In this document: positions 1 to 32,187 of the stretch, piece after piece
How positions within the stretch are numbered: position 1 is the stretch's first letter
Layout of the letters: each line of letters opens with the position of its first letter
Assembly (NCBI GenBank): GCA_021798115.1
Contig: JAJZYM010000002.1
Location: forward strand, 78,872 to 111,058
Reading direction: 5' to 3'
From: Pseudomonadota bacterium
Lineage (GTDB): Bacteria > Pseudomonadota > Gammaproteobacteria > JAKAQQ01
Length of the DNA stretch: 32,187 bases
The notes under the pieces: model-generated
Seen by the model: only the letters and a program-made list of their open reading frames with translations
Databases searched by the model: none
Told to the model about the DNA's origin: nothing
Translations under genes and position numbers: made by a program

Positions 1-46
1 CATTCGGCGGAGCTGTCCGTCCCTGGGTTTTTCACGCAGCCGCATC

Positions 47-616
47 ATGAGCCAAGACAATCGAGCGACCGACTGGGGAGGAACGGCCAAGACGTTCCAT
101 TGGCTCATCGCCTTTCTCATCTTTGCCCAGCTTGTCCTCGGCTGGGAGGCCGTGCACTGGCCGCTCACGCCGACCAAGATCGATCTCTTCGTTTGGCACA
201 AATCCCTGGGGATGCTCATCCTTGTTCTCGTCGTCCTGCGCCTTCTATGGCGGATCGGACATCCTCACCCGCCTTACCCGGCCCACATGAAGACTTGGGA
301 AAAACGTCTGGCTGCCGGCGTCCACGCGCTCCTCTACGTGCTCCTCCTCGCGATGCCGATCTCGGGCTGGATGCTCAACTCGGCGGCCCACGTACCGGTC
401 CGCCTCTTTTGGCTCGTGCCTTTGCCTCCGCTCGTGGGCCCCGATCGGGCTCTGGTGCGCCCCCTCGTGATCGCGCATGTTCTCATGGGCTGGACGCTTG
501 CCGTCCTCATCGCCGTCCACATCATGGCGGCGCTCTACCACCACTTCGTTCGCCGCGACAGGCTTCTTGTCCGCATGCTTCCGCGCCTGCGGCGGAGGGC
601 GGGGGAAGGAGTATGA
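47..616 (+). CDS. Cytochrome b561 family di-heme membrane protein
   Basis: This is a four-helix inner-membrane b-type cytochrome of the bacterial CybB/b561 family, which passes electrons between the quinone pool and partners at the membrane. The 189 residues fit the family (about 175-190). Candidate heme-ligand histidines sit in the expected helices: H18 (FHWL), H51 (WHKSLG), H93 (HALLY) and H144/H158 (VIAHVLMG, AVHIMAALYHH). The N-terminus is short, as expected, so the ATG at 47 is accepted although no clear ribosome binding site precedes it. Its stop overlaps the start of the next gene (ATGA), so the two are probably translationally coupled. Cytochrome b561 next to YceI is a recurrent pairing in proteobacteria. 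The exact electron partners are not visible. Confidence 0.93.
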   Translation: MSQDNRATDWGGTAKTFHWLIAFLIFAQLVLGWEAVHWPLTPTKIDLFVWHKSLGMLILVLVVLRLLWRIGHPHPPYPAHMKTWEKRLAAGVHALLYVLLLAMPISGWMLNSAAHVPVRLFWLVPLPPLVGPDRALVRPLVIAHVLMGWTLAVLIAVHIMAALYHHFVRRDRLLVRMLPRLRRRAGEGV

Positions 617-1194
617 CGACGGGCGGGCGATCCTTCCCGCGTCTTCGGACACTTCTTGGCGTCGTGTTCCTCGCAACCGTCTGCGGCCACGCGCGCGCTG
701 CCGTTTGGGTAGGGGGGAGTCCCCAAGGACGTCTTGGTGTGATCCTCCACTATCAGGGGAGCGCCGAGCAGGGACGTTTCACACGTTTTCGGGTCCGTCT
801 CGTCACCCGTCACGGGATCCCCGAGACCCTCCGTGTCGTCGTGAAGACCGCTTCGTTCACCTTGGCGAGTGCCCTCCTGGACAGCGCGTCGCGCGGCCGC
901 GCGTGGTTCGACGCCCGACGTGACCCCAAAGCGGTCTACACCGCAGAGCATCTGCGGGCCGTTCCCGGTGGGGTTCGGGCCGATGGAGTTCTTACGCTCA
1001 AAGGGATCGCCCGTCCCCTCGATTTCGTCATGAACGTTGCGCAAGCGGGCCCCCGTGCGCTCGTGCTTCGCGGTCGGGCCGTCGTTTTGCGTCTCCGTTA
1101 CCGGATCGGAACCGGAGCCTGGTCCAAGACCGATCTCATCGGCAACCGCGTCGATCTCGTCTTTCGTGTCCCGCTTGTTCGGGCGGGACGCTGA
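613..1194 (+). CDS. Secreted YceI-family (polyisoprenoid-binding) protein
   Basis: A periplasmic lipocalin-like YceI domain protein of 193 residues. The family binds polyisoprenoids such as quinone-like lipids in a beta-barrel. Residues 10-30 form a signal peptide (hydrophobic LLGVVFLATV core, cleavage near HARA). The mature part has the family pattern, notably WFDARRDPKAVYTA followed by LTLKGIARPLDF, the equivalent of the usual G-x-L-T-l-x-G-v-x-x-P segment. The ATG at 613 is chosen because it overlaps the cytochrome b561 stop by four bases and begins a clean signal peptide. A longer reading of the frame from 100 would put about 170 unrelated residues in front and is rejected. It is likely co-expressed with the cytochrome and may present an isoprenoid or quinone to it (inference). 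Confidence 0.9.
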   Translation: MTTGGRSFPRLRTLLGVVFLATVCGHARAAVWVGGSPQGRLGVILHYQGSAEQGRFTRFRVRLVTRHGIPETLRVVVKTASFTLASALLDSASRGRAWFDARRDPKAVYTAEHLRAVPGGVRADGVLTLKGIARPLDFVMNVAQAGPRALVLRGRAVVLRLRYRIGTGAWSKTDLIGNRVDLVFRVPLVRAGR

Positions 1195-1213
1195 GACGAC
1201 GCACATTCCCGCC

Positions 1214-2026
1214 GTGGAGCGGACGCGCTCCGGGCTCCGGCGAAGAGCGGGGCTCCTTGCGGTGCTCACGCTGTTTCTCGTGGGCTGTGCGTCGCAAGCT
1301 CCTTCCGTGCGGATTGCCCAAGCCACTTTCCGGGAGGGTCGTTCCCTGCTCGGCCGTCTGGCCGCTCAGGGCCCCAGGGGGAGCCGGATTTACGGGACGG
1401 CGGGGGGACGCGGCCGCATCTTGGTCTTCGTGCGCCGGGCCGGCCCTCTGGCCGTCTTCGGACACAACCACGTCGTCTCGAGCCGCTGGTTCACCGGGAT
1501 CGTCCGTGCGGGCCCTCACCCTGGGGCCCTCTTCTGCCTGCCTTTGACCAACCTGTCGATCGACAGACCGGCCCTTCGGCGGGCTGCGGGAGCGGGTTTT
1601 GGCGGCACGCTCTCCCCCGCGCTTCGCCGGGCGACGGACCGGCACATGCTCGAGTCGCTGAGAGCCCGCCGCCACCCTGATCTCTTGCTGCTCGTTCGGT
1701 CGACGGGGGCGCACACCTCGACGGCCGCTCGAGCCTTGAGGCTCGAAGTGGTCCTGAATGGCCGCCGACGTACCCTCAAGAACGTCCATCTTCGTGTGCG
1801 CGAGACGCCTGAGGCGCTTGACGTACGCGCCCGATTCCGCCTCCGTCAGACCGCCTTCGATCTCACGCCCTACAGCATTCTCGGCGGTGGACTCAGCGTG
1901 CGCAACACGCTCCGCGTCGAGGCGCGGATCGTGGTTCCGCGCCTCCGTTCGCACGCCGCGCTCGACGCTCTTGAAACGAACTGGTGCGGTCTCCATCCGC
2001 CGCATCTCGGGGGGAGGGCTCCGTGA
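1214..2026 (+). CDS. YceI-like lipoprotein
   Basis: A 270-residue putative outer-membrane or periplasmic lipoprotein. From the GTG at 1214 the protein begins with a basic stretch, a hydrophobic core and a lipobox LVGC with the acylated cysteine at residue 25. The mature part resembles a divergent YceI domain: residues 68-87 read as a strand ending in FGHNHVV, matching the G-H-x-H element common in this family, and the second half has alternating strands (LDVRARFRLRQTAFDLTPYS). The frame is open upstream to 1037, but the lipobox fixes the start near 1214. The spacing to the preceding YceI gene is 19 bases, and the stop overlaps the next start (GTGA). Two different YceI-type proteins in tandem suggest a relay or heteromeric carrier (inference). 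Confidence 0.75.
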   Translation: MERTRSGLRRRAGLLAVLTLFLVGCASQAPSVRIAQATFREGRSLLGRLAAQGPRGSRIYGTAGGRGRILVFVRRAGPLAVFGHNHVVSSRWFTGIVRAGPHPGALFCLPLTNLSIDRPALRRAAGAGFGGTLSPALRRATDRHMLESLRARRHPDLLLLVRSTGAHTSTAARALRLEVVLNGRRRTLKNVHLRVRETPEALDVRARFRLRQTAFDLTPYSILGGGLSVRNTLRVEARIVVPRLRSHAALDALETNWCGLHPPHLGGRAP

Positions 2027-2814
2027 GGGTAAGGCCGCGCCCCCCGTCCCGTCCCGACTGGAAACCCCGCCGACGTCGCTCCCTCGTCGTCGCGACCGAC
2101 TTCGGGCCGGGGAGCCTTTACGTCGGTCAGCTCCACGCCGTGCTCACGCAACGGCCGGACGGGATTCCGCTCGTCGACCTTGCCCACGATCTCGCGCCCT
2201 TCGCGCCCCGGGCCGCCGGACTTCTTCTGGCCGCCCACTGGCCGTTTCTTCCCCCGGAATCCCTTCTTCTTGCGGTGGTCGATCCGGGCGTCGGTGGACC
2301 CCGGGCGGCGGTCGTGATCGAACACGAGGCGGTGACCTGCGTCGGCCCCGATAACGGGATCTTCGCCCCGCTTCTCCGCCGCCTCGGCGGAAGCGCTCGG
2401 GCCTTTCGCCTCGCGATCCCGCGCGATCTTCCCTCCGTGAGTTTTCACGGACGCGATCTCTTTGCCCCCGCGGCGGTCGCGATCCTCGCCGGGCGTGTGC
2501 CCTCGCTTGTCGCGAGCACCCGACTCGACGCCGGAGAGGGCTCGTGGGACGACGTCGATGAAATCATCCACATCGACCGCTACGGCAACGCGATGACCGG
2601 TCGCCGCGCTTTCACACGCACGGCCCGCGACACCCTCCTCGTGGGGCGCCGCCGGCTCGGGCACGCCCGGGTGTTCGAGGAGGCGAGGGGCCCGTTTTGG
2701 TATGCCAATTCGGTGGGGCTCGTCGAGATCGCCTCTCCCCGGGGATCCGCCGCGGATCTTCTCGGGCTCACCGTCGGGAGGCCGTTGCGCTGGGCTCGGA
2801 CGTCCGGCCGGTAA
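2023..2814 (+). CDS. S-adenosyl-L-methionine hydroxide adenosyltransferase (DUF62)
   Basis: A cytosolic enzyme of the fluorinase/chlorinase-related DUF62 family, whose ordinary members use water to split SAM into adenosine and methionine. From the GTG at 2023 it has 263 residues, close to family size. The diagnostic elements are present: TDFG at 25-28, VDPGVGGPR with Asp87 and Arg94 spaced seven apart as in the characterised archaeal enzyme, and SFHGRD with His142, completing the Asp-Arg-His set. IDRYGNAMTG marks the C-terminal domain. The start is supported by a strong GGGGGGAGGG ribosome binding site and a GTGA overlap with the upstream lipoprotein. Its placement behind cytochrome b561 and YceI genes is unexplained. 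A halogenase role is unlikely because the hydrolase triad is intact. Confidence 0.9.
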   Translation: MRVRPRPPSRPDWKPRRRRSLVVATDFGPGSLYVGQLHAVLTQRPDGIPLVDLAHDLAPFAPRAAGLLLAAHWPFLPPESLLLAVVDPGVGGPRAAVVIEHEAVTCVGPDNGIFAPLLRRLGGSARAFRLAIPRDLPSVSFHGRDLFAPAAVAILAGRVPSLVASTRLDAGEGSWDDVDEIIHIDRYGNAMTGRRAFTRTARDTLLVGRRRLGHARVFEEARGPFWYANSVGLVEIASPRGSAADLLGLTVGRPLRWARTSGR

Positions 2815-2930
2815 GAGCGCCGGATCGGCGCGGTGCCCGCTCGAGCAGGCGTGGAGAGGGAAGCGGATGCGGTCAACGTCCACCCACGGGTGACAGAGGG
2901 AACGCCGACCGAGCGCTGGGGCTCCGTGGC

Positions 2931-2959
2931 TTTCAGGGGGCGTGCCGCTGCCCTAGAAT
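2931..2959 (+). promoter_or_regulatory. Putative sigma70 promoter of the GST gene
   Basis: TTTCAG at 2931-2936 and TAGAAT at 2954-2959 are separated by 17 bases. The predicted transcript would start near 2966, about 48 bases before the GTG start. The -10 matches five of six consensus positions and the -35 is weak. The rest of the 199-base gap from 2815 holds only a small CACC/GGTG hairpin (2881-2892). Confidence 0.5.
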
Positions 2960-3013
2960 GCCTTCAAGTCTTCCGTCGTGGGGCCTCGCCCCCGGGTCCA
3001 AGGAGCGTTTCTC

Positions 3014-3658
3014 GTGCAACTCATCGGCATGCTCGATTCCCCCTACGTCCGTCGTGTGGCGATCGCCTTCCACATCCTGGAACTTCCGTTCGAACATCTT
3101 CCACTCTCGGTCTTCCGATCCTTCGATCGGTTCCGTGCGATCAATCCGGTCGTGAAGGCACCGACCCTCGTGTGTGACGACGGGACGGTGCTCATGGATT
3201 CGACGCTGATTCTGGATTACGCGGAGTCTCTCGCTGCGCCCCGATCGCTCATGCCCCGCGGCGGGCACGAACGCCGGGCGGCCCTGCGCTCGCTCGGGTT
3301 GGCCCTGGTCGCTTGTGAAAAGACGGTCCAGTTCCTGTACGAGAGGACCCAGCGCTCGCCCGAGACAAGGGACGAGTCGCTGGCGAAGCGCGCGCTTGGA
3401 CAAATGCATGCCGCCTACGGCGAGCTCGAGGCGACGCTCGCCGCGCGGGCGGACGGGTTGTCCTTCACACAACGGATCGGTCTGGCCGATCTCACGACGG
3501 CGGTCGCCTGGAATTTTACGGTGCACAAGCTCCCGGACGTCATCGCGCCCGAGGCGTATTCGCGCCTGAAGGCCCTGTCCGCATGGGCCGAAGAGCGGCC
3601 CGAGTTCAAGGCCGTTCCTTACGACGAGGAAGGCGTTCGGATCGTCTCGAGGAGATAA
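3014..3658 (+). CDS. Glutathione S-transferase family protein
   Basis: A cytosolic GST-fold protein of 214 residues. The N-terminal thioredoxin-like domain begins LIGMLDSPYVRRVAIAF, where Ser9 occupies the usual catalytic or glutathione-activating position. It continues with the cis-proline segment (VVKAPTLVCDDG) and the glutathione-contacting LMDSTLILDY. The helical C-terminal domain follows from about residue 90, with GLSFTQRIGLADLTTAVAW as the typical conserved N-capping region. The GTG at 3014 is chosen because AAGGAG lies eight bases upstream and because it starts just before the first beta strand; an in-frame start at 2978 would add 12 unneeded residues. The substrate is unknown. The gene stands alone between the YceI cluster and the convergent two-component system. 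Confidence 0.88.
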   Translation: MQLIGMLDSPYVRRVAIAFHILELPFEHLPLSVFRSFDRFRAINPVVKAPTLVCDDGTVLMDSTLILDYAESLAAPRSLMPRGGHERRAALRSLGLALVACEKTVQFLYERTQRSPETRDESLAKRALGQMHAAYGELEATLAARADGLSFTQRIGLADLTTAVAWNFTVHKLPDVIAPEAYSRLKALSAWAEERPEFKAVPYDEEGVRIVSRR

Positions 3659-3666
3659 GGTAAAGA

Positions 3667-3700
3667 GGACTTCTTCCGGACGAAAGGAATCCGGAAGTCC
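3667..3700. terminator. Imperfect hairpin between convergent genes
   Basis: GGACTTC followed by CCGGA (after a two-base bulge) pairs with TCCGGAAGTCC across a nine-base loop. It lies between the GST stop and the envZ stop. No T-run follows on either strand, so it is at best a transcript-end stabiliser or weak terminator. Confidence 0.35.
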
Positions 3701-3756
3701 GGGCGGGAAAGACCGGACGCGCGTGTCCGCCTCATCCGCGATGTGCGTGCGCCCGC

Positions 3757-5085
3757 TCAAGGATTCGGGTGTTCCGTTGCCTCCGCGGAGGCGTCCGCCG
3801 TTGGTGCTCCGGGGAAGGTGACGGCGACGCGCGTTCCTCCACCCGGTCTTGCGGTGACCTTGACTTCGGCGTTGTGGAGGCGTGCGATGCGCCCGACGGT
3901 CCGCAAGCCCAGCCCCGCCGTCGCCCCCGGACGGGGGCGGAGGGGTGCAAAGAGAGCTTGGGCTTTGGCGGGGTCGAGACCCGGACCGCGGTCCTCGACG
4001 GTGAGGACGCACCCCGTGGGCGTCGTCTCGAGGCGGACGTGAATGGCCGTGTGGGCGTGGCGGACGGCGTTGTCCACGAGATTGGTGACGAGACGGACCA
4101 GCGCCAGCGGACGGCCGTGGAGAGGGCAACTCACGGGGCTCTCGAGGACGATGGCCGTCTCCCCACGACGGTAGCGGTCGACGACCTCACGGACGAGCGG
4201 CACGAAGTCGATCGGGGCCGGGGATTCCTCACTGCCGTGCCGCGCGTAGTCGAGAAAACGGCCGATGATTCGATCCATGTCGTCGAGATCTTGCCCCATG
4301 CCCTGGGCGAGCTCCGGTTCGAGCTGGTCCGACGAAAGCTCGAGGGCAAGCCGCATCCGCGTGAGCGGAGTGCGGAGATCGTGCGAGATCCCGGCCAGGA
4401 TCTCGCGGTGGTCCTCGGCCCGGGTGTGGAGGTCCTCGACCATGCGGTTGATACCCGCGCTCAACCGGCGGAGTTCGCGCGCCCCTTGCTCGGGCAGAGG
4501 CGGTGGGGGCGCGCCGCGGCCGATCGCCTCCGCGGCTTCCGTCACCCGATGGAGTTGGCGGCTGAGACGGTTGCTCACGAGGACGGCTCCGAGGGCGGCG
4601 ATGAGGAGTCCGAAGACGAGCCCGAGGAGGGTCGTGTAGGGGAGGGCGCGCCAGAACGGACTCTCGGGGACGACGAGCCAGTAATTCCGGCGGGCGTGGG
4701 GGACGGGAAGCCGGATCCAGAGTTCGTGGGTGTGCTTCTCTTCGACGAGACCGGTCTTGGGGCCGAGATGGCGGACCAGGATGCGGACGAAGGGGTCCGA
4801 GCGGGAGAACGTCCGCAAGGGGCCACGCGGCGGGGTCCAGGCCACGCGCGCTCCCGTGCCGGCCACGAGCGCACGGGCCCGGTTCCGCCGGCTCGCCGGG
4901 GGGAGGCGGATGAGCTCGCGGTCGACCACGACGGCCATGTCGGCCACGGGATGCTGATGGGCCCCGTGGCTGTAGAGATCGACGAGTGTCCGGGTGATCA
5001 CGAGCCAACCGATCTGGCTCACGAGGATGAGAACGGCGATGAGCACCGCGGTGCGCGCAAAGAGGGTGCGGGGGAGAATTCTCAA
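3757..5085 (-). CDS. envZ: EnvZ-type osmosensor histidine kinase
   Basis: An inner-membrane sensor kinase of 442 residues, the same size class as EnvZ. Two transmembrane helices (about 10-30 and 148-170) flank a periplasmic domain. A HAMP linker (about 171-222) is followed by the H-box AGISHDLRTPLTRMRLALEL with phospho-acceptor His235. The ATPase domain has the N box (NLVDNAVRH, 335-343), the G1 box (DRGPGL, 365-370) and the G2 box (GLGL, 391-394). The H-box is almost the E. coli EnvZ sequence. The start appears to be TTG at 5085, overlapping the response regulator stop (TTGA), which implies coupling. The C-terminal tail is short and low in complexity. Sensing of osmolarity or envelope state is inferred from the family. 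Confidence 0.92.
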   Translation of the reverse strand: MRILPRTLFARTAVLIAVLILVSQIGWLVITRTLVDLYSHGAHQHPVADMAVVVDRELIRLPPASRRNRARALVAGTGARVAWTPPRGPLRTFSRSDPFVRILVRHLGPKTGLVEEKHTHELWIRLPVPHARRNYWLVVPESPFWRALPYTTLLGLVFGLLIAALGAVLVSNRLSRQLHRVTEAAEAIGRGAPPPPLPEQGARELRRLSAGINRMVEDLHTRAEDHREILAGISHDLRTPLTRMRLALELSSDQLEPELAQGMGQDLDDMDRIIGRFLDYARHGSEESPAPIDFVPLVREVVDRYRRGETAIVLESPVSCPLHGRPLALVRLVTNLVDNAVRHAHTAIHVRLETTPTGCVLTVEDRGPGLDPAKAQALFAPLRPRPGATAGLGLRTVGRIARLHNAEVKVTARPGGGTRVAVTFPGAPTADASAEATEHPNP

Positions 5086-5828
5086 GGTGTCGGCTCAGCA
5101 GGCGCAGGCTCATCGGGCACAAAGACGTAGCCGTAGCCCCACACCGTCTGGATGCGTTCGGGGTGCGACGGATCGTCTTCGAGAAGGCGTCTCAGACGGG
5201 AAATCTGGATGTCCATGCTCCGGTCGTTGGGAAGATACACCCGTCCGCGGGACGATTGGGTGAGACGCTCGCGCGAAAGAGGCTGACGGGGGTGATGGAC
5301 GAGGGCCTCGAGAACGGCGTACTCGCCGCTGGTGAGCGGGATTCGCTCCCCGTTCTTCTCGAGCCTCCGGTTGCGTGTATCGAGCCGGAAGGGCCCGAAG
5401 GTGATGATCCCTCCCGCCGGTTGCGGAGCGCCGGGGATCGGAGGCGACGGCCGGCGGCGGAGCACCGACTGGATGCGGGCGATGAGCTCCCGGGGACTGA
5501 ACGGCTTGGCGAGATAGTCGTCGGCGCCAAGCTCGAGCCCGCTGACGCGGCTCGCTTCGTCGCCGCGTGCAGTGAGCATGATGATCGGAATGTCCTCGCC
5601 GCGCGCGCGAAGCCGACGGCACACGCTGAAACCGTCCTCGCCGGGCAGCATGAGATCGAGGATGACGAGTGCGTAGAGGTGGCGGTGCAGAAGCCGGTCG
5701 AGCTCGGGAGCGGTTGCGGCGGTGTCGACCGTGTAGCCCTTCTCGCTCAGGTAGCGGCGAAGGAGATTGCGGAGCTGGGGATCGTCGTCCAGAACGGCGA
5801 TGCGGAACGGGGGATCGTCCATGCCCAC
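5082..5828 (-). CDS. ompR: OmpR-type response regulator
   Basis: A cytosolic DNA-binding response regulator of 248 residues. The receiver domain has the acidic pair D14-D16, phospho-acceptor Asp58 (VILDLMLPGEDG), Thr86 and Lys108 (LAKPF). After a Pro-rich linker, the OmpR/PhoB winged helix runs from about 140, with RSMDIQISRLRRLLEDDP as recognition helix region and VWGYGYVFVPDE as the C-terminal hairpin, all typical of OmpR. The frame begins with GTG at 5828; an ATG two codons further in (5822) is an equally possible start, and neither has a clear Shine-Dalgarno. A TAGACT hexamer on this strand (5829-5834) touches the start, hinting at a very short leader. It forms an operon with envZ downstream. 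Confidence 0.94.
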   Translation of the reverse strand: MGMDDPPFRIAVLDDDPQLRNLLRRYLSEKGYTVDTAATAPELDRLLHRHLYALVILDLMLPGEDGFSVCRRLRARGEDIPIIMLTARGDEASRVSGLELGADDYLAKPFSPRELIARIQSVLRRRPSPPIPGAPQPAGGIITFGPFRLDTRNRRLEKNGERIPLTSGEYAVLEALVHHPRQPLSRERLTQSSRGRVYLPNDRSMDIQISRLRRLLEDDPSHPERIQTVWGYGYVFVPDEPAPAEPTP

Positions 5829-5932
5829 AGTCTAGGAGTTTTGGCTTCCGTCGTTGCACCCGATCGTATCCGGATGTTTCTCGGCCGGCGGGCGATCGTT
5901 TCGCGTTTTTCGCGCCCGGGGATCACGTCGGA

Positions 5933-5938
5933 TAGAAT
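5933..5938 (+). promoter_or_regulatory. Putative -10 element of the NERD-like gene
   Basis: TAGAAT lies 28 bases before the chosen ATG at 5967. An upstream in-frame ATG at 5937 overlaps this hexamer, which argues for the later start. No convincing -35 is visible. The gap 5829-5966 between the divergent ompR and this gene holds nothing else recognisable. Confidence 0.4.
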
Positions 5939-5966
5939 GTCGCCAACAAACGGTGCAACAGTCGTC

Positions 5967-6473
5967 ATGCTTTTTTTTGACCGCTGGCGTGGGTACCGCG
6001 CCCGCTTTGACCGTCGACTGCGTGCGCTTCTGGGCCGTGAAAGGATCGTCCGGGACGTCTCGCTCCACGAGGTGGACGACGAATACCTGCACATCGACTA
6101 CGTCTTTCCGGCCGGTCGGCGGATCCTCCTCGTCGACCTGATCGATTATCGTGGTCATGTCTTTGGGGCTGAGACCCTCCGTCAGTGGACGGTTCTCGAT
6201 CGGGGTCGGCGCCGTGTTTTCGACAACCCCTTGATGGCCGCCCACAACAAACGCGAGGCACTGCGAAACCTTTTGGGCGAGGCCCCCCTCTACGAGTCGT
6301 ACTTGGTCTTTCCGGACGAGACGACGTTCGGGCGGGATCTCCCGGACAATGTCATATGTGCTTCGTGTTTTTTCCAAAAACTCGAGTCCGCGCGAGCGGA
6401 CGGTTCGGGTCCGGACGGCGCTCTCCCCTGGGATGAGCTCGCCAAGAAAATCGAGGACAATCGCCTTTTGTGA
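5967..6473 (+). CDS. NERD-like (nuclease-related domain) protein with altered active motif
   Basis: A 168-residue cytosolic protein resembling the short stand-alone NERD proteins of proteobacteria. The core is EYLHIDYVFPAGRRILLVDL followed by IDYRGHVFG (beta strands carrying the nuclease motif), then a WTVLDRGRRRVFDNPL segment and a later strand (YESYLVFPDETTFG), matching the NERD layout I know. In typical members the strand carries E/D-x-K. Here the equivalent stretch reads D-L-I-D, so the lysine appears replaced by isoleucine and catalysis may be lost. The start at 5967 is preferred over 5937, which overlaps a -10 element. It is a single gene with no obvious partner. Family assignment is by recall and is moderately sure. 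Confidence 0.6.
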   Translation: MLFFDRWRGYRARFDRRLRALLGRERIVRDVSLHEVDDEYLHIDYVFPAGRRILLVDLIDYRGHVFGAETLRQWTVLDRGRRRVFDNPLMAAHNKREALRNLLGEAPLYESYLVFPDETTFGRDLPDNVICASCFFQKLESARADGSGPDGALPWDELAKKIEDNRLL

Positions 6474-6508
6474 TCCGGGACTCCACGGTTGATGGATCGT
6501 GACGACCG

Positions 6509-8212
6509 ATGAATGACTCTCGAGACGGCGGTCGCGGTGAGGGTGGGGAGCCGCGTGGAGACGCTTCTCCGCACGGAACGGTTGCACCCGCGCACGGCGC
6601 ACGGCTTCGGATGGCTGTGGAGAATTACCGCAGGGGCGCGTATGCCCAAGCCGAATCACACGCGCGAGCGCTTCTCGAGGAACACGGCGCCAGCCCCTCG
6701 GTTCTCGAAATCCTGGGCCTCTCCCTGGTCGCCCAGCAACGCTCGAACGAGGCCGAGCCGTATCTTCTCGATGCCCTGCGCATCGGGGGGGAGTCTTCCA
6801 ATCTCCTCTTCGCCTTGGGCGTCGTGGCGGCGGATCGCGGTTCGTGGGACGAGGCGAGAGTCCGCTACGCGCGCCTCATCGAACGCGATCCCCATTTCCC
6901 GGAAGCGCGTTTCAACTATGGGCGCGCCTTGGAAGAGTGTGGTGAAACAGAAGCATCATTAAATAGTTACAAAGATATCCTCGATAATGATGAGCATCAT
7001 GCGGACGCGGCCCTTCACTACGCCCTCCTTCTCGAGGAGTGCAACCGCGTCGAAGAATCGGCCGTGTGGCTCTCGCGGTTCTTGTCTCTTCGTCCCTCGG
7101 ACGTGCGCGGACGTCTTCTGGCCGCCCAGCTCGAACTTCGGCTTGGGCGTGCACGCGAAGCGCTCGCGATTCTCGAGAACCTCGAGACACGGCCTCTCTC
7201 ACCACGCACGGCGGCCGTGGTCTCAGGCCGCCGTGTTCGCGCACTCGACGTCCTTGGTCGTTACACCGATGCGGCCCGCGCGGCCGAGGAGGGGCACGCC
7301 AAAATCCGTGCCCTCGCCACCGAGGTCGAGGATCCCCGTGACCCGTACGACCCGACGATGCTTGAGCGACTCGCCCGTTGTCGCGATCGTCTTCGTTCGT
7401 GCGATCCCGGTTGGACATGGCCGTCCCATCTTCCCGCTCCCGACTTCCTCGTGGGGTTTCCGCGTTCCGGGACGACGCTCCTCGACCGCATGCTGGCGGC
7501 CCATCCCGAGGTTCGTGTCCTCGAAGAAACCAATCCTTTCTCGCCTCTGATTCGTCGTCTTGCGGAGTCGCTTTCCTCAGGGGAGATCGATCCCGTGTTC
7601 GACAGCGAAGCTTGTGCGCTCGCCGCGAGGGTTGCGGAAGAGGTTGGGGGAGGCCGCCCTCCAGGGGTGCGGGTGCTTCTCGACAAGCTTCCTCTCAACA
7701 GCGCCTATGCCGGCTGGCTCGCGCGGGTGATTCCCGAGAGCCGTTTCGTCGTCGTCGTCCGCGACCCCCGCGACGTCGTCCTGAGTTGCTGGCTCCAGAC
7801 CTTCGTCCCGAACGCCGCCATGCGCCAGTTCTGGGACCTTGGGACGACGGTCGATTATTACGAACGCGTGATGGAACTCCTGCGTTTCTGGCTCGCGGAA
7901 ACTCTCCCGGCGGAGCGCTGTTTCATCGTGCGCTACGAGGATCTCGTGCGGGATCCGCGTCCTCGTCTCAAGGCTCTTTCTTCATTCCTCGGCATCGAAT
8001 TCCGCGCCGACATGCTTGATCCCGCGCGCGCGGCGAAAGGCGTGCGTCTCGGCACACCGAGCTACGATCAGGTGACGCGCCCGATCCACGACGCCGCGGT
8101 GGGACGTTGGCGCCATTACGCCACTGTGTTGGCTCCTCATCTTGACCGCCTCGAACCGTGGGTTCACTGTTGGGGTTATGGAGGGAGGGAACGGGGAGAG
8201 GAAGAGCGTTAG
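6509..8212 (+). CDS. TPR repeat-sulfotransferase fusion protein
   Basis: A 567-residue soluble protein. Residues about 30-270 are tetratricopeptide-like helical repeats (AYAQAESHARALLEEHG, SWDEARVRYARLIERDP, REALAILENLE). Residues about 310-560 form a PAPS-dependent sulfotransferase. The 5'-phosphosulfate loop is VGFPRSGTTLLDR (315-327), the conserved lysine segment is LLDKLPLNSAY (390-400), and the 3'-phosphate region is VVRDPRDVVLSCW (416-428). FIVRYEDLVRDP follows later. This domain order is known from bacterial proteins that probably sulfate proteins or cell-surface glycans, with the TPRs holding the target. The ATG at 6509 gives a Gly/Arg-rich start; a weak ribosome binding site leaves some doubt. 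An AT-rich patch near 6945-7000 is odd. The acceptor is unknown. Confidence 0.88.
   Translation: MNDSRDGGRGEGGEPRGDASPHGTVAPAHGARLRMAVENYRRGAYAQAESHARALLEEHGASPSVLEILGLSLVAQQRSNEAEPYLLDALRIGGESSNLLFALGVVAADRGSWDEARVRYARLIERDPHFPEARFNYGRALEECGETEASLNSYKDILDNDEHHADAALHYALLLEECNRVEESAVWLSRFLSLRPSDVRGRLLAAQLELRLGRAREALAILENLETRPLSPRTAAVVSGRRVRALDVLGRYTDAARAAEEGHAKIRALATEVEDPRDPYDPTMLERLARCRDRLRSCDPGWTWPSHLPAPDFLVGFPRSGTTLLDRMLAAHPEVRVLEETNPFSPLIRRLAESLSSGEIDPVFDSEACALAARVAEEVGGGRPPGVRVLLDKLPLNSAYAGWLARVIPESRFVVVVRDPRDVVLSCWLQTFVPNAAMRQFWDLGTTVDYYERVMELLRFWLAETLPAERCFIVRYEDLVRDPRPRLKALSSFLGIEFRADMLDPARAAKGVRLGTPSYDQVTRPIHDAAVGRWRHYATVLAPHLDRLEPWVHCWGYGGRERGEEER
6954..6992. repeat. Inverted repeat inside the sulfotransferase gene
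   Basis: CATCATTA (6954-6961) and TAATGATG (6985-6992) are perfect 8-base complements around an AT-rich loop. A second small inverted repeat, ATGATG-AG-CATCAT, overlaps the right arm (6987-7000). The patch is much richer in A+T than the surrounding gene and falls in the TPR part. Confidence 0.6.
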
Positions 8213-8215
8213 AAT
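8210..8215 (+). promoter_or_regulatory. Putative -10 element overlapping a stop codon
   Basis: TAGAAT includes the TAG stop of the sulfotransferase gene and lies about 50 bases before the next start at 8266. A -35 is not evident. Confidence 0.35.
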
Positions 8216-8265
8216 CTGGGAATGCTCCTGCCATACCGCTCGCCGAGAGCGGGGAGGATGGAAGA

Positions 8266-8775
8266 GTGAGCGAAGGGATCTGTCAAATCCGCGCGTCTGG
8301 AAACCGGGCGCGCCCCCCGCGTTGGGCGGCTGTTTTGTCTCTTTCGTTTCTGCTCTTTTCGCCCGCTTGGGCCACGAAGCCTGTAGCCCCCAAGCCTCCA
8401 CCGCGTGCCGTCCCCGGACTCCGCGCCCCTGGAGGGTGGATCCACGGCCGGTGGAAACAGGGTTGGCACGGAGGGCGCTACGGCTGGTGGTGGCGTACGC
8501 AGCACCGCTGGTACTTCTATCTGACCCCGGTCTCTCCTTATCCGCCTTACTACGGCTCGGGACCCATGCCGATCGGTGCTCTTCCCCCGGGGGGCGTCGT
8601 CCCGGTTCCTCCTCCGGTCCCTGAGCCGCCTTCGCTCTCGTCGTGGTACTGCGTGAGCCCTCCAGGGTTTTATCCCTTCGTCACGAGTTGCAGTGGGGGG
8701 TGGCTCGAAACGGGCGTTCCGGCCTATGCACCGCCCGTCCCGATCGTGGCCGTGCCCCAACCGGGGCCTCCGTAA
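8266..8775 (+). CDS. Secreted Trp/Tyr/Pro-rich protein of unknown function
   Basis: A 169-residue exported protein that I cannot assign a function. From the GTG at 8266 (GGGGAGG ribosome binding site about nine bases upstream), a basic N-terminus and hydrophobic core (WAAVLSLSFLLFSPAWA) form a signal peptide cut near residue 36. The mature part is rich in Gly, Trp, Tyr and Pro, with a WHGGRYGWWWRTQHRWYFY segment and a second half built around WYCVSPPGFYPFVTSCSGGW. Cys129 and Cys142 there probably form a disulfide. This C-x-x-P-x-G-[YF]-Y-P-[YF]-V-x-x-C motif recurs in proteobacterial secreted proteins. It may associate with the envelope through the Pro-rich ends. The frame upstream of 8266 overlaps the sulfotransferase gene and is not used. 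Confidence 0.7.
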   Translation: MSEGICQIRASGNRARPPRWAAVLSLSFLLFSPAWATKPVAPKPPPRAVPGLRAPGGWIHGRWKQGWHGGRYGWWWRTQHRWYFYLTPVSPYPPYYGSGPMPIGALPPGGVVPVPPPVPEPPSLSSWYCVSPPGFYPFVTSCSGGWLETGVPAYAPPVPIVAVPQPGPP

Positions 8776-8817
8776 TCCACGAAGTTCAGTGGCGGACCGG
8801 CCGAGAGAACTCGGGTC

Positions 8818-8854
8818 TTGACATTATTTAGATAATATCCTAACATTCTAAATA
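8818..8854 (+). promoter_or_regulatory. sdpR promoter with overlapping palindromic operator
   Basis: TTGACA (8818-8823) and TAACAT (8841-8846) with a 17-base spacer form a sigma70 promoter. TATTTAGA (8825-8832) and TCTAAATA (8847-8854) are perfect 8-base inverted arms spaced by 14 bases. They cover the spacer, the -10 and the first base of the ATG. A smaller TTAT-TTAG-ATAA dyad sits in the left arm. The spacing puts the transcript start at or next to the start codon, so the mRNA may be leaderless. This fits an autorepressor site. The remainder of 8776-8817 shows nothing. Confidence 0.7.
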
Positions 8855-9123
8855 TGGCCGGTTCAGACGTCTTTCGTGCTTTGGCCGATCCCAGTCGGCG
8901 ACGCATCCTTGATCTTCTTCGCCGAGGCTCTCTCTCGGCGGGGGAGATCGGGGAGCATTTCACCTTCACGGCCGCTTCCCTGTCCCACCACCTCTCGGTG
9001 CTCAAGGAGGCGGGGCTCGTCCGGGCCGAGCGGCGTGGCCAGAACATCGTCTACTCGCTCGACACCACCGTTTTGGAAGACGCCCTGAGCTTGCTTGTTT
9101 CCCTTGTGCACAAAACTTCGTGA
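8854..9123 (+). CDS. ArsR/SdpR-family autorepressor
   Basis: An 89-residue winged-helix repressor of the ArsR superfamily, closest in form to SdpR, the short autorepressor encoded with SdpI. It opens with FRALADPSRRRILDLLRRG, has the recognition helix TFTAASLSHHLSVLKEAGLV and the wing AERRGQNIVYSLDTTVLEDAL. There are no cysteines, so no CXC metal site of the ArsR/SmtB sensor type. Ten bases separate it from sdpI. The palindrome across its own promoter and ATG supports autoregulation. In Bacillus, SdpI sequesters SdpR at the membrane when toxin is present; the same logic is inferred here, not shown. No Shine-Dalgarno precedes the ATG. Confidence 0.88.
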   Translation: MAGSDVFRALADPSRRRILDLLRRGSLSAGEIGEHFTFTAASLSHHLSVLKEAGLVRAERRGQNIVYSLDTTVLEDALSLLVSLVHKTS

Positions 9124-9133
9124 GGACTTCTCC

Positions 9134-9802
9134 ATGCCTTCTTTTTTCTCATCCTCATCACGCCGGGCCGATGTTCTCGGCCTTCTCCTCGTGGTTCTGT
9201 CCTTCCTCGTGGCGCTCTGGCTCTATCCCCGTCTTCCGTACCACGTTCCTGTCCACTGGAATCTCAACGGTCGGGTGAACGGGACGATGGCCAAGCCTTG
9301 GGGGCCCTTCTTTACGCCTCTTCTGGCGCTGGCCCTCTGGGTCGTGTTTCTGGCCTTGCCGGCGGTCTCGCCGAAAGGGTTCCGGATGGACAACTTCCGT
9401 TCGATCTACGACATCCTCCGGTTGGTCGTTCTGGGATTCCTGTTTCTCATCACGGCGGCCGTGCTTCTTGCCGACGCCGGCTATCCGTTGGCCGTCTTCC
9501 CCGTCGTCAACACGCTCCTCGGGGTTTTTCTGATCATTCTTGGAAATTTCCTGCCGAAAATTCGCAAGAACTTTTTTGTCGGGGTGCGAACACCGTGGAC
9601 GCTGGCCAACGATGAAGTCTGGCTGAAAACGCATCGTCTCGCGGGCTGGGTTTTCGTCTTCGGCGGTCTTGCTCTTGTCGTCGAAGGGCTCGCGGGCGGG
9701 TCGGAGGTCGCCTGGCTTCTTCCGGTGACGCTGATCCTGGTCGCCTTGGTGCCGGTCTTGTGGTCTTACGTCCTCTACCGGAGGATCGCTCAGTCACCTT
9801 GA
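9134..9802 (+). CDS. SdpI-family integral membrane protein
   Basis: A 222-residue polytopic inner-membrane protein with about six helices, combining the DUF1648 element near residue 35 (LPYHVPVHWNLNGRVNG, pattern P-x-H-x-x-x-G) and the SdpI element near 140-160 (LGNFLPKIRKNFFVGVRTPW, then WLKTHRLAGW). SdpI of Bacillus gives immunity to the SdpC toxin and relays its presence to SdpR. The start at 9134 has GAGGAC seven bases upstream; a start at 9095 would overlap sdpR. No SdpC-like toxin or SdpAB processing gene is in the window, so the ligand here is unknown. The stop lies inside a 14-base palindrome. Confidence 0.9.
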   Translation: MPSFFSSSSRRADVLGLLLVVLSFLVALWLYPRLPYHVPVHWNLNGRVNGTMAKPWGPFFTPLLALALWVVFLALPAVSPKGFRMDNFRSIYDILRLVVLGFLFLITAAVLLADAGYPLAVFPVVNTLLGVFLIILGNFLPKIRKNFFVGVRTPWTLANDEVWLKTHRLAGWVFVFGGLALVVEGLAGGSEVAWLLPVTLILVALVPVLWSYVLYRRIAQSP

Positions 9803-9866
9803 TCAAGGTCATCAATCCTTTTGAGAATGCGCACCCACCATCCCTGACGAGGGCTGGTGGGTGCGC
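9796..9866. terminator. Palindrome and strong hairpin after sdpI
   Basis: ACCTTGATCAAGGT (9796-9809) is a perfect 14-base palindrome spanning the sdpI stop. GCGCACCCACCA (9829-9840) pairs perfectly with TGGTGGGTGCGC (9855-9866). Its loop can itself pair CCCT with AGGG, giving a very stable hairpin. No U-tract follows on either strand, so termination would have to be of an atypical kind, or the element protects RNA ends. The rest of the gap to 10039 shows only short GC-rich dyads. Confidence 0.55.
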
Positions 9867-10039
9867 GACGTGCCGGCGAATTCTCCGGCCTTCGATCCGG
9901 GCCGAAGCAGGACAGGCCGACCTCCCCAGGATCCTGCGATCCCGGCGGACAGCGCCGGTTTGCCGGGAAGGCGTCGAAAGGACACGTAGGACCTCGGTCA
10001 CTCACAAGGGCATTCGCGCGGAACGTCCGGCGCTCCTGT

Positions 10040-10447
10040 TCAGGAACGCATGCCGGCGATGGTGATCGCAAGGATCAGCGTCGTCGTGAGAAGGACCGCA
10101 CCGTAGATGATGAGAAGACCCGTACGCGGGCGGTAAGACCCTTCCTTGAGACGACGGATCGTTCCGAGATGGCTGACGCCCCCGACGATAAGAGTGATGA
10201 GCCCGAGAAAGATGAAAGCGAGACCTAGTCCAGAAAAATGGGCGTGGTGCGGGGGGTGCGTGTGAAGAAGGAGCGCGAGGCGGCGGAGGAAGAAGTCAAA
10301 CTTTTCGATGACGAAACCGAAGGCGATGAGACTGATGCCTGTCCGAATCCAGGCGAGAAACGTCCGTTCGGCGGCCAGGTAGATCCGGGGATCGGCGGGA
10401 TCGGTCACAAATCGGTCACAAGAGGACAAGGTCAAGGAGAGCTTCAA
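10040..10447 (-). CDS. DUF202 (YidH-like) membrane protein
   Basis: A small inner-membrane protein of up to 135 residues. It carries the DUF202 signature YLAAERTFLAWIRTGISLIA at about 23-42, leading into the first helix. A second helix is at about 73-91 and a third at about 111-131. DUF202 domains also occur fused to SPX domains in VTC-type polyphosphate proteins, but bacterial stand-alone members have no settled function. The frame opens with TTG at 10447; GTG at 10408 would start just before the conserved DPADPRIYL and is equally plausible. Neither has a clear ribosome binding site. It is convergent with sdpI and divergent from the PAP2 gene. Confidence 0.8.
   Translation of the reverse strand: MKLSLTLSSCDRFVTDPADPRIYLAAERTFLAWIRTGISLIAFGFVIEKFDFFLRRLALLLHTHPPHHAHFSGLGLAFIFLGLITLIVGGVSHLGTIRRLKEGSYRPRTGLLIIYGAVLLTTTLILAITIAGMRS
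10400..10421. repeat. 11-base tandem duplication
   Basis: ATCGGTCACAA occurs twice in tandem (10400-10410 and 10411-10421) at the 5' end of the DUF202 frame. Eleven is not a multiple of three, so if translated the two copies are read differently. This supports the later GTG start at 10408, inside the repeat, or a recent slippage event. Confidence 0.7.
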
Positions 10448-10543
10448 GGATAGCTCAGATTCGGGCTTTCGCTGCCGTCACGACTGAAGCTGCGGATTCG
10501 AGACGTTGGCTCCACGGACGGTGGTGAAGACCGATTCGGATTT

Positions 10544-10552
10544 TGATATGAT
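10544..10552 (+). promoter_or_regulatory. Extended -10 promoter of the PAP2-MipA pair
   Basis: TG-A-TATGAT (10544-10552) is an extended -10 (TGnTATAAT type), about 80 bases before the GTG start at 10633. The -35 region is poor, as expected for extended -10 promoters. The interval 10448-10632 holds nothing else clear. Confidence 0.5.
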
Positions 10553-10632
10553 CCTCTCTCATCGAGACTGCGCTTGTTGTGTAGTCGCTGGAGTCGGGGA
10601 CGGCGGCTCCGCGTGCAAACAGGAGGGCTGCC

Positions 10633-11571
10633 GTGCGCTTCTTCACCCGAAACTTCTTGTGGCTCTTTTGCCTTTGGGCGTTTGGCGTGGGGGGGGCTCT
10701 CACCGGCGCGTCGGCCGCGACCCTCCGGCGGGCCTCCCCCGCGCTTTCTTCGGTCCGCCCGCCCGCCGCTCATCTCGCGCTCCGTGATCTCGGGATTCTC
10801 CCTCGAGGATCGGCGACGGACACGGCTACGGCTTCGCTTCCCTCCGTCCCTCGTTTTGGACCTCTGTTTCGTGACGGATCGCGTGCGGGTGACCCCCCTC
10901 CGAGGCCGCTGACGCCGAGGCGAGGTGATCCCCCTCACCGCAGCGAGTGGCGATCAACCGCCTTTGGCCGCCGTCTCGTCGAATGGACGATCGTCGCCAC
11001 CCCCATCTTTGCTCTCACGGCGAGCAGCGTCCTTGATCATCGTTTGGCTTACGACAACCACGGCATCTTTTACCGCCCTTACCAGCTTGATTTTGAGCAC
11101 GGAGTCATGGCCGCCGAGGGCTTCGGCGCCCTCTGGTTCGGGGCCCGTTCCCGACTCGGGCGGACGTTCTGGCAGGCGATCGACGCCTCGCTTTACACCG
11201 CGGCCACGACCACGGTGATGAAGTATGCTTTCAGCCGCGCCCGCCCTTACCAGTCGCCCGATCCGCACGATTTCTTCCAGGGCAATTGCTGTCAGAGTTT
11301 TCCGAGCGGCGAAGTGGCGTACCAGGCGAGCGTCGTGACGCCGTTCATCGCCGAATACTATCGGCGTGACCCTTGGATCTGGGCGCTCGAGATCTTCCCG
11401 GTCTACGACGCCGTCGCCCGGATGAAGACATGGGGACATTGGCAGACGGACGTGATTTCGGGTTTTGCCATCGGAACGGCGTGGGGCATTTTCGCTCACG
11501 AGGAGCGTGTTCCTTTCACCGTCTCGGTGCTCCCGGGAGGGCTCACCGTCGGTTTCGATCGGAGTTTTTGA
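10633..11571 (+). CDS. Exported PAP2-family phosphatase with a PSGE variant motif
   Basis: A 312-residue envelope phosphatase-like protein of the PAP2 (type 2 phosphatidic acid phosphatase) superfamily. A signal or anchor sequence (about 8-28) is followed by a low-complexity Pro/Arg-rich stretch to about 105. Motif C1 is K197-YAFSRA-R204-P205, exactly K-x6-R-P. Motif C2 reads FPSGEVA, with Glu227 where most members have His. Motif C3 is R263-MKTWG-H269-WQT-D273, keeping Arg, His and Asp. The GTG start has a perfect AGGAGG upstream. It is probably co-transcribed with the MipA/OmpV gene that starts just after its stop. A lipid or undecaprenyl-phosphate substrate is possible, and the Glu substitution makes activity uncertain. 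Confidence 0.85.
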   Translation: MRFFTRNFLWLFCLWAFGVGGALTGASAATLRRASPALSSVRPPAAHLALRDLGILPRGSATDTATASLPSVPRFGPLFRDGSRAGDPPPRPLTPRRGDPPHRSEWRSTAFGRRLVEWTIVATPIFALTASSVLDHRLAYDNHGIFYRPYQLDFEHGVMAAEGFGALWFGARSRLGRTFWQAIDASLYTAATTTVMKYAFSRARPYQSPDPHDFFQGNCCQSFPSGEVAYQASVVTPFIAEYYRRDPWIWALEIFPVYDAVARMKTWGHWQTDVISGFAIGTAWGIFAHEERVPFTVSVLPGGLTVGFDRSF

Positions 11572-11572
11572 G

Positions 11573-12415
11573 ATGCAGAACGATCGACGTACCCTGACCC
11601 GTTCGGGCGGGAAGAGCCCTCCTCGAAAGGGCCGCCGTCTGGGGGGCGCTCTCCCGCTTCTCATCCTGCCGCTTTTCGTTGTGTTCGCCTCGGCGCGCGC
11701 GGCCCCATCGCTCACCCGCGTCTCGACCGAACGGCCGGGCTGGTCCCTTGGCTTCGGCCTTCTCTCCTACGGCCTCCCGTACAAGGATGTCACACGCTGG
11801 ACGCGGTTCGTTCCTCTTGTGAACGCCCAAGGCGACGGTTTTTACGTCCATGGACTCAACGCGGGATACTGGTTCTACCGCCGCCACGAGTTCCGGGTCT
11901 CCGTTGTCCTGGCGCCCGAACTGCTGCACATCAGCTCCCGATTCGGACCTTTTGCGCGAAGCCTTCACGACCGGCAGGCCACCTTGCTCGGGGGGCTCCG
12001 GGCGAGCTTCGTGCGGCCCCTTTACGCCGTCCACCTGAGTGCACTCACGGATCTTCTTGCGCGGAGCAAGGGTCAGGTGCTGCGCCTGTCCGCCGGGCCA
12101 CGTTGGCACGGTGTGGGCTGGCGGCTTTCGGCGCGGATGGGTGTCGACTGGGAAAGCGCGAACCAGATTACTTACTACTTTGGCGTGCCCGCCGACCAGT
12201 CCAGCGTTTCTCTCCCGTCTTACGATCCGGGATCCGCCGTGAATACCGACGCCACGCTCGTCATCGCCCGAAAGTTCTGGGCCCTCGGGGCCCATTTCGA
12301 AGCTGTGGGATCGGTGGAAGAGATCTGGTACGGGGCCTCCGTCCGTGAGAGTCCCCTGGTTGCGCGCTCGACGGCTCTGAGCGGACTCATCGGGCTCATG
12401 TTCCGCTTCCGCTGA
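11573..12415 (+). CDS. MipA/OmpV-family outer-membrane protein
   Basis: A 280-residue outer-membrane beta-barrel protein. The ATG at 11573 lies one base after the PAP2 stop. It gives a long basic N-region, a hydrophobic core (LPLLILPLFVVFAS) and cleavage near residue 43. The mature protein shows alternating short amphipathic strands. Family hallmarks include an early loop with FVPLVNAQGDGFYVHGLNAG, the DRQATLLGGLRASF region, and NQITYYFGVPADQS, the equivalent of the conserved D/N-x-x-x-Y-Y-G-V stretch. MipA in E. coli scaffolds murein hydrolase MltA with PBP1b; OmpV is an outer-membrane relative. The final strand ends MFRFR rather than in Phe, which is slightly unusual. Confidence 0.83.
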   Translation: MQNDRRTLTRSGGKSPPRKGRRLGGALPLLILPLFVVFASARAAPSLTRVSTERPGWSLGFGLLSYGLPYKDVTRWTRFVPLVNAQGDGFYVHGLNAGYWFYRRHEFRVSVVLAPELLHISSRFGPFARSLHDRQATLLGGLRASFVRPLYAVHLSALTDLLARSKGQVLRLSAGPRWHGVGWRLSARMGVDWESANQITYYFGVPADQSSVSLPSYDPGSAVNTDATLVIARKFWALGAHFEAVGSVEEIWYGASVRESPLVARSTALSGLIGLMFRFR

Positions 12416-12712
12416 GGTCCGGTCAACCCGTCGGTCTTGCCGTTTGGGCCGGGGAGAGGGGTTGCGGCTGAGCACGCTGTCCACGTGAGACCCGTGGAGC
12501 ACAAATCGCGGGCGTCCTGCGGCGATCAACCGGCGTGATGGACGAGATGACGTGAGACCCCCAAAGTCATGCCCCCGGTGCCTTGTTTCGTTCTTGAATA
12601 TCCCCTCTTTGCACGCGGGCCTGGTGAGGGAGGGCCTCCTCCCATCCTTGGCTCCCTTCTCATTGACCCAAGGCGCCTCTCCGTCTTGAAGTCTTGAACG
12701 AACGGCGTTTCC
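12416..12712. other. Intergenic region between convergent genes; short repeats only
   Basis: No gene is seen. ACGTGAGACCC occurs twice (12483-12493 and 12550-12560). The first copy lies in a small hairpin, TCCACG paired with CGTGGA (12480-12498), that could end the mipA transcript. A second GGGAGG/CCTCCC hairpin is near 12629-12645. Base composition drops to the right, towards the sqr operon. Confidence 0.5.
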
Positions 12713-13567
12713 TCAGGTTGACGGTTGCGTCGGCAACACCCCCGCTTTCTGGAGATAGACCGGCAAGGCGGCGATCACACGCATGCCACGCTGCACATCA
12801 GGATCCTTGAGCATCCGGTACAGGCCCGCCAAGCCCCCGACCTTGCTCCGTGCCTGGTGTTCGTCAGCTTCGGCGAGGGCGTGGGCCAGGGCCTTGCTTG
12901 AATGCAGTAAGAGGGACATGCTGGTCACAAGCGATCCCTTCTCCGTCTCTTGTATCAACTGACCGAGCAGCGGGTCCAAGGGAATGGTCTCTGCCATCAA
13001 GCCGATCTGTCGACTGAGGTTGGCAAGGCGCCGGAGATTGCCGTCTTCTTCCAATTGCCGCAGCAGGCGTAAAGCGGCGACGAGACTCTCGTCGGCACGG
13101 GTCTCTTCCCACAGGTCTCCCAACTTCTTGATCTGCGCAACGAGATCGGCTCCGACCGGGCCTTGGATCAAATCTTCCAGAGCCTGCAGTCGCGGCAGCA
13201 AAATCCCCAGGAGTTGCATGGTCTGGGGCAGAACCGCCCAGGGAATCTCCTGTAGGACTTGCAAGATTTGTGGAAGGAGGTCTTGCAAGAGCGCGATGTT
13301 GTCGCGCAGAAAGGCCGCATTTTCCCGCACCCAGCGCAAGACGCCCGCGTTGCGCAGGGCGTCTACGGTGGCCAAGAGCTCCTCGAGGCTGGCATCGAGC
13401 TGATAACGCTCATTCCAGTTGCCGAGACGCAAAGCGATCCCGACGGCCACGGCACCGGCGGGGCTGTCCAGGAACGACTCGCTACTGCTGACGAGATCTC
13501 CCAGTCGCGCCAGACCCGCCCACTGTTCTGGACTGAGCTGCGGTGGTGCATTTTGTTCTGTGCTCAT
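12713..13567 (-). CDS. DUF1641 protein encoded with sulfide:quinone oxidoreductase
   Basis: A 284-residue, mostly helical soluble protein rich in Leu and Gln, matching the DUF1641 family. Such genes are often found next to SQR or formate dehydrogenase genes; no biochemical role is established. The central part (RENAAFLRDNIALLQDLLPQ and following) gives repeated amphipathic helices. The C-terminal part holds the family's ARSKVGGLAGLYRMLKDPDVQRG segment. There is no signal peptide or membrane helix. The ATG at 13567 has AAGGAG upstream. It lies 66 bases after the sqr stop and is surely in the same transcript. Codon use (CTG/TTG for Leu, more AT-ending codons) differs from surrounding genes. It may help tether or assemble SQR at the membrane (inference). 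Confidence 0.85.
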   Translation of the reverse strand: MSTEQNAPPQLSPEQWAGLARLGDLVSSSESFLDSPAGAVAVGIALRLGNWNERYQLDASLEELLATVDALRNAGVLRWVRENAAFLRDNIALLQDLLPQILQVLQEIPWAVLPQTMQLLGILLPRLQALEDLIQGPVGADLVAQIKKLGDLWEETRADESLVAALRLLRQLEEDGNLRRLANLSRQIGLMAETIPLDPLLGQLIQETEKGSLVTSMSLLLHSSKALAHALAEADEHQARSKVGGLAGLYRMLKDPDVQRGMRVIAALPVYLQKAGVLPTQPST

Positions 13568-13633
13568 ACGGCTCTCCTTTTCTCCGATCCAGAGGAAAAC
13601 GAGCGGGGAGTTATTTGTCCCCCGAGGTTTTCT

Positions 13634-14920
13634 CTAGGCAGCAAAGATCTTTTCGGCGAGGAGTTTGGAGGCATCCAGACCCCATTCCGGTATCTTGCCG
13701 CGGGTTTTGAAGAAGAGATTCTTGTATTGCATCTTCAGCAGGAAGGGCACATGCCCCATCTTCAGGACCTGATCCGTGCCGCCAAACCAACTGTTGGAAC
13801 GGATGTAGAAGGCCTGGTTGGCGCCCATGTCACCAATGCAGTAGACCACCGGCTCCAGCTCCTTGTCCGCTTCTGCGGGGCTCATGCGGCCGAGATCCCT
13901 GGCAATTTGCTTGCCGACGATGTCCGCCTCGGCATGACCGATGCCTCCCAATTTGGGGACCGTGATCGCCGCCGCGTCACCGGCGGCGAAGACATGGGGA
14001 TATTTCGGGTGACGCATGGTGGTGTCGGTCACGACAAAGCCTTCGCTGTCGGAAATCGGGAGCCCCTTGAGGAAATCATGGGGGACCCAATCCGGGAAGA
14101 TGATCTTCAGCTCTGCCTCGATGCTTTCTCCGCTGGCCAGTTCCACCCCTTCCTTGGTGATGCGGGTGATGTCTTTGCCGTTGTTGATGTAGTGGAAACC
14201 CATCCCGGAGGCGATCTTGAGAAGATCGCCGACCACCCGTTCTCCGGCATCCTCGGCGATCAGGGCGGCGGGAGTAAAGACCGTCACCTTTTCCGGCCCT
14301 CCCATTCCGTGCTCCTTCAGCCAGGTTCCGGTGGCCAACATGGTTTCAACGGGCGGGCCCTCACATGCGGCTTTGGCGTGGGGGAAGAGGTGCCCCCCGT
14401 AGAGCTTGATGTCTTTGGTCCCGTCCCCCTGGTGGAAACGCGCGGAGCCGATGGCAATGGGGCCGCCTTTGTACTCTTCGTGCAGATAGCGACGCAGCTT
14501 GTTGCCGTAGTAGAAATCCGTGCAGGTATGACCGTGCTCGGCAAAGCCTTCGATCTTGTCGAAGGCCAAACGATTACCCACGGCAACCACCACGTAATCG
14601 TACGCGAGCGATTCGCGGGCGGCTCCGGGTCGTTCGTTGGGCACGAAGTCGACACGCTTGGCTTCCACATCCAACGCTTTGACTTCTCCCTGGACGAATT
14701 CAATACCATCCTCCGCCAGGGTACTGCGTAACGGCATGGCCAAGGTCTGACTGGGATCGCGCCCTTCGTAGACCTCTGCGGGGATATTGGGCACGAAGAG
14801 CAAATAGTCCCTGCGGTCAATCACCGTGATACGAACGGAGTCACCGCAAAACTTGCGGATTTTCTGGGCCGCGCCCAGCCCCGCAAAATTACCTCCCAAA
14901 ACGACAACATGCGGTTTCAT
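13634..14920 (-). CDS. sqr: Sulfide:quinone oxidoreductase, archaeal (type V)-like
   Basis: A membrane-associated flavoprotein of 428 residues that oxidises sulfide to sulfur or polysulfide and reduces quinone. The FAD-binding Rossmann start is VVVLGGNFAGLGAA (5-18), and the second FAD element is FAAGDAAAI (311-319). The three redox cysteines of SQRs are present: Cys133 (GHTCTDFYYG), Cys186 (AACEGPPVE) and Cys361 (VVYCIGDMG). The segments GGPIAIGSARFHQG and CEGPPVETML, and the late WFGGTDQV, resemble the Acidianus-type (type V) enzyme more than the Acidithiobacillus ferrooxidans type I enzyme, as far as I recall them. Near the C-terminus, amphipathic stretches would attach it to the membrane. 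The ATG at 14920 has AAGGAG upstream. It is the first gene of an operon with DUF1641 and has non-host codon use. Confidence 0.93.
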   Translation of the reverse strand: MKPHVVVLGGNFAGLGAAQKIRKFCGDSVRITVIDRRDYLLFVPNIPAEVYEGRDPSQTLAMPLRSTLAEDGIEFVQGEVKALDVEAKRVDFVPNERPGAARESLAYDYVVVAVGNRLAFDKIEGFAEHGHTCTDFYYGNKLRRYLHEEYKGGPIAIGSARFHQGDGTKDIKLYGGHLFPHAKAACEGPPVETMLATGTWLKEHGMGGPEKVTVFTPAALIAEDAGERVVGDLLKIASGMGFHYINNGKDITRITKEGVELASGESIEAELKIIFPDWVPHDFLKGLPISDSEGFVVTDTTMRHPKYPHVFAAGDAAAITVPKLGGIGHAEADIVGKQIARDLGRMSPAEADKELEPVVYCIGDMGANQAFYIRSNSWFGGTDQVLKMGHVPFLLKMQYKNLFFKTRGKIPEWGLDASKLLAEKIFAA

Positions 14921-14942
14921 GATGCTGCACTCCTTTTACTGT

Positions 14943-14997
14943 ACTGTGTCTTAATGAATACAGTCCGAGTATAGATCAGGAAATCGAGGCGTGTCGA
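14943..14997 (-). promoter_or_regulatory. sqr promoter and operator-like inverted repeat
   Basis: On the minus strand, TCGACA (complement of 14992-14997) and TATACT (complement of 14968-14973) are 18 bases apart, each one base from consensus. ACTGT and ACAGT arms (14943-14947, 14960-14964) spaced by 12 bases lie just downstream of the predicted transcript start near 14961, where a repressor could act. The leader ends with AAGGAG before the sqr ATG. Confidence 0.65.
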
Positions 14998-15140
14998 TAC
15001 TCAACGTTCAGCTGAAGTGTCCCTACGAAAAGCGGGCCTTGAAAGAGATGCAAGAAGACATGCCTGCCTTGGCCCAAGACACAACGGACGAGGATGTTGC
15101 GGTCCGTTCACGGTGGATTTATATTCACCGCCGGGTTTGA
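14991..15140 (+). pseudogene. Short 49-codon ORF, possible gene remnant at island edge
   Basis: Reading from a GTG at 14991 gives 49 residues (VSILNVQLKCPYEKRALKEM, then a Glu/Asp-rich stretch ending TTDEDV, then RSRWIYIHRRV). The first 35 codons share the more AT-rich style of the sqr operon. The last dozen codons change to the GC-rich style of the flanking chromosome and overlap the next gene. This looks like the 5' part of a foreign gene cut off at a junction, or a small real gene divergent from sqr. I do not recognise the family. A GAGG lies too close to the GTG to be a good ribosome binding site. Confidence 0.35.
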
Positions 15141-15915
15141 GCGGACGGTCTTGGTGCACTGGATTCTCGCGGCCTCGGCTCTTCTACGCCTTCGCAGGCT
15201 CCCGGATGGGCGTCGCCTGACACGTGTGCTCCTTGACCGGTCGAGCGTGACGGTGATCGTCGGTCCGCGCCCTCCGTACTTTCTCCGCCGCTGGCGTGTG
15301 CGTGAGGCCGGGGACGTGAGCAATCCCACGCGGATCTGTCAGACGGGCGGGCGGTTCCCGCCGCGCGTCTCTTTTGTCCTTCTGGATCTCGAGCACTGGC
15401 GCTACACACCGCGCTGGGCGCAGGACCATCCCCTTCGGGCTGCACGTTGCATGGCCCGCGCCGCACGGCGTCGCGGTCTTGGCCTCATCCCCGCCCCGGC
15501 TCTCGATCTCATGCTTACCCGCCGTTGGCGTTCTCTGCGGGGGTCTCTCATCGCCCGCGACATCCGCTCGCGCCTTGCACCCCGCCTCGCGCGTTACGCT
15601 GCGGCCTACGAGCTTCAAAGCCAAGGGCTCGAGTTCCACCCGCGGCGGTACGCACGGGCGGTCGCTACGATCGTGCGCGCCGTGCACGCCGTTCGTTCCG
15701 GTCTTCCTGTCTATGCCGGGCTTTCGACCAACCCGCGGGGTCCCCGGGTCACGCTCGCCCTGCTCAAAGAGGACATCCGGCTCACGCGTGCCGATGTCGT
15801 CGGCTATTGGCTCAACGTTCCCGCTCCGGGTGGTCCCTGCCCGCGTTGCCGGCGTCCCCGCCCGGCGCTTGCGCTGCGATTGATCTCCGCCGAGGCGCGC
15901 TCCATCAGCCACTGA
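15094..15915 (+). CDS. Conserved hypothetical protein, possible TIM-barrel glycoside-hydrolase-like fold
   Basis: A 273-residue protein of unknown function in host-like codons. Its pattern is strand-helix alternation typical of a TIM barrel: SFVLLDLEHWRYTPRW, then ARRRGLGLIPAPALDLM, then AAYELQSQGLEFHPRRYA, then GLPVYAGLSTNPRGPRVTLA, then ADVVGYWLNVPAPGGPCPRC. I recall similar hypothetical proteins in actinobacteria with the D-L-E-x-W, Q-S/A-Q-G, G-L/I-S-T-N-P and Y-W-L-N-V/I-P segments; acidic residues D/E after the first strand could be functional. The first 30 or so residues start inside the presumed island junction and are Arg/Leu-rich without a clean signal peptide, so the 5' end may be truncated or rearranged. 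The ATG at 15094 is uncertain. Confidence 0.6.
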   Translation: MLRSVHGGFIFTAGFERTVLVHWILAASALLRLRRLPDGRRLTRVLLDRSSVTVIVGPRPPYFLRRWRVREAGDVSNPTRICQTGGRFPPRVSFVLLDLEHWRYTPRWAQDHPLRAARCMARAARRRGLGLIPAPALDLMLTRRWRSLRGSLIARDIRSRLAPRLARYAAAYELQSQGLEFHPRRYARAVATIVRAVHAVRSGLPVYAGLSTNPRGPRVTLALLKEDIRLTRADVVGYWLNVPAPGGPCPRCRRPRPALALRLISAEARSISH

Positions 15916-16071
15916 ATCGACCGCCTCCCGCCATTCGTCTGGATCCGGTCTCGTCGTGCGCGCTTTGGGCTCGGTTTCCAAGGCTTGTCTCCCTTGCTGT
16001 TTCGTCCCTTCTTCCCGGGAGAGATCCGAAGAACGGTTTACGACCCGATGTTCGCCTCTTGTGCGTTTGGC

Positions 16072-17460
16072 TCAGCGTGCGCCTCCGAAGGCAGAGAGGG
16101 CGCGTCGGATCTCGCGATGGCCGAGGACGAGAGCCGTAAGTGTGACCGCCGCGGCGATGAGGAGCGGGAAGGCGAGGGGGGTGTGCAGTCCGACGAGCCA
16201 GGACTCGAGGAGAAGGAGGGTGAGGCCCGTGAGAAGACCGGCCGATGTCCTGGGGTCAAGAAGTCCGCTCGTCCCGAGAAGGAGGCTTGCATCGAGAAGA
16301 CTCCAGCCCGTCCAGGCATAGGCCGCACCGCGCACCCCGAAATGCACGAGCCCCCACCAGAGAACCCCGAGAAAGAACGGAATTTCCCCGCAGCGGATCC
16401 AGGCCACACGGGACGGGCGCCCCTCCGCCTGGAGCGTCACGAAGCCGATCTGGGCGAGTCCGGCCGACCAAGCGCCAACGAGGAGGATTTGACCAAGAGG
16501 CGCTGCCCCGTGGGCGAAGTCCGTGCCGATCCACCAGCGGAGAAAGGGGGCGACAAGCAGGAGCCCGATCAGGAAAACCGGCGTGAGGAGGAGCGCGAGA
16601 CGACGGAGCGTTTGCACCCCGAGACGGCGGGCCTCGTCCGGTCCGAGCGCCGAAAGACGGGGAAAGAGCGCACGCGTGACAGAGACGGGGAGGATCCGCG
16701 TCCGTGAGGCGAGATTGAACGGTACGACATAGTTGGTGACGGCGACCGGTCCGAGCAGCGAGGCGATGGCGAAGCGGTCGAGAAAATCCATGACGGGGGT
16801 GACGAGATCGGAGAGCGTCACCCAGCCGCCGAAGCCGAGGAGACGTTTGAGCCACACCCCTTCGAGATGCAGGCGGGGGAAGGGACGGGCGGCCGCGAAA
16901 GCCGCCCAGGCCAGAGGCACGAGCATGAGAAGTCGGGTCACGACCACCGCGGCGATCATGTTTTCGAGACGAGGCCCGATGAGGAGGGCGACGGCCAGCG
17001 GGCCGGTCTGGAGAAGCACGTTCGTCGTGAGCTGGATGGCGTTCAGGAGCAGAAAGCGCTCCCGTCCCTCGAGGGTGCCCGCCAACATGAAACCGAGCGT
17101 GGTGGCGGGGACCGCCAGGACCACAAGGGGAAGGGACACAAGAAGATCCGCCCGCTCGGGGGCGGTGAGAAGAAAGACGTGCCCGACGAGAAGAGGGAAG
17201 AGCACGGCGAGAAGCACGGCTCCCACGAGACCGGCCGCGAGGTTGAGCACGAGCGCATGAAGAAAGATCCGACCGCGTTCGTCCGGATGACGGGCGACGA
17301 AGCCCGCCGTGGCGCGTGAGGTCCCGATCTCGAACGCCCCGAAGTATCCGAGAAGAAGCCAGACGATCGTGAGGATCCCGTATCGCGCTTCCCCGATCGT
17401 TCGGAGATAGATCGGCACGGTCACGAGCGAGACGGCGAGCGTGCCCGCGCCGAGACCCAT
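16072..17460 (-). CDS. Wzx-like polysaccharide flippase (MOP superfamily)
   Basis: An inner-membrane protein of at least 462 residues with about 12 to 14 helices, similar to O-antigen/exopolysaccharide lipid-linked flippases. The N-terminal segment (SLVTVPIYLRTIGEARYGIL, then VWLLLGYFGAFEIGTSRA) is the characteristic Wzx start, and a helix with GGWVTLSDLVTPVMDFLDRF opens the second half. ATG 17460 is the first standard start. However, the reading frame continues upstream with a segment (LSLSRNSLYN) that looks like the usual Wzx N-terminus and has no ATG/GTG/TTG. A CTG at 17490 preceded by GAGG is a candidate. No glycosyltransferases are adjacent, so the cargo is unknown. The 156 bases after its stop (15916-16071) hold nothing recognisable. 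Confidence 0.85.
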   Translation of the reverse strand: MGLGAGTLAVSLVTVPIYLRTIGEARYGILTIVWLLLGYFGAFEIGTSRATAGFVARHPDERGRIFLHALVLNLAAGLVGAVLLAVLFPLLVGHVFLLTAPERADLLVSLPLVVLAVPATTLGFMLAGTLEGRERFLLLNAIQLTTNVLLQTGPLAVALLIGPRLENMIAAVVVTRLLMLVPLAWAAFAAARPFPRLHLEGVWLKRLLGFGGWVTLSDLVTPVMDFLDRFAIASLLGPVAVTNYVVPFNLASRTRILPVSVTRALFPRLSALGPDEARRLGVQTLRRLALLLTPVFLIGLLLVAPFLRWWIGTDFAHGAAPLGQILLVGAWSAGLAQIGFVTLQAEGRPSRVAWIRCGEIPFFLGVLWWGLVHFGVRGAAYAWTGWSLLDASLLLGTSGLLDPRTSAGLLTGLTLLLLESWLVGLHTPLAFPLLIAAAVTLTALVLGHREIRRALSAFGGAR

Positions 17461-17728
17461 GTTGTAGAGACTGTTGCGGGAGAGGCTCAGCGCAACCTCG
17501 GCGCAGTCAAGGAGGACTGCCGTCTAGCTTAGACGATTGACCGGGCCCGGGATTCGTTCGCCTCCTCAGCCTTGGAGGTTCGAGAACGTCGAGCCCTGGA
17601 GCCGGTTGGGGCGGACTCCTTCACCCGTCCCAGGCGTTCAGGCGGAATGACGACGGCGCTTCGGCTCCGGAGTCCTCGCGCTGGGCGTGATTCGCGACGA
17701 GGGGAGGGCCGCAGCCCTGGCGATCGGC

Positions 17729-17734
17729 TATAAT
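17729..17734 (+). promoter_or_regulatory. Perfect TATAAT -10 of the rpsF operon
   Basis: TATAAT at 17729-17734 places the transcript start near 17741, about 105 bases before rpsF. The -35 region is GC-rich and poor. The stretch 17461-17728 upstream shows one CGTCTA-GCT-TAGACG dyad (17521-17535) and no gene. Confidence 0.65.
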
Positions 17735-17752
17735 CCTCCACGTTCCGTGTGG

Positions 17753-17791
17753 GTCTCGACCCCGGGAACGGACGGCTCCGGCCGTCGAGAC
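17753..17791 (+). ncRNA. S6:S18-binding leader motif (candidate autoregulatory RNA)
   Basis: GTCTCGAC (17753-17760) pairs perfectly with GTCGAGAC (17784-17791). Inside, a 5' bulge starting CCCG is followed by GG/CC pairs and an apical CGGA-CGGC-TCCG hairpin (17769-17780). An asymmetric 5' bulge with CCG above a long stem is the hallmark I know for the mRNA site bound by the S6:S18 complex, which mimics the 16S rRNA site. It lies in the rpsF leader, upstream of both rpsF and rpsR, as expected for feedback control. Confidence 0.6.
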
Positions 17792-17806
17792 GCCTTGCCT
17801 CACCGC

Positions 17807-17825
17807 CCTCCGCGGGAGGCCTTTT
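17807..17825 (+). terminator. Attenuator-like hairpin before rpsF
   Basis: CCTCC-GCG-GGAGG is followed by CCTTTT. It lies between the S6:S18 motif and the rpsF ribosome binding site (AGAGG near 17831). It is short, with few U residues, so attenuation is only a possibility. Confidence 0.35.
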
Positions 17826-17846
17826 GTCCAAGAGGTTCCAAGCGCG

Positions 17847-18362
17847 ATGCGCCACTACGAAGTCGTTTTTCTCGCCCACCCCGACCAGAGCGAACAGGTT
17901 CCCGGCATGCTCCAGCGCTACCGGAGCCTGGTCGAGAACGGATCGGGGATCGTCCACCGCTGCGAGGACTGGGGGCGACGCCAGCTGGCCTACAGCATCA
18001 ACAAACTGCACAAGGCCCACTACGCGCTCCTCAACATCGAGTGCGACGAGCCCACCCTGAAAGCCCTTGAGGAAGCCTTTCGCTTCAACGATGCGGTTCT
18101 TCGTCACCTCATCATCCACCGCTCGCAGCCCATCACTGCGATCTCTCCGCTCATGCGTGACCGTCAAGAGAAAGACGCGCGGGAGCGCGAACAGCAACGC
18201 ATCGCCGCCGAGCGGGCGGCGGCGGGAGCAACAGGGGACGAAGAGGAGACCGCCCGCGCAGAGAACGACGCCGAGGCCGACGACCCGGACCGCGACGACG
18301 ACTCTTCCGAGGAAGTGCTCGTCGGGGATGATGAGACTTCTGCGTCCGACGACGCCTCCTGA
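17847..18362 (+). CDS. rpsF: 30S ribosomal protein bS6
   Basis: Small-subunit protein S6, which binds 16S rRNA helix 22-23 as a heterodimer with S18. The conserved core is residues 1-95: [19 protein letters not shown], then [20 protein letters not shown], then [10 protein letters not shown] and [14 protein letters not shown]. Residues about 105-171 form a long charged tail, first Arg/Glu/Ala-rich and then almost entirely Asp/Glu/Ser. It is longer than the tail of E. coli S6 (total 131-135 residues), which RimK extends with glutamates. The operon begins here with its own promoter and leader, and rpsR follows after 27 bases. Confidence 0.98.
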
Positions 18363-18389
18363 CGCCACGACTTTTTCCGGAGATCCGCC

Positions 18390-18632
18390 ATGCCGCCCCG
18401 TTTCCCCGCCCGCCGCCGCCGCATCCAGCCCGTCAGCAGCGAAGCCGTCGACGGTTACGTCGACTACAAGGATCTCGAGACGCTCCGCGCCTTTCTCGCC
18501 GAGAGCGGCCGCATCATTCCCGCCCGCCTGAGCGGTCTCAACAGCCGCCAGCAGCGCGACGTGTCCCGGGCCGTGAAGCGCGCCCGCTACCTGGCGCTTC
18601 TTCCGTACACCGATCGGCATGGGCGTTTCTGA
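18390..18632 (+). CDS. rpsR: 30S ribosomal protein bS18
   Basis: Small-subunit protein S18, partner of S6. The 80 residues contain the conserved [26 protein letters not shown], broken here as VDYKDLETL and [10 protein letters not shown], and the C-terminal [21 protein letters not shown]. The N-terminal Cys found in zinc-binding or C+ forms is missing ([13 protein letters not shown]), so this is a cysteine-free version. A CGGAG ribosome binding site precedes the ATG. The last 14 bases overlap the DUF2232 gene. Confidence 0.98.
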
Positions 18633-19653
18633 ACCGGCGGGGTCCGGTTCAGGTTCGCCGCTTCGTCCGGACCGGGCCCCGGTGCTCCGTCGGTTCGTCG
18701 CCCACCTTTGCGATCACCCGGTCCTCGCCGGACTGATCGCGGCCCTCTTCTATACGAGCGGCCTCTTCACGCTTCTGGCCGCTCCGGTCTTCGTGATCGT
18801 GACCCTCCAGGGCGGGCTCCGCCGTGGCCTTCCGGCCCTCACTTCGTCGGTCGTCGCCCTCCTGATCCTCACCTTGGCCTTCCCCCACAGCGGGCCCGAC
18901 CTTGCCGTCCTCGCGTTTGCGTTTCTCGGTCTTGTGTTCGTCCTCGCCTCGGAGCTTCTCCGCCGTGGCAAGAGCCTGGCTTTGATCGTGAGCCTCGCGG
19001 CGCTTCTGCTCCTTGCGGCTCTCGCAATCTATGCCTTCTCCGTTCCGCATCCCCTGGGTCTTTTCGAACAGACGGTGCGGACGGCCCTTCGGCACGAAGA
19101 AGCGCTCTTCGCCCACCGTTACCCATCCGAAGCCCACGAGCTCGAGCATTCGCTCAAGACCTTGAAGCCTCTCTACCCCTACCTTCCCGGGATTTTCGGT
19201 CTCTACGCCGTCCTTGTCTTCGCCGTCGATCTTTTCATCGGGGCGGCCGTGCATGCCGCAGCCTACAGCCCGGGGAGCTTCGGCCGACACTTTCGGGCCT
19301 TTCGTGTGGGCAAGACCCTGGCGTTTCTCACGCTGGCCCTCTTCCTTGTGACGTTCGTTGTTCACAGTCCTCTTCTCAGCGATGCATTTCTTCCCTTGCT
19401 GCCCCTCTACCTTTTTCAGGGGCTTTCGGTCGTCCACGCGCGCCTTTATGCCCATCCCGCCGCCCGTCCGCTCCTCTTTCTCCTCTACGCTCTTCTTGTC
19501 CTGGCTCTCCTGGCCGGGGGCGTCTTCGTCTATCTCGCCTTTGCTCTCGTGCTCCTCGGCTGGATCGACAATTTCTTCGCCCTGAACCGCCCCGGTGGCC
19601 CTTCGTCCCCGGCTCCGGCGGGTCCTCCCGCGTCTCCTTCCGCGCGGTCTTGA
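18619..19653 (+). CDS. DUF2232 integral membrane protein
   Basis: A polytopic inner-membrane protein of 344 residues with about eight to nine hydrophobic helices, a charged loop around 150-185 ([20 protein letters not shown]), and a Pro/Ser-rich cytoplasmic tail after the motif [18 protein letters not shown]. Proteins of this family (YybS-like) sit between rpsR and rplI in many proteobacteria and are of unknown function. The start at 18619 overlaps the end of rpsR by 14 bases, so translation is probably coupled; no ribosome binding site of its own stands out. Confidence 0.88.
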
Positions 19654-19749
19654 CCCCCCGGCGGCGTTTTTCCTGAGCCGCAGCGCACGACGCGCCCTTC
19701 ACCGGCGCGGAGACCGGAGCGCTCGAGCGTGTGGCGTTCGGCCTCTCGC

Positions 19750-19755
19750 TATAAT
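19750..19755 (+). promoter_or_regulatory. Perfect TATAAT -10 upstream of rplI
   Basis: TATAAT at 19750-19755, with a transcript start expected near 19762 and a leader of about 107 bases to rplI. As at rpsF, the -35 is poor. This gives rplI-dnaB-alr-radA an extra promoter inside the block. Confidence 0.6.
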
Positions 19756-19811
19756 AAAGCGCACCTGTTTTTGTGCCCCCGAGGCGGCGATTCGCGATCC
19801 GTGCGCGGCTC

Positions 19812-19832
19812 GTGCACCCGAGGAGCGGGCAC
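19812..19832 (+). other. Stem-loop in the rplI leader
   Basis: GTGCACCCG and CGGGCAC pair with one bulged A around an AGGAG loop. An alternative CTCG/CGAG pairing overlaps it. The alternation between two folds could matter for regulation, but no known L9 leader motif was recognised. Confidence 0.35.
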
Positions 19833-19868
19833 CACCGTGATTCCCTGCGGGGGAGGAGAGGCGATCTT

Positions 19869-20318
19869 ATGGAGCTGGTTCTGCTCGAAAAAGTGACTAA
19901 TCTGGGCGATATCGGCACGCGTGTGCGTGTCCGCCCGGGCTACGCCCAAAACTATCTTCTGCCGCGACGTATGGCGGTTCTCGCCACGCCGGAGAACGTG
20001 GCCCGCATCGAAGCCGAGCGGCAGGAACTCGAGCGTCGTCAGGCGGAGATTCGGGCGCTTGCCGAAGCCCAACGCGAGAAACTCGAAGGTCTGGTGCTCG
20101 ACATCGAAGCCCAGGCGGGCCCGGAAGGGCGTCTCTTCGGTTCGGTCGGTACCCACGACATCGTCGACGCGATGACCCGTCAGATCGCCCTGACGATCCA
20201 CCGGCGCGACGTTCTCTTGCCCCAGGGGTCGATCCGCGAAGTCGGCGAGAGCACGGTGCTGATCACGCTTCATCCCGACGTGAAGGCGACCGTCACGGTC
20301 CGCGTTCGCGCCGCCTGA
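19869..20318 (+). CDS. rplI: 50S ribosomal protein bL9
   Basis: Large-subunit protein L9, 149 residues, the standard length. The N-domain MELVLLEKVTNLGDIGTRVR and the RPGYAQNYLLPRRMAVLATP signature bind 23S rRNA. A long charged helix (about 45-75) leads to the C-domain (LFGSVGTHDIVDAM, then VLLPQGSIREVGES). The ATG at 19869 follows a GGGGAGGAGAGG ribosome binding site; an in-frame start at 19773 would add 32 residues from the leader and is rejected. It shares the leader and internal promoter described, and is followed 46 bases later by dnaB. Confidence 0.98.
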   Translation: MELVLLEKVTNLGDIGTRVRVRPGYAQNYLLPRRMAVLATPENVARIEAERQELERRQAEIRALAEAQREKLEGLVLDIEAQAGPEGRLFGSVGTHDIVDAMTRQIALTIHRRDVLLPQGSIREVGESTVLITLHPDVKATVTVRVRAA

Positions 20319-20364
20319 GCAGGATCCCCTCGGTGGCGCACGATCCGCGCCTCCTGAAGGCCGC

Positions 20365-21756
20365 ATGAGTTCCGTATCCGAGGGTTACCCGCGTGCGGTG
20401 GACGCGCGTGAAGCCGGGCGCGTTCCTCCGCATTCGCTCGAGGCCGAGCAGGCCGTTCTGGGCTCGCTTCTCATCGACAACGGGGCCTGGGAGCAGCTGG
20501 CGGGCTACCTCTCGGCCGCGGACTTCTACATCCCCCAGAACCGCGTGCTCTTCGAGGCCATCGCCCAGCTCCTCGACCAAAATCGTGCCTGTGACCATCT
20601 CACGCTGAGCGAACACCTGCGCGGGGCGGGGCGTCTCGACGAAGCCGGTGGTCCCGATTATCTCCTCGCCCTCAGCCGTGAGGTGCCGACCTCGGCCAAC
20701 GTTCGCTCGTACGCCGAGATCGTGCGCGACCGGAGCATCCTTCGCCAACTCCAGCAGGTGGGGACGCGGATCGTCGCTTCGGTTTTCGACCCTCAGGGGC
20801 GGCGGGCCCGCGAGCTTCTCGACGAGGCCGAGAGCCACGTCTTTGCGCTCGCCGAGCGGGGCGAGGGGGGGGACACACCGCCCCTCGTCCGCACCTACGT
20901 CAAGGACGTCATCGAACAGATCGGCCGCCTGCACGAACGCGGCCACGCGATCACGGGCGTGCCCACGGGACTCCGGGCGGTCGACGAGCTCACGGCCGGG
21001 CTTCAGCCGGGCGATCTCGTCATCGTCGCCGGGAGACCTTCGAGCGGGAAGACGAGCTTCGCCATGAACGTGGCGGAGAATGCCGCGATACGCGAGCGCA
21101 TTCCGACGCTCATTTTCAGTATGGAAATGCCCGCTTCCCAGCTTGTCCGCCGCATGCTGTCGTCCCTCGGTCGCATCGATCAGTCGCGCCTCAGGACCGG
21201 TCAGCTCGACGAGGATGACTGGCCGCGGCTCACCTCGGCGGTCGAACTCCTCTCGGAGGCTCCGATCTACATCGACGACGCGGGGGCCCTCTCCCCGGGA
21301 GACATCCGCGCCCGCGCCCGGAGACTGGCCCGCCAGGCGCGGCTCGGTCTCATCATCATCGATTACATCCAGCTCATGCAGGTCCCGGGGACGAGCGAAA
21401 ACCGTGCAACCGAGATCTCCGAAATCTCGCGCTCCATCAAGGCGCTCGGCAAGGAACTGAATCTCCCGGTCATCGCCATCTCGCAGCTCAACCGCAATGT
21501 CGAGCAACGGCCGTTGAAACGTCCCGTCATGTCGGATCTGCGCGATTCGGGCAGCATCGAGCAGGACGCCGATCTCATTGCCTTCATCTACCGCGACGAG
21601 ATGTACAACCCCGACTCCCCCGACCGGGGCACGGCCGAGGTCATCGTCGCCAAACACCGCAATGGGCCGACCGCCGATCTCCGTCTGGCGTTTCTGGCCT
21701 CGTGCACGCGTTTTGAGAACCTGGCGGACGACGCCGATCTTCCCGGGGCGTTGTGA
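20365..21756 (+). CDS. dnaB: Replicative DNA helicase DnaB
   Basis: Hexameric 5'-3' helicase of the replication fork, 463 residues, the usual length. The N-terminal primase-interacting domain begins with PPHSLEAEQAVLGSLL (21-36). The RecA-like domain carries Walker A GRPSSGKT (223-230), where many homologues have GRPxMGKT. It also has Walker B in RLGLIIIDYIQLMQ and the downstream AISQLNRNVEQR and DLRDSGSIEQDADL motifs. No intein is present. A GAAGG precedes the ATG. It is the fifth gene of the block and in strong synteny with rplI and alr. Confidence 0.98.
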   Translation: MSSVSEGYPRAVDAREAGRVPPHSLEAEQAVLGSLLIDNGAWEQLAGYLSAADFYIPQNRVLFEAIAQLLDQNRACDHLTLSEHLRGAGRLDEAGGPDYLLALSREVPTSANVRSYAEIVRDRSILRQLQQVGTRIVASVFDPQGRRARELLDEAESHVFALAERGEGGDTPPLVRTYVKDVIEQIGRLHERGHAITGVPTGLRAVDELTAGLQPGDLVIVAGRPSSGKTSFAMNVAENAAIRERIPTLIFSMEMPASQLVRRMLSSLGRIDQSRLRTGQLDEDDWPRLTSAVELLSEAPIYIDDAGALSPGDIRARARRLARQARLGLIIIDYIQLMQVPGTSENRATEISEISRSIKALGKELNLPVIAISQLNRNVEQRPLKRPVMSDLRDSGSIEQDADLIAFIYRDEMYNPDSPDRGTAEVIVAKHRNGPTADLRLAFLASCTRFENLADDADLPGAL

Positions 21757-21782
21757 GTCCGCTCCGCTCACCCCGCTGAGTC

Positions 21783-22934
21783 ATGCGCCCGCTTCGTGCG
21801 CGCATCGATCTCGGGGCCCTTCGCGCCAATCTGAGGGCCGTGCGGCGGGCCGTTCCCAAGGCGCGTCTCCTCGCGGTCGTCAAGGCCAACGCCTACGGCC
21901 ACGGCCTGGCCGCGGTCGGACGGGCGCTCGCCGGAGTCGACGGGCTGGCGGTGGCCTGTCTCGAAGAGGCGCTCGTCCTTCGTGAGGCGGGGGTGCGGGC
22001 TCCGATCCTTCTTCTCGAGGGATTTTTTGACGACGATGAGGTCGCCCCGGCCGAACGCCACCGCCTCTCCTGCGTGGTCCACGATCCCCACCAGATCGAG
22101 ATTCTCGAGCGCCGTGCCTCGTTTCCCGCTCTCGACGTCTGGATCAAGGTCGACACCGGCATGAACCGCCTCGGGTTTCCGCCCGAGGCCGTCCCCGTCG
22201 TCCTCGAGCGCCTGGCCGCCCGCGGCGCTTTCGCCCGACACCCGCCCGTCCTCATGACGCACTTCGCCCAGGCCGACCGGCCGGGGGAGGAGGCGACACG
22301 CGATCAGATCCGCCGTTTCGAGGCGCTCGCCCGGCCGCCGGGGGCGCTCCGCAGCGCGGCGAACTCCGCCGCTCTTCTGGCCTGCCCCGAAGCGCATTAC
22401 GACTGGGTTCGTCCGGGTCTCCTCCTCTTCGGGGTCTCGCCTTTCCCGGATCGCGACGGCTCTTCCCTCGGGTTCCGTCCGGTGATGTCGCTCATCACCG
22501 AGACGATCGCGCTCCGCCGGGTCGCCCTCGGCGACCGCGTGGGTTACGGTGGCGCGTGGAGAGCCGAACGCCCCGGCTGGATCGCGATCGCCGCCGTGGG
22601 CTACGGCGACGGCTATCCCTGGCGGGTGCCGGACGGCAATCCCGTGCGCGTGGGCTCCCGCCTCTGCCCGCTGGCCGGGCGGGTCTCGATGGACATGATC
22701 GCGATCGACCTCGGTGCCGATCCGGTGCCCGTTGGGACACCCGTCGAGCTCTGGGGGAGCGGGCTTCCCGTCGAGGATCTCGCGCGCCGCGCCGGAACCG
22801 TGCCTTACGAGCTCCTCTGCGGCATCGCCTCGCGTGTCCGCTACGAGATCGTCGGCGAAGAACCTTCAGGCGTGGAGGGCCCGCCGGATGCGGACACCGC
22901 AAACGAGACGCTCCCGTGCCCCGAAGCGCTCTGA
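21783..22934 (+). CDS. alr: Alanine racemase
   Basis: PLP-dependent racemase that makes D-alanine for peptidoglycan, 383 residues. The PLP lysine is Lys34 in VVKANAYGHG and the second catalytic base is Tyr255 in GDRVGYGGAWR, at the same numbers as E. coli Alr. The IKVDTGMNRLGF segment and the RVSMDMIAIDLG segment of the C-terminal beta domain confirm the family. About 20 residues of disordered tail (from GEEPSGVEG) overlap the start of radA by 19 bases. The ATG at 21783 lies 26 bases after dnaB. Confidence 0.97.
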   Translation: MRPLRARIDLGALRANLRAVRRAVPKARLLAVVKANAYGHGLAAVGRALAGVDGLAVACLEEALVLREAGVRAPILLLEGFFDDDEVAPAERHRLSCVVHDPHQIEILERRASFPALDVWIKVDTGMNRLGFPPEAVPVVLERLAARGAFARHPPVLMTHFAQADRPGEEATRDQIRRFEALARPPGALRSAANSAALLACPEAHYDWVRPGLLLFGVSPFPDRDGSSLGFRPVMSLITETIALRRVALGDRVGYGGAWRAERPGWIAIAAVGYGDGYPWRVPDGNPVRVGSRLCPLAGRVSMDMIAIDLGADPVPVGTPVELWGSGLPVEDLARRAGTVPYELLCGIASRVRYEIVGEEPSGVEGPPDADTANETLPCPEAL

Positions 22935-24340
22935 ACTACCGCTGTTCGTCCTGCGGGGCACTTCACCCCAAATGGGCCGGACGTTGCGAAGACTGTGGGG
23001 CGTGGAACACGCTCGTCGAGGAGGTGTCTTCGGAACGCAAGGGCCGGTCCCGGCGGGCCGACCCCAGCCGGCTTCCCCGCCCGGTGCGTCTCGCCGAAAT
23101 CGACGAACGCGAATGGGACCGTTACCCGACCGGATCGCGTGAGTTCGACCGTGTCCTCGGGGGCGGGCTCGTCCCGGGCTCGATCGTCCTTCTCGGCGGT
23201 GATCCCGGCATCGGGAAATCCACCCTTCTGCTCCAGGTGGGGGCGTATCTTGCGCGCACGGTCCCGACGCTTTACGTCTCGGGCGAGGAATCCCTGGCGC
23301 AGATCGCGCTCCGCGCACGTCGGCTTCAGACGTCTCCCCCCGAGGGGTTCGGCCTTCTTGCCGAGACGTCGCTCGAGACGGTTCTTGCAGTCCTTGAGAG
23401 TGAGCGGCCCCGGGTCGTTGTGATCGATTCGATCCAGACGGTGAGCAGCGAGGCGGTCGAATCCGCACCGGGCTCCGTCAGTCAGCTCCGCGAGTGCACC
23501 GCCACCCTGGTCCGCTGGGGGAAGAAAAGCGGGTCCACGGTTCTTGTGGTGGGGCACGTCACCAAGGAGGGGACCATCGCCGGTCCCCGCGTGCTCGAAC
23601 ACCTCGTCGACGCTGTTCTTTATTTTGAAAGCGAGACGTCGAGCCGGTACCGGATGGTACGGGCGGTCAAGAATCGTTTCGGTGCTGTTCACGAGGTGGG
23701 CCTTTTTGCGATGGTGGAGGGTGGCCTCCGTGAGGTTGCGAACCCCTCGGCCCTCTTTCTGTCGCGTCACGGGGAACCCGTTCCCGGAAGTGCGGTCGGG
23801 ATCGTCCACGAGGGGACACGGCCCCTCCTGGCCGAAGTCCAGGCGCTCGTCGATCAGGACGAACGCCCCGTCCCGCCCCGGCGGGTGGCGCTCGGCATCG
23901 ATGGGGCACGCCTCGTCATGCTCCTCGCGGTCGCCCAACGCCGTCTCGGTCTCGCGCTCTCCGGGCGCGACGTCTTCGTCAATCTCGTCGGGGGATTGCG
24001 CAGCGAGGAGACGGCGCTCGATCTTCCGGTCCTTCTGGCCGTCCTCTCAAGCCTGGCCGACCGCCCGCTGCCTCAGGGGCTCGCCGCCTTTGGCGAAGTG
24101 GGTCTCGCGGGCGAGATCCGCCCCGTTCCTTACGGTCTCGAGCGGGCCGCGGAAGCCACGAAGCAGGGGTACGCCCAGGTTCTGCTTCCGCGCGACAACC
24201 TGCCGCGCAAGGCCCAAGGCGCCCCCCCCGGGCTCACGGCGGTGGGCGATCTCCTCGGGGTGCTCGAAGCGTTGCGTGCGCGGGGTTGGGACGGCGCTTC
24301 GCCCCCTGGGCGGACGCGCGGTGGGCCCGCGACCGATTGA
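22916..24340 (+). CDS. radA: DNA repair protein RadA
   Basis: Cytosolic recombination helper (branch-migration helicase) of 474 residues. From the GTG at 22916, a zinc finger (Cys10, Cys13, Cys24, Cys27; CSSC and CEDC) is followed by Walker A GGDPGIGKST (94-103) and the RadA-specific KNRFG motif (252-256). A C-terminal Lon-protease-like domain starts near 290 (VALGIDGARLVMLLAV). The GTG lies inside the end of alr; the frame is open further upstream, but the zinc finger fixes the start here. It ends 21 bases from a convergent thioesterase gene. Confidence 0.96.
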   Translation: MPRSALNYRCSSCGALHPKWAGRCEDCGAWNTLVEEVSSERKGRSRRADPSRLPRPVRLAEIDEREWDRYPTGSREFDRVLGGGLVPGSIVLLGGDPGIGKSTLLLQVGAYLARTVPTLYVSGEESLAQIALRARRLQTSPPEGFGLLAETSLETVLAVLESERPRVVVIDSIQTVSSEAVESAPGSVSQLRECTATLVRWGKKSGSTVLVVGHVTKEGTIAGPRVLEHLVDAVLYFESETSSRYRMVRAVKNRFGAVHEVGLFAMVEGGLREVANPSALFLSRHGEPVPGSAVGIVHEGTRPLLAEVQALVDQDERPVPPRRVALGIDGARLVMLLAVAQRRLGLALSGRDVFVNLVGGLRSEETALDLPVLLAVLSSLADRPLPQGLAAFGEVGLAGEIRPVPYGLERAAEATKQGYAQVLLPRDNLPRKAQGAPPGLTAVGDLLGVLEALRARGWDGASPPGRTRGGPATD

Positions 24341-24361
24341 CGTGTTTTGGCCGCCGCGGTC

Positions 24362-24883
24362 TCAGGCGCCGCGGGGCTTGCGCGGGGGACGCCCGGGGGA
24401 GGCGGGGGTGCGGATCCGCCGGGACGGTGCGGTTCGCGCGTTCGGGCGGTGGTGGTGACCCGCGGCGGGCGTCGGTCGGATGGGACGCGGACGGCGGTTC
24501 TCGCCGACGTGAACGTAGGTGAGACTGGCGTTGGCGACTGCCAGGGAAGCTCCGGGTTTGTGCCGCCTGCCGCCGCCCGGCGGCAGCATCCGTGTGACGA
24601 GGATGCTCACGTCGATCGTGATCGACGTGCGGCCGATGTGCGCGACGTCGGTGTAGAAACTCACGACGTCGCCGACGAAGACCGGTTCACGGAAGACAAA
24701 CTCGTTGACGGCCACTGTGACGACGCGCCCGCCGACGACGCGAAACGCGAGAATCGCACCGGCCACGTCCGCGTGCGTCATGAGCCAGCCGCCGAAGATG
24801 TCGCCGAGGGCGTTGGTGTCTTTCGGCATGGCGAGGGTGCAGACCGTCGCCGCGCGGTCCGGAGGAGGAGATTCGAAATGCAC
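24362..24883 (-). CDS. YciA-type acyl-CoA thioesterase (hot dog fold)
   Basis: A cytosolic hot-dog-fold thioesterase of 173 residues. The signature is MPKDTNALGDIFGGWLMTHA with the active-site Asn-x-x-x-Asp (N24, D28), followed by VAVNEFVFREPVFVGDVVSF and the strand SITIDVSILV. These match the acyl-CoA thioesterase YciA group, which hydrolyses medium to long acyl-CoA. The last 40 residues are an Arg/Pro-rich extension beyond the usual fold. GTG 24883 is used as start. The gene lies 23 bases behind the fused beta-oxidation gene and is likely co-transcribed, which points to acyl-CoA turnover. Confidence 0.88.
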   Translation of the reverse strand: MHFESPPPDRAATVCTLAMPKDTNALGDIFGGWLMTHADVAGAILAFRVVGGRVVTVAVNEFVFREPVFVGDVVSFYTDVAHIGRTSITIDVSILVTRMLPPGGGRRHKPGASLAVANASLTYVHVGENRRPRPIRPTPAAGHHHRPNARTAPSRRIRTPASPGRPPRKPRGA

Positions 24884-24906
24884 GAGTGCTTCCCGTTCCC
24901 GTGTCG

Positions 24907-26940
24907 TCAGCTCTGGGGTTCGAGGAGTGCCGTCCAGCCCGGATCGGGACGGAAGCGCTCGCCGTGGCGTTTCTCGAGCTCTTGCAGGCGTTCGTGCACA
25001 CGGGCCGGTCCGGTCTCACGGATGTAGGTCAAAGGACCGCCGCGGAAGGGGGCGAACCCCGTGCCGAAGATGACTCCGGCGTCAATGAGGTCGTCGTCCG
25101 TGGCGATCCCCTCGCGCCGGCACGCCACGCTCTCGTTGAGGAACGGGTAAAGGAGGCGGTCGGTGAGGTCCCCGTGTGCGAGTCGGGCGAGTGAGGCGTT
25201 CTTTTCGGGCTGGCCCTTGCGGTAGGTGTAAAACCCGCGTCCGCTCTTCTTGCCGAGCCGGCCGGCGGCGACGAGTTCCTCGAGTTTCTGGGGAATGACT
25301 TTGCGGAACTCGGCGGCGAAGACCTTGCTCACCGAGAGGGCGACGTCGAGACCGACCGTGTCGGCCAGTTCGATCGGGCCCATCGGCATGCCGTAACGCA
25401 GTGCGGCCTCGTCGACCGCCTCGGGGGGGATCCCCTCCATGACGGCCAGGATCGCCTCGTTCATGTAGGGCATGAGGACGCGGTTGACGAGGAAACCCGG
25501 GGCGCTTTTGACCGGCAGCGGGAGGCGATCGATGTGGCGCACGAACGCCAGGGCGTGGGCGACGGCCTCGGGGCTCGTGCCGGCCGCGTGGACGACCTCG
25601 ACGAGCGGCATTTTGGCGACGGGGTTGAAAAAATGCACGCCCACGAGGCGGCCGGGATCGGCGAGCTCGCCCGAGAGTTTCTCGAGTTTGAGGCTCGAGG
25701 TGTTCGTGGCGAAGAGGGCCCCCGGCTTGAGGCGGGGTTCGATCGTTCGGTACAGGGCTTTTTTGGCGTCGAGATTCTCGTAGATGGCCTCAATCACCAC
25801 ATCGGCTTCGGCGACACCGGCCCCCTCGACGTCGGGACGCAGGCGCGCGGCGGTCGAAGCGCGTTCCTGCTCGTCCGTCAAACGCTTGGCGAAGAGTTTC
25901 TGCGCCCGCTCGAGAGCGGGCTGGATGTAGCGCATCTCGCGGTCCTGGAGCGTCACCTCAAAGCCCTTGACGGCGCACCAGGCGGCGATGTCGCCGCCCA
26001 TGACACCGGCGCCGACGACGTGCACCCGGCGGACGGAAAAATCTTTCTTCTTGCCGAGGCTCTTGAGCCGATCTTGCAGGAGAAAGACCCGCACGAGATT
26101 ACGGGCGGTGGGCCCAAGCATGAGCTGGGCGATCGAATGCGCCTCGGCGGCGTAGTGGGCCTTGGTGCCCGAAGCGCCGTATTGCTCCCAGAGCCCCACG
26201 ATGGCGTACGGAGCCGGGTAATGCTCGCGGCGGACCCGGGCGGCGAGGCCACGGCGGATCCGTGGGGCGAGAAGGCGCCGTAGGGGGACGGTTTCGGCGA
26301 GGCGGGCCAGGAACGGCGGCCGGTGCGGGGAGGGGCGGGTGCGCAGGATCTCGCGCGCGAGGGTCTCGAGCTCCTCACGGGGTCCGATCCGGTCGACGAG
26401 GCCTGCGGCGAGGGCCTTGCGGGCGTTCAGGCTCGAGCCACGCAGCATGAGATCCATGGCGCTGAAGACCCCGAGGAGGCGTACGCTGCGCACCGTGCCG
26501 CCAAATCCGGGGTGGATGCCGAGTTTGACCTCGGGGAGACCAAGCTGGGTCGCGCCTTCGTCGCTGGCGACACGGTAACGGCAGGCCAGAGCGAGTTCGA
26601 GCCCGCCGCCCAGGGCAAAACCGTGAATTGCGGCGACGGTGGGGAAGGGAAGGTTTTCGAGTTCGAGGAACGCTTCCTGGCCCTGCTGGATGAGGGAGAG
26701 GGCATCCTCGGAACTTTTGAGGGTGGTGAACTCCTTGATGTCTGCCCCGGCGATGAAGCCGGAGGGTTTCCCCGAGCGGACGACGAGGCCGCGGGGTTTC
26801 TCGGAGGCGATCTCGCGCAAGAGCGGAGGGAGCTCCGCGACGACCTCACGGCTCAGGGTGTTCGCGGGGGCGTCTTTTTTGTCGAGTGTGAGCCAGGCGA
26901 TGGCATCGTTGTCGATGCGGTAGGACCAGTGCGAAGCCAT
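24907..26940 (-). CDS. Fused enoyl-CoA hydratase / 3-hydroxyacyl-CoA dehydrogenase (FadB/FadJ alpha type)
   Basis: A 677-residue bifunctional beta-oxidation enzyme. The N-terminal crotonase domain has an oxyanion-hole glycine segment (GFIAGADIKEF, HGFALGGGLELALA) and both catalytic glutamates, Glu115 and Glu137 (LPEVKLGIHPGFGGT). The dehydrogenase domain starts with the NAD motif VVGAGVMGGDIAAW (309-321) and has the catalytic histidine in VGVHFFNPVAKMPLVE (His436) and the C-terminal helices (PGFLVNRVLMPYMNEA, GKKSGRGFYTY). No thiolase gene follows, so the beta subunit must be elsewhere. A TATAAT promoter lies before the ATG, and the thioesterase follows in the same transcript. Confidence 0.95.
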   Translation of the reverse strand: MASHWSYRIDNDAIAWLTLDKKDAPANTLSREVVAELPPLLREIASEKPRGLVVRSGKPSGFIAGADIKEFTTLKSSEDALSLIQQGQEAFLELENLPFPTVAAIHGFALGGGLELALACRYRVASDEGATQLGLPEVKLGIHPGFGGTVRSVRLLGVFSAMDLMLRGSSLNARKALAAGLVDRIGPREELETLAREILRTRPSPHRPPFLARLAETVPLRRLLAPRIRRGLAARVRREHYPAPYAIVGLWEQYGASGTKAHYAAEAHSIAQLMLGPTARNLVRVFLLQDRLKSLGKKKDFSVRRVHVVGAGVMGGDIAAWCAVKGFEVTLQDREMRYIQPALERAQKLFAKRLTDEQERASTAARLRPDVEGAGVAEADVVIEAIYENLDAKKALYRTIEPRLKPGALFATNTSSLKLEKLSGELADPGRLVGVHFFNPVAKMPLVEVVHAAGTSPEAVAHALAFVRHIDRLPLPVKSAPGFLVNRVLMPYMNEAILAVMEGIPPEAVDEAALRYGMPMGPIELADTVGLDVALSVSKVFAAEFRKVIPQKLEELVAAGRLGKKSGRGFYTYRKGQPEKNASLARLAHGDLTDRLLYPFLNESVACRREGIATDDDLIDAGVIFGTGFAPFRGGPLTYIRETGPARVHERLQELEKRHGERFRPDPGWTALLEPQS

Positions 26941-26973
26941 GCGGGTATTCCCCCCTTCGGGCGCGACCCGTCC

Positions 26974-26979
26974 ATTATA
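26974..26979 (-). promoter_or_regulatory. TATAAT -10 of the fused beta-oxidation gene
   Basis: On the minus strand TATAAT (complement of 26974-26979) lies 34 bases before the ATG at 26940. The -35 (CTGTGT at 17 bases) is weak and falls inside the end of the DNA glycosylase gene. Confidence 0.6.
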
Positions 26980-26988
26980 GAAGCGGGC

Positions 26989-27615
26989 TCAGTAGGACAC
27001 AGGTTTCGGATCGAGGCTTCTCCAGAGGTACCAGGTCGCGACGGTGCACCAGGGTCGCCAGCGGTCCCTGAGGTGGCGGATTCCTTCCGACTGGGCGTAG
27101 GCGGCACCGTAGTGACGCTCCACTCCCTTGCGGAGGCCGAGATCGGCGGCCGGAAGAACGTTCGGGCGCAGGAGATGGAAAATGAGAAACATCTCGGCCG
27201 TCCACTGTCCGATGCCAGAGCATCCTGTCAGTTCCGCCACGATGTCGTCATCGGTCATGTTCCGCCAGCGGCGCGGCCGGATCGCCCCCGCGACGAACCC
27301 GTCGGCGAGTTCCCGGAGGTAACGGGCTTTGTTGCGCGAGAGGCCGCAGTGGCGGAGCTCCCTTTCGGTGAGGGCCGCGACACGCGCGGCCGTGACGCGG
27401 CCCGTCCGTGCCCGCAGGCGGTCCCAGACGCTTTGGGCGGCGGACACGGAAATCTGTTGACCGACGATCGAGCGGGTCAGGGTCTCGAAAGCGTGACCGC
27501 GGCATTGGAGGTGCCCGTCGTGGCTCTGGATGAGGGCGGCAAGGATCCGGTCGCGCCCGCTCAGATCGCGGCAGGCTTCCGCCCAGTAGGGTGGAGGAAG
27601 TGAAGAGGCCCGCAT
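26989..27615 (-). CDS. DNA-3-methyladenine glycosylase II (AlkA-like, HhH-GPD)
   Basis: A 208-residue base-excision repair enzyme that removes alkylated purines. It has the HhH-GPD layout: GHAFETLTRSIVGQQISVSAA at 40-60 (given as GHAFETLTRS and IVGQQISVSAA), the helix-hairpin-helix LTGCSGIGQWTAEMFLIF (129-146), and catalytic Asp158 in NVLPAADLGLRKGV. It lacks the N-terminal AlkA domain, so it is the short form common in proteobacteria. It is preceded 12 bases away by the EEP-family gene, likely an operon. The ATG has TGAGG upstream that also contains the EEP stop. Confidence 0.92.
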   Translation of the reverse strand: MRASSLPPPYWAEACRDLSGRDRILAALIQSHDGHLQCRGHAFETLTRSIVGQQISVSAAQSVWDRLRARTGRVTAARVAALTERELRHCGLSRNKARYLRELADGFVAGAIRPRRWRNMTDDDIVAELTGCSGIGQWTAEMFLIFHLLRPNVLPAADLGLRKGVERHYGAAYAQSEGIRHLRDRWRPWCTVATWYLWRSLDPKPVSY

Positions 27616-27627
27616 ACGGCGCGCGCC

Positions 27628-28449
27628 TCAGCCGTGCACGGGCACGGCATCGCGGTCGACGGGAGGGATCGCGGCCCCGCTCGCGCCCGCTTTTTTCCGG
27701 GTGACGATCGTCTCCTCGGGGATGAGAAGGTCGCAGACGAGTGGTCTGTGGTCCGAATGGAAAATCTCCGGAACGCGGCAGGAGACGACTTCGATTTCCT
27801 CGCTCACGAGGACGAAATCGAGTTCCTTGCGCGGACGCCGGCTGGGATAGGTGGGGAGACGCTCGGTGTTGGCGCTTTTGAGGCGCGTCGCCGCGGCGAA
27901 GAGATCGAGCTCCCAGGGGCCGTGGAGGGTGTTGAAGTCGCCGGCGACGATGACCGGCTTGCGCACGCCCTCAACGAGGGTGTGGAGGTCGCGGAGCTGG
28001 ATTTGACGGTGGCGGTACTTGAGCGAAAGATGCACGAGAAAAATGCTGCAGAGCCCGAGATCGAGCTCGATCACGAGGCGTTTGACACCCGTGTCGAAGT
28101 AGTGGTAACGGGCGGCAGCCCCCCGCCGGGTCACGAAAGCGTTGGCCTGTTTGCGGGCGACGGGAATGCGCTGGGTGATCGTGTTCGGAGCGTACTTGCA
28201 TTCGTAATGCGCTTCATGGACTTCGTGCCCACCAAGGTTTTCGGCGATCGCGACGGCCTGATTGACCGCGCCGTTGCGCATCGAGCCCGTGTCGACCTCG
28301 ACGAGGGCGGCCACGTCCGGACGCGTCGCGCGGAGGAAATTGACGACGCCCGTAAAGGGCGCGAGGGACGGCGACGGCCCCAGGGTCAGACTGGCGCCGG
28401 TGCCCATACCGTAGCGGATGTTATAGAGAACGAGGCGAAGAGGGGTCAC
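27628..28449 (-). CDS. Endonuclease/exonuclease/phosphatase-family protein
   Basis: A 273-residue metal-dependent hydrolase of the EEP fold (DNase I, exonuclease III, phosphoesterases). The five landmarks are present: Asn10 (LVLYNIRYG), Glu51 (AALVEVDTG), GDFNT with Asp171 and Asn173, ELDFVLVS, and the terminal SDHRPLV with Asp233 and His234. The GTG at 28449 is chosen because it leads directly into the first strand and a TAGAAT promoter element lies 30 bases upstream; the frame is open further to 28611. The C-terminal tail is basic. It has no signal peptide. The neighbouring DNA glycosylase hints at DNA repair, but the substrate could equally be another phosphodiester. Confidence 0.88.
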   Translation of the reverse strand: MTPLRLVLYNIRYGMGTGASLTLGPSPSLAPFTGVVNFLRATRPDVAALVEVDTGSMRNGAVNQAVAIAENLGGHEVHEAHYECKYAPNTITQRIPVARKQANAFVTRRGAAARYHYFDTGVKRLVIELDLGLCSIFLVHLSLKYRHRQIQLRDLHTLVEGVRKPVIVAGDFNTLHGPWELDLFAAATRLKSANTERLPTYPSRRPRKELDFVLVSEEIEVVSCRVPEIFHSDHRPLVCDLLIPEETIVTRKKAGASGAAIPPVDRDAVPVHG

Positions 28450-28478
28450 GGACGAGTGCGGTGTCGTGCCAGGACCCA

Positions 28479-28484
28479 ATTCTA
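28479..28484 (-). promoter_or_regulatory. TAGAAT -10 of the EEP-glycosylase operon
   Basis: TAGAAT on the minus strand (complement of 28479-28484) puts the transcript start near 28472, 23 bases before the GTG. The divergent gap to the glk promoter (28485-28704) contains only a TCTCT/AGAGA hairpin near 28564-28583 and no gene. Confidence 0.5.
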
Positions 28485-28704
28485 CTCCCGCGGGGGTCGC
28501 AAACACCGGCCGTGGCCACAATCTCCCGTGGGGCCCGACCCGAACCTCCGGGACTTCGACGGGACGTCTCTCCGCTTTGAGAGAGGCCCCCGCGCGGGAG
28601 TCCGAGCTCACTCCGAGTGCCGGCGTCCATCGGTGGTCCCCGGGCCAAGGCGGTCATCGCCTCCCCGTGGCCCGCACGGCGGGGGGTGCCAACGTGTGGA
28701 GAGG

Positions 28705-28733
28705 TTGCGCGACTCCTCGCGGCGGCCTAGACT
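28705..28733 (+). promoter_or_regulatory. glk promoter
   Basis: TTGCGC (28705-28710) and TAGACT (28728-28733) with a perfect 17-base spacer. The transcript would start near 28740, about 24 bases before the chosen GTG. Confidence 0.6.
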
Positions 28734-28763
28734 GACGAGGCCGTTTTGATCCCGGAGCCATCG

Positions 28764-29732
28764 GTGACTCGAGCCACCTCCGACCGTCCGTTGGTTCTGG
28801 CCGGCGACATCGGCGGGACCAAGGCCCTTCTCGAACTCTCCGTCCCGGGCGACGGAACATACGATGTCCTCCATCGGGCCGAACTCACCTCGGGCGATCA
28901 CGCGAGCCTCGAGGACCTCGTGCGCTCTTTCCTCGACCAAGGGCCGAGGAGAGCGGTCGGCGTCGCCTGCTTTTCCGTGGCGGCACCGATCGTCGGGGGG
29001 CGGGGTCGATTCACCAATCTTCCCTGGACTCTCGATGAAAGCGTCCTCGCGCGCACGTTGGGTCTGCCCAAGGCCATCCTCCTCAATGATTTCGTCGCGG
29101 CTTGTTACGGTGTCGACGACATCGAGCCCAGGGAACGCCTCACTCTTGCGCGCGGCACCCCGGACCCGGAAGCCCTCCGCCTCGTCGTCGGGGCGGGAAC
29201 CGGCCTCGGTCAGGCGTTTCTCCTTCCCGGACCGCGCGGACCGCGCGCGTTTCCGAGCGAAGGGGGACACAGCGGTTTCGCTCCGCGCGGGGCGGACGAT
29301 CACGCGCTTCACCGGTTTCTTCTCGAGCGTTACGGAGAACGGGTCAGCCAGGAGCGTGTCCTGAGCGGTGAGGGCCTGGCTCTCCTCGAGGCTTTCCTGA
29401 GCGGAAAGGAGCCACGTGCTCCCGAGGCGGTTACGACCGGCGCGGGGGCGGGGGAACCCCAGGCCGTGGCGGCCGTCCGCCTGTTCCTCGCTCTCTACGG
29501 GAGTTACGTCGGCGATGCGGCGCTGCAGTTCCTTCCCCGCGGTGGGATCCATGTGGCGGGGGGGCTTGTCACCCACCTCCGTCCCTGGCTCGAGGGTGGG
29601 GAGTTCCTCGCGGGGTTCCTTGACAAGGGGCGGATGCGACCGATCGTCGAGGGCATGCCTCTTTACGTCGTTCTCGATCCCGCCCTCGAACTTCTCGGGG
29701 CGCGCCGTTACGCCCGAGAGAGCCTGCGGTAG
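28764..29732 (+). CDS. glk: Glucokinase
   Basis: ATP-dependent glucose kinase of the proteobacterial Glk family, 322 residues. Motifs are the phosphate-binding LVLAGDIGGTKALLEL near the N-terminus, NLPWTLDE, the catalytic base in ILLNDFVAACYG, GAGTGLGQAF, and the glucose-binding PSEGGHSGFAPR. The GTG at 28764 is preferred over an upstream TTG (28746) because CGGAG lies six bases before it. The last 25 bases overlap the 3' end of the convergent glgA. It feeds glucose 6-phosphate towards glycogen synthesis or glycolysis. Confidence 0.95.
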   Translation: MTRATSDRPLVLAGDIGGTKALLELSVPGDGTYDVLHRAELTSGDHASLEDLVRSFLDQGPRRAVGVACFSVAAPIVGGRGRFTNLPWTLDESVLARTLGLPKAILLNDFVAACYGVDDIEPRERLTLARGTPDPEALRLVVGAGTGLGQAFLLPGPRGPRAFPSEGGHSGFAPRGADDHALHRFLLERYGERVSQERVLSGEGLALLEAFLSGKEPRAPEAVTTGAGAGEPQAVAAVRLFLALYGSYVGDAALQFLPRGGIHVAGGLVTHLRPWLEGGEFLAGFLDKGRMRPIVEGMPLYVVLDPALELLGARRYARESLR

Positions 29733-31105
29733 AGCGCTTCGTAGCTCGGGATCCGCCGTGCCCAGCCGAGTCTCTGCGTCATCGCCCGGCGAACGAGAGT
29801 GGTCCAGAGTTCGGGCGCCGTGATGAGATTGCGGGCCGCCCGCACCGTCGCAATGAAAGCCTCGGGGGTCGGGTCCGCGAAGACGAACCCGTTGCCCAAG
29901 GGATTGCGGCGGACGTCGATCACCGTGTCCCGAAGTCCTCCGCTCGCGCAAACGACGGGAATGGCCCCGTAGCGTAGAGCTTCGAGTTGGACGAGGCCAC
30001 AGGGTTCGTGCCGCGACGGCATGAGGAGAAGATCGGCGGCGCCGAGAAGCCGGTGTGCTTCGCGGTCGTCGTAGGCCAGCCGCGCACGCCAACGGCCCTC
30101 AGGGGCGGGGGCGGCGCGCAGGATGGTCTCGTAGTGGGGGTCCCCGCGCCCCAGGATCGCAAGGTTCAGTCCGAGCTCCCCGAGTTCACAAAGAAGCGCG
30201 AGAAGGAGGTCGATGCCCTTGTCGTGGACCAGGCGACCGATGTAGACGGCCAGGGGGTTGTCGACCGTGGGGAACCCCCAGCGTGCGGCGAGCTCGCGGC
30301 GGAGTTCATGTTTGTGTGCGAGCGTGCGTGGACCAAACCCGCGGCCGAGGGCGGGGTCGCATCGGGGGTCCCAGCGTTGCGTGTCGAGACCGTTGACGAT
30401 CCCGACGAGACCGTGGGGGCGGGCACGAAGACCGCGCGCCAGGGCATCGTCGGTGGCGAGAACCTCCGCGGCATAGCTGGGGCTCACGGTTTGGACGATG
30501 TCGGACGTGGCCACGCCGATTCCAAGAAACGTGGGCGGGTTCTCGTCCGTGATGGCGGGGAGTGAGAGATCCGGAAAGAGATCGGCGAGCGTCCGCGTGC
30601 TCGTCTCGCCGCGGTAGCGGAAGTTGTGCACCGTGAGAAGCGTCCGGGGCCGGTGTTTCCCACCCCGGACGAGTGCAGCGGCGGGCGCGGTGTGCCAGTC
30701 GTTCAGATGAAGGATCTCGGCCCTCTCGTGATCTGCCCGCTCGGCACAGGCACGGGAAAAGAGAGCGAAGCGGAGGTGAAGATCCGCGGCCGGGCGGCCC
30801 TCGGCATCCGTGTAGGGTCCGCCCGCCTCGGGGTTGAGGGCGGGCCCGCTCAGGAAGAGATGGCGAAGACCGTCGGCCGTGCCCTCGCGCCAGGAGTAGC
30901 CTCGAAGGGCAGGGTCGTCGAGGGCGGGTCCGGGACGGAGGTCGTGTAGAGAACGGAGATCACCGTAGGCGGGAAGGAGCACCGTCACACGGTGGCCGCG
31001 CCGTGCCAGGGCCAGGGGGAAGGAGTAGGCGACTTCTCCGAGACCGCCGGTCGTCACGAACGGCCAGCGCTCGGCGCAAGCGTAGAAGATCGTGAACGGC
31101 CTCAC
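29708..31105 (-). CDS. glgA: Glycogen synthase (GT5), N-terminal Lys replaced
   Basis: ADP-glucose-type glycogen/starch synthase of 465 residues. The N-terminal domain has FYACAERWPFVTTGGLGEVA, which aligns with the family's K-T-G-G-L; residue 18 is Thr where the sugar-nucleotide-binding Lys (Lys15 in E. coli) is expected. Other motifs are HLNDWHTAPAA, TVHNFRYRGE, GIVNGLDTQRWDP, YIGRLVHDKGIDLL and the C-terminal SRHEPCGLVQLEALRYGAIP with catalytic Glu. The start is GTG 31105, which overlaps the glgB stop (GTGA), so the two are co-translated. The substrate is assumed to be ADP-glucose. Confidence 0.93.
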   Translation of the reverse strand: MRPFTIFYACAERWPFVTTGGLGEVAYSFPLALARRGHRVTVLLPAYGDLRSLHDLRPGPALDDPALRGYSWREGTADGLRHLFLSGPALNPEAGGPYTDAEGRPAADLHLRFALFSRACAERADHERAEILHLNDWHTAPAAALVRGGKHRPRTLLTVHNFRYRGETSTRTLADLFPDLSLPAITDENPPTFLGIGVATSDIVQTVSPSYAAEVLATDDALARGLRARPHGLVGIVNGLDTQRWDPRCDPALGRGFGPRTLAHKHELRRELAARWGFPTVDNPLAVYIGRLVHDKGIDLLLALLCELGELGLNLAILGRGDPHYETILRAAPAPEGRWRARLAYDDREAHRLLGAADLLLMPSRHEPCGLVQLEALRYGAIPVVCASGGLRDTVIDVRRNPLGNGFVFADPTPEAFIATVRAARNLITAPELWTTLVRRAMTQRLGWARRIPSYEALYRRLSRA

Positions 31106-32187
31106 CGGTGGAGCCCGAAGAGGAGCGAGGAAAACGGTGGCAGGTCGATGAGGAGACCGGATCCCGGAGGCATCCTTCCTCCGCGAACGTACCGCCCGCG
31201 TCCCCGCCCCCCGAAGACGCGGGCGTCCGTTGAGAGAAGAAGACGCCGGGTCTTCCCAGGCACGTCCAGGGCGAGATCGCGCAGCATGCGCTGGCTTCCG
31301 TTGTGGACGACGAGAAGCCGCCCGTTGCGAACCGGCCGTTCGTAGGCGAGAACGAGCCGGTCATAGGGATTCTGCGCGACCCAACGGGCGGCCTCCGCCG
31401 ACCCCCCGTCGAGCCAGCCTGCCCGACGAAGATGTCCGAGACGCGCGAGAAGGCGGGCGAAGGCACGGCGCTCGGGATCTCTGGGGAGAGAATGAAACAG
31501 AGGACGGCGGTGATCCCACTCCTCGGTTGGGGCGTCTTCCTGCCCCATGAAGAGGAGGGGGCAACCCGGGTGCGTGAGAAAGAACGTGAAAAAAAGACGC
31601 AGGTTGGCCCAGCGGCGTTCGGGGTCGGCCGGGAGGAGTGCAAGCGGGGTGCCCTTGCGGTGAACGACTTCGTCGTGCGAGAGAGGCAGGACGATCGCTT
31701 GGGCCCCCGTGCGGGCGATGCGTGTGGACCAGGCCCCGGGATCGTCGCGGCGCCCCGCTTCGTTGGAACGGAAAAACTTTCGGGCGGCGTGGATCCAGCC
31801 GCAATCCCAACACATGTCGAAGCCGAGGCCACCGCTGAGAGGCGGATCGTTCACACCCGGCCAGTTGCTTGATTCCTCGGCGATGAGGACCGCGCCCGGG
31901 CGCCGACGGCGGATGTCGTCCGTGAGGCGGCGAAGGAACCCCAGGCCCTCGATCGATTCGCGCCCGCCCCAGGCGTTGGGGCGCCAGCGGCCCGTGGGGC
32001 GTGAGTAGTCGCGGTAGAGAATCGAAGAGACGGCGTCGATCCGCAGGCCGTCGAATCCGTAACGTTCGAGCCAGAAGAGGGCACTCGAGAGGAGAAAGCT
32101 CTTGCTCACCCCTTCCCCGAAGTCGAACTCGAGGGTGCCCCAGTCCGGATGGCGACGGGCCGAGGGATCACGCGCTTCGTAAAGAGG
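31102..32187 (-). CDS. glgB: 1,4-alpha-glucan branching enzyme, 3' part only
   Basis: The C-terminal half of a GH13 glycogen branching enzyme; the gene runs off the right edge, so its start is not visible (the frame is open to 32187, beginning LYEARDPSARRHPDW). The catalytic set is present: nucleophile Asp in GFDGLRIDAVSS (near 32036), acid/base Glu in VLIAEESSNWPG, and the His-Asp pair in LSHDEVVHRKG. LLFMGQEDAPTEEWDH is typical for GlgB. The last 100 residues are the all-beta C-terminal domain. It is the upstream gene of a glgB-glgA operon. Confidence 0.95.
   Translation of the reverse strand, partial: PLYEARDPSARRHPDWGTLEFDFGEGVSKSFLLSSALFWLERYGFDGLRIDAVSSILYRDYSRPTGRWRPNAWGGRESIEGLGFLRRLTDDIRRRRPGAVLIAEESSNWPGVNDPPLSGGLGFDMCWDCGWIHAARKFFRSNEAGRRDDPGAWSTRIARTGAQAIVLPLSHDEVVHRKGTPLALLPADPERRWANLRLFFTFFLTHPGCPLLFMGQEDAPTEEWDHRRPLFHSLPRDPERRAFARLLARLGHLRRAGWLDGGSAEAARWVAQNPYDRLVLAYERPVRNGRLLVVHNGSQRMLRDLALDVPGKTRRLLLSTDARVFGGRGRGRYVRGGRMPPGSGLLIDLPPFSSLLFGLHR

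Follow-up and report, generated by a model that had tools for sequence, protein, structure and literature searches.

A known S6:S18 translational operator very probably covers the Shine-Dalgarno sequence of rpsF in a gammaproteobacterium

The operon encoding ribosomal proteins S6 and S18 raises the question of where in its leader the S6:S18 complex would bind, and whether such binding would act on translation or on early termination of transcription. The first-pass annotation of this locus had proposed that a perfect 8-base stem with a CCCG bulge is the S6:S18 site, that the GC hairpin behind it is attenuator-like, and that the two may couple protein binding to early termination; an Rfam S6:S18 search and a look at the leaders of close relatives were suggested as checks. 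In the window, by which we mean the whole stretch of 32,187 nucleotides that was analysed, the gene order is rpsF (S6), rpsR (S18), a long ORF, rplI (L9) and dnaB, and Pfam gave no match for the long ORF between rpsR and rplI. The features of the locus that are relevant for the leader, which spans from about 17741 (after TATAAT) to the start codon, are the following.

17729 to 17734, plus strand: putative -10 box TATAAT of the rpsF operon promoter, read from the sequence; TATAATCC is invariant in three congeners.
17741 to 17770, plus strand: hairpin A, where the transcript presumably has its 5' end, which takes in the 5' arm of the 8-bp stem; pair probabilities mostly above 0.8.
17771 to 17786, plus strand: hairpin B, GACGGC-TCCG-GCCGTC, which takes in the 3' arm of the 8-bp stem; pair probability above 0.97.
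17753 to 17791, plus strand: nominated S6:S18 stem (17753-17760 with 17784-17791), whose letters are present and whose structure is unsupported, as judged from pairing probability, chance level and congener L003.
17847 to 18362, plus strand: rpsF, ribosomal protein S6; Pfam PF01250, ATG at 17847.
18390 to 18632, plus strand: rpsR, ribosomal protein S18; Pfam PF01084, residues compared with those of E. coli.

Scanning for consensus promoters gave no complete -35/-10 pair upstream of rpsF, and it is from the position of the TATAAT that we infer a transcript start near 17741. The S6 protein has 171 amino acids here versus 131 in E. coli and ends in a long acidic C-terminal tail (18200-18359), and its interface loop reads RQLAYS instead of RQLAYP.

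The rpsF leader of E. coli is recognized by the Rfam model RF02893 (RpsF_leader) with 110 bits. This model made no call on the window even at E <=10, its gathering score was not reached, and no credible Rfam match came up in the rpsF leader at the gathering threshold or at permissive ones; the weak Rfam matches to ZMP-ZTP, isrD and anti-hemB fell far under their cut-offs and were discarded. However, RF02893 also placed none of 56 relatives above its cut-off, though most of them carry the element, and the miss in the window is therefore a limit of the model and not a defining biological feature. RF02893 thus appears to be too narrow, and for this reason we built our own covariance model from 35 beta- and gammaproteobacterial rpsF leaders, from which the whole family of the window was left out. 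The held-out model found a single site in the window, and a single one in the 1.88 Mb genome, at 17793-17835, with 38.5 bits and E values of 3.7e-7 (window) and 2.2e-5 (genome). It also matched the two congeners (37.2 and 35.8 bits) and, at E <=0.05, 92 of 100 rpsF loci. The leader therefore does contain an S6:S18 site, as the first-pass annotation had it, but downstream of the stem nominated there, in the very hairpin that the annotation had described as attenuator-like. The parts of the site are listed below.

17793 to 17796, plus strand: CCUU, 5' half of the outer stem (outer part of H1), whose partner is the Shine-Dalgarno GAGG at 17832-17835, from the covariance-model alignment.
17797 to 17801, plus strand: GCCUC, 5' arm of the inner H1 stem, whose partner is GAGGC at 17816-17820; probability 0.85-0.99 and strong covariation.
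17802 to 17805, plus strand: A-CCG, the bulged A and the conserved CC that is read by S18 in E. coli; aligned with ACCG in most beta- and gammaproteobacterial leaders.
17803 to 17815, plus strand: apical stem H2, CCGC (17803-17806) with GCGG (17812-17815) and the loop CCTCC (17807-17811); probability 0.99 and covarying pairs.
17816 to 17820, plus strand: GAGGC, 3' arm of the inner H1 stem, from the model alignment and the pair probability.
17822 to 17825, plus strand: TTTT, the proposed terminator U-run; the two congeners have TTT here, and most other leaders have no such run.
17830 to 17835, plus strand: Shine-Dalgarno AAGAGG, from the sequence, in the AAGGAG column of the relatives.

The site, CCTTGCCTCACCGCCCTCCGCGGGAGGC...AAGAGG at 17793-17835, lies in the 5' untranslated region just before rpsF, whose operon also includes rpsR, and has the layout CCUU-GCCUC-A-CCGC-loop-GCGG-GAGGC...GAGG, in which the final GAGG is the Shine-Dalgarno. 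This agrees with the consensus before the start codon in the rpsF leaders of 110 loci, CTCCTTGCCTCACCG - loop - CGGGAGGC - AAYCCGTAAGGAG - ATG, and the window and both congeners have the exact ACCG consensus and invariant stems. In the unfitted alignment of the 35 leaders, 95.2% of the cells are paired and eight pairs are changed on both sides; the covariation score is 0.354, compared with 0.199 when shuffled and at most 0.155 when slid. The larger, fitted alignment (92 leaders) agrees in showing strong stem covariation. The conserved H1/H2 stem-loop architecture with its covariation is thus found in the window, which was itself left out of the model, and the GC hairpin at 17797-17820 has a fold z of -3.1 on its own. 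The Shine-Dalgarno sequence lies inside the structure, and the outer stem CCUU/GAGG that contains it has a pairing probability of about 0.44. In the window this stem is short, having four pairs, one of them G-U, versus six pairs in many relatives; such shortness is typical of the genus, and pairing in the homologous stem CTCCTT/AAGGAG reaches about 91% across the 92 leaders. A local hairpin CCUUUU/AAGAGG as an alternative cover of the Shine-Dalgarno was rejected, having a probability of only about 0.15. We are therefore highly confident that 17793-17835 in the rpsF-rpsR leader is a translational operator of the known rpsF-leader (S6:S18) family, and an ordinary member of it. This places a clear S6:S18 operator in a lineage beyond the reach of the current Rfam model.

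The S6:S18 motif has reportedly been treated in Matelska 2013, Fu 2014 and Babina 2015. Its published description places a CCG in a bulge (PMC10931766). The conserved element is present here as ACCG at 17802-17805, but its CC is predicted to be paired and not to lie in an open bulge. In most beta- and gammaproteobacterial leaders, as in the window, pairing of the CC with GG extends the apical stem, beside a single bulged A (alignment columns 16-19 with 36-39, corresponding to 17803-17806 with 17812-17815), and E. coli is the exception to this within the 35-leader alignment. Changes of the second C go along with changes of its partner (CG 68, UA 8, AU 4 and GC 1 in the fitted alignment; CG 30 and UA 4 in the unfitted one). 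These alignments suggest that in most beta- and gammaproteobacteria the unbound RNA already has the S18-read CC in base pairs, next to a single bulged A. The E. coli leader described by RF02893 is otherwise alike in its place before rpsF, in the proteins of the operon and in the order of its parts: an anti-Shine-Dalgarno half, a GCCUC stem, a CC element, an apical stem, GAGGC and the Shine-Dalgarno. It pairs GUUCCUU with the Shine-Dalgarno in its outer stem and has the inner stem GCCUCC/GGAGGC, whereas in the window, which RF02893 does not call, the outer stem is shorter, the CC is predicted to be Watson-Crick paired and the A alone is bulged, the internal loop of E. coli being larger.

In E. 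coli, an rpsF-lacZ fusion is translationally repressed fourfold by S6:S18 while the reporter mRNA level is unchanged; this repression is lost or nearly lost on mutation of the stem that pairs with the Shine-Dalgarno or of the two conserved cytosines, and it is reduced by the S18 substitutions K60A and R63A (PMC4647458). In the S6:S18 site of 16S rRNA (around C719-C720, helices 22-23a) a CC is likewise contacted by S18 K60/R63 (PMC4647458). The two RNAs share this S18-contacted CC pair, although one is rRNA and the element of the window is mRNA; a search of the assembly with a 20-base 16S pattern gave no match. At the positions of E. coli K60, R61 and R63, the S18 encoded in the window has the same residues, reading KRAR. 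By this analogy, S6:S18 in excess over its 16S rRNA site would bind the operator hairpin, S18 would read the CC beside the bulged A, the outer stem CCUU/GAGG would be stabilised, and the hidden Shine-Dalgarno would lead to repression of S6 and, by coupling, of the downstream genes. The evidence obtained here consists of homology, conservation of the structure, its position over the Shine-Dalgarno and the conserved S18 contact residues; binding and translational repression in this organism would be expected from what is known of E. coli and B. subtilis.

In a different account, S6:S18 would bind at the 8-bp stem with its CCCG bulge and the hairpin behind it would be a terminator, so that binding leads to early termination. 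The letters behind this proposal had been read correctly: GTCTCGAC at 17753-17760 is fully complementary to GTCGAGAC at 17784-17791, CCCCGGG follows the 5' arm, and the GC hairpin is followed by CCTTTT, ending at 17825. However, perfect 8-bp stems closing a loop of 3-30 also turned up in 91 of 1000 leader sequences after simple dinucleotide shuffling, and 56 of the 606 stretches of 106 nt taken from the window held one (about 9%), which is the chance level. Its pairing probability in the full leader is about 0.02, because the same bases prefer the hairpins at 17741-17770 and 17771-17786, even though forcing the stem costs merely about 2.7 kcal/mol. The comparison within the genus covers three members including the window, with one informative sequence (L003, from genome G002), and in this divergent congener the stem is disrupted, whereas hairpin B, which competes with it, stays paired by compensatory changes at two pairs (AT to GC, CG to TA). 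The stem thus fails the check in close relatives that the first-pass annotation had set as its refutation. With the held-out model placing the site elsewhere, the account is largely refuted, and we give it hardly any credence. A conserved switch between the stem and hairpins A and B is also unlikely, because L003 cannot form the stem. In a more modest version, confined to this one species, S6:S18 would bind the downstream hairpin, which would also act as a weak terminator; this version may draw on the four Ts at 17822-17825 and on the differing mechanisms that other ribosomal protein leader sites can use across bacteria (PMC4647458). The L10(L12)4 leader of B. subtilis, which uses transcription attenuation (PMC4538822), is also a leader RNA ahead of a ribosomal protein operon, but the window differs from it in lacking a conserved terminator. 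A stable hairpin followed by a U-tract was not conserved in the relatives, the run being reduced to three Ts in the congeners, and the terminator scan was near chance, with one terminator-like match against 0.4 +/- 0.5 expected in shuffles. Attenuation was rejected because the T-run is not conserved, and the unchanged E. coli reporter mRNA also speaks against a coupling of binding to early termination; even the modest version is thus very improbable. Without comparative data, a neighbouring hairpin can pass for an operator, and an operator for a terminator.

The translational operator at 17793-17835 might also be thought to have kept its structure and lost its response to S6:S18, so that the hairpin hides the Shine-Dalgarno constitutively, as may hold in sister genera that retain the stem without the A-CC and so show that the stem can exist without the S18 determinant. 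The exact ACCG, the invariant stems of the window and both congeners and the S18 equivalents of K60 and R63 all argue against this for the window, and we consider it unlikely, albeit slightly less so than the accounts involving termination. The leaders L004-L007, from four genomes of the genera g2 and g3 of the window's family, keep the hairpin and an anti-Shine-Dalgarno stem that is perfect or contains G-U, and have neither the bulged A nor the CC, while their S18 keeps K60/R63. We tentatively consider it possible, at somewhat less than even chances, that two operator states exist in one family, such that g1, the genus of the window, keeps A-CCG, and g2 and g3 have lost the bases read by S18 but neither the hairpin nor the anti-Shine-Dalgarno stem. 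Judged from the leader sequences, the absence of A-CC may be a natural loss of the feedback determinant. If true, this would be a case in which protein feedback is lost with the RNA scaffold retained, or in which the leader has switched to another signal, and the leaders without A-CC are natural test cases. Some other members of the class (e.g., L011 and L012) have leaders that look like L004-L007.

Hairpins A and B lie outside the S6:S18 site and plausibly serve in protection of the 5' end. Folding places a hairpin at the position of hairpin A in both congeners and in four sister-genus leaders despite their differing sequences. At least one hairpin folds in the region corresponding to 17741-17786 in the six other family members checked, whose sequences differ. 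Upstream of the rpsF leader of congener L003, on the strand opposite to rpsF, a fluoride riboswitch is present at 822-883 (plus strand; Rfam RF01734, 50.1 bits).
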